Assembly: GCF_014925385.1 (NCBI RefSeq)
Contig: NZ_JACSDK010000008.1
Span: 186,001-250,000 of the forward strand
Origin: Pelagibius marinus
GTDB taxonomy: Bacteria; Pseudomonadota; Alphaproteobacteria; Kiloniellales; Kiloniellaceae
Reading direction: 5' to 3'
DNA length: 64,000 bases
Shown: piece after piece, positions 1 through 64,000 of the stretch
Layout of the letters: each line of letters begins with the position of its first letter
How positions within the stretch are numbered: the stretch's first letter is position 1
Notes under the pieces: generated by a model
Database searches by the model: none
What the model was told of the DNA's origin: nothing
Seen by the model: the letters and a program-made list of their open reading frames with translations, nothing else
Made by a program: the position numbers and the translations under genes

Positions 1-587
1 TGAAAACCTACGTCACCGTCGTCGACGAATTTAACCGCGTCATCGGCCGGATCACCATGCTCATGATCTTCGCCATGATGGGCGTGCTGCTGTGGTCCTC
101 CGTCAACAAGGCGCTGACCGGCATCCTCTTCGCCCCTTCGTGGTGGCCGAACGAGATGTCGGAGTTCCTGATGGTCGCCTACTTCCTGCTGGGCGGCGCC
201 TATTCCATGCAGCTCGGCGACCACGTGCGCATGGACCTGCTGTACGGCACCTGGAAGGACAGCACCAAGGCCATGATGGACGTGGTCACCATCTGCTTCC
301 TGATCTTCTACCTCGTCCTGCTGCTCTATGGCGGCATCTCCAGCACCCAGTACGCGCTGCAATACAACGAGGTCAGCCCCTCGCTGTGGCGCCCCAAGAT
401 GGCGCCCATCAAGATCATCATGTGCGTGGGCATCTTCCTCATGCTGCTGCAGGCCACCTCCACCCTGATCAAGGACATCGCCCGCATGAAGGGGGAGCAT
501 TGGGGCCGGCCCGAAACCCCGAGCAGCGACGCCGTGAACCTGAACGGCAACGGCGACGGTAACGGCAAGGGGGAGCAGCGCGCATGA
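1..587 (+). CDS. dctQ: TRAP transporter small permease (DctQ family), start codon cut by window edge
   Basis: Small membrane subunit of a tripartite ATP-independent periplasmic (TRAP) transporter, which with the large permease moves organic acids on an ion gradient. The window opens with TG AAA ACC TAC, so one A just outside would complete an ATG; the frame is open from there (about 195 aa) and an internal ATG at 57 would lose the first helix region. Four hydrophobic segments are visible, with the family-like stretch LLGGAYSMQLGDHVRMDLL. The C-terminus is a polar Asn/Gly-rich tail. It overlaps the next gene by ATGA, so translation is coupled. The periplasmic binding protein (dctP) is not in the window and probably lies upstream. 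Substrate unknown. Confidence 0.88.
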   Translation, partial: KTYVTVVDEFNRVIGRITMLMIFAMMGVLLWSSVNKALTGILFAPSWWPNEMSEFLMVAYFLLGGAYSMQLGDHVRMDLLYGTWKDSTKAMMDVVTICFLIFYLVLLLYGGISSTQYALQYNEVSPSLWRPKMAPIKIIMCVGIFLMLLQATSTLIKDIARMKGEHWGRPETPSSDAVNLNGNGDGNGKGEQRA

Positions 588-1909
588 GCTACGAACTCAT
601 TGCCATCCTGATGTTCGCGTCGATGATGCTGATGCTCTTGACGGGACAGCGGGTCTTCGGCGCCATCGGCTTCGTCGCCGTGGTCGCCGCCCTCGCCCTC
701 TGGGGCACCGGCGGCTCGGAGCTGGCCTTCGCCTCCGCCATGAAGCTGATGAAGTGGTATCCGCTGCTGACGCTGCCGCTGTTCATCTACATGGGCTACA
801 TGCTCTCGGAGTCCGGCATCGCGAGCGACCTCTACCGCATGTTCCACGTCTGGTTCGGCGGTTTGAGAGGTGGCCTGGCGGTCGGCACCATCGGCCTGAT
901 GGTGGCGATCTCCGCCATGAACGGCCTCTCCGTCGCCGGCATGGCGATCGGCGCCTCCATCGCCCTGCCGGAACTGCTGCGCCGCGGCTACGACAAGATC
1001 ATGGTGACCGGCGTGATCCAGGCCGGCTCGTCACTGGGCATCCTGGTGCCGCCCAGCGTGGTGCTGGTGCTCTACGGCATGATCGCGCGCCAGCCGGTGG
1101 GCCAGCTGTGGCTGGCGGGCGTCTTCCCCGGCCTGATGATGGCCGGCCTCTTCATCGTCTACATCGTCATCCGCTGCTGGTTCCAGCCGCAGCTCGGCCC
1201 GGTGCTGCCGAAGGAGGACCGCGACCTGCCCTGGCCCGAGAAGCTGGCGTTGCTGCGCTCCGGCCTGCTGCCGCTGTTCATCTTCTTCTCCATGACCGGC
1301 CTCTTCCTGCTGGGCTACACCAACCTGACCGAAAGCTCCGCGGTCGGCGCCCTGGCCGCCACCCTGGCCGCGATCTACAAGCGCCGGCTGACCGTGAAGG
1401 TGATGGAGGAGACCCTGCGCAAGACGCTGGGCATCACCTGCATGTTCATGTGGATCATCCTCGCCGCGCTCTGCTTCGGCGCCGTCTTCGACGGCCTGGG
1501 CGCGGTGAAGGCCATCGAGGGCTTCTTCATCGACCGCCTGGGCCTGACGCCCTGGGAGATCCTCATCATCATGCAGCTCTCCTACCTGCTGATGGGCACC
1601 TTCCTGGACGACACCGCCATGCTGGTCATCGTGGCGCCGCTCTACATCCCGCTGGTCAAGCTGCTGGGCTTCGACCTCATCTGGTACGGCGTGCTCTACA
1701 CCATCACCTGCCAGATCGCCTACATGACGCCGCCCTTCGGCTACAACCTCTTCCTCATGCGCGCCATGGCGCCCAAGGAGGTGACGCTGACCGACATCTA
1801 CCGCTCGATTATTCCCTTCGTAGCGGTGATGATCTTCGGGCTGATCATCATCATGGCCTTCCCGCAGATCGCCCTCTGGCTGCCGCATATCTACAGGCTG
1901 CAGGGGTAG
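584..1909 (+). CDS. dctM: TRAP transporter large permease (DctM family)
   Basis: Large, multi-helix channel subunit of the TRAP transporter; 441 aa, the usual size for DctM. About a dozen hydrophobic segments run through the protein, and the segments GSSLGILVPPSVVLVLYG (around residue 147) and YMTPPFGYNLFLM near the C-terminus are typical of the family. It starts inside the dctQ stop (ATGA), so the two are one operon. The 440-aa DctM and a separate DctQ mean this is not a fused DctQM. Substrate cannot be read from the permease alone; many alphaproteobacterial relatives take up keto acids or other carboxylates. Confidence 0.93.
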   Translation: MSYELIAILMFASMMLMLLTGQRVFGAIGFVAVVAALALWGTGGSELAFASAMKLMKWYPLLTLPLFIYMGYMLSESGIASDLYRMFHVWFGGLRGGLAVGTIGLMVAISAMNGLSVAGMAIGASIALPELLRRGYDKIMVTGVIQAGSSLGILVPPSVVLVLYGMIARQPVGQLWLAGVFPGLMMAGLFIVYIVIRCWFQPQLGPVLPKEDRDLPWPEKLALLRSGLLPLFIFFSMTGLFLLGYTNLTESSAVGALAATLAAIYKRRLTVKVMEETLRKTLGITCMFMWIILAALCFGAVFDGLGAVKAIEGFFIDRLGLTPWEILIIMQLSYLLMGTFLDDTAMLVIVAPLYIPLVKLLGFDLIWYGVLYTITCQIAYMTPPFGYNLFLMRAMAPKEVTLTDIYRSIIPFVAVMIFGLIIIMAFPQIALWLPHIYRLQG

Positions 1910-2033
1910 GGGCCGCGGACGGATTGTTAAGCCTGCCCTGAAACCTTGCGTTGTCGCCCCTCCCCGGCTCGCCAGCAGGGCGATACCGGGGAGCGGGAGC
2001 CGCTTCCCAATGCCGCCGGCGCAACCCAGCTAC

Positions 2034-2078
2034 CCGGGCCGGCGGCGCTGAGTCCCATTGACCGGCCCCCGGTTTTTT
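2034..2078 (+). terminator. Rho-independent terminator after the TRAP operon
   Basis: A GC stem (2034-2042 with 2062-2072, seven contiguous pairs plus two after a two-base bulge, loop about 19 nt) is followed directly by six T residues at 2073-2078. It lies about 125 bp after dctM and before the alcohol dehydrogenase start. A second hairpin without a T tract (CTCCCCGG 1960-1967 / CCGGGGAG 1986-1993) precedes it. The rest of 1910-2154 holds no gene I can support. Confidence 0.62.
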
Positions 2079-2154
2079 GCCTCACTGCGGCCTTCGTTTT
2101 TCCTTTCCCGGCCTCCGGTTCAGGCGGCCGATCACCTACCGAGGTCTACCGCCC

Positions 2155-3345
2155 ATGCCGTCCGACACCGCTCTCGACAATCCCCAGAACCTGAAGGGCA
2201 ACTGGAACTATCCGACCCAGATGATCTTCGGCCCCGGCCGCATCAAGAACCTGGGCCAGGCCTGCAAGACCCTCGGCATGACGCGGCCCCTGCTGGTCAC
2301 CGACCCGGGTCTGGCCGGCCTGCCCATGGTGAAGGAGGCCATCGCCGCCAACGAGGCCGAGGGCCTGCCCACCGGCCTGTTCGACGCGGTGAAGCCCAAC
2401 CCGGTGGGCCACAACGTCGAGGAAGGCGTGAAGGCCTACAAGGACGGCGGCCACGACGGCGTCATCGCCTTCGGCGGCGGCTCCGGCCTGGACTGCGCCA
2501 AGGCGGTCGCCCTGATGGTCGGCCAGAGCCGCCCGCTGTGGGACTTCGAGGACAAGGGCGACAACTGGAAGCGCGTCGACCCTGACGGCGTCGCCCCCAT
2601 CGTCGCCGTGCCGACCACCGCCGGCACCGGCTCGGAGGTCGGCCGCGCCTCGGTCATCGTCGACGAGGCGAGCCACACCAAGAAGATCATCTTCCACCCG
2701 AAGATGCTGCCGAGCACCGTGATCTCAGATCCCGAACTGACCGTCGGCCTGCCGCCGAACATCACCGCGGCCACCGGCATGGACGCCCTGGCCCACTGCA
2801 TCGAGGCCTACTGCGCGCCGGGCTACCACCCGATGGCCGAGGGCATCGCCGTGGAGGGCATCCGCCTGGTGAAGGAATGGCTGCCGGCGGCGGTGCACGA
2901 CGGCAAGAACCTGGCCGCCCGCGCCCACATGCTGGCCGCCGCCTCCATGGGCGCCACCGCCTTCCAGAAGGGCCTGGGCGCCATCCACTCCCTGAGCCAC
3001 CCGGTGGGCGCGCTCTACGACACCCATCACGGCCTGACCAACGCCGTCTTCATGCCTTACGTGCTGGCCTTCAACCGCCCGGCCATCGAGGACAAGATGG
3101 GCCGCCTGGCCGCCTTCCTGGGCCTCGAGAACGCCTCCTTCACCGGCTTCCAGGACTGGGTGCTGGCGCTGCGCGCGGAGCTGAAGATTCCGGAGAAGCT
3201 GGACGGCCTGGGCGTCGGCGACGAGCGCATCGACGAGATCGCCGAGGCCGCCGCCGAGGACCCCACGGCGCCGACCAACCCCGTTCCGGCGGGCGCGGCG
3301 GAGATGCGCCGGATGTTCGAGATGGCCCTGGAGGGGCGGCTCTGA
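2155..3345 (+). CDS. Iron-containing (group III) alcohol dehydrogenase
   Basis: NAD(P)-dependent oxidoreductase that interconverts an alcohol and an aldehyde using a metal centre, cytoplasmic; 396 aa, standard length. The dinucleotide motif GGGSGLDCAKA lies near residue 107, and the metal-binding region is visible as DALAHCIEAY (about 210) and HSLSHPVGALYDTHHGLTNAV-like histidines around 279-300. The start chosen is ATG 2155, ten bases after GAGGT; an upstream in-frame ATG at 2077 would add 26 residues that look unlike the family and include the terminator region. It stands alone between the TRAP operon and the amino-acid dehydrogenase. The true alcohol substrate is unknown. Confidence 0.93.
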   Translation: MPSDTALDNPQNLKGNWNYPTQMIFGPGRIKNLGQACKTLGMTRPLLVTDPGLAGLPMVKEAIAANEAEGLPTGLFDAVKPNPVGHNVEEGVKAYKDGGHDGVIAFGGGSGLDCAKAVALMVGQSRPLWDFEDKGDNWKRVDPDGVAPIVAVPTTAGTGSEVGRASVIVDEASHTKKIIFHPKMLPSTVISDPELTVGLPPNITAATGMDALAHCIEAYCAPGYHPMAEGIAVEGIRLVKEWLPAAVHDGKNLAARAHMLAAASMGATAFQKGLGAIHSLSHPVGALYDTHHGLTNAVFMPYVLAFNRPAIEDKMGRLAAFLGLENASFTGFQDWVLALRAELKIPEKLDGLGVGDERIDEIAEAAAEDPTAPTNPVPAGAAEMRRMFEMALEGRL

Positions 3346-3434
3346 GATCCCTTTCGGCACCGCCGATCCCGATTCCGCAGAGCACAAAAAATCTGACGCT
3401 TTTGCGCCGGTAATAATCTTACTTCAGACGACGA

Positions 3435-3476
3435 GAGGGCGCCTGTTCCGATATGGAGCAGGCGCTCTTCGTTTAT
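3435..3476 (+). terminator. Probable terminator hairpin after the alcohol dehydrogenase
   Basis: Inverted repeat GGGCGCCTG (3437-3445) / CAGGCGCTC (3459-3467), about ten pairs with one G-U and a loop near 13 nt, followed by a short T-rich run (GTTTATT). It lies 90 bp after the alcohol dehydrogenase stop. The surrounding 3346-3633 stretch is AT-richer than its neighbours and holds no gene. Confidence 0.42.
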
Positions 3477-3633
3477 TGATCCGTCTATTTTATCAAGAGT
3501 GTCAGCTTCTTATTGAATACTTAAGCATAAGCGCCAAGGCTTATAGGCAACGAAGAACTTGCTGCGACCGCAAAGCACCGGAACAAGCATCGGGGCAAGC
3601 ATCGGGAACGGGGCACAACATGAAGAGGTTCTC

Positions 3634-4692
3634 ATGTCTGTTTTCGAGCATTACGAGTTCGACGCCCATGAGCAGGTGGTCTTCTGCCACGACCCCGCCA
3701 GCGGCCTGAAAGCCATTATCGCCATTCACAACACCAACCGCGGCCCCGCGCTGGGCGGCTGCCGGATGTGGCCCTACGCCAGCGACGAGGACGCGCTGAC
3801 CGACGCGCTGCGCCTGTCGCGCGGCATGACCTACAAGTCGGCCCTGGCCGGCCTCGACTACGGCGGCGGCAAGTCGGTCATCATCGGCGATCCCCGCGCC
3901 GACAAGTCGGAGGCCCTGTTCCGCGCCATGGGCCGCTTCGTCGACACGCTCGGCGGGCGCTACAGCGTCGCCGAGGACGTCGGCATCTCCGTGCCCGACG
4001 TGGAGATCATGGCCGAGGAAACCCGTCACGTCGCCGGCATTGCCGCCGGCGGCGTCGGCGACCCCTCGCCCGCCACCGCCTACGGCGTCTTTATGGGCAT
4101 CAAGGCCGCGGCCAGGCATCGCCTGGGCGTCGACAGCCTGAGCGGCCTGCGCATCGCCGTGCAGGGCGTCGGCCACGTCGGCTACTATCTCTGCCGCCAT
4201 CTGGCCGCCGAAGGCGCCGAGTTGCTGGTCGCCGACATCGCGCAGGACTCCCTGGACCGGGTGGTGCGGGAGTTCGGCGCCCAGGTGGTGGCGCCCGAGG
4301 CCATCGCCACGGCGGCGGTCGACATCTACGCGCCCTGCGCCCTGGGCGCGACCATCAACGACGAGACCCTGCCGCAACTGCAGGCCAAGATCGTCGCCGG
4401 CTCGGCCAACAACCAGCTGGCCGAGGCCCGCCACGGCGAGGCGCTGCGCCGGCGCGGCATCCTCTATGCCCCCGACTACGTGATCAACGCCGGCGGCGTC
4501 ATCGTCATCAGCCACGAGGGTCCCGACTACAACGAGGCCAAGGCCTTCGCCCACGTGGCGCAGATCCACGACACCCTGCTGGAGATCTTCCGCCGTGCCG
4601 ACGCCCAGAAGGTCGCGACCTCTGAGGCCGCCGACCGCCTGGCCGAGGAGCGCTTCCGCGGTGCCGCGGCAAAGGCGACCAAAGCGGCTTAA
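3634..4692 (+). CDS. Leu/Phe/Val-type amino-acid dehydrogenase
   Basis: Oxidative deamination of a branched-chain or aromatic amino acid to its 2-oxo acid with NAD reduction, in the cytoplasm; 352 aa, close to leucine dehydrogenase (about 364). Catalytic-site motif [12 protein letters not shown] lies at 76-87 with Lys about 80, [11 protein letters not shown] follows at about 150, the Rossmann glycine motif is [11 protein letters not shown] near 180, and the substrate motif is [16 protein letters not shown] 3634 follows GAAGAGG by 5-6 bases; an in-frame ATG at 3559 adds 25 unlike residues and lacks a good ribosome site. Whether leucine, valine or phenylalanine is preferred cannot be told by eye. 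Confidence 0.9.
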
Positions 4693-4843
4693 GACCGGCC
4701 GAAAGAACACCCCCTCACCTGACCCTTCTCTGGTTGCCAGAAGAGCATGCTATATGTTCGGTTCGCTTCGTGCCCTACATTCTCGCATGTAAAGAGCGGT
4801 GCAGCGGTCTAGGATCCGACTCGATTGGCTATCGGGGGGTAAT

Positions 4844-5284
4844 ATGAGAATGCGCCGCGCAAGCGCAAAAATCTTTGTCATTCTGGCACTGATGATACAG
4901 GTGGTAGTGGGAACTACTGCGGCAGTGCATGCGACTGCAGTCGTGTCTGACCCTGATCGTGTTGTCGAAGTTACAATCGCTGAGAACACCCGCGAGACGT
5001 TCCTGCGAGAAATCGAGATTTTCGCCGACGCGCTTGCCTTCTCCGTCAATTTCTCTCCAGCGCCATCGGACCCAGATCAGCCCTTTCCTCTCTTGTGGCG
5101 CAATGACTGCATTATTTACGTACAACCGATGCCGTACGATGGTGCTCACCGTTTGATGTATCGTGTTTCATTCTACTCGAGGGGCTTCGAACCCGTGTCG
5201 CAGAGGGCCCTGGATCAATTAGTCCAGGAACTTGGTAGCGCAGTCGGAAAGGTAGAAAGAGCAGTGTTTGATATCTCAAGATAG
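4844..5284 (+). CDS. Hypothetical secreted protein
   Basis: Unrecognised 146-aa protein. It begins with a basic stretch (MRMRRASAK) and a hydrophobic run ending at TAAVHA, a good Sec signal peptide, so the mature part is likely periplasmic. The rest is mixed alpha/beta with DALAFSVNFSPAPSDPDQPFP and one cysteine (NDCIIYV). ATG 4844 is preceded by GGGGGG at 4834-4839; an upstream ATG at 4799 would put a charged segment before the signal. The DNA is less GC-rich than neighbouring genes, which may mean transfer. No partner gene is adjacent. Confidence 0.6.
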   Translation: MRMRRASAKIFVILALMIQVVVGTTAAVHATAVVSDPDRVVEVTIAENTRETFLREIEIFADALAFSVNFSPAPSDPDQPFPLLWRNDCIIYVQPMPYDGAHRLMYRVSFYSRGFEPVSQRALDQLVQELGSAVGKVERAVFDISR

Positions 5285-5339
5285 GCCTAAAGATCGGAAT
5301 GCCGTCTTTAGGTTTCGCCATGAAACTGCGCGCGCCGGA

Positions 5340-5885
5340 CTACCAGGACCTCACGTAAAGAAACCCGTCCTCGGTTTCCGATTCTTCATAGCCCATCACT
5401 TGAATGCGCTTGTCTTTGTCGGCGCGCCGGAGAAAACCGTCGAGGAGTTCGGCTTGACCGAACAAAGAGCCGGCTTCCACGAATAACGCCTCCGCGGAGC
5501 CTGCGACCTTGATAGCGGCGTCGTGCAGCAGGCTGAGAACGAGAAGAACCTCTCTGTCATCCTCACTGCGCGCGGCAATCAGCAGGGCCGCCAGTCCGGT
5601 TTTCAGAGGACCAGGGTCGTGCTTCCTAACCGCGAGCGAGGCCATCCTTTCCGCGAAGAGCTTCAGCCCGCGGGCATGATCGCCCGCTATGCCTTCGGCA
5701 ACGAGGGCGCGGTCGGCGTCATCACAGGACGGGAGACGGGCAAGAGCTTCGCCGATCGCAGTGTCTAGGTCGGACGGGATGGATTGCCTGGAATAGGCCG
5801 AGCCCGCTGCCCGCTCCAGCAAAGCCGACAACGCGGCAAGCATACCTTCGGCAGACGTCAATGCCTTGTCCCCCTCCGAGGCCAT
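5340..5885 (-). CDS. Hypothetical helical cytoplasmic protein
   Basis: 181-aa protein with no signal peptide or membrane segment. It is rich in Ala, Leu, Asp and Glu and looks all-helical (LAALSALLERAAG, LAALLIAARSEDDREVLLVLSLLHDAAIKV). I do not recognise the family. It reads away from the TetR gene, sharing the 5886-6081 intergenic region. The ribosome site before ATG 5885 is weak, so a start at the internal Met 15 is possible. GC content and codon use look like the main chromosome. Confidence 0.6.
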   Translation of the reverse strand: MASEGDKALTSAEGMLAALSALLERAAGSAYSRQSIPSDLDTAIGEALARLPSCDDADRALVAEGIAGDHARGLKLFAERMASLAVRKHDPGPLKTGLAALLIAARSEDDREVLLVLSLLHDAAIKVAGSAEALFVEAGSLFGQAELLDGFLRRADKDKRIQVMGYEESETEDGFLYVRSW

Positions 5886-6028
5886 GCGAACGAAACCAGG
5901 GCCGCCTTGCCCGGCACAGCCCGCACTATAGCAGGCTGAATCCTCTCCCCCGGCCCATCGGCGCCCCTTGTGTCACGCCTTCCGGGCCTGACGTCCCCGG
6001 GCGGAAGGGGCTTCCGGAAGTTTCTTGA

Positions 6029-6072
6029 CATTCATTGAGGAATATTTCATTGAATATATCCTCAACTGAATG
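6029..6072. promoter_or_regulatory. Operator palindrome, probably for the adjacent TetR regulator
   Basis: Imperfect inverted repeat: left arm CATTCATTGAGGA (6029-6041) and right arm TCCTCAACTGAATG (6059-6072), matching except for one inserted base, with an AT-rich centre. A TTGACA hexamer at 6025-6030 touches the left arm and could be a -35 box. The element sits just before the TetR start and between divergent genes, as expected for TetR autoregulation. Function is inferred. Confidence 0.55.
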
Positions 6073-6081
6073 AGGCGCCCC

Positions 6082-6690
6082 ATGGCCCGCCGGAAATACA
6101 GGATGGACAAGCGCGCCGGCGCCGCGGAAGAGACGCGGCGCCGCATCGTCGAAGCCTGTTTCGATCTGCACTGCCAAAAGGGCATCGCCGACACCACCAT
6201 GACGGAAATCGCCGGGCAGGCGGGGGTCAGCGTCGGGACGGTTTATCACCACTTTCCGCGCTACGAGGACGCCATCACCGCCTGCGGCGCCCATGCCGCC
6301 GCCAAGGTGCCCCCGCCCGGCCCCGGCGTCTTCGACGGGCTCGATAGTCTGGAAGACCGGCTCAAGGCACTGGCCGCCGCCGTCTTCGGTTATTTCGGGC
6401 GGCTGAAGGTCTTCGACCTGATCCGCGCCGACCGCCACCGCTACGAGGTGGTGCAGGGCTTCGTCGATCAGGAGGCGGCCGGCCGCCTGGCCCTGGCGCG
6501 CGCTGCCCTCGCTCCCTTCGGCGCCGGCGACCGCGACATCCACCTGACCGCCGCCCTGCTCGACGTCTCCGTTCACGATGAACTGTGCCGCGCCGGCTTC
6601 ACCACGGCCGAGGCCGCCCAAGACGTTGCCGCCACCCTATACGCCCGCTTGAAGGAAAGGCTTGCCGCCGCGCCGCGGCGCCGCCCCTGA
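6082..6690 (+). CDS. TetR/AcrR family transcriptional regulator
   Basis: 202-aa DNA-binding repressor. The N-terminal helix-turn-helix is clear: RRRIVEACFDLHCQKGIADTTMTEIAGQAGVSVGTVYHHFPRYEDAI-like region at about 18-65, containing the usual TVYHHF. The C-terminal ligand domain is divergent, so the inducer is unknown. ATG 6082 follows TGAGG by six bases; ATG 6070 is also in frame but lies inside the operator palindrome. The MBL-fold gene starts 26 bp after the stop, so the two are likely co-transcribed and the regulator may control that enzyme. Confidence 0.88.
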   Translation: MARRKYRMDKRAGAAEETRRRIVEACFDLHCQKGIADTTMTEIAGQAGVSVGTVYHHFPRYEDAITACGAHAAAKVPPPGPGVFDGLDSLEDRLKALAAAVFGYFGRLKVFDLIRADRHRYEVVQGFVDQEAAGRLALARAALAPFGAGDRDIHLTAALLDVSVHDELCRAGFTTAEAAQDVAATLYARLKERLAAAPRRRP

Positions 6691-6716
6691 GAGCCCATCA
6701 GAGGAACCACAGCGAC

Positions 6717-7439
6717 ATGGAAACCAGGATCGACGAAATCGCCGAGGGCATCTTTCGCCTCTCCACCTACGTGCCGGAGGTGGCGCCGCCCGCCGGCTTC
6801 ACCTTCTGCCAGTTTCTGATCAAGGCTGAGCAGCCCTTCCTGTTCCACTGCGGGCCGCGGGGAATGTTCCCTGCCGTCAGCAAAGCGCTCGCTGGCATCA
6901 TCCCCGTGGACAGTTTGCGCTGGATCAGCTTCGGCCATGTCGAGGCCGACGAGTGCGGGGCGATGAACGATTGGCTCGCCGCCGCGCCCCGGGCGCAGGT
7001 GGTGCACGGCATGACCGGCTGCATGGTCTCCCTCAACGATCTTGCCGACCGCGCGCCGCGCGCGCTCTCGAACGGCGAGGTTCTGGACCTGGGCGGCAAG
7101 CGCATGCGCTACATCGACACGCCGCATGTTCCGCACGGCTGGGACGCCGGCCTGTTCTACGAAGAGACGACGGGAACCCTGTTCTGCGGCGATCTCTTCA
7201 CCCACGTCGGGGCCGGGCCCGCCGTTACCGAAGACGACATCCTGGAACCGGCAAGGGCGGCCGAGGAGATGTTCCACGCCACGAGCCTCACCGCCGTCAC
7301 CGCACCGACGATCCGTGAGCTGGCGAAGCTGCAGCCGCGCACCCTCGCCCTGATGCACGGCGCCTCCTTCCGAGGCGACGGCCAGGCGATGCTGAACGGC
7401 CTGGCGGACTTTTATGCGGAGAAGCTGCGCGCCGCCTAG
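6717..7439 (+). CDS. MBL-fold oxygen-binding di-iron protein (flavodiiron-like, ODP type)
   Basis: 240-aa metallo-beta-lactamase-fold protein. The motif FGHVEADECGAMN (about 75-87) has the H-x-E-x-D arrangement of oxygen-binding di-iron proteins rather than the HxHxDH of hydrolases; later ligands are in DTPHVPHGWDAG, FCGDLFTH and LMHGAS. There is no flavodoxin domain, so electrons must come from a separate partner. ATG 6717 follows GAGGAA. It is in an operon with the TetR regulator. A role in O2, NO or peroxide handling is inferred from the fold; the true reaction is not known. Confidence 0.8.
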   Translation: METRIDEIAEGIFRLSTYVPEVAPPAGFTFCQFLIKAEQPFLFHCGPRGMFPAVSKALAGIIPVDSLRWISFGHVEADECGAMNDWLAAAPRAQVVHGMTGCMVSLNDLADRAPRALSNGEVLDLGGKRMRYIDTPHVPHGWDAGLFYEETTGTLFCGDLFTHVGAGPAVTEDDILEPARAAEEMFHATSLTAVTAPTIRELAKLQPRTLALMHGASFRGDGQAMLNGLADFYAEKLRAA

Positions 7440-7760
7440 CGGGCGAAGCCTCGAAGGCCGATAACCCGAAGAGTTGCGGGGCGGTCCCGCGTACATCAGC
7501 GCCCGTCCCCTCTCTTCCCCGCCCCCTGCGAAGTCAGTTCCAACAGCTCCACGACGAATCCCCAAGGTGAATTGCCCGGGGCGACAATGCGCGCGCCGCG
7601 TGCTACCCTCAAACCACGAATATCCGGGCAAACATACAATTGTAGTGCTTCACCGCCCTCTGGGGCTGCGTCGGGGCACCTTGGAAAGGGTACGGCACGA
7701 CATCGGGTCGGCCGCGCCTAGAACGAAGCAGGTAGCTCAGAACGCAAGGGGGATTGCGTT
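7440..7760. other. Intergenic stretch, no supported gene
   Basis: 321 bp between the MBL-fold gene and the RTX gene. An open frame runs through it but has no ribosome site, has Pro/Arg-rich shadow composition and overlaps the RTX gene. I see no convincing terminator. The only clear signal is AAGGGGG at 7746-7752, the ribosome site of the RTX gene. Confidence 0.5.
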
Positions 7761-10673
7761 ATGGGAAAGCACCACTCCGGGGGACACTTTCACTTCTTTC
7801 ACTGGCCGAAATTTACGATCGACCTCAATGACGCGGGAATCCGCGCCTGGGAGAAGGCCTCCTGGCGCTTCTTCGAGCCGGGGGATCCCTATTTCGAGGC
7901 GGCCGCCGAGCTGATCTACGACCCGCCGGGCCACGACCTCGATCCCGCGGCCGCGGACTACATCTACTTCGCGCCCCCCTACCGGGCGGAAATCGACGGC
8001 TGGAGCGAGGACGGCGGCACGCCGGTCAACGGCTTCATCGTCGGCGGCCACGGCAAGGACACCATCAACGGCGGCGACGGCGAAGACACTCTGCTGGGCG
8101 GCAACGGACGCGACGAGTTGAACGGCGGCGAGGGCGACGACCTGCTCATCGGCGGCCTGGGCAAGGACAAGCTGCACGGCGGCGAAGGCAACGACACCCT
8201 GGACGGCGGCCTGGGCAAGGACCTGCTGGACGGCGGCGACGGCGAGGACACGGCGCTCTACCTCGGCAACTTCGAGGACTACAAGATCGACTGCGCGGGC
8301 GACGGCTTCGTCGTCTCCAAGGCCGGCCATCATCCGTTCCTGCACAACAGCGACTATCTGGTCGACGTCGAGAAGATCGAGTTCCAGGGTGACGGAACCA
8401 CCGTCTGGCTGGTGGCCGAGGGGCAGTCCATCCAGGCCGCCGTCGATGCCGCCCAGGAAGGCGACACCATCTTCATCGGCTGCGGCATCTTCGCGGAGTC
8501 CGTGAGCGTCGACAAGGCGCTGCACTTCATCGGCGCCGGGCCCGGCGAAACCATCATCGCGCCGCCGGGCGGCTCGGGCTTCGACCTTGTCGGGGACCTG
8601 GGCAGCGGCGCCACGGTTTCCTTCGACGGTCTGAGCATCCTCGGTGCGGCGGACTACGGGATCGAGGTCAACGGCACGACCCTCGGCACCCTGGAAATTC
8701 ACGACACGCACTTCGAGGGCAACGGACGCAACGGTCTCGGTATTGTCAACGGCCTCAACCTCGGCGCCGTGGTTGTCGCCGGGTCGAGTTTCACGGAGAA
8801 CGGCTTCCCCCACGCCTCCAGCGGCGACGGCGACCTGCTGTTCTACCAGTTCAACGGCGACGCCACCTTGAGCGAGCTGACCATCGACGGCGGCAGCCGG
8901 CCGATCGACGGCGGCAGCCACGACGCCGGCCACGCCGCGGAGAACGCCATCCAGTTCCGCAGCGACAGCGGTTCCCTGGGCAACGTCACCATCGAGGACG
9001 TCCAGATCAGCGGCGCCTACGAGAAGGTCGGCATTGCCTTCTACAACTACGACGACGTCGACGGTCTTTACATGGAGGACGTCGACGTCACCGCCGACAG
9101 CGGCTGGAACCTGTCGCTCAACTTCGACGGCATCGCCGGCGATATCGACATCTCCGGCTTCCCGGGCCTGAGCTACAGCCAGGTGGCCGCACTGCAGGGC
9201 GACCTCGCCGAGGCCAACCTCTTCATCGGCGGTAACGGCAGCGACGCCCTGAACGGCAAGGACGGTGACGACGCCCTGCAGGGCAACGGCGGCAACGACA
9301 CCCTGAACGGCGGCGACGGCAGCGACACCGGCATCTACTCCGGCACCCTCGCCGACTACGACGTCACCTTCGGCGTCGGCGTCATCACCGTGGACGGGCC
9401 CGACGGCATCGACCAGCTCATCGGCGTCGAGAAGCTGCAGTTCCTGGGCGACGGCGTCTGCGTGTGGCTGGTCGCCGCCGGCCAATCGATCCAGGACGCG
9501 GTCGACGCGGCGGCGCCGGGCGACACCGTGCTGGTCGGCCCCGGCACCTACAACGAGAACGTGACCATCGACAAGGCGATCACCCTGCTGTCGGCCGAGG
9601 GGCGCGGCAGCACCGTCATCCAGGGCAGCGAAGCCCCCGGCAGCCTGGGCACCGTCATGGTGACCGGCAACACCGACGGCGTCGAGATCGGCGCCGCCGA
9701 TCATGGGTTCACCCTCATCGGCTACGACGTCGCCAATCCGGGCCTGGAGCATGCCGCACTCTACTTCCAGGGCCCCCATGCCAACGCCAGGATCGTCGGC
9801 AACGACATCCAGGCCGACGGCGAAGCGGGCATGCTGACGGAATACGGTTTCGCCATCAGCGGCTTCGAGATCATCGGCAACATCTTTTCCGGCCAGACCT
9901 TCGTCGGCACGGAGGTGGCCAACGCCGACTTCTCGCAGCAGTTCACCGTGCACAACGTGCCGCGGGCGCTGCTCTACATCAGCGGCAGCGGCAAGAGCGA
10001 CATCACCTTCCAGGACAACGAGGTCACCGGCACCGCCGGCGCCGAGAAAGAAATCAGCGGCGATCCCTTCGGCAATATCCTGGTGACCATCGACGCGGAG
10101 AATTCCAGCATCACCGGAAACACCTTCTCCGGCTTCACCTACAACGCGGCCCTGCGGGTACGCGACACGGGCACCGATATCGAAAACAACACCTTCGACA
10201 ATTCCGGCGGCGGCAACACCACCGGCGTCGTCATGACCGTGGACGACGGCAGCTATACGGGCAACGAGTTCATCGGCGGGGCCGATCCCGACATCTTTGT
10301 CGGCACCCCCGGCGACGACAGCCTGTCGGGCGGCGGCAACGACGATATCCTGGTCGGGATGGGCGGCGCCGACACCCTGGTCGGCGGCGCCGGCAACGAC
10401 ACCTTCGTCTACACCAGCACGGCCGATGCCGGCGACCTGATCGACGGCTTCGATGCCGCGGCCGCGGACTTGGTCGACCTGGATCTGCTGCTCGACGAAC
10501 TGGGCATCGCCACGGCCGACCGCAGCGCGCGCGTCGACGTCGACCAGGTCGGCAGCGACGGAACGGTTGCCGTGGACACCACCGGCGACGCCTCCTTCGA
10601 CCTGCTGGTCGTCACGCTGGAGGACGTCACCGGGACGCTCGACCTGGGCGACGTGAACTTGGGAAGCCTGTAG
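7761..10673 (+). CDS. RTX / parallel beta-helix repeat protein, probably type I secreted
   Basis: 970-aa acidic protein with no Sec signal. Order: about 90 unassigned residues; an RTX calcium-binding block (GGxGxDxLxGGxGxDx nonapeptides) at about 92-167; a right-handed beta-helix region; a second RTX block at about 489-525; a second beta-helix region; a third RTX block at about 846-885; then a C-terminal Asp/Leu-rich tail typical of type I secretion substrates. Each beta-helix half opens with the same module, VWLVAxGQSIQxAVDAA followed by a DTxxxGxGxxxExVxxDKA stretch, so the protein contains an internal duplication. The fold resembles pectin-lyase or alginate-epimerase-like proteins, but no catalytic residues were identified. 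No ABC/HlyD secretion genes are nearby. Confidence 0.85.
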   Translation: MGKHHSGGHFHFFHWPKFTIDLNDAGIRAWEKASWRFFEPGDPYFEAAAELIYDPPGHDLDPAAADYIYFAPPYRAEIDGWSEDGGTPVNGFIVGGHGKDTINGGDGEDTLLGGNGRDELNGGEGDDLLIGGLGKDKLHGGEGNDTLDGGLGKDLLDGGDGEDTALYLGNFEDYKIDCAGDGFVVSKAGHHPFLHNSDYLVDVEKIEFQGDGTTVWLVAEGQSIQAAVDAAQEGDTIFIGCGIFAESVSVDKALHFIGAGPGETIIAPPGGSGFDLVGDLGSGATVSFDGLSILGAADYGIEVNGTTLGTLEIHDTHFEGNGRNGLGIVNGLNLGAVVVAGSSFTENGFPHASSGDGDLLFYQFNGDATLSELTIDGGSRPIDGGSHDAGHAAENAIQFRSDSGSLGNVTIEDVQISGAYEKVGIAFYNYDDVDGLYMEDVDVTADSGWNLSLNFDGIAGDIDISGFPGLSYSQVAALQGDLAEANLFIGGNGSDALNGKDGDDALQGNGGNDTLNGGDGSDTGIYSGTLADYDVTFGVGVITVDGPDGIDQLIGVEKLQFLGDGVCVWLVAAGQSIQDAVDAAAPGDTVLVGPGTYNENVTIDKAITLLSAEGRGSTVIQGSEAPGSLGTVMVTGNTDGVEIGAADHGFTLIGYDVANPGLEHAALYFQGPHANARIVGNDIQADGEAGMLTEYGFAISGFEIIGNIFSGQTFVGTEVANADFSQQFTVHNVPRALLYISGSGKSDITFQDNEVTGTAGAEKEISGDPFGNILVTIDAENSSITGNTFSGFTYNAALRVRDTGTDIENNTFDNSGGGNTTGVVMTVDDGSYTGNEFIGGADPDIFVGTPGDDSLSGGGNDDILVGMGGADTLVGGAGNDTFVYTSTADAGDLIDGFDAAAADLVDLDLLLDELGIATADRSARVDVDQVGSDGTVAVDTTGDASFDLLVVTLEDVTGTLDLGDVNLGSL

Positions 10674-10762
10674 CGCCGTAGAGGGATAAGGGCGGCCCGG
10701 CGGCCGATCGCCCCTGTGCATACCCGGTTGCGCGGCGCCGGCGATCCGGGGAAACTGCCGGC

Positions 10763-11428
10763 ATGACAGAGACAGCTCAGAGCTTCGGTCGGTTGAACGA
10801 CCACGCCGAGTGGCGCTATCTGCTGCGGGAGTTTGAGCTGGCCTACCGGCACGGGCAGGCCGGTGGCAGCAGCAAGATCCGCGCGCATATGAAGGAAGTC
10901 CGGCTGCGCCTTGCCGCCGCCATCAAGAGCAACTCGTCCGTCCTCGAGTGCGTCGGGCAACGCCTGCCGGTCTGCGCTCACCTGCACCGGGCGCTCGACA
11001 ACGGCATGGAAGGGGCCATGCGCAGCCTGGTGCGCACCATCGAGGTGGTCGCCGACCGGCTGGACTGGCGCTACGGCTACGACCGCCTGCCCAAGGGCCT
11101 GGAAAAGAAGTACGGTTTCGCCGAGTTCCTCGGGCCGCAGGGACCCGTCGTCTGTAACGACCTGACCCTCGGCGTCGTGCTTTTCGCGCCGCAATGTACC
11201 TATCCGGCGCACAAGCACGATGGCATCACGGAATCGTATATCTGCCTGAGTGGTGCGGCCTCGGAGAACGACAGCGGTGTCTACACGCCGCGATCGATGA
11301 TCCTCAACCTGCCGGGGCATACACACCGGATCACAACCTCAGATCACGAGCCGGTCCTGCTCGCCTATGCCTGGGCCGGATCGGCCGACTCGCTCGCCCG
11401 GCCGGAGATGAACTTCAAGCGCAAATGA
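10763..11428 (+). CDS. Cupin protein of the DMSP-lyase-like (DLL) type
   Basis: 221-aa protein with a helical N-terminal half and a C-terminal cupin barrel. Cupin motif 1 is YPAHKHDGITESYICLSG (147-164), giving His150, His152, Glu157 and Tyr159; motif 2 is GVYTPRSMILNLPGHTH (172-188), followed by LLAYAWAG. This combination of P-x-H-x-H, E-x-Y and a second P..H motif is known from cupin DMSP lyases (DddL/Q/W/Y) and their relatives. The Glu spacing is one residue longer than I recall for DddQ, so the substrate may not be DMSP. ATG 10763 follows GGGGAA. It is a single gene after the RTX gene; no DMSP transporter or acrylate genes are beside it. Confidence 0.62.
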   Translation: MTETAQSFGRLNDHAEWRYLLREFELAYRHGQAGGSSKIRAHMKEVRLRLAAAIKSNSSVLECVGQRLPVCAHLHRALDNGMEGAMRSLVRTIEVVADRLDWRYGYDRLPKGLEKKYGFAEFLGPQGPVVCNDLTLGVVLFAPQCTYPAHKHDGITESYICLSGAASENDSGVYTPRSMILNLPGHTHRITTSDHEPVLLAYAWAGSADSLARPEMNFKRK

Positions 11429-11648
11429 CGTCCGGCCGCAAACGGCAAGCAGTTCTTGGCCAACCTCGCCAAGGTGGTTCATTTGTCGCTGATCTTCCTC
11501 TAGTCTTGACGGTCGACCAGGAGGGGAGGTCCGCTTCCCGCCGCTGCCTCTCTGTGCCGACGCACGACGGGGACCTGCGGCGGGGTTCTTCTTTTCACAA
11601 TCCTGGCGACACAGGACAAGACCACTCTTACGTCAGAAAGGGAGACTC

Positions 11649-12482
11649 ATGGCAAGGTGGATGAAATCTCTGGCAGCCGCGGCCGGCATCGCCGCGCTGG
11701 CCAGCTCGGTCGCCGTCTCGGGCGCCTCGGCCGACGCGATCAGCGACATCAAGGGGCGCGGCAAGCTGATCGTCGGCGTGAAGGCCGACTATGCGCCCTA
11801 CGGCTTCCTCGACAGCAGCGGCAAGATCGTCGGCATCGAGCCGGAACTGGCTCAGGACGTGGCCGACGTGCTGGACGCCGACCTGGAGCTGGTGCCGGTG
11901 GTCTCCTCCAACCGCATGCAGTTTCTCGAGCAGGGCAAGATCGACCTGATGATCGCCACCATGACCGACCGCAACGACCGGCGCGAGGTGGTGCAGATCG
12001 TCGACCCGAACTACTATTCCTCGGGCACCAACATCCTCACCAAGGGCAACTTCGCCAAGTGGGAAGACCTGAAGGGCGCGCCGGTCTGCGGCATTCAGGG
12101 CGCTTTCTACAACCGCAAGACCTCCGAGGAATTCGGCGCCGAGATCGTCGCCTTCAAGGGCACGGCCGAAGCGCTGACGGCGCTGAAGCAGAACCGCTGC
12201 GTCGCCTTCGTCTACGACGACAGCTTCATCGTCTCGCGCCTGGGCGATCCCGACTGGGAAGGCTGGAAGATGCCGCTGCCGACCATCGACGACGCCCCCT
12301 GGGGCCTGGCCGTGAAGAAGGGCGAGGACGCCTTCGCCATGCTGATGTCCGGCATGATCGTGAAGTGGCACGTTTCCGGGCGCATCCTGGAGCTGGAGAG
12401 CAAGTACGGCCTGGAGCAGACCCCCTTCGCCAAGAAGATGCACCAGGCCTTCCTGGACTTTAACCCCTCGATCGAGCGGTAG
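11649..12482 (+). CDS. Polar amino-acid ABC transporter, periplasmic substrate-binding protein
   Basis: 277-aa extracellular solute-binding protein (family 3). A Sec signal peptide (MARWMKSLAAAAGIAALASS, cleavage near GASA) is followed by the typical opening IKGRGKLIVGVKADYAPYGFLD and GIEPELAQDVADVL. It captures an amino acid or similar compound in the periplasm and passes it to the permeases encoded next. The ribosome site is AAAGGGAG. The first gene of the four-gene set (binding protein, two permeases, ATPase), it is separated from the rest by a GC-rich inverted-repeat element. Ligand not determinable by eye. Confidence 0.93.
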   Translation: MARWMKSLAAAAGIAALASSVAVSGASADAISDIKGRGKLIVGVKADYAPYGFLDSSGKIVGIEPELAQDVADVLDADLELVPVVSSNRMQFLEQGKIDLMIATMTDRNDRREVVQIVDPNYYSSGTNILTKGNFAKWEDLKGAPVCGIQGAFYNRKTSEEFGAEIVAFKGTAEALTALKQNRCVAFVYDDSFIVSRLGDPDWEGWKMPLPTIDDAPWGLAVKKGEDAFAMLMSGMIVKWHVSGRILELESKYGLEQTPFAKKMHQAFLDFNPSIER

Positions 12483-12488
12483 TTTTTA

Positions 12489-12664
12489 TTCCCTCTCCCC
12501 TGCGTGGGAGAGGGTTGCGGAGCGTTGGTGAGGTCCGCGAGACCGAACCTACGCGCAGCTGGGTGAGGGGGCCGTCGGCAGAGATATCCCCCTCACCCAG
12601 CTCCGGCTAGGCTCGGCAACAGCCTCGCCGAGCCTGCGCAACCCTCTCCCGCCGGGGGAGAGGG
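12489..12664. repeat. GC-rich intergenic inverted-repeat element
   Basis: About 175 bp in which CCCTCTCCCC...GAGAGGGTTGCG...GTGAGGG on the left is mirrored by CCCTCACC...GCGCAACCCTCTCCC...GGGAGAGGG on the right, so the whole can fold into a long interrupted stem. It lies between the binding-protein gene and the first permease gene. Elements of this design are common between genes in alphaproteobacteria. It may stabilise the upstream mRNA and favour high expression of the binding protein; that is inference. Confidence 0.75.
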
Positions 12665-12687
12665 AAACACTTTTCGGGGGCGGCAAA

Positions 12688-13434
12688 GTGGAAGCGGTCT
12701 ACGAATGGGCCCGCGTGCTCTATCAGGACACCGGGATCAACCTCACCTTCATCTACGATTCCTACGACCGGAACCGCCTGATCGACGGCTTCCTGATGAC
12801 CGTCTGGCTGTCGGTCATCTGCCTGGGGCTGTCGGTGGCGATCGGCGTCGTCGGCGCCTGGGCGCAGGGCGCGCGCTCGGCGATCCTGCGGCGCTGCGTG
12901 GCCGGCTACATCGAGTTCTTCCGCAACACCCCGCCGCTGGTGCAGCTCTATTTCTTCTACTTCGCCCTCGGCTCGATCATGCCGACGACAACGAACCGCT
13001 TCGGCCTGCCGGAGCCGCTGCTCGACAACTTCGCCTGGGCGGTGATCTCTCTCTCGTTCTTCGCCGGCGCCTTCAACGTGGAGATCTTCCGCTCCGGCAT
13101 CGAGGCGGTGCCGGAGTCGACCAAGGAGGCGGCGGAGGCGCTGGGCTACACCCGCCTGCAGACCTACCTGGAGATCGTGCTGCCGCTGGCCTTCCGGGTC
13201 TGCCTGCCGTCGCTGAACAACAACCTGGTCAACCTGGTGAAGACCACCACCCTGGCCTACGCCATCGCCGTGCCGGAAATGCTCTACCAGGCCAACCAGA
13301 TCTGGTCGGACTCGGTGAACGTGCCGGAGATGATGACCTTCCTGCTCATCGCCTATGTCTTCCTGGTGGGCGTGCTGGTCTGGGGCATGCACCGCTGGGA
13401 GCGCTCCATGCGGCTGCCGGGTTTTGGGTCATGA
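12688..13434 (+). CDS. Amino-acid ABC transporter permease (HisM/GlnP family)
   Basis: 248-aa inner-membrane subunit. About five hydrophobic segments; the ABC interaction loop EAAEALGYTRLQTYLEIVLPLAF (around 149-171) carries the conserved EAA...G motif, and EFFRNTPPLVQLYF is typical of the polar amino-acid branch. The start is GTG 12688 (GTG GAA GCG) after GGGGGCGG. It overlaps the second permease by ATGA. The two permeases would form the heterodimeric channel. Confidence 0.92.
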   Translation: MEAVYEWARVLYQDTGINLTFIYDSYDRNRLIDGFLMTVWLSVICLGLSVAIGVVGAWAQGARSAILRRCVAGYIEFFRNTPPLVQLYFFYFALGSIMPTTTNRFGLPEPLLDNFAWAVISLSFFAGAFNVEIFRSGIEAVPESTKEAAEALGYTRLQTYLEIVLPLAFRVCLPSLNNNLVNLVKTTTLAYAIAVPEMLYQANQIWSDSVNVPEMMTFLLIAYVFLVGVLVWGMHRWERSMRLPGFGS

Positions 13435-14330
13435 GGGTTCGGGTCATGAAGCGCGCACCCGTATTCCATGGAGAAACCGACCTGCCGGTGCTGCTGCCCG
13501 CCGCCCGGCGCCTCGCCCGCCGCGCGGAGCGCGAACGCCTGGCGGGCGGCCCGCTGCCGCGCCTCAAGGCGCGTCACGGCCTCTGGCTGCTGGCCATCCT
13601 GCTGCTCTCCGCCGGCGTCGCGCAGGCCCAGGCGGACGCACAGGTGAAGGAGAGTGTCATCACCGCCATCTTCAAGTGGATGCCGGTGCTGCTGCAGGGC
13701 TTCATCTTCAACATCGCCATCTCCTTCCTGGCCATGGTCATCGGCACCGCGGTCGGCGCGGTGCTGGGCCTGATGCAGATCTCGCTGCTGCCGCCGGTGC
13801 GTTTCGGCTCCTGGTTCGTCACCCAGTTCTTCCGCAACGCGCCCTGGCTGGTGCTGCTTTTCTTCTGCATGTTCCTGCTGCCCTTCGAGTTCGACCTGGG
13901 CTTCGCCACCATCCCCTTCCCCGACTGGGTGAAGGCGACCATCGGGCTCGCCCTGCCGGTCATGGCCAACGTCTCGGAGATCGTGCGCGGCGCCGTGCAG
14001 TCGCTGCCCTCGGGCCAGTGGGAGGCGGCGGAGTCGCTGGCCTTCTCACGCCGCCAGACGCTGTGGGAGATCATCCTGCCGCAGTGCGTGAAGCGCATGC
14101 TGCCCCCCTGGATGAACCTCTACGCCATCCTCACCATGGCGACGGTGCTGGCCTCCATCGTCGGCGTCTCGGAGATGATGACCCAGACGGGCCGGGCGCT
14201 GGCCGCCGAGAACCGGCCGGAGCTGCTCATCCCCTTCTACAGCTTCGTCCTGATCTGCTTCTTCGCCTACTGCTACCCCATCGCCGTCTGGACCCGCCGC
14301 CTGGAGCGGCGCTACCAGGTGAAGCTGTGA
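13431..14330 (+). CDS. Amino-acid ABC transporter permease, second subunit
   Basis: 299 aa, with a longer charged N-terminus (about 45 residues, Arg-rich) before the first hydrophobic segment, LWLLAILLLSAGVAQAQA. The family core follows: FFRNAPWLVLLFF, EIVRGAVQSLP and the EAA loop EAAESLAFSRRQTLWEIILPQ. ATG 13431 overlaps the previous stop (ATGA); ATG 13446 is a possible internal alternative. The first hydrophobic segment ends in AQAQA, resembling a signal peptide, which is odd for a permease and may only be the first transmembrane helix. Partner of the preceding permease. Confidence 0.9.
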   Translation: MRVRVMKRAPVFHGETDLPVLLPAARRLARRAERERLAGGPLPRLKARHGLWLLAILLLSAGVAQAQADAQVKESVITAIFKWMPVLLQGFIFNIAISFLAMVIGTAVGAVLGLMQISLLPPVRFGSWFVTQFFRNAPWLVLLFFCMFLLPFEFDLGFATIPFPDWVKATIGLALPVMANVSEIVRGAVQSLPSGQWEAAESLAFSRRQTLWEIILPQCVKRMLPPWMNLYAILTMATVLASIVGVSEMMTQTGRALAAENRPELLIPFYSFVLICFFAYCYPIAVWTRRLERRYQVKL

Positions 14331-14349
14331 TGGGGCGTTTGCCACATGG

Positions 14350-14435
14350 TTCGAGACGCCCCTGCGGGGCTCCTCACCATGAGGTCAGAGTGTTGCCTCA
14401 CCCTGAGGAGCGGTCTGCAGGGCCGCGTCTCGAAG
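14350..14435. repeat. Intergenic repeat, TTCGAGACG family, copy 1
   Basis: Imperfect palindrome starting TTCGAGACGCCCCTGCGG and ending GGCCGCGTCTCGAAGG, with CTCCTCACC and CCTGAGGAG in the middle. A related copy lies at 24808-24891 after the aminotransferase gene. It occupies most of the 136-bp gap between the second permease and the ATPase gene. Confidence 0.7.
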
Positions 14436-14466
14436 GGTGCCTGCGTGATGAATTGAGAGAGCCGTC

Positions 14467-15228
14467 ATGACCTCCCCCGACCCGACCTGGACCCCCGATC
14501 AGCCGATCATCCAATGCCGCGACGTGCACAAGTCCTTCGGCCAGCTGGAGGTGCTGAAGGGCATTTCCATGGACCTGATGAAGGGCGACGTGGTCTGCGT
14601 CATCGGGCCCTCGGGCTCCGGCAAGTCGACCTTCATCCGCTGCATCAACGCGCTGACGCCCATGGACAGCGGCTCCATCAAGGTCGAGGGCCAGGAGGTC
14701 AACGACCCCAGGCTCGACAAGCTGGCGCTGCGCCGCAAGGTCGGCATGGTGTTCCAGCAGTACAACCTCTTCCCGCACAAGACGGCGCTGGAAAACGTGA
14801 TGATGGCGCCGATCAAGGTGCTGAAGGAGGACAAACGCCAGGTCGAGGAGCGCGCCCGCGCCCTCATCAGGAAGGTGCGCCTGGAGGGCAAGGAGGACTC
14901 ATATCCCGGCGAGCTCTCCGGCGGCCAGCAGCAGCGCGTCGCCATCGCCCGGTCCCTCGCCATGCGCCCCGACGTCATGCTGTTCGACGAGGTGACCGCG
15001 GCCCTGGACCCGGAGACGGTGAAGGAGGTGCTGGTCACCATCCGCCAGCTTGCCGAGGAAGGCATGACCTGTATCCTGGTCACCCACGAAATGGGCTTCG
15101 CCCGCGAGGTCGCCGGCCACATCTACTTCACCGACCGCGGCGTTATCGTCGAGCACGGCCCGCCCGCGACCTTCTTCACCGAGGCAAAAGACCCGCGGAC
15201 GAAGGAGTTTTTGAGTCAGATTTTGTGA
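14467..15228 (+). CDS. Amino-acid ABC transporter ATPase (GlnQ/HisP family)
   Basis: 253-aa cytoplasmic ATPase that powers the transporter. Walker A GPSGSGKST (around 51-59), Q-loop MVFQQYNLFPHKTALENV, signature LSGGQQQRVAIARSLA, Walker B VMLFDEVTAALDPE and the H-loop VTHEM are all intact. Length and order are standard for polar amino-acid importers. It is the last gene of the set. The accessory lower-GC block begins directly after it. Confidence 0.95.
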   Translation: MTSPDPTWTPDQPIIQCRDVHKSFGQLEVLKGISMDLMKGDVVCVIGPSGSGKSTFIRCINALTPMDSGSIKVEGQEVNDPRLDKLALRRKVGMVFQQYNLFPHKTALENVMMAPIKVLKEDKRQVEERARALIRKVRLEGKEDSYPGELSGGQQQRVAIARSLAMRPDVMLFDEVTAALDPETVKEVLVTIRQLAEEGMTCILVTHEMGFAREVAGHIYFTDRGVIVEHGPPATFFTEAKDPRTKEFLSQIL

Positions 15229-15364
15229 GATTCTCCCCTTCGACAGCACGGAAACACGCACGCCAGCAGAGCATGCTTAGCTTGAGAGTCTCGACTTAAA
15301 ATCAAACTCCTATGGGCAACGCACTCCCGCGCTTGCCCAAGGAGCCCATCCCTCTTCTGCCAAG

Positions 15365-15691
15365 CTAAGTTTGATCCGCTTCTTCGGAACTGCCGCCGCC
15401 ATCAGATCGCCGCACCGTACCAAGGACATAGCCAGCGACCCCACTCAATAGGGCAACGGCTCCATCGGATAGTTTGCCAAGAATGGCCAAATAGGTGGTG
15501 GCAACGATGATGATCAGAATCGTCGAAAGCTTGAGGAGTTCTATCCTTTGGAGAACGTCGCGGAGAGTTCTGCCATACTCGTTAGGAATTCTAGAGAATA
15601 CGTACATGAGAACTACAGATATACAGATGATTATAACGACGAACACTAATGTGACGCCCGCCGCCCAGAAGAATTCCTCATCTATATCCAT
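15365..15691 (-). CDS. Small membrane protein of unknown function
   Basis: 108-aa protein with two strong hydrophobic segments (about 8-32 and 55-71) and a weaker third (about 76-91), then a short acidic Ser/Gly-rich tail. The ribosome site GGGAGGG lies six bases before ATG 15691. It is on the same strand as, and 119 bp after, the HerA gene, in the same lower-GC block. I do not recognise the family. It could be an accessory or effector of the defence pair, or an unrelated cargo gene; there is a hairpin but no clear terminator between it and herA. Confidence 0.62.
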   Translation of the reverse strand: MDIDEEFFWAAGVTLVFVVIIICISVVLMYVFSRIPNEYGRTLRDVLQRIELLKLSTILIIIVATTYLAILGKLSDGAVALLSGVAGYVLGTVRRSDGGGSSEEADQT

Positions 15692-15810
15692 TTGGCCCTC
15701 CCTTTGTAAATTAGTTATGGGCTTTCCTGGGAAACCTCGCCCTGCGTACTGATAGTTCTGTCGCGGAGGCCGCCTTCCGCTTATCCGTCGAAGGCGCTTT
15801 AACCCAACAC

Positions 15811-17466
15811 CTATGCCTCAAACGGCGCTCGCTCCTGCATCCGCCAACGTCGCACCATTGCGTCTATGTAATCTTCGCCCGCTACGTCTTCCGTCCAAAG
15901 TTTAACAAAGGGAACATCTGCGCTTTGCGGTCGCCGCTCAACTGGTATGGCATTGAAGCGCAAACGAACGGGCACAACAGTTCCTTCACCAACGATCAAA
16001 GCTTCTTGAGTTCGGAGTGTAGGTAGAATCTCAACCAAGCTACTAACAGAGTCTGGCAATGCACGTTGGACGAATTTTTGATCCTGTTGGTTGCTCATGC
16101 GCAAAGCCACAAGCGTATTACATTGGGAAAGGATTGACTCTGCCAGTTCCGACGGCCTTTGCGACACCAAGCCAAGTCCAACGCCATATTTGCGTCCTTC
16201 TTTTGCAATTCGTGAAAGCGCCTGTTTGGTTGGCTGGAATGCCGCATCATCTCGTCGAGGGGCGTAGCGGTGTGCCTCCTCGCAAACGAAAAGTATTGGA
16301 ACTTGAACAGGACGCGGCCCCCAAACCGCAAAGTCGAATACCATTCGACAAAGCACCGATACAACGACGTCCACTACGTCCGATGGCACTCCCGAGATAT
16401 CAATTACCGAGAGCGGCTTTGACGCCACAGGGATTCGAAGATAGTTGCTTACAATGTTGGCGAGGCTATCCGATACGTCGTCATCCGGTCTGATCATGAA
16501 CGAGAATCGGCTATCTGCCTGCAATGCTCTAATCTTGTTCTCGATCTTCAGGTACGGGTCTTGCTTTGCCGTTTGTGGGGGCTTGCTCTTCTCAACATGC
16601 TTAAGGAGGTCCCCTAGACGGTAGGGAACTGGCGTATCCACGGTGATACTATCTTTCGGTATGCCATCAGCACCGAACTGGCGACGCGCATCGAGAATAG
16701 CATCTCTGAGGATATTCGTTTGGCTCGTCGCAACAAATTCTGTTTTTCCGATAAAGAGTTCTATGCTCTCCTCGAAATTTAGGAGCCAATGAGGCAGGTT
16801 GAGGGAGGTCGGATCGATAACCTCCGCCTCATCTGGAAATGCCACACTATACTCGTTATGAGGATCGAGTAGAATGATATGCGCATTCGGCGCTGCGGCT
16901 AAAATAGACCGAAGGAGCACAACCACCGAACAGGACTTGCCCGATCCTGTGGTGCCCAAGACAGCGAAGTGTTTTCCGAGCATTTCGTCGGAGAGCAAAT
17001 AGACGGGCAAGGACGATGCTTGAGAGAGAGAACCGACTCGTATGCTAGGCCTAGATGGCTGATGGTAAATTCTGGAAAGCTCATCCACACTTGCCACGTA
17101 AATACCCTGCCCAGGCAATGGATATGTAACTACTCCTCTTTGAAATTCAAAGTCGGCCTCCTTCAGCCCTGTTCGTAAAGCTTCCCCGAACAGTTCAACT
17201 TCAAGCCACTTCGCATCTGATGTGGTGCCGAGCGATTCGAAACCACCTTCCGTTGTTGGCGCTTCATGCATCCGTAGCGCTGTCACGACTCCAAATACAA
17301 GTTTGTCCCCGGCTTCAATTTTCACAATCGACCCCACCTGACCAACCGTATAACGGCGACTTCTATAGGTTCGATATAGATCTTCAACTGATGCCTCTAG
17401 CTCCCCGAGGACCCGTGCGCCAGACACCTCCACTACCCGTCCAATCTTGAGGATCTGCTCGCTCAT
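15811..17466 (-). CDS. herA: HerA-like ATPase/translocase of a SIR2-HerA defence pair
   Basis: 551-aa FtsK/HerA-type hexameric DNA motor. An N-terminal HAS-barrel-like region (about 1-130) leads to Walker A GTTGSGKS (171-178) and Walker B ILFVCEEAHRYAP (391-403), followed by the sensor region GLGLVSQRPSEL (about 431). ATG 17466 overlaps the stop of the upstream SIR2 gene by four bases (ATGA), so the two proteins are made together; an ATG at 17511 would overlap it much more. In known SIR2-HerA systems the two proteins form a complex whose NAD+-depleting or nuclease activity aborts phage infection. That role is inferred here from family and gene order. Codon use is less GC-biased than the flanking genes. 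Confidence 0.9.
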   Translation of the reverse strand: MSEQILKIGRVVEVSGARVLGELEASVEDLYRTYRSRRYTVGQVGSIVKIEAGDKLVFGVVTALRMHEAPTTEGGFESLGTTSDAKWLEVELFGEALRTGLKEADFEFQRGVVTYPLPGQGIYVASVDELSRIYHQPSRPSIRVGSLSQASSLPVYLLSDEMLGKHFAVLGTTGSGKSCSVVVLLRSILAAAPNAHIILLDPHNEYSVAFPDEAEVIDPTSLNLPHWLLNFEESIELFIGKTEFVATSQTNILRDAILDARRQFGADGIPKDSITVDTPVPYRLGDLLKHVEKSKPPQTAKQDPYLKIENKIRALQADSRFSFMIRPDDDVSDSLANIVSNYLRIPVASKPLSVIDISGVPSDVVDVVVSVLCRMVFDFAVWGPRPVQVPILFVCEEAHRYAPRRDDAAFQPTKQALSRIAKEGRKYGVGLGLVSQRPSELAESILSQCNTLVALRMSNQQDQKFVQRALPDSVSSLVEILPTLRTQEALIVGEGTVVPVRLRFNAIPVERRPQSADVPFVKLWTEDVAGEDYIDAMVRRWRMQERAPFEA

Positions 17467-18539
17467 CCATCCTCTCCCGCAATGAAATCCACAAGATTTT
17501 CGAAACGCCAAAGTGCAGCGGAAAGAATCTTTTCCGAGTCCTCAGAGTCAACAGCCTGTCCTATGAATGTGCCCTCTTCATTGTCACCAACAAAGGCGTT
17601 GAAGCGTGATTGACATTGCTCTGCCAGATGCTTGAGGCGAGCATCTTGCATATCCCTGTCTGCATCTGGACCAACAAATGCAATAACTGTGAGGTTGGTG
17701 TTGCGGGTGTTTACCGCATCCGTGATAGCCTCATTGATATGTTCATCGTTGAAGCTATAACCGAGGACAACTAGGCAGTTGTTTGCGCTTTGCATCCGCA
17801 TTCGGTCGCGGAAACGACCCATTAGTGTCTCGTAGACACCAAATTGTGTTTGGAGATACTTCTGCTCCGACGGGTAAACAACGATCGGTTCATTTACCGA
17901 GTCGCGATGAAAGCTGCGCCTAACGTTTTGCGCATCATCGCGAGTCCAGTTAATTGAACCGTGAAGCTTGTAGATGCGGAACCCGACATCTCCGGATCGG
18001 GACTCGTCGAACGTCGCACTGTCGAACCATGCTCGATTTGTACCTCGAAAGCCGTCTATGTAGGGGATGCGGAGCTCGTCAAGATTCGCTTCCAACACCG
18101 TGTCATAGTTCAGGCTGAAAATATCGCGAGGCGTACTCTCTCGATGATTCCGAATGCGTCGAAGAAACCGGCGATGGTATGAATTTGGTTGCCAATCATC
18201 GACAATCTCGTTGACAATTTTCTCCTTAATTGCCGCCAACCACTTATCTATCTGATCGATAGATACACTGTGCACATCTCCATTGGTGATCGTACTTAGT
18301 ATATTTCGGTAACGCTGAAGATACGTGATGAGGTCCTCAATCGTCGCTGGACGGCCATTCGTTTGCTTTAGATTGCTAAACTGTAATTGGAGTTCAGAGT
18401 CCGCTTCTTCCATCACCTGCGTTGTAAGTGCGCCGATCAGGGGCTTGTTTGCGCAGGCACTGCAACCAGCTCCAATTAGAAAGCATGTTTCAGCGCCAGT
18501 GAGCCACTGCAGCACTTGCTCCCGCACGTCCACTGACAT
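17463..18539 (-). CDS. SIR2-domain NADase of a SIR2-HerA defence pair
   Basis: 358-aa SIR2-like protein, cytoplasmic. Motifs in order: GAGCSA (23-28, NAD binding), FSLNYDTVLE (141-150, Asn144), KLHGSINW (191-198, His193 as expected catalytic base), VVYPSEQKY (220-228) and LVVLGYSFNDEHIN (256-269). This is the SIR2_2-type arrangement found in anti-phage proteins, not the zinc-binding deacetylase type: there is no four-cysteine zinc site. Its stop overlaps the herA start. GAGG precedes ATG 18539 by eight bases. Expected action is NAD+ hydrolysis after phage sensing; not shown here. Confidence 0.9.
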   Translation of the reverse strand: MSVDVREQVLQWLTGAETCFLIGAGCSACANKPLIGALTTQVMEEADSELQLQFSNLKQTNGRPATIEDLITYLQRYRNILSTITNGDVHSVSIDQIDKWLAAIKEKIVNEIVDDWQPNSYHRRFLRRIRNHRESTPRDIFSLNYDTVLEANLDELRIPYIDGFRGTNRAWFDSATFDESRSGDVGFRIYKLHGSINWTRDDAQNVRRSFHRDSVNEPIVVYPSEQKYLQTQFGVYETLMGRFRDRMRMQSANNCLVVLGYSFNDEHINEAITDAVNTRNTNLTVIAFVGPDADRDMQDARLKHLAEQCQSRFNAFVGDNEEGTFIGQAVDSEDSEKILSAALWRFENLVDFIAGEDG

Positions 18540-18684
18540 TTCTAAACCTCGATAGTTGAGTTGCCATACGAATGATACTCCTATAAGTAGCTCAGATCGA
18601 GATTCATTTGCTGATAAGCACTTAACGCAGCAGGTTCACCAAGTTGAGCAGTTCCGTATGAGACTTCCAGCAAGAAACCACCCC

Positions 18685-19005
18685 ATGATCACCGCCATCG
18701 TCCAGTTCAAGCTGCCGTCCGGGATCAAGCGCGAAGACGTCATCGCCGCCTTCAACACCAGCGTCGAGCAGTTGCGCGGCTACCCCGGGCTGATCCGCAA
18801 GTACTACCTCTATGACGAGGCGGCCGGCACGGCCGGCGGCGCCTATCTCTGGGAGAACCGGGCGGCGGCCGAGGCCCTCTACAGCGATGCCTGGCTTGAG
18901 ATGATCGCCGAACGCTACGGCGGCAAACCCCAGATCACCTGGTTCGAGACGCCCGTGGTGCTGGACAACGCCAGCGGCGAGGTCCTCTCCGAGGCCGCCG
19001 AGTAG
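18685..19005 (+). CDS. YdhR-like putative monooxygenase (dimeric alpha/beta barrel)
   Basis: 106-aa ferredoxin-fold protein. MITAIVQFKLPSGIKREDV, GYPGLIRKYYLYDE and GGAYLWENRAAAEAL resemble the YdhR/antibiotic-monooxygenase group of small cofactor-free proteins. ATG 18685 is the family-like start; an in-frame ATG at 18556 adds 43 unlike residues. The ribosome site is poor. It marks the return to high-GC chromosome after the defence block. No clear substrate. Confidence 0.72.
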   Translation: MITAIVQFKLPSGIKREDVIAAFNTSVEQLRGYPGLIRKYYLYDEAAGTAGGAYLWENRAAAEALYSDAWLEMIAERYGGKPQITWFETPVVLDNASGEVLSEAAE

Positions 19006-19356
19006 GCGAACTCCGCCGGTCCTTACCGCCTGCAACTTCGTCGCGAACTTGCGCGTTTCACGGGTGGGGCGGAGGCGTTTTCGCGCGTACCGTTCTTTCG
19101 CGAACTTCTTTGGGATGAGGACGCTCGGAAGAGTTGTCAAACAGGATACGTTCGCCTACTTGCAGCGCGTCCGCGGGCCGAATTCAAGCCAAGTTCACGC
19201 CGGATCCTGGCCAAGTTCACCGGGGCTTAACGCCTGACATGCCAGATTGCCGGATGCCGAGGGGCGTGATGCCGGACTGCGCGGAAGCGCACAGGCCGCG
19301 ACACAGCCGCTTCCCGCATCATCTCGTCTCCTTGGCACAGCGAAGACGCCGAAAGC
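19006..19356. other. Intergenic stretch with short direct repeats, no gene
   Basis: 351 bp between the YdhR-like gene and the histidine kinase. GCCAAGTTCACC/G occurs twice about 22 bp apart near 19187-19220, and TCGCGAACTT occurs twice near 19040 and 19094. These may be regulatory sites, but nothing shows which protein would bind. Confidence 0.4.
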
Positions 19357-21126
19357 ATGCCCACCAGGATCACCCCTTCCACAGCGCCGAACCCAGACGG
19401 CCAGGCAGCACAGAGCGAGACCACCCCCGCCGGGAGCGGTGAAGCGGCGCGCCCGACGCTGCGCGGCCTGCTGTGGCCACTGGGCGTGCTGACCGCCGGG
19501 CTGGTCGCCATCATTGTCGTGCTGCTGCTGTTCGCCGCGCGCGAGCAGAACGGGCTGGCGCTCCAATCCTCGCTGCACCTGGCCGAGAGCGCCCTGGGCG
19601 ACCAGATCAACGAACTGAAGAGCACCGCGCGCGACTACGCCACCTGGGACGAGACGGTCGAGGAGGTGGTGCAGTCGCTCGACGAGACCTGGGCCGACGA
19701 CAACATCGGCACCTGGGCCTACGAGGGCCTGCAGATGAGCGGCACCCTGGTGCTGGACGGCGGCGGCCGGGTCCTCTACGGCATGATCGGGGGCGAGCGC
19801 CTGGGCGAGGAGATCCTGACCCGCATCACCGAGGGCCTGCTGCCCCTGGCCGCAGCCGCACGCAAGGCCGACCCGGGCGAGCTGGGCGTCGCGCTGGCGG
19901 GCAATGTCCGCTTTGACGGCGGCCTCGCCATCGCCGCCGCCGCGCCCATCGTCTTCGAGGGCGGCAGCCCGGCGCACGACGCCGGCGGCGCGGCCAGCGT
20001 GCTGATCTTCTTCCGCCTCCTGGATCGGGACCTGCTGACGCGCCTGGAGGACGGCTTCCTGCTGCCCGGCCTGCACCTGGCCGAACAGGCGGCGGTGAGC
20101 GGCGCCAGCCTGGCGCTGCCCGGCTATGACGGGACCGTCCTGGGCCACCTCGCCTGGACGGCGGAGCAACCGGGCTTCGTCATGTTGCAGCCGCTGCTGC
20201 TGCCCGGCGCCCTGGCCGGCCTGCTCGGCCTGCTGTTGCTGTGGATCGTGGTGCGCCGCATCGCGCGCGCCCTGCAGGAACTGGAAGACAGCCACACGGC
20301 CCTGCACCAGCAGGCGGTGGAGCTCTCCGCGGCGCGCGACCGCGCCCTGCAGCAGACCCGCACCGAGACCGAGCTGCGCCGCAACGCCGTGGCGGCGAGC
20401 CGCGCCAAGTCGGACTTCCTGGCGCTGGTCAGCCACGAGCTGCGTACGCCACTGAACGCCATTCTCGGCTTCTCCGAGACCATCGCCACCCAGGCTTTCG
20501 GGCGCGACGCCGGCGAGCGCTACCGCGAGTACGCCGAGGACATCCACGAGAGCGGCAGCCACCTGCTGTCGATCATCAACGACATCCTGGACCTGACCAA
20601 AGTCGAGGCCGGGCGCTACGAGCTGCACGACGAAGACATCGATCTCGACGCGCTGCTGCGCCGCTGCCTCGCCCTGCTGCGCGAACGGGCGGGCACCAAG
20701 GGGCTGCTGCTCGCCTACCGGGGCAGCGGTATCGCCCTGCGCGCCGACGCGCGCGCGCTGAAGCAGATCGTCATCAACCTGCTGTCCAACGCCATCAAGT
20801 TCACCGGCAACGGTGGGCGCATCGAACTGCGGGCCGCGGCGGATGCCAGCGGCATCACCATCACCGTGGCCGACAACGGCATCGGCATGAATAAGGATCA
20901 GCTGACACGCGCGATGCAGGCCTTCGGCCAGGTCGACTCGGCGCTGACACGCGCGTCCGAGGGCACGGGACTGGGCCTCAACGTGACCAAGGCGCTGACC
21001 GAGCTGCACGGCGGCCGCCTGGAGATCCGCTCGGCCCCCGGCAAGGGCACCGCGGTCACCGTGCGGCTGCCGGCCACGCGCCTGCTGAGCGCCCCGCCGT
21101 CGGCCATTCCCGCTCAGTCGGCCTGA
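19357..21126 (+). CDS. Membrane sensor histidine kinase with CHASE4-like periplasmic domain
   Basis: 589-aa two-component sensor. First membrane helix at about 36-55, periplasmic CHASE4-like domain at about 58-235 (STARDYATWDETVEEV and GTLVLDGGGRVLYG are typical), second membrane helix at about 282-305, HisKA with His360 in SHELRTPLNAILGFSE, then HATPase_c with NLLSNAIKFTGNGG (N-box), DNGIGMN (G1) and GTGLGLNVTK (G2). A phosphorylated response regulator partner must be encoded elsewhere, since none adjoins. The signal is unknown. No receiver domain is present. The ribosome site is weak (GAAAG). Confidence 0.92.
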   Translation: MPTRITPSTAPNPDGQAAQSETTPAGSGEAARPTLRGLLWPLGVLTAGLVAIIVVLLLFAAREQNGLALQSSLHLAESALGDQINELKSTARDYATWDETVEEVVQSLDETWADDNIGTWAYEGLQMSGTLVLDGGGRVLYGMIGGERLGEEILTRITEGLLPLAAAARKADPGELGVALAGNVRFDGGLAIAAAAPIVFEGGSPAHDAGGAASVLIFFRLLDRDLLTRLEDGFLLPGLHLAEQAAVSGASLALPGYDGTVLGHLAWTAEQPGFVMLQPLLLPGALAGLLGLLLLWIVVRRIARALQELEDSHTALHQQAVELSAARDRALQQTRTETELRRNAVAASRAKSDFLALVSHELRTPLNAILGFSETIATQAFGRDAGERYREYAEDIHESGSHLLSIINDILDLTKVEAGRYELHDEDIDLDALLRRCLALLRERAGTKGLLLAYRGSGIALRADARALKQIVINLLSNAIKFTGNGGRIELRAAADASGITITVADNGIGMNKDQLTRAMQAFGQVDSALTRASEGTGLGLNVTKALTELHGGRLEIRSAPGKGTAVTVRLPATRLLSAPPSAIPAQSA

Positions 21127-21151
21127 CGCGGCGCCCCCGCGGGGCCCGGCT

Positions 21152-21658
21152 CTAACTCTTTTCCTCTTTCGCGGCGGCGAGGCCCAGCAGAAGCTTCGTC
21201 AGCAAACGGTTCAGGTCCTTCTGCTCGGCCCGGGTGAGGCAGGCGAGCACCTGGCGCTCGTTGTCCACGTGCAGCCCGACCAGCTTCTCGACCAGCGCCA
21301 GGCCTTTCTTGGTCAGGCCGACCAGCGTGCCACGGCGGTCCTCCGGGTTGGGGCGGCGCTCCACCAGGCCGGCCTTCTCCAGCCGGTCGAGCCGCGCGGT
21401 CATGCCGCCCGAGGACATCATCAGGCTTTCATAGAGCGCCGTCGGCGTCAGGCGGTAGGGCTTGCCGGCACGCCTCAGCGTGGCGATGACGTCGAACTCT
21501 CCCACCTGCAGGCCGTGGGCGGCAAAGAGCGGCGCCAGCCGGTCGCGGGAAATCAGCGTCGCCGCGCCGCCCAGGCGGCCGATCACCTCCATGGGCAGCA
21601 GGTCCAGGTCCGGCCGCTCCCGTTCCCACTGCGCCACGATCTTATCGACCCAGTCCAT
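21152..21658 (-). CDS. MarR family transcriptional regulator
   Basis: 168-aa winged-helix repressor. The DNA-binding core runs LTPTALYESLMMSSGGMTARLDRLEKAGLVERRPNPEDRRGTLVGLTKKG (about 72-122), including the wing motif NPEDRRGTLV. ATG 21658 follows AGGAGAAG. Two operator-like palindromes lie just upstream in the shared region with the divergent DMT transporter, so it probably represses itself and that exporter. The inducing ligand is not known; many MarR proteins sense phenolic compounds. Confidence 0.92.
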   Translation of the reverse strand: MDWVDKIVAQWERERPDLDLLPMEVIGRLGGAATLISRDRLAPLFAAHGLQVGEFDVIATLRRAGKPYRLTPTALYESLMMSSGGMTARLDRLEKAGLVERRPNPEDRRGTLVGLTKKGLALVEKLVGLHVDNERQVLACLTRAEQKDLNRLLTKLLLGLAAAKEEKS

Positions 21659-21672
21659 CTCTTCTCCTATTT

Positions 21673-21705
21673 ATCTTGACATCAAGATACTTGATAACAA
21701 GATAG
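21673..21705. promoter_or_regulatory. Two tandem MarR-type operator sites
   Basis: Site 1 is TATCTTGA-CA-TCAAGATA (21673-21690), a perfect 8-bp-arm palindrome. Site 2, at 21689-21705, has core CTTGATAACAAG (21691-21702) and matches site 1 when read on the other strand. They lie 15-47 bp upstream of the MarR start and between divergent genes, the normal place for MarR autoregulation. Binding is inferred. Confidence 0.72.
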
Positions 21706-21820
21706 TTGCTGTCGAGCCAACATCAACCTGCCGTCCCGCCGCGCCGGGAGCAAGCCCCGCCTGCCCCTCGCCAAGCCGGGGAAGACCGGCGGCCCCCGTG
21801 GAGCCAAGTGGAGCCCTGTC

Positions 21821-22747
21821 ATGACCCTTCTCGCCGCCGTCCTGCCAAAGAGAAATTTCCTGCCCCTGCTGCTGTTGGTCACCGTCGGCGCCATGCTGGG
21901 CGTCACCGCCGTCATTGCCAAGGCGGCGGCGCTGGCGGGCTGGCCGCCGGTCGCGCTGCTGGCCTGGGCGCTGCTGGGCGGCGGACTGCTGCAATTTGGC
22001 TTTTCCCTGGCGGCGGGCCGGCGGCCCGGAACCAGCGCGCCCTACCTGCGCTATTACCTCGGCTCCGGCCTGCTGCAGGCCCTGCCCAACGCCCTGGCCT
22101 TCGCCGCGGCCCAGCATGTCGGCGCCGGCATCGTGGCCCTCTGCTTCGCCTTCCCTTTGATCTTCACCTATGGCCTCGCGCTCTGCTTTCGCCTGGAGCG
22201 CCTGCAGGGCCAGCGTCTGGCCGGCGTGCTGCTGGGCCTCGCCGGCGGCCTGGTCATCGCGGCGGGCAGCGGCGGGACCGGGTTCAGCCCCTCGCCCTGG
22301 ATGCCCTCTCCCTGGATGATGGCGGCCCTGGCCGCCCCGGTCATCATCGCCGTCGGCAACCTCTACCGCAGCCTCTATTGGCCGCCGGGAGCGACGGCGC
22401 TGGAGCTGTCGCCCGGCATGCTGCTGACGGCGGGGGGCAGCCTGCTGCTCGGCCTGCTGGCAACGGGCGCCCCCCTGGCGCCGGTGTCCTGGAACTTCGC
22501 CACCAGCGCCCTGCTTCTGGGACAGACGGCGATCTTCACCCTGCTCTTCGTGCTCTATTTCGTGCTGCAGAAGCTCGCCGGGCCGGTCTACCTGAGCCAG
22601 ATCGGCTCGGTCGGCGCCCTGGTCGGCCTGGGTCTGGCCACCGCCCTGCTGGACGAGCCGCTGTCGCCCCGGACGGCCTTAGCGGGTCTGCTGGTCGCGG
22701 GAGGCATTCTCCTGGTCAACCGCCACGTCGGCAGGCGCGGAGGGTGA
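21821..22747 (+). CDS. EamA/DMT family transporter
   Basis: 308-aa drug/metabolite-superfamily membrane protein, with about ten hydrophobic segments in two EamA repeats (roughly 15-145 and 160-300). GGAG precedes ATG 21821. It reads divergently from the MarR gene and is the likely target of that regulator, which suggests export of an amphipathic or toxic compound. Its last 69 bases overlap, tail to tail, the small gene on the other strand. Substrate unknown. Confidence 0.88.
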   Translation: MTLLAAVLPKRNFLPLLLLVTVGAMLGVTAVIAKAAALAGWPPVALLAWALLGGGLLQFGFSLAAGRRPGTSAPYLRYYLGSGLLQALPNALAFAAAQHVGAGIVALCFAFPLIFTYGLALCFRLERLQGQRLAGVLLGLAGGLVIAAGSGGTGFSPSPWMPSPWMMAALAAPVIIAVGNLYRSLYWPPGATALELSPGMLLTAGGSLLLGLLATGAPLAPVSWNFATSALLLGQTAIFTLLFVLYFVLQKLAGPVYLSQIGSVGALVGLGLATALLDEPLSPRTALAGLLVAGGILLVNRHVGRRGG

Positions 22748-22996
22748 CTGCGGAGGCTGCGGCCAGGCCAAGGTGGCGTCGACATGCCGGCGTGTGCAGG
22801 CGATCTTCGGATAGCGACCGTCACCCAACTGAGGTGCCAGGGCGCTGGATGCGAGGTAGGCCTGGGACTGCAGACCGCAGAGGCTATAGCCGGTTGCTTT
22901 CGGCGCGAGCAGAACATGCAGCGCTGTATCAGCCTGACAGTCTGCCGGCGCAACCGTGGTTGAACAGATGAATACAATCGCGGAGACCATATGCAT
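22679..22996 (-). CDS. Small hypothetical secreted protein
   Basis: 105-aa product starting MHMVSAIVFICSTTVAPADC, a possible short signal peptide, followed by four further cysteines or basic patches (SLCGLQSQAYL, IACTRRHV). A good ribosome site GGGAGGG lies about four bases before ATG 22996. Its 3' end overlaps the DMT gene antisense by 69 bp, which lowers confidence. I do not recognise the family. The mid-region composition is not the Arg/Pro-rich type seen in shadow frames. Confidence 0.5.
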   Translation of the reverse strand: MHMVSAIVFICSTTVAPADCQADTALHVLLAPKATGYSLCGLQSQAYLASSALAPQLGDGRYPKIACTRRHVDATLAWPQPPQSPSAPADVAVDQENASRDQQTR

Positions 22997-23392
22997 TTCG
23001 CCCTCCCGCCCGTATATGGAAGGGGAAACCGGTAAGAAAGGCCCCGGCGTTGCACTGCGGTTCCTGCTGCACTTCGGCAGTCATGCGGCCCCAACCCCTT
23101 CGTGCAATATACGATTGCCTGGCGGCCGACGTGAGCCCGGCCGACGGCTGTTAGGACCCCAAGCGAAACCCTAGCAGCATAGATTCCTGCCGCACAGTGG
23201 GTTTCGGGCTTGCGCGAATTCGCTCCGGATGCGCTGCCTGAAGGTAGTATAGTTGCGGTCCAGCGGGGCGGGCGGCAGGCCGCCTTCCCGTGGCATCATG
23301 CCGCCTGCGAAGCGCTTGCCGGGCCGGGGGCTGTGCCTTTAGACTCCTGCCAATTCAATTGCTTGCGGCGACCTCAACCAGATAATCGAATC
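22997..23392. other. Intergenic region upstream of the aminotransferase
   Basis: 396 bp between a minus-strand small gene and the aminotransferase. It must carry both promoters. I find no clear palindrome or strong -35/-10 pair and no gene; an in-frame ATG at 23210 for the downstream gene is not supported by family length. Confidence 0.45.
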
Positions 23393-24790
23393 ATGACCTT
23401 CGATCTTTCCTCGATCCTGGCCGAACGCCAGGGCGAGAAGTATGCCCTGAACGAGAAGTACCTGAACGCGCAGCTGGTGCGCGTGCTGAAGACGCTCGGC
23501 TACGACGTCAACTTCGCGCGCGGCCAGGGCCCGCACCTCTATGACGTGGCGGGGCGGCGCTACCTCGACCTCTTGAGCGGCTTCGGCGTCTTCGCCCTGG
23601 GGCGCAACCATCCCGCCGTGGCCGCCGCCCTGCGCCAGGTGCTGGAGGCGCAACTGCCGGGGCTGGTACAGCTCGACGTCTCGCTGCTTGCCGGCATCCT
23701 GGCGGAGAAGCTGCTGGCCCGCCTGCCGGGCATGGAACGCATCTTCTTCTGCAATTCCGGCGCCGAGGCGGTGGAGGCAGCCATCAAGTTCGCCCGCATG
23801 GCCACCGGCAGGCCGCGCATCCTCTATTGCGACCAGGCCTTTCACGGGCTGACCTACGGCGCTCTGTCGCTGAACGGCACCGAGGTTTTCCGCAAGGGCT
23901 TCGGCCCCCTGCTGCCGGAATGCGTAAAGATTCCATTCAACGACCTGACGGCGCTGGAAGCGGCGCTGAAGGCCGGTGCCAAGGAAAGTGAGGTCGCTGC
24001 CTTCATCGTCGAACCGATCCAGGGCAAGGGCGTCTACATGCCCGACGACAACTACCTGGCCGAGGCAGCGCGTCTTTGCCGCAAGTACGGCGCCCTCTTC
24101 GTGGCCGACGAGATCCAGACCGGCCTCGGCCGCACCGGGCGGTTCCTGGCTTGCGAGCATTATGGTGTGGAGCCCGACATGGTGCTGCTGGCCAAGGCGC
24201 TGTCCGGCGGCTTTGTGCCTGTCGGCGCCGTGGCGATGAAGCACTGGATCTTCGCCAAACTGTTCGACCGCATGGACCGCGCCCTGGTGCACGGCTCCAC
24301 CTTCGGCAAGAACGACATGGCCATGGCCGCCGGCATCGCCACCCTGGAGGTGATGGAGGAGGAGAAGCTGGTCGAGAAGGCGGACAGCCGGGGCAGTGCG
24401 CTTATGGCCGACCTGCAGAAGCTGGTCGCCCAGCATGAGCTGCTGAAAGAGGTGCGCGGCAGGGGCATGATGATCGGCCTGGAATTCGGCGCACCGAAGA
24501 GCCTGAAGCTGAAGGCGGCCTGGCACCTGCTCGACAGCGCCAAGCGCGGCCTGTTCTGCCAGATGGTGCTGATCCCGCTCTTGCGCGACCACCAGATCCT
24601 CTGCCAGGTTTCCGGCGACGACAGCTACATCATCAAGCTGCTGCCGTCCCTGACCATCGATGAGGCCGACCGGCAGTGGATCGTCTCGGCCTTCGACCAG
24701 GTGATCGGCGACTGCCACCAGATCGGCGGCGCCGTCTGGGACCTCGGCCGCTCGCTGGCCAAGCACGGCCTCAAGGCCAAGGCCGGGTAG
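23393..24790 (+). CDS. Class III (PLP) aminotransferase
   Basis: 465-aa fold-type I PLP enzyme that moves an amino group from an amine or amino acid to a keto acid. Motifs: CNSGAEAVEAAIKFAR (phosphate binding), FHGLTYGALSLNG, the Asp motif VADEIQTGLGRTG and the Schiff-base Lys268 in LLAKALSGGFVPVGA. The N-terminus MTFDLSSILAERQGEKYALN continues about 30 residues before the fold. HpnO-type enzymes of aminohopanoid synthesis belong to this broad group, so a hopanoid role is one possibility, but there are no other hopanoid genes here. ATG 23393 chosen by family length; ribosome site weak. Confidence 0.88.
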   Translation: MTFDLSSILAERQGEKYALNEKYLNAQLVRVLKTLGYDVNFARGQGPHLYDVAGRRYLDLLSGFGVFALGRNHPAVAAALRQVLEAQLPGLVQLDVSLLAGILAEKLLARLPGMERIFFCNSGAEAVEAAIKFARMATGRPRILYCDQAFHGLTYGALSLNGTEVFRKGFGPLLPECVKIPFNDLTALEAALKAGAKESEVAAFIVEPIQGKGVYMPDDNYLAEAARLCRKYGALFVADEIQTGLGRTGRFLACEHYGVEPDMVLLAKALSGGFVPVGAVAMKHWIFAKLFDRMDRALVHGSTFGKNDMAMAAGIATLEVMEEEKLVEKADSRGSALMADLQKLVAQHELLKEVRGRGMMIGLEFGAPKSLKLKAAWHLLDSAKRGLFCQMVLIPLLRDHQILCQVSGDDSYIIKLLPSLTIDEADRQWIVSAFDQVIGDCHQIGGAVWDLGRSLAKHGLKAKAG

Positions 24791-24807
24791 CACGCTTCCC
24801 GCCTTGC

Positions 24808-24891
24808 CCTTCGAGACGGGCTTTCAGCCCTCCCAAGGGTGAGGCTCTCCTCCAACCTCACGCCGAAGAGGACCGCAGGTCCGTCTCGAAG
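24808..24891. repeat. Intergenic repeat, TTCGAGACG family, copy 2
   Basis: Begins CCTTCGAGACGG and ends GGTCCGTCTCGAAGC, with AGGGTGAGG and CCTCACGC in the centre. Same design as 14350-14435. It fills the gap between the aminotransferase stop and the convergent protease gene and may help termination. Confidence 0.68.
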
Positions 24892-24903
24892 CATGAGCGC
24901 TCC

Positions 24904-25833
24904 CTACTCCGGCGTTTCGGAAATGCGGTGGACTACCCCTGCGGCGCGCATCTCCTCGACGCTGGGGAACCACAGCCCTTCGTGTGGCGTCACGAAGACC
25001 TGCTCGCGGAAGCCCGGCGCGATGCCCTGGGCCTCGTAGAAGGCCAGGTCCTTCCGCATCTCTTCTTCCTCGTCGACCAGATAGACCGGGTAGTCGGCGT
25101 CCATCCAATGCTGATGGAAGCCCAGCCGCCCCTCGGGGCCCAGCACGCGAACCTTGCCGGCGATAAAGGCGGTGGTGCAGGCCGAGCTGCACTGGCGGAA
25201 GACATAGGTATCGAGGCCGTGGCGCAGGATCAGCTTGGCGAAGCCGCGGCCTTCGTAGACGTGGCCGCCGGGACTGTCGAGAACGATGCCGCGGATATCC
25301 GTCTGCGCCTGCAGCAGCTCCGTCAGCTTCTTGGTCACGCCCAGCTCAAAGGTGCCGGTGAAGCGCAACAGCGTCGGATTCTCCGGATCCGGCCCCAGGT
25401 GGTAGCGAGCGGCACGGTCACGTTCCCAGGCCAGGTACTCCGGCTCGCCCTCCGGCTCCTGGAACAGCAGCAGGAAAGCGCCAACGGCGCTGGTGAGCGT
25501 CATGGCCACCGCCCCGGCGATACCTAGATAAGTGACCAGGGTCAGGCCGCTGGCGCCGAAGTTGCTCTGATAGGCGTCGCAGGCGCGCACCACGCCGACG
25601 ATCTGCCAGACGAAGACCGCGACGTGAAAGACCAGGAAAAAGGCGACGGTGACGGTCGCCACCACCGCCGGATCCTCCAGGAACGGCGGCCGGGTGAAGC
25701 GGTCGAGCAGCAGGATCACCCCGCGCAACAGCACCAGGTTGATCCAGAAGGACCACGCCAGCGACTGCCGCCCCTGCCAGTGGGCGGCCAGATAGCCGGC
25801 GAGGAAACCGGGCTGCTTGGGCCTGGAAGTCAC
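24904..25833 (-). CDS. Membrane-anchored ClpP/SDH-like serine protease
   Basis: 309 aa. Three hydrophobic segments (about 26-43, 55-80 and 95-125) precede a soluble domain from about 150. That domain has the ClpP/crotonase-like elements IRGIVLDSPGGHVYEGRGFAKLI and QCSSACTTAFIAG, where a serine in CSSACT is the expected nucleophile, followed by a histidine-containing GFHQHW. It probably cleaves envelope peptides; the substrate is unknown. The start is GTG 25833 with a weak ribosome site. It differs from NfeD/SppA by its N-terminal helices. Unlinked to its neighbours. Confidence 0.78.
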   Translation of the reverse strand: MTSRPKQPGFLAGYLAAHWQGRQSLAWSFWINLVLLRGVILLLDRFTRPPFLEDPAVVATVTVAFFLVFHVAVFVWQIVGVVRACDAYQSNFGASGLTLVTYLGIAGAVAMTLTSAVGAFLLLFQEPEGEPEYLAWERDRAARYHLGPDPENPTLLRFTGTFELGVTKKLTELLQAQTDIRGIVLDSPGGHVYEGRGFAKLILRHGLDTYVFRQCSSACTTAFIAGKVRVLGPEGRLGFHQHWMDADYPVYLVDEEEEMRKDLAFYEAQGIAPGFREQVFVTPHEGLWFPSVEEMRAAGVVHRISETPE

Positions 25834-26064
25834 GGTTTTGCCTGCTTGGGCGGCCCCTGCCGGGGCGCTCCTTCGTGCATCGCTCTCTCCCTAGCTGATT
25901 TGTCCTCGAACAAGCTGAAGTGCGTCTAAGTTGCAGAAGATTCCAACACCTGCGGTAACAGTCGGGTTCAACATACTACCTCAGGTCGGATTGCCACCAG
26001 TTCGCCAAAGATTTGCCACGGCCGATATGCAAAATTAATTCATAGGGTGCTACAGCGGTGCCGC

Positions 26065-26544
26065 ATGACAAAGCCCGGTTCTTTCATGTTGCCGCCGAAC
26101 GCCGCCCCGAAGATCAAGGCGCTGTTCGACTATTGGCAGAAAATTCACCCCGAAGCCGGGCTTCCGGGGCGGCAGCATTTCGACCCCATGGATATTCCCC
26201 AGCTGCTGCCGAACATCTGGATGATCGATGTCAGGCAGGATCCCCTGTGCTTTCGCTTCCGCCTCGTCGGCACGGAGATCGTGAAATTCACCGGGCGCGA
26301 CGCCACCGGCCTCTGCCTGAGCGAGGTCTACCCGCAGTACAAGTCGACGGAGGCCTACCGGATCCACTGCAACTGCGCGCAGGTGGGCGAGCCGGCCTAC
26401 CGCAAGAGCGGCGTGCTCTCCAATCCCGGACGTAGTCATATCGAGGCCGAACGGATCTACCTGCCGCTGGCCAAGAACGGCGAACAGGTCGACATCCTGC
26501 TGGTCATGACCCTCTACACGGGCGAGCCGCTGCCGCGTCAGTAG
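26065..26544 (+). CDS. PAS_5 domain protein, paralog 1
   Basis: 159-aa single-domain protein of the PAS_5 (PF07310-like) type: IKALFDYWQKIHPEAGLPGRQHFDPMDIP, then LLPNIWMIDVRQDPLCFRFRLVGTEIV, and an ERIYLPLAKNGEQVDILLVMTL end. There is no output domain. Such stand-alone PAS proteins are abundant in Rhodospirillales and may bind a small ligand; function unknown. ATG 26065 is chosen, but GTG 26047 and ATG 26086 are also in frame and no ribosome site decides. Two paralogs lie at 33283 and 45432. Confidence 0.78.
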   Translation: MTKPGSFMLPPNAAPKIKALFDYWQKIHPEAGLPGRQHFDPMDIPQLLPNIWMIDVRQDPLCFRFRLVGTEIVKFTGRDATGLCLSEVYPQYKSTEAYRIHCNCAQVGEPAYRKSGVLSNPGRSHIEAERIYLPLAKNGEQVDILLVMTLYTGEPLPRQ

Positions 26545-26577
26545 CGCGCAATCCCTCAGTGGAAATCCCTGGACCTC

Positions 26578-29841
<3,264 letters not shown>

Positions 29842-29888
29842 GGTGATGCCTTCTCCCCACATTCCTGTTCCCTCCCCCCTTGCTCGAC

Positions 29889-30004
29889 TTCCCCCTCCCC
29901 CCTTGTGGGGGAGGGTTGGGGTGGGGGGTATGGCGCAGCCCGCCAAGGCCAATAGCGCAGAGTCACCCCCTCCCCATCCCTCCCCCATCGAGGGGGAGGG
30001 GGTT
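29889..30004. repeat. GC-rich repeat modules X1 and Y1
   Basis: Module X (29891-29937) contains TTGTGGGGGAGGGTTGGGG and ends TATGGCGC. Module Y (29959-30004) contains AGAGTCACCCCCTCCCC and ends GAGGGGGAGGGGGTT. Each folds on itself through CCCCTCCCCC and GGGGGAGGG arms. Near-identical copies in the same orientation lie on the other side of the DUF559 gene, in the order Y2 then X2. Confidence 0.75.
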
Positions 30005-30363
30005 TAATTTCGTTGAACATCCGATGCCTCCCGACGTGCAGCAGCTGCCGCGCGGATAGCCTCCAGCAGGCCCTCCAGGTTTCCGAAGACCTCGTCGTTC
30101 CAGAACCTGAGAACACGAAAACCCCGATCCTCGAGCCACCGGGTCCGCATTGCATCCTCCGCTTCAGATTCCGCGTGCTGCCCGCCATCAAGCTCAACGA
30201 CAACGCGCGCCTCATAGCAGGCAAAATCGACGATGAAGCGGCCCAACGGCACTTGGCGGCGAAAGCGCAAGCCGTCGAGCTGCCGCCGGCGCAGGGCCGA
30301 CCAGAGGCGCTGTTCCGCCTCCGTCATATTGCCGCGTAGTTGTCGTGCGTTCTTCAGTGCCAT
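30004..30363 (-). CDS. DUF559 family endonuclease-like protein
   Basis: 119-aa protein of the DUF559 (PF04480, Vsr/PD-(D/E)xK-like) family, full length. Recognisable segments are MTEAEQRLWSALRRRQLDG, FRRQVPLGRFIVDFAC, VVVELDGGQH (acidic residues of the nuclease core), and FRVLRFWNDEVFGNLEGLLEAI. Cellular role is unknown; a nuclease or DNA-repair link is inferred from fold. It sits between imuB and dnaE2, flanked by copies of repeat modules X and Y, as if it had been inserted into the cassette. No clear ribosome site precedes ATG 30363; the stop lies within repeat Y1. Confidence 0.82.
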   Translation of the reverse strand: MALKNARQLRGNMTEAEQRLWSALRRRQLDGLRFRRQVPLGRFIVDFACYEARVVVELDGGQHAESEAEDAMRTRWLEDRGFRVLRFWNDEVFGNLEGLLEAIRAAAAARREASDVQRN

Positions 30364-30390
30364 GGATCGAATTCAGTTCTGAAGGAGCGG

Positions 30391-30543
30391 AGAGTCACCC
30401 CCTCCCCAACCCTCCCCCCATCAAGGGGGAGGGGGTTCTCAAGGGATCAGCGAATGACAGAGTCTTTTCCCTCTACACATCTCCTCCCGCTTTTGGTTTC
30501 CCCTCCCCCCTTGTGGGGGAGGGTTAGGGTGGGGGTATGGCGC
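30391..30543. repeat. GC-rich repeat modules Y2 and X2
   Basis: Y2 (30391-30437) and X2 (30499-30543) match Y1 and X1 on the far side of the DUF559 gene, each in the same orientation as its partner. The resulting order is X1-Y1-gene-Y2-X2. The region fills the gap between the DUF559 start and the imuB stop. Confidence 0.75.
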
Positions 30544-30558
30544 CTAGCGCATCACCCC

Positions 30559-32223
30559 TCACCCGAACAGGCCGTGCAGGAACCAGCGGCCGTCGGCGCG
30601 GTAGAGCCAGTAGCGGCGGCCGTCTTCGTCCTCGACGCGGAAGTAGTCACGCGGCGGGGCGTCGCCCTCTTCCGGATCGCTCCGCCACCACTCGCCGAGC
30701 AGGCGCTCCGGGCCCTCGGCGCGCACCACCTGGTGCAGCACCCGGCGCCAGCGGAACTGCGCCGGCGGGTAGTCGGGCAGCAGGGAGACCGCCTCCACCG
30801 GCTCCGGGCGCGCCAGCAGGCGCAGCGGCCTGAGCTTCGGATGCGGCGTCTTCTGCCAGTCGTCGTTTGCTTTTCCCGAAGCGGCCTCCCCAGCGGCCGG
30901 TTGAAGCGCAAAGGCACGCTCCGGAAGATGGCTTTCGCGCAGGCGCGGGGCGCGCACGGCCTCCAGCCCCAGACGGCTGCCCAGGCGATCGACCAGTTCG
31001 GGCAGGCTCTGCGCGCCATCTGCGCCGCTCACCAATTTCTCCTCCACCCGGCGCAGCTCACCCTGTTGCGCGGCCAGCGGCGCGGTCAAGGTCGCGCCCA
31101 GGGTCATGACCTCGATACCGAAGCCGGGGTCGATCTGCGGCAGCTTCTCGGTGAAGAGGCGGCGCAGGTGCCTGGCGTCGCGGCTCGGCCGGCTGGCGCC
31201 GAGGGAGAGGCGCTGCAGGCTGCCGTCGCTGCGGTAAGCCGTCAGTTCCAGTTGTCTTGCGCCGCGCCCGGCCCGCGCCAGCTCGCGGCAGAGATGGTCG
31301 AGCAGCAGGCCCGTCGCACGGGCGATGTCCTCGGGGTCGCTCAAGGGCTCGGCGAAGATCTGGCGGGTGAGATGGGCTGCCGGCGGCTGGCGCGGCGACA
31401 GCGCCTCGCCCTCCGCGCCCACGGCCTGTCCCAGGCGGCGCACCGCCTGCGCGCCGAAGCGCGGCGTCATCACCGCCGGCGTGAGGTTGTAGAGGTCCTC
31501 GACGCGGCGCAAGCCCAGACGGTCCATCAGCTCCACCGTGGCGGGCGGCAGGCGCAGGGCCGCCAGCGGCAGGGGCGCGAGGGCGGCGCGCTGACGCCCG
31601 GGCAGCACCACGACGCAGGGGTGCCCGGCGGAGGTGGAAAAGCGCGCCATGGCCCAGGCGGCCCCGATGGTGTCGGCCAGCGCCGCGCGGGCGCTGTAGC
31701 CGAAGCCGGCGAGGCGCGCCTGCAGGTCCTCCAAGAGGGCGTGCTCACCACCGAAGAGGTGGCCGCAGCCGGAGACGTCGAGCAGCACCCCGGCGGCACC
31801 GCCCGGCCCCTTGCCTTCTCCTTCCTCCGTCGAATCGGGCGCGCTCCAGGGCGTGTAGCGCGCGCACCAGGCGGCGAGCGCGGCGAGGGCGCGGGCGTCG
31901 ACCGCCGGGTCGTGGGGAACGGTGATAAGGCCGGGCAGCAGGGCGCGCGCCTCGGCCAGCGGCAGGCCGGGCTCGAGCCCCGCGGCCTCCGCTTCCGCGT
32001 TCACCGCGGCCAGGCTCAGACGCTGGCCGTCATCGCTTACCAAAGCGAGCGGCTGCCGTGCCTCAGCCCGTTCCGTCTCAGCCGGCTTGCCGGAGGGCGA
32101 CGATCTCCGCGTCCCGCGCGGGCGAGCGTCCTGCCGGCTGCTCTGCCGGCTGTTCTGGGCCCTCGCCCGGAACCAGCGGTCGGTCGCGAAGCGCGGGAGC
32201 CAGAGCGAAACCACACGCCGCAT
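30559..32223 (-). CDS. imuB: ImuB, catalytically inactive Y-family polymerase-like protein
   Basis: 554-aa mutasome hub that links DnaE2 to the beta clamp. MRRVVSLWLPRFATDRWFR is the usual ImuB opening; the Asp needed for Y-family catalysis is replaced there, as in other ImuB proteins. The palm/finger/little-finger regions follow (LLDVSGCGHLFGGEHALLEDL near 150), and the C-terminus ends with the ImuB-specific DYFRVEDEDGRRYWLYRADGRWFLHGLFG-like stretch. ATG 32223 is chosen; ATG 32238 is possible. The first 146 bp overlap the end of imuA in another frame. Expected to be SOS-induced with imuA from the LexA box at 33092. Confidence 0.93.
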   Translation of the reverse strand: MRRVVSLWLPRFATDRWFRARAQNSRQSSRQDARPRGTRRSSPSGKPAETERAEARQPLALVSDDGQRLSLAAVNAEAEAAGLEPGLPLAEARALLPGLITVPHDPAVDARALAALAAWCARYTPWSAPDSTEEGEGKGPGGAAGVLLDVSGCGHLFGGEHALLEDLQARLAGFGYSARAALADTIGAAWAMARFSTSAGHPCVVVLPGRQRAALAPLPLAALRLPPATVELMDRLGLRRVEDLYNLTPAVMTPRFGAQAVRRLGQAVGAEGEALSPRQPPAAHLTRQIFAEPLSDPEDIARATGLLLDHLCRELARAGRGARQLELTAYRSDGSLQRLSLGASRPSRDARHLRRLFTEKLPQIDPGFGIEVMTLGATLTAPLAAQQGELRRVEEKLVSGADGAQSLPELVDRLGSRLGLEAVRAPRLRESHLPERAFALQPAAGEAASGKANDDWQKTPHPKLRPLRLLARPEPVEAVSLLPDYPPAQFRWRRVLHQVVRAEGPERLLGEWWRSDPEEGDAPPRDYFRVEDEDGRRYWLYRADGRWFLHGLFG

Positions 32224-33055
32224 CGTCCCACTCCACATGCCAGGACCCCGGCGCCGCCCCGCGGCAGCGCAGGAGGTCGAGCCGCCAGCGCGGGCGGCCG
32301 ATGAATGTCGCGTCTTCTTCGTCCTGCGAGGCCGCGGCCGTCACGCGCCAGCGGCTGAGCGCGGCGCTGGCCGCGCGGCCCTGGCACAGCGGGCGGAAGC
32401 GGCGGTGCAGGGCGAAGGCGGTGACGCCGCCCGTCGCGGTCAGGCTCGACTCGGCGGCCAACTGCAGGCGCCGCCCGGCGAGGCGGTCGAGGCCTTCGAC
32501 CTCCCCCACCACGGCGGCGAGGCGGCGGCAGCGCAGCCCCTCCTCCATCGCCCAGAGCACCTCGGCGTCGCTTTTCGCGCGCACCAGCAGGAAGCGCCCG
32601 GGGTCGAGCCCCTGGCCCACCAGCGCCGGCGGGTAGAGGTCGCCCTGGCGCGAGACCCAGAGGATCTGCCCAGACTTGGGGCAGGCCTTTTCCAGGCGCG
32701 CCAGGAGCGCCAGGCAGAAGCCGAGGGTGACGCCGTCGTCCCACTCCGCGCGTTCGCCCTCGATCTCGTGCAGCGCGCCGAGCGGCAGCCCGCCGCCGGG
32801 CAGCGCCGCGTCGAGGGCCGCAAGCCCCAGGGGCGCGACGGGGCGCCTGCGCCCGGCCAGCGCCCCCTGCTCGAGGCGCCTTACCTGATCGCGCAGGGCC
32901 GCAAGGCCAAGAACTTTCCTGTCCTGTTCTACAGAGACCGCAGCGGGGGACTCGGAAAAGCCCGCCGCGCCGCCGCGCGGCCCCGGCCGCCCGCTCCCGG
33001 CGGCCCCGGAAACCCGGCCTTTTCCTTGCTCTTGCGCGCGCAGAAGCAGCGACAT
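32078..33055 (-). CDS. imuA: ImuA, SOS mutagenesis accessory protein
   Basis: 325-aa RecA/SulA-like accessory protein of the ImuAB-DnaE2 mutasome. The start is basic and low-complexity; the core begins LAALRDQVRRLEQG, then PLGLAALDAALPGGGLPLGALHEIEG (the RecA-like P-loop region, here degenerate) and RWRLDLLRCRGAAPGSWHVEWDDA near the end. The C-terminal 45 residues are read from DNA that also encodes the imuB N-terminus. GAAGGG precedes ATG 33055. The LexA box about 40 bp upstream shows SOS control. Confidence 0.9.
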   Translation of the reverse strand: MSLLLRAQEQGKGRVSGAAGSGRPGPRGGAAGFSESPAAVSVEQDRKVLGLAALRDQVRRLEQGALAGRRRPVAPLGLAALDAALPGGGLPLGALHEIEGERAEWDDGVTLGFCLALLARLEKACPKSGQILWVSRQGDLYPPALVGQGLDPGRFLLVRAKSDAEVLWAMEEGLRCRRLAAVVGEVEGLDRLAGRRLQLAAESSLTATGGVTAFALHRRFRPLCQGRAASAALSRWRVTAAASQDEEDATFIGRPRWRLDLLRCRGAAPGSWHVEWDDAACGFALAPALRDRPLVPGEGPEQPAEQPAGRSPARDAEIVALRQAG

Positions 33056-33091
33056 CGCCTGCCCTTCAACCCAGGGATTACCATCGTGTAT

Positions 33092-33106
33092 GTTCTCTTT
33101 TTGTTC
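33092..33106. promoter_or_regulatory. Alphaproteobacterial LexA box (SOS operator)
   Basis: GTTC-TCTTTTT-GTTC at 33092-33106 is an exact match to the alphaproteobacterial LexA consensus GTTC-N7-GTTC. It lies 37 bp upstream of imuA, in the AT-rich part of the region between imuA and the divergent PAS_5 gene. It should repress imuA-imuB until DNA damage; it could also affect the PAS_5 gene. Confidence 0.88.
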
Positions 33107-33282
33107 TAATAAATCCTAGCCGAAGAGTCAAGGTTGGGGGTGGGCGCGCCGGACAGAGACCGGCCCCGGAAAGGGCCCCGCAGTCATTCTTCTTTAAGGC
33201 GAAAATCAATAGACTGAGCGAAGGCGTAGCGAGAGGCGGCCCGGGGCCCCTCAACACCGTGGAATCCTACCGAGGACACATC

Positions 33283-33828
33283 GTGACCGCTTCCGAACCT
33301 GATTGGACACCTTCAGGATCCGTCGCTACCGCCCGCTTTCTCGAGCAGATCGATGATCCGCGGCTGAGCGCGGTCTATCGCTATTGGGACGCTCTGCGCA
33401 GCGCGCGCTTTGCGCCGTCCTACGCCGAGGTCGATCCCATCGACATCCCGAAGCTGCTCCCCATCCTGCTCGTCACCCAGGTGGAGAAGACCGCCGGCGG
33501 CCGGCGCTACCGCTACCGGCTGTGCGGCGCGGAGGTGGAGGAGAACTTCGGCGGCCCCATGCGCGGGCGCTACATCGACACCCTGATGCAGGGCCGCTAC
33601 CTCACCTACATCGAGGATCTCTACAGCCGCGTCGTCGACGGCAAGAGCCCGATCTATTCGGTCAGCGCCTACGCCGGACGCGCGCTGCAGACGAAACGCC
33701 TGATGCTGCCGCTGAGCAGCGACGCCGACAGCGTCGACGTCGTCCTCTCGGCGCAGGTCTTCTTCCAGCCGGTCGGCCTGCCGCAGACCATCCTGGCCGT
33801 GCAGGAAGACTTCGAGCCCCGGAGCTAG
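33283..33828 (+). CDS. PAS_5 domain protein, paralog 2
   Basis: 181 aa. Core: LSAVYRYWDALRSARFAPSYAEVDPIDIP, LLPILLVTQVEKTAGGRRYRYRLCGAEVEENFG, and RLMLPLSSDADSVDVVLSAQVFF, matching the other two paralogs segment by segment, plus a short C-terminal extension. GTG 33283 is preceded by GAGGA with six-base spacing, better than the in-frame GTG at 33259. It is divergent from imuA across the LexA box. Ligand and partner unknown. Confidence 0.78.
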   Translation: MTASEPDWTPSGSVATARFLEQIDDPRLSAVYRYWDALRSARFAPSYAEVDPIDIPKLLPILLVTQVEKTAGGRRYRYRLCGAEVEENFGGPMRGRYIDTLMQGRYLTYIEDLYSRVVDGKSPIYSVSAYAGRALQTKRLMLPLSSDADSVDVVLSAQVFFQPVGLPQTILAVQEDFEPRS

Positions 33829-33940
33829 AGGCGGCGCCGGCGGCGCGGCTGAACGCGCCCCTGGCCTTCCCTCTCCCCCGCCCCTAAAATCGCCTGGCCG
33901 CGAACGATCTTTGCGGAACCGTCGACGAGGGGAAGCATTC

Positions 33941-34045
33941 ATGTCCGAGATGCTGAATGACGGGCGCTGCCCCCTGCGGCCGGCGGCCCTGGGGTTTTCC
34001 GCGCCGCCGCAGGGCGCGGCGACAGCCCGCCGCAAGACCTCCTGA
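33941..34045 (+). CDS. Possible 34-aa leader peptide before a DMT transporter gene
   Basis: ATG 33941 follows the strong site GAGGGGAAG and reads MSEMLNDGRCPLRPAALGFS, then an Ala/Pro/Arg-rich tail, stopping 14 bp before the GTG of the transporter gene. The good ribosome site and position suggest a translated upstream peptide that couples to or attenuates the transporter. Conservation is unknown, and the tail composition could be chance in GC-rich DNA. Confidence 0.35.
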   Translation: MSEMLNDGRCPLRPAALGFSAPPQGAATARRKTS

Positions 34046-34059
34046 GGACCCCGCCCCCC

Positions 34060-34983
34060 GTGATCTCCCTTTGGATTCCCATCACCGTCTTCGCTGCCTT
34101 CATGCAGAACCTGCGCTCTGCCCTGCAGAAGCATCTGAAGGGGCGGCTGTCGACGGGCGGGGCGAGCTACGTGCGCTTCTTCTACGCCTGGCCCTTCGCG
34201 CTGCTCTATGCGGCGGGCGTGCAGCAGGTCGGCGGTTTCGAGCTGCCGCAGGTGAGCGGCCTCTTCCTGCTATACTGCCTCTTGGGCGGCGTCAGCCAGA
34301 TCGCCTTCACCTTCCTGCTGGTCTACCTCTTCTCCTTCCGCAACTTCGCGGTCGGCACGACCTACTCCAAGACCGAGGTGATCCAGGTGGCCTTCCTGGG
34401 CCTCATCCTGCTGGGCGACACCATCAGCCTGGTCGGCGTCTTCGCCATCGCCGCCGGCATGGTGGGGATCGTCGCGCTGTCGGTGGCCCACCAGGACCTG
34501 ACCTGGAGGACGCTGGCGACCAGCCTCTTCGAGCGCACGACGATGATCGGCCTGCTGTGCGGCGCCTGCCTGGGCGCCTCGGTGGTGTTCTTCCGCGGCG
34601 CCTCGCTCAGCCTGGATTATGAGGCACTGGGTGGGGGCGCGGTGGTGATGCGCGCCGCCTTCACCCTGGCGGTCGCGCTGACCATGCAGACGGTGATCAT
34701 GGGCGCCTACCTGCTGCTGCGCGAGCCCGGCCAGATGAGCGCGATCTTCCGCCATTGGCGCCCCGCGCTGATGGTCGGCGTCTCCGGCTTCCTCGCCTCG
34801 GTCGGCTGGTTCACCGCCTTCACGCTGGAGAACGCCGCCTACGTGCGTGCCGTCGGCCAGATCGAGCTGGTCTTCACCTTCATCGCCTCGGTGGTCTTCT
34901 TCAAGGAGAAGACGTCGCGCCTGGAGCTTCTGGGCGTGGCCCTGATCCTGGCGGCGATCCTGCTGCTGATCCTCGGCGGTTAG
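34060..34983 (+). CDS. EamA/DMT family transporter
   Basis: 307-aa membrane protein with ten hydrophobic segments in two EamA halves. TTYSKTEVIQVAFLGLILLGD in the first half and ENAAYVRAVGQIELVFTFIASVVFFKEK in the second are the typical paired motifs. The start is GTG 34060 after CTGAGGA. The small upstream reading frame ends just before it. Substrate unknown; DMT proteins of this size usually export or exchange metabolites. Confidence 0.88.
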   Translation: MISLWIPITVFAAFMQNLRSALQKHLKGRLSTGGASYVRFFYAWPFALLYAAGVQQVGGFELPQVSGLFLLYCLLGGVSQIAFTFLLVYLFSFRNFAVGTTYSKTEVIQVAFLGLILLGDTISLVGVFAIAAGMVGIVALSVAHQDLTWRTLATSLFERTTMIGLLCGACLGASVVFFRGASLSLDYEALGGGAVVMRAAFTLAVALTMQTVIMGAYLLLREPGQMSAIFRHWRPALMVGVSGFLASVGWFTAFTLENAAYVRAVGQIELVFTFIASVVFFKEKTSRLELLGVALILAAILLLILGG

Positions 34984-34990
34984 GCGGCGG

Positions 34991-35311
34991 CTAAGCCCGC
35001 TGCGCCGTCTCCTGGGGCTGGACCTCGTAGGTGATGGGGCTCGCCAGTTCGCGGAAGTGGAACAGGCGGAACGCCCGCTCGCCGTTGTAATCCAGGATCC
35101 GCAGGTCGTCCTCCTGGTGCAGGTCGCGCTTGACGGCCCCGAAGTGCGCGCCGTAGCGCTCCTGCGCCAGCGGAATGGAAATCTCGTAGGCCAGGAACTT
35201 GTCGATCCCCTTGGTCCGGAGCTTCTCCAGCAGGTCATCGTCCGTGGCGGAGCCGTAGGACGTCAGGATGACCAGGGGACCGCTCCCCGTGAACAGCATG
35301 AAGCATTTCAT
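34991..35311 (-). CDS. Conserved-looking hypothetical cytoplasmic protein
   Basis: 106-aa protein, MKCFMLFTGSGPLVILTSYG at the start, then DDDLLEKLRTKGIDKFLAYEISI and a charged middle. No signal or membrane helix. GGGAGG precedes ATG 35311 by nine bases; the frame extends to 35341 without a ribosome site. I do not recognise the family. It converges on the DMT gene, only seven bases apart. Confidence 0.68.
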   Translation of the reverse strand: MKCFMLFTGSGPLVILTSYGSATDDDLLEKLRTKGIDKFLAYEISIPLAQERYGAHFGAVKRDLHQEDDLRILDYNGERAFRLFHFRELASPITYEVQPQETAQRA

Positions 35312-35548
35312 CGCAGGGCCTCCCTCGGCTAGCTGAACCACTAATATGGGGCCGGATCTCCGTTGCGTCGAGCGCGACTCCCATCGCGAAGTCGCGGGTC
35401 ACTCTTCAACCTCCGATGATGCGGCGCCCCCGGCCGGACCTTGAAGCCGCCGGAGAGCGGCGGCCTTTGTGGACTCTGATATACATCCCGCAGCGCCAGA
35501 CCTAGAATTCAGGGATATCTTCCCCGGCCCGGACGCGGGACACGCAGG

Positions 35549-37297
35549 ATGGGTGAACCAAGAACGCAGCGGCGCCTCGCGGCGGTCCTCGCCGCCGACA
35601 TCGCCGGCTACTCGCGGCTCATGGCGGCCGACGAAGCCGGAACGCTCGCGGCCATGGGCACCGTCTGGGCCGAGCAGTTCAATCCCGCCGTCGCCGCCCA
35701 CCACGGCCGGATCGTCAAGATGATGGGAGACGGCGCGCTGGTCGAATTCGCCAGCGCGGTCGAAGCGGTGACCTGCGCCCTTGCCGTTCAACAGGCCATG
35801 GCGTCTTTCAAGCAGTCGAACCCGGACCAGGCACCGCTGGAATTCCGCATCGGCGTGAACCTCGGTGACATCGTCATCGACGGCGACGACATTTTCGGCG
35901 ACGGCGTCAACCTGGCGGCGCGCCTGGAGGGACAGGCACCGACCGGCGGCGTTCTGATTTCCGATTCGATTCATGCCCAGGTCAGGGGCAAGGTCGGCGT
36001 CAGCTTCGACGACGCCGGCACCTTGACCCTCAAGAACATCGAGACGCCGGTCCGGGCCTGGCGCTGGACCGGCAACGGCGGCCCCGCGAAGGCGCAACCG
36101 CCATCCGGCGCGCGCGACCTCCCCTCCATAGCGGTCCTGCCCTTCACCATCATGTCCGGCGATCCGGAGCAGGAGTACTTCGCCGACGGGCTGGTGGAGG
36201 ACATCATCACGACGCTCTCCAAGCTGACCGGGCTGCGGGTGATCGCGCGCAACTCGACCTTCGTCTACAAGGGCCAGGCCGTCGACATTCGCGCGGTGGC
36301 CAACCAGCTTGGTGTGCAATACGTCCTCGAGGGCAGCGTGCGCCGGGCCGGCGACCGCATCCGCATTACGGCACAGCTGATCGACGCCGGCGGCGCGCAT
36401 GTCTGGGCTGAGCGCTACGACCGGTCCATGGACGACATCTTCGCCGTCCAGGACGAGATCACCCTGGTCCTGGCGACCGAGATGCAGGTCAAGCTGACAG
36501 AGGGTGAACAGGCACGGCTGCGCTACACGACGACCGGCAACGTGGAAGCCTGGAGTTTCTGGGTGCAAGGTCTCCACCACTATCGCCAGTCGGTCACCAA
36601 AGAGAGTCTGGGAGCCGCGCTCTCTTGCTGGACCAAGGCGCTGGCGCTCGACCCCGCTTCGTCCTCTCTTAACGCGATGATCAGCCTGGTGCACTACGCC
36701 GATGCCCGCTTTGGTTGGTGGGAGGATCGGGAAACGGCGCATCAGAAGGCCATGAGCTATGCCGAGCGCGCACTGGACCTCGACCCCGAGAATCCGGACG
36801 CCAACGTGACGGCGGGCCTCGCCCTGCTGCAGGCCGGACGCCACGAAGAGGCTGCGGCGAAAGCACGGCGGGCGGCTCAATTCGCACCGGGCTCGGCCGA
36901 CGCGGCCAGCTTCGGCTGCTTCATTCTCGCTTTTGCGGGCTTCCCCGATGAGGCGGTCACCCACGGCGAGCGCGCATTGAAGCTGAGCCCGAACTATCCC
37001 GCCTCCTATCGGGGGCACCTCGGCAACGCCTATCGGCTCGCCGGAAGAACCGAGGAAGCCATCGCCGCCTTCAAGGCCTACCACGCGAGAGTCCCGGGCT
37101 TCGGCCTGGTCGACCTCGTACTCGTCTATCAGCAGTCCGGCCGGCCGGAAGAGGCGGCGCGCACCGCCGAGCAACTCCTCGCCCTTCGCAAGGACTTCTC
37201 GATCTCCACCTGGGCAAGCACGCAGTACCGGGCGGACAAGCAGGGGCTTCAGGCCGACATCGAGGCCCTGGCCGCCGCGGGACTTCCCAGAGACTGA
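35549..37297 (+). CDS. Class III adenylate/guanylate cyclase with TPR repeats
   Basis: 582 aa. N-terminal class III cyclase domain (about 8-175): AAVLAADIAGYSRLMAADE and GRIVKMMGDGALVEF hold the metal-binding aspartates, and FGDGVNLAARLEG is the conserved transition-state segment. Then comes an FlgO/TolB-like region (SIAVLPFTIMSGDPEQEYFADGL, EGSVRRAGDRIRITAQLIDA) at about 190-330, and TPR-type helices to the end. This three-part layout is common in rhizobia and Rhodospirillales. It makes cAMP or a similar signal in response to an unknown input. No membrane helix is seen. Confidence 0.9.
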   Translation: MGEPRTQRRLAAVLAADIAGYSRLMAADEAGTLAAMGTVWAEQFNPAVAAHHGRIVKMMGDGALVEFASAVEAVTCALAVQQAMASFKQSNPDQAPLEFRIGVNLGDIVIDGDDIFGDGVNLAARLEGQAPTGGVLISDSIHAQVRGKVGVSFDDAGTLTLKNIETPVRAWRWTGNGGPAKAQPPSGARDLPSIAVLPFTIMSGDPEQEYFADGLVEDIITTLSKLTGLRVIARNSTFVYKGQAVDIRAVANQLGVQYVLEGSVRRAGDRIRITAQLIDAGGAHVWAERYDRSMDDIFAVQDEITLVLATEMQVKLTEGEQARLRYTTTGNVEAWSFWVQGLHHYRQSVTKESLGAALSCWTKALALDPASSSLNAMISLVHYADARFGWWEDRETAHQKAMSYAERALDLDPENPDANVTAGLALLQAGRHEEAAAKARRAAQFAPGSADAASFGCFILAFAGFPDEAVTHGERALKLSPNYPASYRGHLGNAYRLAGRTEEAIAAFKAYHARVPGFGLVDLVLVYQQSGRPEEAARTAEQLLALRKDFSISTWASTQYRADKQGLQADIEALAAAGLPRD

Positions 37298-37396
37298 CGA
37301 CTCCCCTGGCCACCTCCCGGCCCGGATCGTAAGATCGCGCGGCAAAGCGCGGCCGGAAAGGAACCGCGCGAACGTCTCGGGGAGGAACCGCGTTTC

Positions 37397-38992
37397 ATGT
37401 ACGACGGCTTGCGCGACGAGCGGCGCTGGGTGCTGCCGGAAGCCTTGCGGTTCCAGGCCGCGGCTCGGGGGGACCAGCCCTTCCTGACCGCCGTCACCGA
37501 CGGCACGACCCTCACCTACGGTGAGGCGGCGGCCGAGGCCGACAAGGTCGCGGGCTTCTTCGCCGGGCTGGGGGTGAAGCCGGGCGAGCCGGTGGCGGTG
37601 CTGCTGCCCAACGGCCTGGATTTCGTGCGAGTCTGGCTGGGGCTGATGCGCCTGGGCGCCGTGGTCGTCGCCCTCAACAACGAGCTGAAGGGCGCCTTCC
37701 TGGCGCACCAACTCGCCGACACCGGCTGCCGCGTCACGGTGCTGGACGCGGAGCGGCTGGCGCGCATCGCGGAGATCGCCGAACGCCTGCCGGCCTTGGA
37801 AACGCTGGTGGTCGCCGGAAAAGCACAAGACGCCCCCGCGCCCTTCCGCGGCGTGGCGCTGTCGGACTGGCGGGAGGCCCGGCCCTGGACGGGGCCGCTG
37901 CCCGCCGCCGCCGACACCGCCTGCATCATGTACACCTCCGGCACCACCGGCCCGGCCAAGGGGGTGCTCATGCCGCATGCCCACTGCTTTCTCTTCGGGC
38001 TGGGCACCATCGACAACTTCGCGCTGACGCCGGAGGACCGCTTCTACATCTGCCTGCCGCTGTTCCACGCCAACGGTCTCTTCATGCAGCTGGGCGCGAC
38101 GCTCATCGCCGGGGCCGGCGCCGTCCTGCGCGAACGCTTCAGCGCCTCCTCCTGGATCGCCGACATCCGCCGCTTCGAGGCCACGGCATCCAACCTGCTG
38201 GGCGCGGTCACCGCCTTCATCCTGGCGCAGCCCCCGGCCGAGGACGACCGCGACCACCGGCTGCGCGTGGTCGGCGCCGCGCCCGACGCGCCGGCCCACG
38301 ACAAGGCGCTGCGCGAACGCTTCGGCATCGCCGACGTGGTGCCGCTCTACGGCATGACCGAGGTGAACATCCCGCTCTACGGCGAGCTGGGCCGTCCGCG
38401 CCCGGGCACCTGCGGCAAGGTCTACGCGCGCTACTTCGACGTGGAAGTGCGCGACCCCGAGACCGACCAGGCGCTGCCGCCGGGCCGCGTCGGCGAGATC
38501 ATGGTGCGCCCCAAGGCGGCCTTCGGCTTCACCACCGGCTACCACGGCATGCCCGACAAGACCGTCGAGGCCTGGCGGAACCTCTGGTTCCACACCGGCG
38601 ACGCGGCGGTGATGGAGGACGACGGCTACATCGTCTTCGTCGACCGCATGAAGGACTGCATCCGCCGGCGCGGCGAGAACATCTCCTCCTTCGAGGTGGA
38701 AGCCGCTATCGAGCGCCTGGCGGGCGTGACGGAGGCCGCGGCCTACGCCGTGCCCGCCGACATCGAGGGCGGCGAGGACGAGATCATGCTGGCCGTGGTG
38801 CCGGCGCCCGGCGACGGGGTGACGGCGGCAGAGGTCGCCGCCCAGGCGGAGATGGAGCTGCCGCGCTACGCCCAGCCGCGCTTCATCGAGATCCTGCCGG
38901 AGCTGCCCAAGACGCCCACCGGCAAGGTGCAGAAGGCGAAGCTGCGCGACCGCGGCGTGGCGGAGACAACCTGGGATCGAGATCGGAGCTGA
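37397..38992 (+). CDS. Acyl-CoA synthetase (AMP-dependent ligase)
   Basis: 531-aa adenylating enzyme that activates a carboxylic acid with ATP and CoA. A3 motif MYTSGTTGPAKG (about 178-189), A5 YGMTEVNIPLYG, A7 WFHTGDAAVMEDDGYIVFVDRMKD, A8 RRRGENISSFEVE and the C-terminal lysine in TPTGKVQKAKLRD are intact. Closest by eye to crotonobetaine/carnitine-CoA ligase or fatty-acid ligases of the CaiC type. GGGAGGAA precedes ATG 37397. It is followed by an MFS transporter and a demethylase, so substrates related to methylated amino acids are possible. Confidence 0.9.
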   Translation: MYDGLRDERRWVLPEALRFQAAARGDQPFLTAVTDGTTLTYGEAAAEADKVAGFFAGLGVKPGEPVAVLLPNGLDFVRVWLGLMRLGAVVVALNNELKGAFLAHQLADTGCRVTVLDAERLARIAEIAERLPALETLVVAGKAQDAPAPFRGVALSDWREARPWTGPLPAAADTACIMYTSGTTGPAKGVLMPHAHCFLFGLGTIDNFALTPEDRFYICLPLFHANGLFMQLGATLIAGAGAVLRERFSASSWIADIRRFEATASNLLGAVTAFILAQPPAEDDRDHRLRVVGAAPDAPAHDKALRERFGIADVVPLYGMTEVNIPLYGELGRPRPGTCGKVYARYFDVEVRDPETDQALPPGRVGEIMVRPKAAFGFTTGYHGMPDKTVEAWRNLWFHTGDAAVMEDDGYIVFVDRMKDCIRRRGENISSFEVEAAIERLAGVTEAAAYAVPADIEGGEDEIMLAVVPAPGDGVTAAEVAAQAEMELPRYAQPRFIEILPELPKTPTGKVQKAKLRDRGVAETTWDRDRS

Positions 38993-39257
38993 ACGCGGTG
39001 CCCCGAATTCCACGCAAGGCCGATTGGCACAGGCAAAAAGCACCCAGTGCTGGCAGATGGAAACAAAGGATACGCAAAGGCGCTTCCGGCGAAATGCTGC
39101 TGAAACCACCGTGCCCTAGATAGTATGATGTGTCGTCGAAGAAGGACGTCTTTCGGCGCCATGGAGGCCGAAAAGTGACGGTGGGCGCTCGCCCCCGTAG
39201 ATTTCAAGTGGATTGAAAGACCGGCGGCGCCGAACACAGCCGGACGAGGATCGATCG

Positions 39258-40490
39258 GTGGAACAAGCCGCGAGCAAAGACGACCTAACCCCGCGCGACG
39301 ACCGCGAACCCGCCTACCGCTGGGTCATCGCCTTCACGGCGGCGGCCATGCTGGCCATCGTCATGGGCCAGCTGGTGAACGGCCTTTCGGTCTTCTTCAT
39401 CCCTCTGGAGGAAGCCTTCGGCTGGGCGCGCGGTGCCATCGCCTTCATCAATACCGTCGGCCTGGTCGGGCTGGCCATCGGCGGCATCGTCATGGGCCGC
39501 ATCGCCGACCGAGCGGATATCCGCAAGATCTGCCTCTTCAGCGTGGTCGTGACGAGTCTCTGCGTGGTGGCGGCATCCTGGGCCGAGGCGCTGTGGCAGT
39601 TCTACCTGCTGTTCTTCCTGGCCGGGGCCTTCGGCGGCGGTGCGCTCTTCGCGCCCCTGATCGCGCTGGTCGGCAACTGGTTCCGCAAGGGGGCGGGCCT
39701 GGCCATCGGCATCGCCGCAGCGGGCCAGGGAATGGGACAAGGTGGCGTCCCCTTCGGCACCGCCTTCCTGATTGACGAGTTGGGGTGGCGCGGCGCCTTC
39801 ATGGCCCAGGGCCTCATCACGCTGGCCCTGCTGGTGCCGCTCGCCCTGCTGATGCGCGCGCCGCCGCAGCGCGGCGCCCAAGCCGCCGCCGGCCGGGAGG
39901 ACAGCCCGCCCCTGCCTCTCAATGTGGTCGTGCCGGCGATGAGCCTCGCGGTCTTGATGTGCTGCACCTGCATGGCCGTGCCGCTGATGCATCTGGTGCC
40001 GTTGATCCAGGGCCAGGGGATCTCGGCGCCGGAAGCCGGCGGCGTGCTCTTCACCATGATGATCGCGGCCATCGTCGGCCGCGTCGCCTTCGGACAGCTG
40101 GCCGACATGATCGGCGCGATCCCCGCCTATATGACGGCCTCCCTGTGGCAGACGGTCCTGGTCTTCGTCTTCACGCGGATCACCGACCTGGACCTGCTCT
40201 ACATCTTCGCGCCGATCTACGGCTTCGGCTACGCCGGCGTGATGACCGGTGTGCTGGTCACCACGCGCGCCCTGACGCCCGCCACGCGGCGGGCCGGGGC
40301 GACCGGTATCATCCTGGCGTTCGGCTGGCTGGGCCACGGCCTGGGCGGTTACCAGGGCGGGCTGTTCTACGACCTGACCGGCGGCTACGACGTGAGCTTC
40401 GCCAACGCCGCGCTGGCCGGGGTCTTCAACCTGGTCATCGTCGGCTCGCTGTTCCTCACCATCCGGCGCCGGCAGGCGGTCGCCGCCTGA
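39258..40490 (+). CDS. MFS transporter
   Basis: 410-aa twelve-helix major-facilitator protein. The loop 2-3 motif appears as GRIADRADIRK and its counterpart in the second half as GQLADMIG. The family looks like the monocarboxylate/oxalate-formate branch (FFIPLEEAFGWARGAIAF, GNWFRKGAGLAIGIAAAGQGMG). GTG 39258 follows GAGGA with eight-base spacing; a TTG at 39213 is in frame but adds a charged tail. It converges on the flavin demethylase gene and may import its substrate or export its product. Confidence 0.87.
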   Translation: MEQAASKDDLTPRDDREPAYRWVIAFTAAAMLAIVMGQLVNGLSVFFIPLEEAFGWARGAIAFINTVGLVGLAIGGIVMGRIADRADIRKICLFSVVVTSLCVVAASWAEALWQFYLLFFLAGAFGGGALFAPLIALVGNWFRKGAGLAIGIAAAGQGMGQGGVPFGTAFLIDELGWRGAFMAQGLITLALLVPLALLMRAPPQRGAQAAAGREDSPPLPLNVVVPAMSLAVLMCCTCMAVPLMHLVPLIQGQGISAPEAGGVLFTMMIAAIVGRVAFGQLADMIGAIPAYMTASLWQTVLVFVFTRITDLDLLYIFAPIYGFGYAGVMTGVLVTTRALTPATRRAGATGIILAFGWLGHGLGGYQGGLFYDLTGGYDVSFANAALAGVFNLVIVGSLFLTIRRRQAVAA

Positions 40491-40505
40491 TCAGATAACC
40501 TTCAA

Positions 40506-42542
40506 TCAGATGTCCTTCACCAGGCGCAGGGCGTCGTGGATGGCCGCGTGGGTGTTGCGCGCCGCGACGGCATCGCCGATACGGAACAGCTGGAATCCGC
40601 TTTGCGGGTTCTTTGCCACCGCCTGGGGTCGCCCCGCGACCAACGCCTCGTAGTCGACCTCACCCAGGTTGGAAGACCGCGGCTTCAGCTCGAAGTAGAC
40701 ATCGTCCAGCGGCCGGGTGCCGTGGTTCACGACCACCTGGTCGACACGGCGTTCGCGGGTGACGTCGCCATAGTCGCTGCCGATCTCGGCCACCAGTTCG
40801 TTGCCGTCCCGCCGTACCGCATCGAGTCGCCAGGTCACCGTGAAGGTCACCTCCCTCTTCTGAAGCTCGCGCATCGAAGGGGTCAGCGACATGGCCATGA
40901 CCTCGGAAGCAAAAGTCCGGTCTCGGGTCATGACCTCGACTTTCGCTCCGGTGGCGGCGATCGCCTCCGCCGCCTGCAGCGCGGCGTAGTCGCCGGCATC
41001 GTCGTAAATCAGCACGTCCGTCCCAGGCGGCACGTCGCCCGAAAGGATATCCCAGGCCGAGACGACCAGGTCGTTGCCCGTCCGCAGGATTTCGGTATGG
41101 GGCAGCCCGCCGGTGGCGATGATGACCACCTCCGGCTGCTCGGCCAGCACCATCTCCGCATCGGCGAAGCTGTTGAAGCGGAAGGTCACCCCCAGGCGCG
41201 AGCACTCGGCGAAGCGCCAGTCGATGATCGAAATCATCTCGCGGCGGCGCTGCGTCTGCGCGGTGAGGCGGATCTGGCCGCCCGGATCGCTCGCGGCCTC
41301 GTGCACGATCACCTCGTGACCGCGCTCGCCCGCGACGCGCGCGGCCTCCATGCCCGCCGGCCCGGCCCCGACGACGACGATGCGACGCCGCGTCCCGGCT
41401 TTGGGGATACTGTGCGGCAACGACAGCTCGCGACCGGTGGCCGGATTGTGGATGCAATAGGCCGCACCACCCTGGTAGATGCGGTCGAGACAGTAGTTGG
41501 CGCCGACGCAGGGGCGGATGCGCTCTTCCTCGCCGGCAACAATCTTCGCGACGATATGGGGGTCGGTCATATGGGCCCGCGTCATCCCGACCATGTCGAG
41601 CTTGCCGCTGGAGATCGCAAAACGTGCCGTCGCGACATCGGGTATCTTGGCGGCGTGGAAGGTGGGGAACTGCGTGGCCGCGCGGATCTCTCCGGCGAAT
41701 TCCAGGTGCGGCGCAGAGCGCATCCCCTGCACCGGGATCACGTCGGTCAGCCCTGCATCCGTATCGATGTGGCCCTTCACGACGTTCAGGAAATCGACCA
41801 TGCCGCAGTCCTTCAGGCGGTGTGATATCTCCAGCCCGTCCTCCTTGGTCAGGCCGCCGGGCAGGTCCTCGTCGCCTGTGTAGCGGACGCCGACGATGAA
41901 CGCCTCGCCGACCCGCTTTCGGATTGCGCTCAGCACTTCGAAGGTAAAGCGCAGGCGGTTGTCGAGACTGCCGCCGTAGGGCGCGTCGAGGCCATTCGTC
42001 AGCGGCGACCAGAACTGATCCACCAGATGCCCATAGGCCTCGATCTCGATACCGTCGAGACCTGCCACCTTCATCCGATCAGCGGCGGTGGCGTAGTCTT
42101 CGATGATGCGAGCGATGTCCCAGTCCTCGACCATCTTCGGGAACGCCTTGTGCGCAGGCTCGCGCTCGTGCCCGGCGGAGACCACCGGCAGCCAGTCGGC
42201 CTTATCCCAGCGGGTGCGGCGGCCGAGATGGGTGAGCTGGATCATGACCGCGCAGCCATGGTCGTGACATTCGTCCGTCAGCTCGCGCATCCAGCCCACG
42301 ACCTCGTCCTTCCAGGCGAGGATATTGTTGAAGGCCGGCGGGCTGTCGCGCGCGACAGAGGCCGATCCGGCCGTCATCGTCAGGGCCACCCCCGCCTTGG
42401 CGCGCTCGGCATGGTAGGCGCGGTAACGCTTCTTCGGCATCCCGTCCTCGGGATAGGCCGGCTCGTGCGAGGTGATCATGATCCTGTTGCGCAGGGTCAA
42501 GTGCTTCAATCGGTAGGGCTGGAGAAGAGGATCGTTGGACAT
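40506..42542 (-). CDS. NADH:flavin oxidoreductase, dimethylglycine/TMA dehydrogenase-like demethylase
   Basis: 678-aa multidomain enzyme. N-terminal OYE-like FMN barrel (residues 1-370, LKHLTLRNRIMITSHEPAYPE, EAYGHLVDQFWSPLTN), an iron-sulfur site in CVGANYCLDRIYQGGAAYC, then an FAD/NAD-binding half (RRIVVVGAGPAGMEAARVAGERG near 395). This order is that of trimethylamine dehydrogenase and of DgcA/StcD-type demethylases that remove methyl groups from dimethylglycine or N-methylproline. No DgcB-like Fe-S partner is adjacent, so the exact substrate is open. ATG 42542; the frame runs on to 42794 without support. Confidence 0.87.
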   Translation of the reverse strand: MSNDPLLQPYRLKHLTLRNRIMITSHEPAYPEDGMPKKRYRAYHAERAKAGVALTMTAGSASVARDSPPAFNNILAWKDEVVGWMRELTDECHDHGCAVMIQLTHLGRRTRWDKADWLPVVSAGHEREPAHKAFPKMVEDWDIARIIEDYATAADRMKVAGLDGIEIEAYGHLVDQFWSPLTNGLDAPYGGSLDNRLRFTFEVLSAIRKRVGEAFIVGVRYTGDEDLPGGLTKEDGLEISHRLKDCGMVDFLNVVKGHIDTDAGLTDVIPVQGMRSAPHLEFAGEIRAATQFPTFHAAKIPDVATARFAISSGKLDMVGMTRAHMTDPHIVAKIVAGEEERIRPCVGANYCLDRIYQGGAAYCIHNPATGRELSLPHSIPKAGTRRRIVVVGAGPAGMEAARVAGERGHEVIVHEAASDPGGQIRLTAQTQRRREMISIIDWRFAECSRLGVTFRFNSFADAEMVLAEQPEVVIIATGGLPHTEILRTGNDLVVSAWDILSGDVPPGTDVLIYDDAGDYAALQAAEAIAATGAKVEVMTRDRTFASEVMAMSLTPSMRELQKREVTFTVTWRLDAVRRDGNELVAEIGSDYGDVTRERRVDQVVVNHGTRPLDDVYFELKPRSSNLGEVDYEALVAGRPQAVAKNPQSGFQLFRIGDAVAARNTHAAIHDALRLVKDI

Positions 42543-42604
42543 GGCTGATCTCGTTTCCCGAATTTTCCCTTCTACACCCCCGACCACCGCAAGGCCGCAG
42601 TCCT

Positions 42605-43300
42605 CTAGCCGCCCTGCCCCGACAGCGGGAACCTGCGCCGGAAGGCCGCCTCCCCTTTCGGCGAGAAGCGGACGATGCGGGTACCCTCGACGCGGCGGGC
42701 CCAGCCGAGATCCTCGAACCTGCCCAAGAGCGCGCGACCAAGACTGCCGGCGAGGTGGGAGCGGCGCTCGCTCCAGTCCAGGCACTCGCGGCACAGCGGG
42801 CTGCGCCGGGTGGCCAGGTCCGCCAGGTCGAGGTCGAAGCGCTGCATGAAGCTGCGACCCGCCTCGCTGAGGTCCAGGCCCGCCTCGCCCAGGGTCAGAA
42901 ACCCGCGGGCGACGAGGCTGTCGTAGAGGCGAATCCCCAGATCGCCGGCCAGGTGGTTATAGCAGACCCGCGCCTTGCGCAGCTCCGGATCCCGGGGACC
43001 GGTGCGGCTGCGCAGGTGGCCGGCCCCGGCGGCGAGCCCCATCAGCGCCTCCAGCACCGCGGCGACTTCGCTGCCGGCGAGGGTGAAGTACTTGTGCCGC
43101 CCCTGCTTGCGCTGCCGCAGCAGGCCGCCCTGGTCCAGCTTGGCCAGGTGCGCGCTGGCGGTCTGCAGGGTGACGCCCGCCTCCGCCGCCAGCTCGCTGG
43201 CGGTCAGCGCCTTGCCGCTCATCAGCGCGGTCAGCATGTTGGCGCGGGCGGGATCGCCGATCAGCGCGGCGAGGCGCGCGATGTCGGGACCTTCTTTCAT
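42605..43300 (-). CDS. ArsR-type winged-helix regulator with C-terminal extension
   Basis: 231 aa, about twice a normal ArsR. N-terminal winged helix: LAALIGDPARANMLTALMSGKALTASELAAEAGVTLQTASAHLAKLDQGGLLRQRKQGRHKYF. The C-terminal half (RKARVCYNHLAGDLG, SPLCRECLDWSERRSHLAGSLG) is family-like for the larger 'HTH ArsR' proteins. The CxC metal site of true arsenic sensors is absent, so the signal need not be arsenic although an ACR3 pump lies nearby. GGGAGG precedes ATG 43300. It reads divergently from the NIPSNAP/monooxygenase pair and probably controls it. Confidence 0.85.
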   Translation of the reverse strand: MKEGPDIARLAALIGDPARANMLTALMSGKALTASELAAEAGVTLQTASAHLAKLDQGGLLRQRKQGRHKYFTLAGSEVAAVLEALMGLAAGAGHLRSRTGPRDPELRKARVCYNHLAGDLGIRLYDSLVARGFLTLGEAGLDLSEAGRSFMQRFDLDLADLATRRSPLCRECLDWSERRSHLAGSLGRALLGRFEDLGWARRVEGTRIVRFSPKGEAAFRRRFPLSGQGG

Positions 43301-43319
43301 GAGTCGATGCCTCCCATAG

Positions 43320-43342
43320 TTCGATGCTAAACGAAGCATGAA
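43320..43342. promoter_or_regulatory. Operator-like palindrome between the ArsR-type gene and NIPSNAP gene
   Basis: TTC-G-ATGCT (43320-43328) is mirrored by AGCAT-G-AA (43335-43342), an inverted repeat with a one-base offset, 20 bp upstream of the regulator start. Placement and symmetry suit an ArsR-type dimer site. Binding is inferred. Confidence 0.5.
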
Positions 43343-43414
43343 CGACCGACAAGACGCTAGGATCACGGCTGCAAACAATCCTGACAACCTGCTGCAAGCG
43401 TTCGAGGGCCATCC

Positions 43415-43744
43415 ATGCTGACCTGCGTCATCCGCTACCACATCGACCCGACCAAGAAGGAACACTTCACCCACTACGCCCGGAACTGGGGACAGGCCAT
43501 TCCGCGCTGCGGGGCCGGCCTTGTCGGCTATTTCGCCCCGCACGAGGGTTCCACCACCCTGGCCTACGGCATCTACAACGTTAAGAGCCTGGCCGACTAC
43601 GAAGCCTACCGCGCGCGCCTGGCCGCCGACCCGCTGGGGCAGGAGAACTACGCCTTCGCGCAGAGGGAAAAGTTCCTGCTGCGCGAGGACCGCACCTTCG
43701 TGAAGCTGGTCTCGGCGCCCCACGGCGGCGGAGAGGGCGGATGA
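43415..43744 (+). CDS. NIPSNAP family protein
   Basis: 109-aa dimeric ferredoxin-fold protein: MLTCVIRYHIDPTKKEHFTHYARNWGQAIPRCGAGLVGYFAPHEG is characteristic of bacterial NIPSNAP proteins. Their function is not well defined. It overlaps the next gene by ATGA and forms with it a two-gene unit divergent from the ArsR-type regulator. Cytoplasmic. Confidence 0.85.
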   Translation: MLTCVIRYHIDPTKKEHFTHYARNWGQAIPRCGAGLVGYFAPHEGSTTLAYGIYNVKSLADYEAYRARLAADPLGQENYAFAQREKFLLREDRTFVKLVSAPHGGGEGG

Positions 43745-44088
43745 TCGCCGTCATCTTCGAAGTGGAACCGGCCGAGGGCCGCAAACAGGATTACCTGGAC
43801 CTGGCCGCCGAGTTGCGCCCGCTGCTGGAAGAGGTCGACGGCTTCATCTCGGTAGAGCGCTTCCAGAGCCTCAGCGATCCGGAGAAGGTTCTCTCCCTCT
43901 CCTTCTTCCGCGACGAGGCCGCAGTCCGGCAATGGCGCCGGCTCAGCGCCCACCGCAACGCCCAGGCGCAAGGCCGGTTGGGCGTCTTTGCGGACTACCG
44001 CCTGCGCGTCGCCGAGGTGATCCGTGACTACGGCCTGACAGAGCGGGCAGAGGCGCCCGCCGACAGCCGGCGGGCCCACGCCGAATAG
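43741..44088 (+). CDS. Antibiotic biosynthesis monooxygenase-like protein (ABM)
   Basis: 115 aa with the ABM fold: MIAVIFEVEPAEGRKQDYLDLAAELRPLLEEVDGFISVERFQSL and LSLSFFRDEAAVRQWRRLSAHRNAQAQGR. Members are cofactor-free oxygenases, heme-degrading enzymes or proteins of unknown activity. Translationally coupled to the NIPSNAP gene (ATGA at 43741). It ends 12 bp before the convergent ACR3 gene. Reaction not known. Confidence 0.85.
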   Translation: MIAVIFEVEPAEGRKQDYLDLAAELRPLLEEVDGFISVERFQSLSDPEKVLSLSFFRDEAAVRQWRRLSAHRNAQAQGRLGVFADYRLRVAEVIRDYGLTERAEAPADSRRAHAE

Positions 44089-44100
44089 GGCGCTGCGGCT

Positions 44101-45180
44101 TCAGCCCGGGAAATGCGCCCGGGTGCGGTTGGCGAAGGCGACCAGCGACAGCATGACCGGCACCTCGACCAGCACGCCGACCACCGTGGTCAGGGCGGCA
44201 CCGGAGTTGAGCCCGAAGAGGCTGATGGCGACGGCGACCGCCAGCTCGAAGAAGTTCGAGGTGCCGATCAGGGCGCAGGGCGCGGCAACGTTGAAAGGCA
44301 CGCGCCAGAGGTAGGCCGCACCGTAGGCGACAATGAAGATGCCGTAGGACTGCACCAGCAACGGCAGGGCGATGAGGGCGATGAGCAGCGGCCGCTCCAG
44401 GATCACATGGCCCTGGAAGCCGAAGAGCAGCACCACCGTGGCCAGCAGCGCCACCACCGAGAAAGGTTTCACCTTCCGGGTGAAAAGCGTCACCGCAGCC
44501 TCCCCGTTCCTGCCGTTCCGCGCCGCCCTCGAGAGATGGCGGCGGGTCAGGATGCCGGCGATGAGCGGGATGACCACGTAGAGCCCGACGGAGAGCAGTA
44601 GCGTCTGCCAGGGTACGTCGATGTCGGTGACGCCCAGCAGGAAGGCGACGATGGGCGCGAAGGCGAAGACCATGATGACGTCGTTCAGCGACACCTGCAC
44701 CAGGGTGTAGGTGGCGTCGCCGCGGGTCAGCTGCGACCAGACGAAGACCATGGCCGTGCAGGGCGCCGCGCCGAGCAGGATGAGGCCGGCGATATACTGC
44801 TGCGCGTCGGCGGGGGCGATGAGATCGGCGAAGAAAACCTCGAAGAACAACAAGCCCAGCGCCACCATGGTGAAGGGCTTCACCAGCCAGTTGACGACGA
44901 TGGTAATCACCAGGCCTTTGGGCCGCTCGCCGATGTGACGCAGGCTGGCGAAGTCCACGTTCACCATCATGGGGTAGACCATGCCCCAGATGAGGACGGC
45001 TACCACCAGGTTCACCGAGGCGTATTCCAGCCCGGCGAGAAAGCGGAACACAGCCGGCAGGGTGTTGCCCAGGCCGATGCCCGCGGTGATGCAGAGCGCG
45101 ACCCAGAGCGAGAGCCATTTTTCGAAAAATCCGATGCCGCCGGCGGCCCTTTCAGCTACCGTAAGTGTTTCACTTTTCAT
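44101..45180 (-). CDS. acr3: ACR3-type arsenite efflux transporter
   Basis: 359-aa ten-helix transporter that exports arsenite using the proton motive force. The family cysteine lies in [15 protein letters not shown], and [29 protein letters not shown] and [20 protein letters not shown] are characteristic. ATG 45180 is chosen from family length and the GGGGA upstream; the frame is open to 45303. No arsC or canonical arsR adjoins; the nearest ArsR-type gene is on the same strand 0.8 kb further on and lacks a metal site. Resistance is inferred. Confidence 0.92.
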
Positions 45181-45431
45181 AGAATCCCCGTCTTTCACAG
45201 CCCTCCGGCGACGCCAGGGGCGACGCCGCGCGACTATGCCGCAAATCGGCTCAAGGCAACAGTGGCCGGATGACGCAGGCGGCCCGCCGGGCGGCGCGCG
45301 CAACCCAGGCGCTAGGCAAGGCTTCCTCGTTTGTGCGATAACAACGCCTGCAAGGTTTTCCGGGGCGGTAGTGCAGGCCGTCCGGTGGGGCCGGTCTGCA
45401 TCGTCTTGGGGAAACAGCGGCTTGGGGCGCT

Positions 45432-45899
45432 ATGGTCAGCATTGAGCTTGTCGAGAGCGAAGCCCAACCGCCGGAGAGCGCGGTGGCGCTGCTCGCTGCA
45501 TGGCAGCGGTTCAACGCTGACGGCAAAGGCCCGACGCGGGAGGACTTCACCCCTTTTGTCCTCAAGCCCTGGCTCGGCAACATCGACGTCTACGTGGTGG
45601 AGGACGGCGGCCCCGACCGCGCGATGAACTTTCGTATGCGCCTGAACGGCACGGAGGTCGTGGCCCTGACCGGCGAGGACTGGACCAGCAAGACCGCCCG
45701 CGACATCGACCGCAGCCTTGGCGTCAACCTGCATGAGGAGTTGCTGTCCGTCTATCGCTCGAAGCGGCCGCTGGCCCACCACATCCGCATCTTCCAGAAA
45801 GACTACGTCACCGCCTATCGCCTGCTGCTGCCGATCTTCTCGGAAGAGCGCGACGGGACGGTAGTGCAGATCTTCCTGGCGATCTTCGACGAAGGTTAG
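45432..45899 (+). CDS. PAS_5 domain protein, paralog 3
   Basis: 155 aa. VALLAAWQRFNADGKGPTREDFTPFVLKPWLGNIDVYVVED, NFRMRLNGTEVVALTGED and YRLLLPIFSEERDGTVVQIFLAIF align with the other two paralogs but with more divergence, and the acidic N-terminus differs. TTGGGG precedes ATG 45432. It converges with the 447-aa Cys-rich gene across a strong terminator. Function unknown. Confidence 0.75.
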   Translation: MVSIELVESEAQPPESAVALLAAWQRFNADGKGPTREDFTPFVLKPWLGNIDVYVVEDGGPDRAMNFRMRLNGTEVVALTGEDWTSKTARDIDRSLGVNLHEELLSVYRSKRPLAHHIRIFQKDYVTAYRLLLPIFSEERDGTVVQIFLAIFDEG

Positions 45900-45918
45900 C
45901 GGCGCTCGACCGCCGCGC

Positions 45919-45954
45919 AAAAAATGGGGCGTACCGGTTACCCGGCACGCCCCC
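45919..45954 (-). terminator. Strong Rho-independent terminator
   Basis: Stem GGGGCGT (45926-45932) with ACGCCCC (45947-45953), then one mismatch and CCGG/CCGG, with a four-base loop: eleven pairs. On the minus strand the stem is followed by ATTTTTT (45919-45925 read in reverse). It serves the minus-strand 447-aa gene ending at 46012 and may also stop the PAS_5 transcript. Confidence 0.78.
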
Positions 45955-46011
45955 AAAAACCGGACCGCAGCCAGGAGAGCCTTTGGCTCCGGCCTCGGCC
46001 TCAAAAGGCGT

Positions 46012-47355
46012 TCAGGCCTCTTCCTCCTCGACTTCACCGGCCGGGCAGCAGCGGTACTCCTGCGACTTCTCCAGCAGGGCGATCTGCTTGGCCAGCAGGT
46101 CGTTCTCGAGCTTCTTGCGCTCCAGTTCCAGCTTAATCTCCTGCTCCCGCGCCGGCTCGCAGACGATGCACTCGTCCAGGCAGCCCTTCACCAGGATCGC
46201 CGGAGTCGGCAGGCAGGACTTGAGTTCGAAGGACAGCTCGGCGGCCAGCTTCGGGTTCACATTGCCGCCCACTTTGTCAATCAGGCCGGCAGCGACCAGG
46301 TCCTTGTCGACAGCCTGCAGCGCCCGCTGACGCGCGGCCTCGGGGATCGGCTGGGCGCTGGCGAAGCGCTGCGCCGCCAGCGTACGGCTGGCGAGCTGCA
46401 CGCCCTGCAACTGCCCGCCAACGTCGCCGCCACCGGTCGAGACGGCGCCCGCACGGTCGGCAACGAAGCTGGCGCGGCTGACGGATTCCACCGCGACACG
46501 CCGGGTATCGGTAGCCAGCACCGCTTGCGGAATCACCGAGACCTCGCCCGTGAAGCGCGGCGGCTGCAGCGTCACCTTGCTGTCGCCGGCGGGATCGATG
46601 ACGCGCCGGGTAATCGCCAGGATCTTGAAGCGAACAATCTGCGTCTTGTTGATCTGGTAGGCGAAGTACGTCACCGCGTGACAGCGGTTGGGATTTGAAA
46701 CCGTTCGCGTCGCCGCCTCGAATGTGCTTTCCGACTCGCCTTCGGCATGCGTGCGGGTCTGCACCTCGCCCACTGTTACCGAACTGGAGGTGCGGGTCGC
46801 TTCCACCGAGCGTTCATGGGACCCCTCAGCGTGGCTTTTCAGCTCACGCAGGAAATCGAAGGTCGAGGAGGCGCTGTAGTTCCCGCTGAGCTCGGCCGAG
46901 GCGCCAGCGAAGACGGTCTCCAAGGCGCCCGACGTGCTCCCTTCGGTGTGGAAGGAACCCTTGCTGGAGCGGTCGGAGTCGATGTCGTCACGGATGGAGA
47001 GGTCCGACATGAAGCGGTCCATCGAGCTCATGTAGTAGGATTCTTCCGACGTCTGCTCGTGGCGATAGCTGACTTGCGACTCGCTGTCGAAGGTAAAGCG
47101 GTTCTTACGGCTGGATGTGAACAGCCGTACCGTCTCACCCGGCAGCAGCGTGGTCGAATAGACCAGGTCGCCCAAGGACAGCGGCCCCGGGCAACGCTCG
47201 AAGAGCACGCTGATTTTGATTTCGACGGGAATGTCGCCGATGCGATTGATCAGGCGATAGTCCCAAGTCAGGCGATTGCAGCAAGGCTCCTCCGTCAACT
47301 CCGGACAGCAGGGTACGGCACTGGCTTTCATCGCCTTCTCCTGATTGGCAGCCAT
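46012..47355 (-). CDS. Unrecognised 447-aa protein with Cys pairs and C-terminal coiled coil
   Basis: Starts MAANQEKAMKASAVPCCPEL, followed by TEEPCC, a structured region CPGPLSLGDLVYSTTLLPGETVRLF, a Ser/Glu-rich mid-section (SSTFDFLRELKSHAEGSHERSV), and a helix EQEIKLELERKKLENDLLAKQ likely to form a coiled coil, ending in CC...EVEEEEA. Ten or more cysteines occur as CC or CxxC pairs. No signal peptide. GGAGGA precedes ATG 47355. I know no function. The sequence suggests a self-assembling or metal-linked scaffold, but that is only inference. It is a single gene with its own terminator. Confidence 0.82.
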   Translation of the reverse strand: MAANQEKAMKASAVPCCPELTEEPCCNRLTWDYRLINRIGDIPVEIKISVLFERCPGPLSLGDLVYSTTLLPGETVRLFTSSRKNRFTFDSESQVSYRHEQTSEESYYMSSMDRFMSDLSIRDDIDSDRSSKGSFHTEGSTSGALETVFAGASAELSGNYSASSTFDFLRELKSHAEGSHERSVEATRTSSSVTVGEVQTRTHAEGESESTFEAATRTVSNPNRCHAVTYFAYQINKTQIVRFKILAITRRVIDPAGDSKVTLQPPRFTGEVSVIPQAVLATDTRRVAVESVSRASFVADRAGAVSTGGGDVGGQLQGVQLASRTLAAQRFASAQPIPEAARQRALQAVDKDLVAAGLIDKVGGNVNPKLAAELSFELKSCLPTPAILVKGCLDECIVCEPAREQEIKLELERKKLENDLLAKQIALLEKSQEYRCCPAGEVEEEEA

Positions 47356-47792
47356 GATAGATTCCTCCGTTCGGCCACAGGCCCCCGACCGGCCCGCGGC
47401 AAGGGCGGGCTGTTCCGGCCTCCTACGAGGCACGGCGGGGACAAGCGGTGTCTGGTTGCTCAAGCGGCAAACCCGAGCGGCCGGAGGCAAAGGGGCAGAG
47501 GTCTTCAGAAACAGCGGCGGACGAACAACTTTCAATTCCGAACCGAAGGTGCCGCGTCTCTGAACCGCCGTATCGGCGGCGACTTCAACCGGGCATCCGA
47601 AAGCGACGATGCGCTTCCCGTTCCTTGGCCACAAACCTTCCCAGGTTCGTCACGAACTGCCGGGCCTTCTCGCCACGGCAGAAGGATGGGGTATCACGCG
47701 CCGTGAAGCATCGCTGTGACATTGCGCACCGCTCTCCCTCTGCGCGCCGTCAGCGACTCCTCTGCGCCGCCGCCTACTTCTTTATGGACCGG
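47356..47792. other. Intergenic stretch, no supported gene
   Basis: About 437 bp upstream of the 447-aa gene. It must hold that gene's promoter. Open frames here are of shadow composition with no ribosome site. The adjoining 47793-47939 holds a cytochrome c remnant. Confidence 0.45.
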
Positions 47793-47939
47793 CTAGTTCG
47801 CTATATGCGCGAGATAGTGAGCCAGGACCACAAGGTCCGCGTCACCGAGCGACGCCACCACCTCGACCATGGCGGCGCGATCACCGAGCCGCCGTTCGGC
47901 CTTGTAGTCGTGCAGGGTCCTCGGATGACGGTCGTCGCG
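47793..47939 (-). pseudogene. C-terminal remnant of a class I cytochrome c gene
   Basis: Forty-eight codons, open only between a TAG at 47940-47942 and a TAG at 47793-47795, read HDYKAERRLGDRAAMVEVV then ASLGDADLVVLAHYLAHIAN. This matches the end of c-type cytochromes: the methionine ligand region followed by LSDADxxALAxYLA. No CxxCH heme site or start codon lies upstream in frame, so this is a decayed 3' fragment lying just after the GFA gene. Confidence 0.5.
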
Positions 47940-47987
47940 CTAGTGGCGCAGCGACGGCACCTGCTTCCCGCTCAGCAGCTCGGCGCC

Positions 47988-48473
47988 TCAACCACCGAGC
48001 AGCGCCTTGCGGCGCTCCAGGCTCTCGGCCGGCCAGCAGGCCTCGCGGTCGTAGTATTCCGGAAAGGCGAGCGCGCCTTTGGGCAGCTCGAACCAGGGCT
48101 GCTTGGAAGCGGTAAAGATGTGGATGTCCGGCGGCAGGCGGTCGGGGTCGTCCAGGGTGCCGACCCGGACGAAGCGGACCTTGTCGCCGGCCCCGGCATA
48201 GTTGCTCCACAGCGCCACGTGGCAGGAGGGGCAGCGGGCGATCTTCTGGCCCTTGCCGCTTTCGCTGGGCGTCAGCACCACCTCCGGCGTACCCTGCAGC
48301 AGCTCTACCCGTTCGGCCTCGATCATGGCGTTCAGCACGAAGGCCGAGCCGGTCTCGCGCTGGCACCAGCGGCAGTGGCAGCAGTGCACGTACATCGGCC
48401 CGGTCATCAGGCGATAGCGCAGTTGCCCGCAGGCGCAGCCGCCTTCCAAGGGATAGCCCCCGGTCTCGCTCAT
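47988..48473 (-). CDS. GFA family (CENP-V/Gfa zinc) protein
   Basis: 161-aa zinc protein of the glutathione-dependent formaldehyde-activating family. Zinc ligands are GCACGQLRYR (N-terminal CxC), HCCHCRWCQRETGSAF and RCPSCHVALW. Family members are often annotated as glutathione-binding, but most have no proven reaction. ATG 48473 follows GGGGAGGAAGAGG. The last bases of the gene adjoin the cytochrome c remnant. No formaldehyde-oxidation genes adjoin. Confidence 0.88.
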   Translation of the reverse strand: MSETGGYPLEGGCACGQLRYRLMTGPMYVHCCHCRWCQRETGSAFVLNAMIEAERVELLQGTPEVVLTPSESGKGQKIARCPSCHVALWSNYAGAGDKVRFVRVGTLDDPDRLPPDIHIFTASKQPWFELPKGALAFPEYYDREACWPAESLERRKALLGG

Positions 48474-48585
48474 TCCTCTTCCTCCCCGGTCAGCCTCGCT
48501 CCGCAAGCGAGCCACTCTACCGACTCAGCATGCCGCCGGCGGCGATGCGAGGCAACCACCGCCGGCAAGGCTGGAAGACGGCAGA

Positions 48586-49080
48586 TCAGTTCGGCACCTG
48601 GACGGGAACCACCACCTGGCGGGTGTTGGCCCCCGAGGTCACCTGCAGCGCCTGGATGTAGGTGCCGTCGTCCCAGTTGCCGGAGACCGGGCGCAGGGCG
48701 AAGCGATAGACGCCGTCGGGAAACTCGGCGAAGCAGGCCGGGCAGACGCCGCTCTGCACGAAGACGAGGCTGATGCCCCCCGGGTTTTGCAGGGCGGTAA
48801 AGGAGAAGTCGCCCTCGGCCAGGCCCGTGATGGGCAGCCCATTGGCGGTGCGCGCATAGACGAAGACCACGACGATGGAATCGTTGCCGACCGCCGCCGC
48901 CCCGCTGGACCCGGTGCCGCCGCAGAGCACGTGTCCCGCGATGTCGCAGGCATCGACGTCGATCACCACGTCGAGGTTCTGGTTGGGCACGATGATCGTT
49001 TCGGCATTGGCGATGCTGGTGATCGCCAGGGCGGTGATGAAGAAGAGAAGGCTGTAGTAGATGATGCGAAGGCGTTGCAT
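48586..49080 (-). CDS. Hypothetical secreted protein with beta-rich domain
   Basis: 164 aa. A Sec signal peptide (MQRLRIIYYSLLFFITALAI, cleavage near NAE) leads to a beta-rich mature part with DVDACDIAGHVLCGG and VQSGVCPACFAEFPDGVYRFAL. Four cysteines could form disulfides. The middle (VVVFVYARTANGLPITGLAEGDFSF) reads like an immunoglobulin-like or carboxypeptidase-regulatory-like fold. ATG 49080 after GGGAGA. Function unknown; reads divergently from the Crp/Fnr gene. Confidence 0.72.
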   Translation of the reverse strand: MQRLRIIYYSLLFFITALAITSIANAETIIVPNQNLDVVIDVDACDIAGHVLCGGTGSSGAAAVGNDSIVVVFVYARTANGLPITGLAEGDFSFTALQNPGGISLVFVQSGVCPACFAEFPDGVYRFALRPVSGNWDDGTYIQALQVTSGANTRQVVVPVQVPN

Positions 49081-49262
49081 TGGGCTCTCCCGCATTGATT
49101 GCTCCCCGGACCGAGCCTGCCCGCGGCCGGCGCCGGACCCTATGCGGAATCCCACAAATCCAAGGTCTCCCCCCTTATTTGCCGGCCGGACAACCCTTTT
49201 GCGCCGCCGGTGGACGGCGCCGCCCGCCCTGCGATATGGTCCAGCGGTTGAACCGGCCGCTT

Positions 49263-49306
49263 CCGGCCCCAAAATATGGGGCCGGTTCCGCAGCTTCCGC
49301 GGAACC
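49263..49306. promoter_or_regulatory. Two overlapping perfect inverted repeats before the Crp/Fnr gene
   Basis: First: CCGGCCCC (49263-49270) with GGGGCCGG (49278-49285), seven-base AT centre. Second: GGTTCCGC (49284-49291) with GCGGAACC (49299-49306), seven-base loop. Both have 8-bp perfect arms and they share two bases, 22 bp before the Crp/Fnr start. They could be operators or mutually exclusive mRNA hairpins over the ribosome site region. Confidence 0.55.
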
Positions 49307-49327
49307 GTGTCTTGGAGTAGTTCTGCG

Positions 49328-49990
49328 ATGTCGCCCGAATGGATCACCCGCTTTCCCGAGCTGGGCAAGCTGACGGCGGCCGAGCAGAAGCTGGTCGCCG
49401 AGCGGGCGCAGGTCGTCTCCCTGCCCGCCCGGACCACGGTCTTCGCGCCCGGCCTGCCGGCCGAGAACTTCCTGCTGGTGCTGGACGGCACAGTGCGGGT
49501 GCAGCAGGTCTCCTCCGGCGGCCGCGAGATCGTGCTGTACCGGGTGACCGGCGGCGAGAGCTGCATCATGACCACCGCCTGCCTGCTGTCGCAGGACACC
49601 TATAACGCCGAGGGCATCACCGAGACCCCGGTCCAGGCCGTCGCGGTGCCCAAGGCGGCTTTCGATGAACTGATGGCCCGCTCCGCCGAGTTCCGGCGCT
49701 TCGTCTTCTCCGACTACTCCAGCCGCATCACCGACCTGCTGCACGTGGTCGAGGAAGTCGCCTTCGAACGCATCGACAAGCGCCTGGCCCAGAAGCTGCT
49801 GGAGCGCGCCGACGAGAGCGGGCACCTGAACGCCACCCATCAGGACCTGGCGGTCGAGCTGGGCACGGCCCGGGAGGTCGTCAGCCGCCACCTGAAGGAA
49901 TTCCAGCGCCGCGGCTGGCTGGAGCTGACCCGCGGCCAGATCGCCCTGGCGGACCGCGCCGGCCTGGAAAGCCTGGCCGGCGGCGCCTGA
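49328..49990 (+). CDS. Crp/Fnr family transcriptional regulator
   Basis: 220 aa. Cyclic-nucleotide-binding-like N-terminal domain (VVSLPARTTVFAPGLPAENFLLVLDGTVRVQQV, GREIVLYRVTGGESC) and a C-terminal Crp-type helix-turn-helix: NATHQDLAVELGTAREVVSRHLKEFQRRGWLEL. One cysteine in the sensor domain (GGESCIMTTACLLS has two) could respond to sulfide or redox state, in place of cAMP; FNR's N-terminal Cys cluster is absent. It heads the sulfide cluster and an FNR-like box lies just downstream, so it probably activates the following genes. ATG 49328. Confidence 0.87.
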   Translation: MSPEWITRFPELGKLTAAEQKLVAERAQVVSLPARTTVFAPGLPAENFLLVLDGTVRVQQVSSGGREIVLYRVTGGESCIMTTACLLSQDTYNAEGITETPVQAVAVPKAAFDELMARSAEFRRFVFSDYSSRITDLLHVVEEVAFERIDKRLAQKLLERADESGHLNATHQDLAVELGTAREVVSRHLKEFQRRGWLELTRGQIALADRAGLESLAGGA

Positions 49991-50033
49991 GCCGCCCCCC
50001 GGAAAGTCCCGGAAATCCGCCACTTTCCGGCGA

Positions 50034-50047
50034 TTGATCTTCCTCAA
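50034..50047. promoter_or_regulatory. CRP/FNR-type box before the sulfide genes
   Basis: TTGAT-CTTC-CTCAA matches the FNR consensus TTGAT-N4-ATCAA at nine of ten fixed positions. Nearby, GTGA-CTAAA-TCAC (50067-50079) is a second symmetric element. Both lie between the Crp/Fnr gene and DUF2892, so the regulator encoded next to them is the obvious candidate to bind. Confidence 0.6.
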
Positions 50048-50161
50048 GGCAATTTCACGCCCATTCGTGACTAAATCACATATCAGCGGTAGCGGGATCG
50101 TTAGTCTGCGGCGCAGAGCATCGCAATGCCGGCCCTCCCCAGCTTGAAGGAGACGACCCCC

Positions 50162-50362
50162 ATGAACCGCAACGTTGGAACCCTTGACCGCATTCTGCGC
50201 GTCATCGTCGGCGTCATTCTGATCGCCCTGGTGTTCGTCGGCCCGAAGACCGCCTGGGGCTGGATCGGGGTGATCCCTCTTGTCACGGCCTTCATCGGCT
50301 TCTGCCCCGCCTACCGTCTGCTGGGCATCTGCACGAGCGCCAACAAGAGCAAGCAGGCCTAA
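50162..50362 (+). CDS. DUF2892 small membrane protein
   Basis: 66 aa, with two hydrophobic segments (about 10-26 and 32-48): MNRNVGTLDRILRVIVGVIL and VTAFIGFCPAYRLLGICTS, where the cysteines in FCPAYRLLGIC are the DUF2892 hallmark (the YgaP membrane part is related). GGAG precedes ATG 50162. These proteins accompany rhodanese and sulfide genes and may hold or pass sulfane sulfur at the membrane; this is family inference. First gene of the sulfide operon. Confidence 0.85.
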   Translation: MNRNVGTLDRILRVIVGVILIALVFVGPKTAWGWIGVIPLVTAFIGFCPAYRLLGICTSANKSKQA

Positions 50363-50394
50363 GGGCCCACCGGGAAGACTTTGAGAGGAACGCC

Positions 50395-51258
50395 ATGAAC
50401 CCCGACGTGAAGACCTTCTTCGACGAAGCGACCTTTACCGCAACCCACGTGGTCTGGGACCCCGCGACCAAGGCTGCGGCCATCATCGACTCGGTCAAGG
50501 ACTACGACCCCAAGTCGGGCCGCAGCCGGACGGATTCCGCCGACGCGGTTATTGATTTCGTAAAGGCCCAGGGCCTGACGGTGGAATGGATCCTGGAGAC
50601 CCATGTCCACGCCGACCACCTGACCGCGGCGCCCTACCTGAAGCAAAAGCTGGGCGGGAAGATCGGCATCGGCGCGCGCATCAACACGGTGCAGGGCGTC
50701 TTCAAGAAGGTTTTCAACGCCGAGGACGACTTCGCCACCGACGGCCGGCAGTTCGACAAGCTCTTCGAAGACGGAGAGACCTTCAGCATCGGCAAGCTGG
50801 AAGCCAAGGTGATGCACACGCCGGGCCATACGCCAGCCTGCTCGACCTATATCGTCGGCGACGCCGCCTTCGTCGGCGACACCCTCTTCATGCCGGATTT
50901 CGGCACCGCGCGCTGCGACTTCCCGGGCGGCGACGCGCGCCAGCTCTTCAAGTCGATCCAGAAGATCCTGGCGCTGCCGCCCGAAACGCGCCTCTTCCTC
51001 TGCCATGACTACAAGGCGCCGGGCCGCGACGAATACGTCTGGCAGACCAGCGTGGCCGATGAAAAGGCGAAGAACATCCACGTCCACGAAGGCGTCACCG
51101 AGGACGACTTTGTGCAGATGCGCACCGAGCGCGACGAGACCCTGGACATGCCCGTGCTGATCCTGCCGTCGGTGCAGGTCAACATGCGCGCCGGTGACCT
51201 GCCGCCGGCCGAGGGCAACGGCGTGCGCTATCTGAAGATCCCCCTCGACGCCCTCTAG
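50395..51258 (+). CDS. Persulfide dioxygenase-type MBL-fold protein
   Basis: 287-aa metallo-beta-lactamase-fold enzyme that oxidises glutathione persulfide to sulfite. Metal ligands are THVHADHL (about 66-73), HTPGHTPAC, GDTLFMPDFGTARCDFPGG and FLCHDYKAPG. The long C-terminal extension VHEGVTEDDFVQMRTERDETLDMP is typical of the Blh/PDO branch. It lies 32 bp after DUF2892 and before the sulfide:quinone oxidoreductase fusion, the expected partner that makes its substrate. Mononuclear iron is expected from the family. Confidence 0.9.
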   Translation: MNPDVKTFFDEATFTATHVVWDPATKAAAIIDSVKDYDPKSGRSRTDSADAVIDFVKAQGLTVEWILETHVHADHLTAAPYLKQKLGGKIGIGARINTVQGVFKKVFNAEDDFATDGRQFDKLFEDGETFSIGKLEAKVMHTPGHTPACSTYIVGDAAFVGDTLFMPDFGTARCDFPGGDARQLFKSIQKILALPPETRLFLCHDYKAPGRDEYVWQTSVADEKAKNIHVHEGVTEDDFVQMRTERDETLDMPVLILPSVQVNMRAGDLPPAEGNGVRYLKIPLDAL

Positions 51259-51337
51259 GGGCCGACGGCGGACCGCAAGAGCCGAAGAACACAACATCCA
51301 AAAGGGTAACTGCCCGAAGGGGCCTCAGGAGGACTCC

Positions 51338-53020
51338 ATGGAACTAAAGAAAGTCGACAAGACCTTTGCCGTGTCACCGCAGATCACGCCGGCCGACGTG
51401 GCCGAGCTGGCCCGGCAGGGCTACAAGTCCATCATCTGCAACCGGCCGGACGGCGAAGGCAACGACCAGCCGCTGTTCCATGAAATCGAGGAGGCGGCGG
51501 TCAAGGCCGGGATGCAGGTGCACTACCAGCCGGTGGTGAGCGGCAAGGTGACGGACGAGGACGCGGAGACCTTCGCCGACACCTTCGAGGCCGCCCCCAA
51601 GCCGGTCTTCGCCTATTGCCGCAGCGGCACGCGTTCCATCACCCTGTGGTCGCTGAGCCGCGCCGGCAAAATGCCGCTGGCCGACATCCTGGTGGCCGCC
51701 AAGAACGCCGGCTACGACATGTCCGGCGTAGTGCGGCGCATCGCCAACCAGGGCAAGACACCGACGGATGCCATCGACGGCAAGTTCGAAATCGTCATCG
51801 TCGGCGCCGGTTCCGCCGGCATTGCCGTGGCCTCCTCGCTGCTGGCGCGCGCGCCCGACCTCAACATTGCCATCATCGACCCCGCCGACATCCACTACTA
51901 CCAGCCCGGCTGGACCCTGGTGGGCGGCGGCGTCTTCCAGGCCGACGAGACGGTGCGCACCCTTTCCTCGGTGCTGCCCAAGGAAGTGCATTGGATCAAA
52001 GCCGCCGTCGCCGCCTTCGAGCCGGAACGCAACGTGGTGCTGCTGGAAGGTTGCCGCGCCATTCAGTACGACCGCTTGATCGTCTGCCCGGGTCTGAAGC
52101 TGGACTGGCACAAGGTTGACGGCCTGGTCGACACCCTGGGCAAGAACGGCGTCACTTCCAACTACCGCTTCGACCTGGCGCCCTATACCTGGGAGCTGGT
52201 GAAGAACCTCAAGGCCGGCACCGCCCTCTTCACCCAGCCGCCGATGCCGATCAAGTGCGCCGGCGCACCGCAGAAGGCCCTCTACCTCTCGGCCGACCAC
52301 TGGTTCCGCACGGGCGTGCTCGACCACATCGACATCGCCTTCTACAACGCCGGCGGCGTGCTGTTCGGTGTCAAGGACTACGTCCCGGCGCTGATGGAGT
52401 ACATCGAGAAGTACGAGGCCGAACTGAAGTTCAACCACAACCTCGTGGCAGTGGACGGCCCGGCCAAGATCGCCTGGTTCGACCAGACCGACGCCGACGG
52501 CAACGTGACGCGCGTCGAGCGGCGCTTCGACATGATGCACGTCTGCCCGCCGCAGTGCGCGCCGGACTTCATCCGCGTCAGCCCGCTGGCCGACCAGGCC
52601 GGCTGGGTCGACGTCGATCAGAACACCCTGCGCCACAAGACCTACGAGAATGTCTGGAGCCTGGGCGACGTGATGAACGCGCCCAACGCCAAGACCGCCG
52701 CCGCGGCGCGCAAGCAGGCGCCGGTGGTGGCCCAGAACGTACTGGCCGACATGGGCCGCAACGTCGCCATCGGCCACTACGACGGCTACGGCTCCTGCCC
52801 GCTGACGGTGGAGCGCGGCAAGATCGTGCTGGCCGAGTTCGGCTATGGCGGCAAGCTGCTGCCCAGTTTCCCGACCTGGCTGCTGAACGGCAAGCGCCCG
52901 AGCCGCCTGGCCTGGCTGCTGAAGGAGAAGATCCTGCCGCCGATCTACTGGAAGGCCATGCTGCGCGGCAAGGAATGGCTCGCCAAACCGGAAGCGGTGA
53001 AACCCGAGGTCGTCAATTGA
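51338..53020 (+). CDS. DUF442 (rhodanese-like) - sulfide:quinone oxidoreductase fusion
   Basis: 560 aa in two parts. Residues 1-110 are a DUF442 sulfurtransferase-type domain with the Cys loop FAYCRSGTRS (about 90-99). Residues 150-560 form an FAD-dependent SQR: FEIVIVGAGSAGIAVASSLL (FAD), MPIKCAGAPQKALYLS (first redox cysteine), MMHVCPPQCAPDF (second), and a C-terminal quinone/membrane helix. Sulfide is oxidised to a persulfide and electrons go to the quinone pool; the DUF442 domain may receive the sulfane sulfur before the dioxygenase upstream. GGAGG precedes ATG 51338. Confidence 0.92.
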   Translation: MELKKVDKTFAVSPQITPADVAELARQGYKSIICNRPDGEGNDQPLFHEIEEAAVKAGMQVHYQPVVSGKVTDEDAETFADTFEAAPKPVFAYCRSGTRSITLWSLSRAGKMPLADILVAAKNAGYDMSGVVRRIANQGKTPTDAIDGKFEIVIVGAGSAGIAVASSLLARAPDLNIAIIDPADIHYYQPGWTLVGGGVFQADETVRTLSSVLPKEVHWIKAAVAAFEPERNVVLLEGCRAIQYDRLIVCPGLKLDWHKVDGLVDTLGKNGVTSNYRFDLAPYTWELVKNLKAGTALFTQPPMPIKCAGAPQKALYLSADHWFRTGVLDHIDIAFYNAGGVLFGVKDYVPALMEYIEKYEAELKFNHNLVAVDGPAKIAWFDQTDADGNVTRVERRFDMMHVCPPQCAPDFIRVSPLADQAGWVDVDQNTLRHKTYENVWSLGDVMNAPNAKTAAAARKQAPVVAQNVLADMGRNVAIGHYDGYGSCPLTVERGKIVLAEFGYGGKLLPSFPTWLLNGKRPSRLAWLLKEKILPPIYWKAMLRGKEWLAKPEAVKPEVVN

Positions 53021-53054
53021 AGCAAGCCGGCAACGGCCTGACAGGACCGTGGAT

Positions 53055-54815
53055 ATGATCGAACGCCTGTTGCCGGGCATCGCCTGGGTGCGGAACTACG
53101 ACCGCACCGCCCTGCAGGGGGATGCCCTGGCGGCGCTGATCGTCACCATCATGCTGATCCCACAGAGTCTGGCCTATGCCCTGCTCGCTGGGTTGCCGCC
53201 GGAGGTGGGGCTCTACGCCTCCATGCTGCCGCTGGTCGGCTACGCCCTCTTCGGGACCTCCTCGGCGCTGGCCGTAGGGCCGGTCGCCGTGGTCTCGCTG
53301 ATGACCGCCGCGGCGGTGGGCAACTACGCCGGCGTCGGCACGCCGGAATACCTGGGCGCGGCTATTGCGCTGGCCCTGCTCTCCGGCCTCTTCCTGGTGC
53401 TGATGGGCCTGCTGCGCCTCGGCTTTCTCGCCAGCTTCCTCAGCCACCCGGTGATCTCCGGCTTCATCACCGCCTCGGGCATCCTCATCGCCACCAGCCA
53501 GCTGAAGCACATCCTGGGCGTCGACGCCGGCGGCCACACCCTGGTGGAGCTGGTCCGTTCCCTGGCCGGGCAGATCGATGCGGTGAACGGCCCGACCCTG
53601 GCGATCGGGGCCGGCGCCACGGTCTTCCTGTTCTGGGTGCGCAAGTCGCTGAAGCCCCTGCTGATCAAGCTGGGCCTCGGCCCGCGGCTGGCCGACAGCC
53701 TGGCCAAGGCCGGGCCGGTGGCCGCCGTCATCGCCACCATCCTGCTGGTCGACTCCCTTTCCCTCGACCAGGCGGGCGTCAGGGTCGTGGGCGAGATCCC
53801 GCAGGGCCTGCCGCCCGTCACCCTGCCGCCTTTCGACCTGGCGCTGTGGCGCGACCTGCTGCCCTCGGCGGTTCTGATCTCGGTGATCGGCTTCGTCGAG
53901 TCGGTCTCGGTGGCGCAGACCCTGGCCGCCAAGCGGCGCGAGCGCATCAACGCCAACCGCGAGCTGGTCGGCCTCGGCGCCGCCAACCTGGCGGCCAGCA
54001 TCAGCGGCGGCTTCCCGGTGACCGGCGGCTTCTCCCGCTCCGTGGTGAACTTCGACGCCGGCGCGCGCACGCCGATCGCCGGGGTCATGACGGCGGTCGG
54101 CATCGGCCTCACCGCCCTGCTGCTCACCCCCCTCTTCCAGCAACTGCCCAAGGCGACCCTGGCCGCGACCATCGTGGTCGCCGTGCTGTCGCTGGTCGAC
54201 CTCGGCGCCCTGAAGCGCACCTGGGACTACTCCAAGGCCGATTTCGCGGCCATGGCGGCGACCATCCTGCTGGTGCTGGGCGTCGGCGTGGAAGCCGGCG
54301 TCGTCGCCGGGGTCCTGCTGTCGGTGGTGCTCTTCCTGGTGCGCTCCAGCCGGCCGCACATGGCGGTGGTCGGCCAGGTGCCGGGCACCCAGCATTTCCG
54401 CAACGTGAAGCGCCATCAGGTGACGACCAGCCCGGCGGTGCTCAGCGTGCGCGTCGACGAGAGCCTCTACTTCGCCAACTCCCGCTGGCTGGAAGACAAG
54501 CTCTATGACATGGCGGTAGCCGACCGGGCGCTGAAGCACGTGGTACTGATCTGCGCGGCGGTGAACGACGTCGACGCCAGCGCCCTGGAAAGCCTGGAGG
54601 CCCTGAATGAGCGGCTGAAGGACGCCGGGGTCAGCTTCCACCTCTCCGAGGTCAAGGGCCCGGTGATGGACAAGCTGAAGCGCTCCCACTTCCTCGACCT
54701 CATGACCGGCAAGGTCTTCCTCAGCCAGTACGACGCCCTGGCCGAGCTCGATCCCATCACCACGGCCGAGGCCCTGGGCGCCAGCCGCCCGCCCCGCTCC
54801 GCCGCGACGGTGTAA
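53055..54815 (+). CDS. SulP family anion transporter with STAS domain
   Basis: 586-aa inner-membrane transporter (sulfate/bicarbonate class). About twelve hydrophobic segments (GDALAALIVTIMLIPQSLAYALLAGLPPEVGLYAS and AVGPVAVVSLMTAAA are the family signature) and a cytoplasmic STAS domain from about residue 440, with LICAAVNDVDASALESLEAL. It lies 34 bp after the SQR fusion and so probably moves sulfite or sulfate made by the cluster. ATG 53055 is chosen (AGGA eight bases upstream); GTG 53049 is equally in frame. Confidence 0.93.
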   Translation: MIERLLPGIAWVRNYDRTALQGDALAALIVTIMLIPQSLAYALLAGLPPEVGLYASMLPLVGYALFGTSSALAVGPVAVVSLMTAAAVGNYAGVGTPEYLGAAIALALLSGLFLVLMGLLRLGFLASFLSHPVISGFITASGILIATSQLKHILGVDAGGHTLVELVRSLAGQIDAVNGPTLAIGAGATVFLFWVRKSLKPLLIKLGLGPRLADSLAKAGPVAAVIATILLVDSLSLDQAGVRVVGEIPQGLPPVTLPPFDLALWRDLLPSAVLISVIGFVESVSVAQTLAAKRRERINANRELVGLGAANLAASISGGFPVTGGFSRSVVNFDAGARTPIAGVMTAVGIGLTALLLTPLFQQLPKATLAATIVVAVLSLVDLGALKRTWDYSKADFAAMAATILLVLGVGVEAGVVAGVLLSVVLFLVRSSRPHMAVVGQVPGTQHFRNVKRHQVTTSPAVLSVRVDESLYFANSRWLEDKLYDMAVADRALKHVVLICAAVNDVDASALESLEALNERLKDAGVSFHLSEVKGPVMDKLKRSHFLDLMTGKVFLSQYDALAELDPITTAEALGASRPPRSAATV

Positions 54816-54821
54816 GCGCTC

Positions 54822-55751
54822 TCACTCGCCCTTGTAGAGCGGCTCCGGCTGGGCGAAGAAGCCGCCCAGGATGTGGTAGACCAGCATATAGTTCTTCTGC
54901 TGGAAGGACGCATGGGAGATGCCCGACATCACCGCGAAGGTCTTGTCCGGGTTGGGCAGCTTCTCGAAGAACCTGGTCAGGTCCTCGAAGCCCGCGATGC
55001 CATCGTACTGGCCGCGCATGATGATCGTCGGCACGGGGATCTTCTCCGGGTCGACCAGCGGCAGCTTCGAGCACATGTCGATGTAGGTGCCGTTGGGCAT
55101 GGAGTCGTCCAGGGCGCAGATCGCCTTGGCGAAGGCGTCCACCACCTTGTCCTCGGCGCAGCCCGGGTGGTCGCGGTTGAAGATCGACTGCACGAAGGCG
55201 TAGTCCATCGGCCGTCGGTTCGTTCCCAGGAACTGCGGCAGCTTCTTGCGCCGGTCCTCCAGGGTGGGGCTGCCCTCTCCGGTCCACACGAAGGCATCGA
55301 GGGCCAGCCGCTTCACCCGCTCGGGGTGGCGCTGGGTGAAGAGCGCCGCGCGCAGGGCGCCGGAGGAAATGCCGTAGACCAGCAGCGGGCCTCCGCCGCG
55401 CGTCTTCTCGATGTAGTCCGTGGCCGCGGCCAGGTCGTCGGCGCCGTTGGAGATGTCGCAGGTGATGTCGCGCGTCTTGGTGGAGCGGCCGTAGCCCTCC
55501 ATGTCGACACACCAGGTGTCGTAGCCCTGCACCGCGAAGTAGTTCATGGCGGAACTGAAGGGCCGCCCCTCCACCTGCAGGTCGAAAGTCGGCGTCGAGG
55601 CCATGGAGGAGCCGTGCACGAAGAGCACGGTGCCCTTCTTGCCCTGCGGCTTGCCGACGTACTTCTCCCAGAGGAAAAGATCGACGTCCTCCCCCTTCCT
55701 GGTCCAGTGTTCTTCGCCGACGACATCCTTTTCCGCGGCCAGTGCGTTCAT
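54822..55751 (-). CDS. Alpha/beta hydrolase
   Basis: 309-aa alpha/beta-hydrolase-fold enzyme. The oxyanion motif is LFVHGSSMAS, the nucleophile elbow GISSGA (about residue 123), and the C-terminal histidine lies in VMSGISHASFQQKN, preceded by an Asp in RGQYDGIAGFED. No signal peptide. Acts on an ester, amide or similar bond; substrate unknown. AGGAAG precedes ATG 55751 (TTG 55757 is in frame). Last gene of the minus-strand operon with the TTT transporter, so it may process the imported carboxylate. Confidence 0.85.
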   Translation of the reverse strand: MNALAAEKDVVGEEHWTRKGEDVDLFLWEKYVGKPQGKKGTVLFVHGSSMASTPTFDLQVEGRPFSSAMNYFAVQGYDTWCVDMEGYGRSTKTRDITCDISNGADDLAAATDYIEKTRGGGPLLVYGISSGALRAALFTQRHPERVKRLALDAFVWTGEGSPTLEDRRKKLPQFLGTNRRPMDYAFVQSIFNRDHPGCAEDKVVDAFAKAICALDDSMPNGTYIDMCSKLPLVDPEKIPVPTIIMRGQYDGIAGFEDLTRFFEKLPNPDKTFAVMSGISHASFQQKNYMLVYHILGGFFAQPEPLYKGE

Positions 55752-55785
55752 TGCCAACCTTTCTTCCTGATTTGCCAGCCGGGTC

Positions 55786-57066
55786 TTATCGACCCGTCAT
55801 TTCCAAGATGTCGAAACCGCAGTTGCGGTCGATGAGATAGATGAGCCCATGCTCGTCCACGTCGACGTCGTTGGACTGCGGGCTGGGTTCCTTGGCGCGC
55901 GGCTCCGGAATGAAGTGGGCCGTCTCCCGGGGCGCGAAGGGATCGGAGACATCGATCACGCGCAGGCCGCCGGCGAACCAGGTGGCGTAGACCAGCGGCT
56001 CGTCCAGCTTCTCGCGGAACTGGTGCGCGCCGAAGCGGCCCGGCGACCGTGCCCAGGGCGAGTCCAGCTCGCTGACGTCGAAGGCCGAGAGGGCCGTGAT
56101 GTTGTCGAAGTCGGTGACGTCGAAGACCCAGAGGAAGGCGTGCAGGCGGCCGGCCACGTGGTCGTGCTCCTCGTCCACCGCCACGGCGATGCGCCGCCCG
56201 GCAACAGTCCCGGCCACCGGCAGGATGGTGTGGGTCGGTTCCGGAAAGGGCGGATGGTAGTCGTGGCTGGCCACGGTTCTCGGCCTGGTGATGTCGCTGA
56301 CGTCGAGCACCCGGAAGCCGGCGTGCCAGACCGAGGCCCACATCTCGTCACCGACCCTCAGGGCATGGTGCAGGCGGTTCTTGTAACCCTGCCATGTCGG
56401 TTTCTCGCCCGCGGCGATATGCTGGCCCGGCATGTGCCAGCGCGACACCTCCTGCGGGTCGGCCGGGTCCTTGAGGTCGTAGATGACCAGGATGTTGCCC
56501 AGGTAGCCCTCCATCTCCGTGGAGATGTAGGCGTAGTCGGCGTCCATGTCGAAGCGGTGGGAGCCGAAGCCGAAGGTGCGCCGGTGCACCAGCTCGCGCG
56601 GCCTGGCCTTGTCGGAGATGTCCCAGACCTTGAAGCCGCCCTCGTCGTAGCCGCGCGCCCGTGCCGCGTCGAGCTCGGCCACTTGTGCGGGCTCTACGCC
56701 GAGCTGCGCGGCGACCTCCGCGTCTTCCGGCGGGCGCCCCAGCTCCGCGGTCAAAACCGCGCGCAGCTCCGGCAGGCGCTGGCCCTTGCGCAGAAAATGG
56801 CGCCGGTTCTGCTCCACGTTGGTAACCATGAGGTCGCCGGCCACGCGAACCTTGTGGGTGTGAGAGAAATTGTCGGCCAGCATGATCTGCGCGGTGACCC
56901 GTGGGTTCTTCGGGTCGCGCACGTCGACGATGCTGGTACCGAAGGGTGGCTTCATGTGGCCGATGTAGGCAAAGCCGTCCTGCACCACCACCTGGCCGCC
57001 GCCCGGCAGGTCCAGGTGGCCGACCCGTTTCAGGTTGCGGGCCAGCGCTTTCTTCGCGGCCGCCAT
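55786..57066 (-). CDS. LVIVD-type beta-propeller protein with a sigma-region-like insert
   Basis: 426 aa, without a recognisable signal peptide. LVIVD-like blade repeats: GTSIVDVRDPKNPRVT, GFKVWDISDKARPREL, ILVIYDLKDPADPQEV, GFRVLDVSDITRPRTV, FLWVFDVTDFDNIT, GLRVIDVSDPFAPRET. Between the first two blades lies a helical insert at about 95-140, AELGRPPEDAEVAAQLGVEP followed by AQVAELDAA, which resembles sigma-70 region 3. Its role is not known. It starts one base after the tctA stop, so it belongs to the tctCBA operon. It might bind a substrate or a partner. Confidence 0.8.
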   Translation of the reverse strand: MAAAKKALARNLKRVGHLDLPGGGQVVVQDGFAYIGHMKPPFGTSIVDVRDPKNPRVTAQIMLADNFSHTHKVRVAGDLMVTNVEQNRRHFLRKGQRLPELRAVLTAELGRPPEDAEVAAQLGVEPAQVAELDAARARGYDEGGFKVWDISDKARPRELVHRRTFGFGSHRFDMDADYAYISTEMEGYLGNILVIYDLKDPADPQEVSRWHMPGQHIAAGEKPTWQGYKNRLHHALRVGDEMWASVWHAGFRVLDVSDITRPRTVASHDYHPPFPEPTHTILPVAGTVAGRRIAVAVDEEHDHVAGRLHAFLWVFDVTDFDNITALSAFDVSELDSPWARSPGRFGAHQFREKLDEPLVYATWFAGGLRVIDVSDPFAPRETAHFIPEPRAKEPSPQSNDVDVDEHGLIYLIDRNCGFDILEMTGR

Positions 57067-57067
57067 G

Positions 57068-58594
57068 TCAGCCCTCGCCCTCCGCGAAGACGCTCTTGCG
57101 GCGGCGCTGCCGGTGCTTCATGAAGGCCGGCAGAATCAAGGAAGCGACCAGCGCCACCCAGAGGATGTTGCCCAGCGGCGAGGAAAACAGCGTCAGGAAA
57201 TCGCCGTCGGATTTCTGCAGGGCCACCAGCATGTACTGCTCCAGCAGGGGGCCCAGGATGACGCCGATCAGGATGGCGGCCACGTGATAGCCGGTCTTGC
57301 GGGCGATGTAGCCGAGGATGCCGAAGGCGAAGGCCAGGTACATGTCGAACATGTACTCGCGCGGCACGAAGGAACCGATCAGCGTAAAGCCGATGATCAG
57401 GGGCGACATGAAGGTCGTCGATACCAGCGTCACCCGCGACATGTAGCGCGACAGCGGCAGGATGGTGAAGGCCATCAGCAGGTAGGTGGTGAACATGGCC
57501 ATGAAGATGCCGTAGCCGAGCTCCGGCCGTTCCATAAAGAGGCGCGGGCCGGTGTTGACGCCCTGGTACTGCATGACCACCAGCATGATGGCCGCCGTGG
57601 CGCCGCCGGGAATGCCGAGCACCAGCAGCGGGATCAGCGTGCCGGCGGTGACGCCGTTGTTGGCGGACTCGGGCGCGATGAGTCCCTCGGGATGGCCGGT
57701 GCCGTAAAGCTCCGGCGTCTTGGAGAAGGCACGCGACTGCTGGTAGGCGACGAAAGCGGCGATGGCCGCGCCGGCGCCCGGCGTGACCCCGATAACGAGG
57801 CCGATGAGGCTGGTCCAGGCGACATGCCACCAGCGTTTCAGGGTAATGCGCACGCCCTCGAGGGTCTGGTGCCAGGTGCCGGTCTGCAGGCGGTCGCGGC
57901 TATGCTCGGAGAGGATCGACTCGCCCTCGATCACCATGAAGGCCTCGGAGATGGCGAAGAGGCCGACCAGCGCCGGAATCAGCGGCACCCCGTCGTAGAG
58001 CTCCAGGAAACCCATGGTGCCGCGCGGCGTGGCGTAGACGTGGTCGGCGCCGATCGAGCCGATCATCAGCCCGAAGAAGCCCGCGATCAGTCCCTTCAGC
58101 GTATCCTTGGAGGCGATGGTGGCGATCAGCGAGATGCCGAAGAGCATCACCACCACCATCTCCACCGAGTGCATGTAGAAGCCGACGCGCGCCAGCAACG
58201 GCATGGAGAGCAGCGCGATGACCGTAGTCAGCAGGCCGCCCAGGGTGGAGGAAGTGAAGGAGATGGAGAGCGCCATCTGGCCCTGCCCCTTCTTCACCAT
58301 GGGATAGCCGTCCAGCGGCGTCGCCGCCGCGCCGGCTGTGCCGGGAATGTTCACCAGGATGGCCGGGATGCCCGCCCCCATGCGCGAGGCACAGTAGAGC
58401 GCGACCATGAAGACCAGACCGACCTCAACGTCCATCACCAGGGTGAAGGGGAGCAGGATGATGATGGTATTGGCGGCGCTGAAGCCGGGGATAGCGCCGA
58501 CGATGAAGCCGAGGAAGATCGAGGGGATGATCACCCACCACAGCGAAAGACTGTGCAGGAAGAGGTCGGTGAAGAAGGCGAAGCTGGTTTCCAT
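57068..58594 (-). CDS. tctA: Tripartite tricarboxylate transporter large permease (TctA)
   Basis: 508-aa membrane protein with about twelve hydrophobic segments. GAIPGFSAANTIIILLPFTL near the N-terminus and ARMGAGIPAILVNIPGTAGAAATPLDGYPM are signature TctA segments, and PGAGAAIAAFVAYQQSRAFSK repeats the theme in the second half. It forms the channel for a carboxylate delivered by TctC. In the order tctC-tctB-tctA on the minus strand, followed directly by the beta-propeller gene. Confidence 0.94.
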   Translation of the reverse strand: METSFAFFTDLFLHSLSLWWVIIPSIFLGFIVGAIPGFSAANTIIILLPFTLVMDVEVGLVFMVALYCASRMGAGIPAILVNIPGTAGAAATPLDGYPMVKKGQGQMALSISFTSSTLGGLLTTVIALLSMPLLARVGFYMHSVEMVVVMLFGISLIATIASKDTLKGLIAGFFGLMIGSIGADHVYATPRGTMGFLELYDGVPLIPALVGLFAISEAFMVIEGESILSEHSRDRLQTGTWHQTLEGVRITLKRWWHVAWTSLIGLVIGVTPGAGAAIAAFVAYQQSRAFSKTPELYGTGHPEGLIAPESANNGVTAGTLIPLLVLGIPGGATAAIMLVVMQYQGVNTGPRLFMERPELGYGIFMAMFTTYLLMAFTILPLSRYMSRVTLVSTTFMSPLIIGFTLIGSFVPREYMFDMYLAFAFGILGYIARKTGYHVAAILIGVILGPLLEQYMLVALQKSDGDFLTLFSSPLGNILWVALVASLILPAFMKHRQRRRKSVFAEGEG

Positions 58595-58610
58595 GCCTGC
58601 GCCCGCCCCC

Positions 58611-59117
58611 TCAGCTCAAGGCCTGGACGAGGTACTCGACCGGCCCCTTGGGAAAACGCTTCTGGAACAGGATCACGAAGACCACCAGGGCGACGGCGGC
58701 CATGATCGTGGCCGAGACCAGGCAGAGGATGGGGCGGCGGCCGCCGCCCAGCAGCAGCATGGAAGCGGCCATGAAGACAAAGGTGGTCAGCGTGAAGCCC
58801 AGCCACTGAATGACGATCAGATAGCCGAGGCTCAAGGCGATGAAGCCGAGCCGCTTGGGCAGGATGTGGTAGGGCTCGATCAGGTTCGACATGCCGAGGG
58901 AGGCCTCACCGCGCCACAGGGCGCGCGCCGCGACGGCGAAGAAGATCAGCACCAGCAGAATCAGCACGCTGCCGACCATGAAGGCATTCAACTGCGCCGA
59001 CCAGGGTGAGTCGACGACGGTCGCGATGTAGTAGAGGGTGAATCCCAAAGCCAGTACGGGAATGATCAGCTCACCCCCGAGCTGGCGCTTCTCGTCGCTG
59101 TCCTGCGTCGACGCCAT
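58611..59117 (-). CDS. tctB: Tripartite tricarboxylate transporter small permease (TctB)
   Basis: 168-aa protein with four hydrophobic segments (ELIIPVLALGFTLYYIATVV, NAFMVGSVLILLVLIFFAVA, LGFIALSLGYLIVIQWLGFT and a C-terminal pair). Size and placement between tctC and tctA are standard for TctB. It has no catalytic motif; it supports assembly of the transporter. ATG 59117. A hairpin GGGCCG/CGGCCC (59200-59225) in the gap after tctC may limit transcription into tctBA. Confidence 0.88.
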   Translation of the reverse strand: MASTQDSDEKRQLGGELIIPVLALGFTLYYIATVVDSPWSAQLNAFMVGSVLILLVLIFFAVAARALWRGEASLGMSNLIEPYHILPKRLGFIALSLGYLIVIQWLGFTLTTFVFMAASMLLLGGGRRPILCLVSATIMAAVALVVFVILFQKRFPKGPVEYLVQALS

Positions 59118-59252
59118 AGTGATACTGTCCCGTTACTCGCCCGCTGCCGGGCCGGACCGGCCGCGGCAGCCGGCAAAAGCAAAGAAGAAGAGAGCGCGAG
59201 GGCCGAAGGTCTGCGCCTCCGGCCCCCGCCGAACCGAAGTCCGGAACACGCT

Positions 59253-60281
59253 TTAGCTGCCGGTCAGGTACGACTTGTACTTGGCGCCCAGCTCCAGCAT
59301 GGCCTGCTTGAACTTGGCGCATTCCTCGACGCCGCCGTAGTTCACGTACTCCCAGTGGCCCTTGGCCTTGAGCACGGAGGCCTTGTATTCGGGGTCGTCG
59401 AAAACCTTCCGGAAGGTCGACTGCAGCATCTCGAAGCGGTCGGGGTGCTTGTCGACCGCCGCCTTATGGATGCCGAAGGCGCGCGAGGAGAGCATCGGCG
59501 GCAGGTTGGTGCCGTAGACCTCATTCATGGTCGGTGCGTTGTCCAGCGCCTCGCCCAGCACGTTCTTGTCATTGAAGACCAGCAGGGTCTTCACCGCATC
59601 GCCGGCCGCGGCGACGGTGCCGGAGGTCAGCACGGAGAAGTCGACCTCTCCGGTGACGGCCCCGGCGACGGTCTTCTTGCCGCCAGAAAGCGGAATCAGC
59701 GTGACCTCGATACCGGTGTGCTCGGCCAGTGCCAGCATGCCGATGGAGGCCGGGTGCGCGAGACGGCTGGTGCCGACGTTCAGCTTGCGCTTCTTGCCCT
59801 CGGCGATGATGTCGTCGAGTGTCTGCAGCTTGCTCTCAGAACCGATGAAGAGGCAGCCCGGATCGGTATCGACGCGGCCCCAATAGATGTAGTCGTCGAT
59901 GTTGAAGCTCGGCTCCTTGACCACCCAGTTCAGCACCTCCGGGCCCATGTTGCCGAAGATCAGGCTGTAGGCGTCGGGCTCGTACTTGCCCATGTAGACC
60001 TCGTAGCCGACGCGGCCCGAGGCGCCCGGGTAGAAGCCCGGCTCGAAGTTCGTATCGAGGTATTTTTTCCAGATCGCGGTGAAGGCGCGCAGATTGCGAT
60101 CGGCGCCGCCGCCTTCGCGAGTCGGAACGATGACGTCGATGTTGCGCTCCGGATAGCCGGCCGCGAAGGCACGCGAAGCCAGGCTGCCGCTGCTACCCAG
60201 GACTGCGGCCGCCGCGCCGGCCTTCAGCAGGGAGCGCCGCGAAAGGCTTGAGATAAAAGAGTTCCGTTGTGAGTTGGACAT
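59253..60281 (-). CDS. tctC: Tripartite tricarboxylate transporter binding protein (TctC family)
   Basis: 342-aa periplasmic binding protein, first gene of the operon. The N-terminus has a twin-arginine signal, SRRSLLKAGAAAAVLGSSG, so export is probably by Tat. Family segments: YPERNIDVIVPTREGGGADRNLRAF, FYPGASGRVGYEVY, GTSRLAHPASIG and VTGEVDFSVLTSGT. The ligand is likely a carboxylate but cannot be named. It lies behind ATTGGT-type operators at 60353-60458. Confidence 0.9.
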   Translation of the reverse strand: MSNSQRNSFISSLSRRSLLKAGAAAAVLGSSGSLASRAFAAGYPERNIDVIVPTREGGGADRNLRAFTAIWKKYLDTNFEPGFYPGASGRVGYEVYMGKYEPDAYSLIFGNMGPEVLNWVVKEPSFNIDDYIYWGRVDTDPGCLFIGSESKLQTLDDIIAEGKKRKLNVGTSRLAHPASIGMLALAEHTGIEVTLIPLSGGKKTVAGAVTGEVDFSVLTSGTVAAAGDAVKTLLVFNDKNVLGEALDNAPTMNEVYGTNLPPMLSSRAFGIHKAAVDKHPDRFEMLQSTFRKVFDDPEYKASVLKAKGHWEYVNYGGVEECAKFKQAMLELGAKYKSYLTGS

Positions 60282-60421
60282 TGTTGCTTGCCTCCTCCCA
60301 AGGCGTGTTTTGGCCGGTGCGTGCGGCCCTGTTTGGCGGTGATCCCGCCGTTATTGGTTAAAGCTTCGACGATCTTGAAAAATAAGTCAAATGTGGCGTT
60401 GCGGCGGCATTTTATGCACCA

Positions 60422-60458
60422 ATTGGTCAACCAATATTTGCGAATTGGCTTTACCAAT
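60422..60458. promoter_or_regulatory. Two GntR/FadR-like operator palindromes upstream of tctC
   Basis: ATTGGT-CA-ACCAAT (60422-60435) is a perfect palindrome and resembles the TGGTnnACCA sites of GntR/FadR-type regulators. ATTGG-CTTTA-CCAAT (60444-60458) is a second with five-base arms, and a half site ATTGGTTA lies at 60353-60360. All are in the AT-rich upstream region of tctC. No GntR gene is in the window. Confidence 0.62.
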
Positions 60459-60528
60459 CGCCTGCCCGGGCAAGGCCGGCGGAGGGCCGCGCAGAGAGAC
60501 TATGGAAGCTTGGAGGCGCGCGCGGGGA

Positions 60529-61287
60529 TCAGAAAATCGCGAGCAGGGTCACGCCTTCGTAGAGCAACCGCAGCGCCAGGATCGACAGCAGCACCGCCAA
60601 CACCCGGTGGAAGGTCTGGTCGTTCATCTTCACCAGCACGTGCTTTCCGATCACCGTGCCGAGGAAGCCGCTCAGCACCATGGCGATGACCAGCCCCGCA
60701 TAGGGCCCGTAGTTGAAGCCGAGCAGGCCGAAGGCGAAGACCTTGATGGCGTGCTGGGCCACCATGCAGGTGGAGTGGGTGGCGACGTGCTCCAGCCGGC
60801 CGAGGCGCAGGGACTTCACCATGGCCGAGACGAAGCTGCCGGTGGCGCCGAAGAACATGGTGAGGAAGCTGGAGAAGACGCCGGTGACGATCACCTTGAA
60901 GCGTCCGGGCGTGGTGACCACCGGCCCCCAGACCGCATAGAGGATGAAGCAGGCCAGCCCGATGTTGAGGATAGCGGGCGGCAGCTGCACGGCGGTCAGC
61001 CCGCCGACGGCCGCGCCGATCAGGCTGCCGAGGCAGAAGGGCGCCAGGATCTTCCACTCGACGCCCCGGATCATGATCGCGGCGCGCCCGGCATTGGAGC
61101 CGATCTGCACCACGCCGTGAATGGGGATCAGCGCGTGGGCCGGCATGAGCACCGCCATAACGGCAATCAGCACGATGCCGCCGCCGATCCCCGCCGCCGC
61201 GGTGAGGAAAGAGGTCGCCGCGCTGAGCGCGATCAGGGCCGCCGACGCCGTCAGTCCGACGTCGGCGGGCACCAGCCATTCAATCAT
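60529..61287 (-). CDS. TauE/SafE (sulfite exporter) family permease
   Basis: 252-aa protein with about eight hydrophobic segments. The family layout is clear: ALSAATSFLTAAAGIGGGIVLIAVMAVLMPAHALIPIHGVVQ and the second-half repeat VFSSFLTMFFGATGSFVSAMVKSL. Members export sulfite, sulfoacetate or other organic sulfur anions, or take up C1/C2 acids. It is not next to the sulfide cluster (5.7 kb away), so a link is not shown. ATG 61287. Confidence 0.87.
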   Translation of the reverse strand: MIEWLVPADVGLTASAALIALSAATSFLTAAAGIGGGIVLIAVMAVLMPAHALIPIHGVVQIGSNAGRAAIMIRGVEWKILAPFCLGSLIGAAVGGLTAVQLPPAILNIGLACFILYAVWGPVVTTPGRFKVIVTGVFSSFLTMFFGATGSFVSAMVKSLRLGRLEHVATHSTCMVAQHAIKVFAFGLLGFNYGPYAGLVIAMVLSGFLGTVIGKHVLVKMNDQTFHRVLAVLLSILALRLLYEGVTLLAIF

Positions 61288-61379
61288 CGTCGCCCGGATC
61301 CAAAAGGAACACTCTCCGGCCCCTTATAGCAGCCGGCGGCGTTTTGCCCATAGGCTCCGGGCGGCAAGCGAGAAGGGGT

Positions 61380-61883
61380 TCAGGCGGCCGCGCGGATCGC
61401 CAGGCGCGTCTCCAGCAGGGCCAGGCAGGCTTTGGCCGCCTCTTCGCCTTTCACCTTGAAATGCTCGTGGAAGAAGCGCCGGTGCTCTTCGGACTCATGG
61501 AAGTTGTGCGGCGTCAGCACGGCGGAGAGCACGGGCACGTCGCTGTCCATCTGCACCTGCATCAGGGCGCCGACGACGGTGTCGGCGACGAAGTCGTGGC
61601 GGTAGATGCCGCCGTTCACCACGAAGGCGGCGGCGACGATAGCCGCGTAGCGGCCGCTGCGCGCCAGGTCGCGGGCCAGCAGCGGGATTTCGAAGGCGCC
61701 GGGCGCTTCGAAGACCTCGAGGCCGTAGGCCGCAGCGCCGTCTTCGGCGGCGGCGCGGGCCAGCTCCCGCTTCAGGCCGAGCTGGCACTGGTCGACGATG
61801 TCGCCGTGCCAGCGCGCCTTCACCAGCGCAATGCGCGGCGAGCGCAGGGTTTCATCTGAAATCCGGGGGTGGCTCTGATTCAT
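61380..61883 (-). CDS. ribH: 6,7-dimethyl-8-ribityllumazine synthase, RibH2 type
   Basis: 167-aa enzyme joining the pyrimidine and 3,4-dihydroxybutanone phosphate in the penultimate step of riboflavin synthesis. Family segments: [61 protein letters not shown] and [21 protein letters not shown]; the last two match the RibH2 branch known from Brucella and Mesorhizobium. AAGGAG precedes ATG 61883. Expression is controlled by the FMN riboswitch just upstream. The gene stands apart from ribABDE, which are not in the window. Confidence 0.94.
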
Positions 61884-61933
61884 GCTGTGCTCCTTCTTTT
61901 CGCACGAGAGACAAGAACCAGGGCGATGGAAAC

Positions 61934-61971
61934 AGCGGTGCGCCCGCGCAAAGTCGCGCGGAGACACCGCT
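61934..61971 (-). promoter_or_regulatory. Expression-platform hairpin between riboswitch and ribH
   Basis: Two nested stems: AGCGGTG (61934-61940) with CACCGCT (61965-61971) and CCGCGC (61944-61949) with GCGCGG (61956-61961). It lies between the aptamer and the ribH ribosome site with no long T run, so it may act on translation or as a weak terminator. Mechanism is inferred. Confidence 0.55.
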
Positions 61972-61978
61972 CTTCCGC

Positions 61979-62136
61979 TCTCTTCCATCCGGACTGTGAC
62001 CGTCGGCTTCGGCTTCTCACCGAATCTGCTGACCCCTTCCCAAGGATCGACAGAGCCTTGGAAAAAGCGCTCGCGGGCTCGGACGCCGAAGCATCCATAC
62101 CGCCGGTGGGGACTTCCACCCCGCCCTGAGAACGTG
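61979..62136 (-). ncRNA. FMN riboswitch (RFN element)
   Basis: Read on the minus strand the element starts CGTTCTCAGGGCGGGGTG, continues AGTCCCCACCGGCGGTATG, AGCCCGCGAGCG, GGTCAGCAGATTCGGTGAGA and CCGACGGTCACAGTCCGGAT, ending GGAAGAG. These are the conserved RFN blocks in order. It lies about 95 nt upstream of ribH and should reduce its expression when FMN is plentiful. Confidence 0.95.
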
Positions 62137-62244
62137 ACCGCACCGGAGGTGCGGCCGGCGTCATCTAGGCCCAGCCCCCGGCAAAAGGCAATGCGGAAAA
62201 AGCAACGGATGCATTTCCCGCACCAGCGACTAGACTGCGCCGCC

Positions 62245-63246
62245 ATGAGCCCGGAAAGCCCCACGCCCGAAGCGCCGGAGATCCTGCCGCCCGACGACGC
62301 CGCCTTTGCCCGCGCCGCCGCGCTGCTGCGCGCCGGCGAGCTGGTGGCCTTCCCGACGGAGACCGTCTACGGCCTGGGCGCCGACGCCACCTCCGACGCT
62401 GCCGTCGCCGGCATCTTCGCGGCCAAGGACCGCCCGCAGTTCAATCCCCTCATCGTCCACTTCACCAGCGCCGAGGCCGCCGAGGCCGAGGTGGTCTTCG
62501 ACGACCGCGCCCGCGCGGTGGCCGCCGCCTTGTGGCCCGGCCCCCTGACCCTGGTGCTGCCGCGACGCCCGGAAAGCCGCCTCTCCCTGCTGTGCAGCGC
62601 CGGGCTCGACACCCAGGCGGTGCGGGTGCCGGCCCATCCCCTCGCCCAGCGTCTGCTGGCCGAGTGCGGCCTGCCGCTGGCCGCGCCCAGCGCCAACGCC
62701 TCCGGGCGTATCAGCCCCACCGAGGCGGCCCACGTCGCCGCCTCCCTGGGTGCGCGGGTGCCGCTCATCCTGGACGGCGGGCCCTGCGCCGTGGGCCTGG
62801 AGTCCACGGTGCTCGACCTATCGGGCCCGGAAGCGACCATCCTGCGCCCCGGCGCCGTGACGACGCAAGACCTGACCCCGATAGCCGGAGAGGTGCGTGA
62901 AACGCTGGACGCCGCGGAATCCCTGGAGTTAAAGGCGCCGGGCATGCTCACCAGCCACTACGCGCCGGGGCATCCGGTACGGCTCGACGCTACAGATGTT
63001 GTCGGGGACGAGGCCCTGCTGGCTTTCGGGCCGGAGGTGCCCGCGGGCGCAGTCGAGACCCTGAACCTCAGTCCTTCGGGCGACCTGACCGAGGCGGCGG
63101 CGCACCTCTTCGCCTACCTGCACCGCCTGGACAGCGCCGACGTCCGCGACATCGCCGTCATGCCCATCCCCGATTCCGGTCTGGGATCAGCCATCAACGA
63201 CCGCCTGCGCCGGGCGGCGGCGCCGCGGAGCCAGGACCAGGACTGA
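62245..63246 (+). CDS. tsaC: Threonylcarbamoyl-AMP synthase (TsaC/Sua5)
   Basis: 333 aa, the longer Sua5 type with a C-terminal domain. It makes threonylcarbamoyl-AMP from threonine, bicarbonate and ATP for t6A37 in tRNAs that read ANN codons. YrdC-domain motifs: [41 protein letters not shown] and [12 protein letters not shown]; the linker [16 protein letters not shown] then leads to the Sua5 domain. ATG 62245 agrees with family length; upstream in-frame codons run through the riboswitch region and are not used. Essential in most bacteria. Confidence 0.94.
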
Positions 63247-63295
63247 GCACGCGGCGGACTCGCCACGACGCCCCGTGATCTCTAAATTCCCTCCC

Positions 63296-64000
63296 ATGGA
63301 TGCCCGCGCCCCCAAGCCCCCCGACCTGGATGCCCTGAAGCAGCGGCTCGTCGACGCGCTCGGCGCCAAGGCCGTGATCGACGACGCCGACGGCATGGCG
63401 CCCTTTCTGGAAGAGCAGCGCGGACGATACGAAGGCGCCGCGCCCTTCGTGGTGCGCCCGGCGACGACCGAGGAGGTCGCCACCACGGTGACCCTCTGCC
63501 GCGAAGCCGGCGTGCCTATCGTCCCCCAGGGCGGCAACACCGGCCTGGTCGCCGGCGGCATCCCCTTCGCCGAGGACGGCGCGGTGCTGCTGAGCCTCGG
63601 ACGCATGAACCGTATCCGCAAGGTCGACGCCACCGACTATTCCATTACCGTCGAGGCCGGCTGCATCCTGAGCCAGGTGCAGGAAGCGGCGGCGGAGGCC
63701 AAGCGCCTCTTCCCCCTGAGTCTCGGCGCCGAGGGCTCCTGCCAGATCGGCGGCAACCTCTCCACCAACGCCGGCGGTGTACACGTGCTGCGCTACGGCA
63801 ACGCCCGCGACCTGGTGCTGGGGCTGGAGGTGGTGCTGCCGGACGGACGCATCTGGGACGGTCTGCGCGCCCTGCGCAAGGACAACACCGGCTACGCGCT
63901 GAAGCACCTCTTCGTCGGCGCGGAAGGCACGCTGGGTATCATCACCGCCGCCTGCCTGAAGCTCTTCCCCCGCCCGGCGGAAACCGAGGTGGCCTTCGTC
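63296..64000 (+). CDS. FAD-linked oxidase (D-2-hydroxyacid dehydrogenase type), runs off the window
   Basis: The first 235 residues of a GlcD/D-2-hydroxyglutarate dehydrogenase-like flavoprotein. The PP-loop FAD motifs are seen: FVVRPATTEEVATTVTLCREAG, VPIVPQGGNTGLVAGG, EGSCQIGGNLSTNAGGVHVLRYGNARDLVLGLEVVLPDG and GAEGTLGIITAACLKLF. No stop occurs before 64000; the C-terminal cap domain lies beyond. ATG 63296 is chosen without a strong ribosome site. Substrate likely a D-2-hydroxyacid. It lies 49 bp after tsaC and could be co-transcribed. Confidence 0.9.
   Translation, partial: MDARAPKPPDLDALKQRLVDALGAKAVIDDADGMAPFLEEQRGRYEGAAPFVVRPATTEEVATTVTLCREAGVPIVPQGGNTGLVAGGIPFAEDGAVLLSLGRMNRIRKVDATDYSITVEAGCILSQVQEAAAEAKRLFPLSLGAEGSCQIGGNLSTNAGGVHVLRYGNARDLVLGLEVVLPDGRIWDGLRALRKDNTGYALKHLFVGAEGTLGIITAACLKLFPRPAETEVAFV

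Follow-up and report, generated by a model that had tools for sequence, protein, structure and literature searches.

A predicted SIR2-HerA anti-phage module of a diverged lineage in a low-GC block of the Pelagibius marinus genome

The analyzed window, a stretch of 64,000 nucleotides of the Pelagibius marinus genome, contains a low-GC block that encodes a SIR2-type protein, a HerA-type ATPase and a short hydrophobic protein (Table 1). The SIR2 and HerA ORFs are both intact and lie on the same strand. For HerA, the likely start codon is the ATG at 17466-17464; it shares the sequence ATGA with the SIR2 stop codon, exactly the overlap described in the original prediction; a longer HerA ORF (15811-17511), opening with TTG, is a mechanical extension. 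Among 14 close relatives, the junction of the two genes is ATGA in nine and TGATG in the other five.

Table 1. Coordinates of the genes and of the inserted block in the window.
Feature	Position	Strand	Evidence
SIR2_2-domain protein, predicted NADase effector, 358 aa	17463..18539	-	PADLOC, Pfam, invariant residues, fold matches
HerA-type ATPase/translocase, 551 aa	15811..17466	-	PADLOC, Pfam DUF87, solved relatives, Walker motifs
108-aa hydrophobic protein	15365..15691	-	ORF in same low-GC block
Inserted low-GC block	15229..18689	.	bounded by homology to syntenic genome G004

The SIR2 protein matches the PADLOC model PDLC04093 (1.1e-54) and the Pfam family SIR2_2 (55.1 bits, cut-off 24.5), the latter being its sole Pfam match at E ≤ 1. 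Asn144 and His193, previously proposed to be catalytic, are numbered exactly and, together with Tyr145 and Asp146, are invariant in all 21 aligned SIR2 proteins (the window protein, 16 from loci of the contig scan and four from genomes of relatives, one row being partial). They align with the pocket of N-Y-D plus H that the cited section of PMC11263360 describes as common to DSR2, ThsA and SIR2-HerA. Among solved structures, the best sequence relative is 8w9l (7.2e-34). An AlphaFold2 model, built from 15 sequences, had pLDDT of 76.8 and pTM of 0.78, with pLDDT below 50 in the loops 166-172 and 223-233. In a Foldseek search of this model against PDB, ranks 1-37 were occupied by chains of SIR2-HerA systems, while ThsA appeared from rank 38 and DSR2 also ranked below the SIR2-HerA chains. 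Hence, the nearest solved relatives come from SIR2-HerA systems and not from non-defence families. Assignment to Thoeris ThsA or DSR2 was rejected, as the protein is 358 aa long and carries SIR2_2 alone, with no fused SLOG domain or long helical sensor.

The HerA protein matches the PADLOC model PDLC04105 (6.6e-133) and Pfam DUF87 (152.9 bits, cut-off 23.2), so that the best PADLOC matches of both proteins are defence families; its solved relatives are 8wiv (the best one, 2.2e-79), 8ziq and 8xau. The Walker motifs are intact, as had been claimed: Walker A is GTTGSGKS at residues 171-178, and the Walker B motif VCEEAH begins at residue 394. Walker A is present in all 57 HerA proteins of the second HerA tree described below, and the Walker B pattern in 56 of them. 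The NCBIfam anti-phage equivalogs are the best-named matches of both proteins, though the scores are far below the cut-offs: 75.7 against 500 bits for SIR2_antiphage (NF042942) and 321.5 against 850 bits for HerA_antiphage_2 (NF042944). Therefore, the pair was assigned to a diverged lineage and not to those named equivalogs. Two other HerA-containing arrangements were considered and rejected, namely HerA-DUF4297, since no DUF4297 nuclease was among the Pfam matches of the partner protein at E ≤ 1, and the HerA-NurA DNA repair pair, since no NurA match was found among six proteins scanned in the block and its flanks.

The best solved relatives of both window proteins belong to the SIR2/HerA complex represented by PDB entries 8wld, 8w9l (PsSIR2) and 8wiv; 8wld holds both SIR2 and HerA, and 8w9l and 8wiv come from that one system, the organism of which is presumably Paenibacillus. 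The window SIR2 aligns with 8wld and 8w9l in fold with TM of 0.72-0.74 by query length, at 24-26% identity, and its GAGCS stretch reads differently in the PsSIR2 chain. The Nezha, or SIR2-HerA, systems of Escherichia coli (8su9, 8sub, 8j4u) and Vibrio cholerae resemble the window pair in the combination of SIR2 and HerA, the NYD and His residues, and the SIR2 fold; the E. coli SIR2 is 16-19% identical to the window protein in fold alignments. Ten further loci, in which SIR2 and HerA also adjoin or overlap, differ from the window clade in the length of SIR2 (396-419 aa vs 354-359 aa) and in the presence of a small KTSC gene after HerA, found in all ten (L022, L094, L095, L097 and L103-L108, L106 being an archaeal plasmid) and in none of the window clade. 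An HMM built from seven annotated KTSC proteins found no match at 14-20 kb of the window or in its clade; there, L018 breaks off inside HerA and is uninformative, and in L010 the sequence continues for only 389 bp past HerA. Two of the KTSC loci (L104 and L106) have annotated ADP-ribosylglycohydrolase genes close by. According to the cited part of PMC9503650, KTSC proteins adjoin HerA in variants with an endonuclease replacing the sirtuin. None of 28 papers listed in a literature search contained both "SIR2-HerA" and "KTSC domain".

One scan of genome contigs yielded 16 SIR2 loci, in 15 of which HerA directly follows SIR2 on the same strand, in agreement with the gene order of the known systems that had been recognized at the outset; in the remaining locus (L023) no HerA was found. 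Fourteen loci (L008-L021) are close relatives, with SIR2 52-65% and HerA 70-77% identical to the window proteins. Two of these are cut or partial (L018, interrupted by the contig end inside HerA, and L021), and in L020 the HerA frame that was found starts 191 bp after SIR2, without its first 83 residues. In L022, both SIR2 and HerA are more distant from the window pair. The hosts of the 14 relatives are Alpha-, Beta- and Gammaproteobacteria, Acidobacteriota and Chloroflexota, the last two with one metagenome contig each; nine of the 14 records are titled as metagenome bins, and binning errors are possible. The label Beta- is taken from the genus names.

Phylogenetic trees recovered the window clade, with 14 rows, for both genes, in line with the joint inheritance of the pair: support was 94/90 in the SIR2 tree (33 rows; the partial L021 left out, longer copies used for L002-L005) and 100/100 in the second HerA tree (57 rows), where the window HerA clusters with the 13 of its 14 SIR2-adjoining relatives that were put in the tree. 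The first HerA tree (56 rows) was constructed without L002-L005, L018 (partial), L083 (HerA in two frames) and the duplicates L044, L057, L059 and L061; one of its rows labelled "other", L088, also has SIR2 adjoining HerA. In the second tree, longer copies were used for L085, L086 and L088, and L084, L087, L089, L090 and five of the eight rows of the genus were left out; the long rows L091, L098 and L099 make its deep branches unsure. Two SIR2 proteins without adjoining HerA (L023 and L096), both on long branches, are placed beside the window clade at 97/88; therefore, SIR2 proteins of this neighbourhood are not always accompanied by HerA. The second of these is annotated as a SIR2 family gene on a Shewanella baltica plasmid, where it immediately follows genes for type I restriction-modification and has no annotated HerA neighbour. 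In plasmids, 381 records matched the window SIR2, all below 60% identity, the best listed being about 31% identical; three phage records matched, likewise below 60%, and none of 30 pattern matches in viral contigs was confirmed.

The original prediction that the block at 15.3-18.6 kb is poorer in GC than its flanks holds, with the boundaries now better placed by homology (Table 1): GC content is 0.504 at 15229-18686 and 0.670 in the rest of the window, and the six 3-kb intervals of lowest GC in the whole 64 kb have their starts at 15.0-16.25 kb. Codon bias, which had been proposed as a check, follows the same pattern, GC3 being 0.50-0.53 in the three genes of the block vs 0.93 in the adjacent genes encoding an ABC ATPase and a histidine kinase. 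The proposed horizontal gain is further supported by the distribution of SIR2, which was found at E ≤ 0.001 only in P. marinus among eight genomes of the genus, being absent from the other seven, and in five of 58 genomes of relatives overall; with a limit of E ≤ 1e-20, three genomes out of 385 in the class had it, P. marinus being one of them. The matches in the other genomes are 27-37% identical to the window protein.

The insertion site could be compared with one syntenic genome of the genus, G004, which alone is informative, since of the other four genus genomes compared at a flank, G001, G002 and G006 share the left side only, and G005 only the histidine kinase. G004 has both flanks, with left pieces 92-95% identical and right pieces 82% and 90% identical to those of the window; on the left, the DNA homology extends exactly to the stop codon of the adjoining gene (15228), and on the right it begins again at 18690, a few nucleotides into ydhR, which starts at 18685. 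G004 has no ATG at the place matching this start, and its ydhR may start differently. Between the flanks G004 carries 1,971 bp of DNA with GC of 0.42-0.50, unrelated to the block (alignment score of 24, with shuffles giving a mean of 25.5 and 43 of 50 as high). An unrelated low-GC insert at the same site means that cargo has been exchanged there. The single protein encoded by the G004 insert (at L052:4487-6139), about 550 aa long, resembles a P-loop ATPase, and its gene is a candidate for defence: Pfam AAA_16 and nSTAND1 match below their cut-offs, and PADLOC gives PDC-M28C (2.7e-6) and AriA (3.9e-5). The ORFs of the block include no integrase, the window has no tRNA, and clear repeats flanking the block were likewise not found. 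Elsewhere in the window, the intergenic stretches 12482-12665 and 14340-14450 have many copies of about 80-100 bp, in either orientation, across related genomes and are probably dispersed palindromic repeats.

It is well supported that the pair belongs to a known kind of system, of which it is a diverged lineage, and we infer its role in defence from there. We are confident, if short of certain, that the block brought in a horizontally gained two-gene SIR2-HerA (Nezha-type) module with a predicted anti-phage function. By analogy with the characterized systems, the two proteins very probably form an alarm of the known kind that destroys NAD upon phage infection. Twelve SIR2 subunits would join a HerA hexamer in one large complex, the 12:6 stoichiometry given in PMC11559045 and PMC12198126; HerA would license the SIR2 active site, and the licensed complex would hydrolyse NAD+ on infection. 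The translocase of HerA may contribute as well, and so may the nuclease activity that has been reported for the SIR2-HerA of E. coli. In V. cholerae, mutation of the active-site Asn or His (N168A, H227A) or loss of herA abolishes defence (PMC11559045). For the Staphylococcus aureus SIR2, PMC12198126 cites that its NAD+ pocket opens when HerA binds; the same paper lists the trigger of SIR2-HerA as unclear.

A different reading of these activities is that SIR2-HerA mainly modifies or cuts invader DNA, with SIR2 acting as a DNA ADP-ribosyltransferase or nuclease, HerA as a translocase, and NAD+ loss being secondary. Such a role was proposed for HerA-linked sirtuins (PMC9503650), nuclease activity of the E. 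coli system is cited in the relevant passages of PMC11559045 and PMC12198126, and the window sequence fits both readings. However, we consider it unlikely, given that in V. cholerae mutations of the NADase site abolish defence and phage genes rebuilding NAD+ counter the system (both from the section of PMC11559045 cited above).

The 108-aa ORF, absent from the original prediction, lies 119 bp downstream of the HerA gene on the same strand and, judged by eye, probably encodes a membrane protein. It has no family match at cut-off in PADLOC, Pfam or NCBIfam. Its position in the same low-GC block would suit a system of three genes, with the downstream protein anchoring or executing the response. 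This is very improbable, as no homologue was found in the 16 SIR2 loci (E ≤ 0.01), and the homologues found elsewhere are in three genomes (G021, G097 and G319), none of which has a listed SIR2, and on one Rhizobium plasmid; in viral contigs, none of 33 pattern matches was confirmed. The 108-aa protein is probably cargo and no conserved part of the SIR2-HerA system, which we continue to treat as a pair.

A second HerA, 47% identical to the one in the window and with no adjoining SIR2, is encoded in all eight genomes of the genus. In P. marinus it is located at G000:C19:112617-114308 (L056:6618-8312), and the gene order around it is the same in the three genomes checked (G000, G004 and G007): two genes, which we take to be plsX-like and fabH-like, then a gene for a SPOR protein, HerA and CutA1, the SPOR and CutA1 proteins having been identified by Pfam in G000 only. 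This resident protein matches the same PADLOC HerA model at 3e-127; therefore, a HerA match alone is not diagnostic of defence. In a sample of the class, HerA matches at E ≤ 0.001 were found in 56 of 190 genomes, many of them being weak. A very improbable explanation of the two genes, that their HerA has a housekeeping role, as DNA translocase or as repair ATPase, and an incidental SIR2 neighbour, could draw on this widespread SIR2-less copy and its PADLOC score and on the SIR2 proteins without HerA in L023 and L096, yet it is contradicted by the identity of the window copy to 14 HerA proteins that all adjoin SIR2, by its clustering with SIR2-adjoining HerA proteins at 100/100, and by the other seven genomes of the genus, in which the 47% copy is the best HerA.

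In the second HerA tree, a branch with support of 98/99 unites the window clade with the family of alphaproteobacterial SIR2-less HerA, to which the genus-conserved copy belongs. This tree contains more SIR2-paired rows than the first, and all its 26 SIR2-less rows fall on one side of a branch with support of 84/98, so that one gain or one loss suffices. Separate recruitments of HerA were suggested by the first tree, in which the window clade was nested among SIR2-less proteins, but are not claimed here. The tree is unrooted, and the relation of the window clade to the resident family is not strongly supported. Tentatively, and we would sooner doubt this than accept it, the pair may represent a separate two-gene SIR2-HerA lineage with an ATPase that is sister to the chromosomal SIR2-less family of Alphaproteobacteria; the resident HerA could then be the source, or else a domesticated defence component stripped of its SIR2, possibly modulating the acquired HerA. 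As a separate observation, in nine of 29 loci of the class (L065, L066, L068, L069, L072, L073, L077, L078 and L081) the SIR2-less HerA ORF is directly preceded, or overlapped, by a gene for a histidine kinase (about 300 aa, HisKA and HATPase); the kinase was identified by Pfam in all five loci tested and by an HMM built from those in the other four, and the HerA ORF was delimited mechanically. Seven of the nine rows were labelled as kinase-linked in the two HerA trees, L065 and L078 having been recognized afterwards. No title on a histidine kinase-HerA pair appeared among the papers listed in literature searches.

The window pair adds to SIR2-HerA a diverged lineage found in Pseudomonadota and in one metagenome contig each of Acidobacteriota and Chloroflexota. 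A match to a HerA model should be taken as defence only when the partner gene is present too, as the resident HerA scores almost as well as the acquired one. The additional interest of the locus lies in the swapped site, a single chromosomal position that holds different low-GC inserts in two species of one genus, and in how the window clade relates to the resident HerA family: if the tentative kinship is true, the genus would hold two HerA genes of common stock, one resident and fixed, the other a defence HerA acquired in one species.
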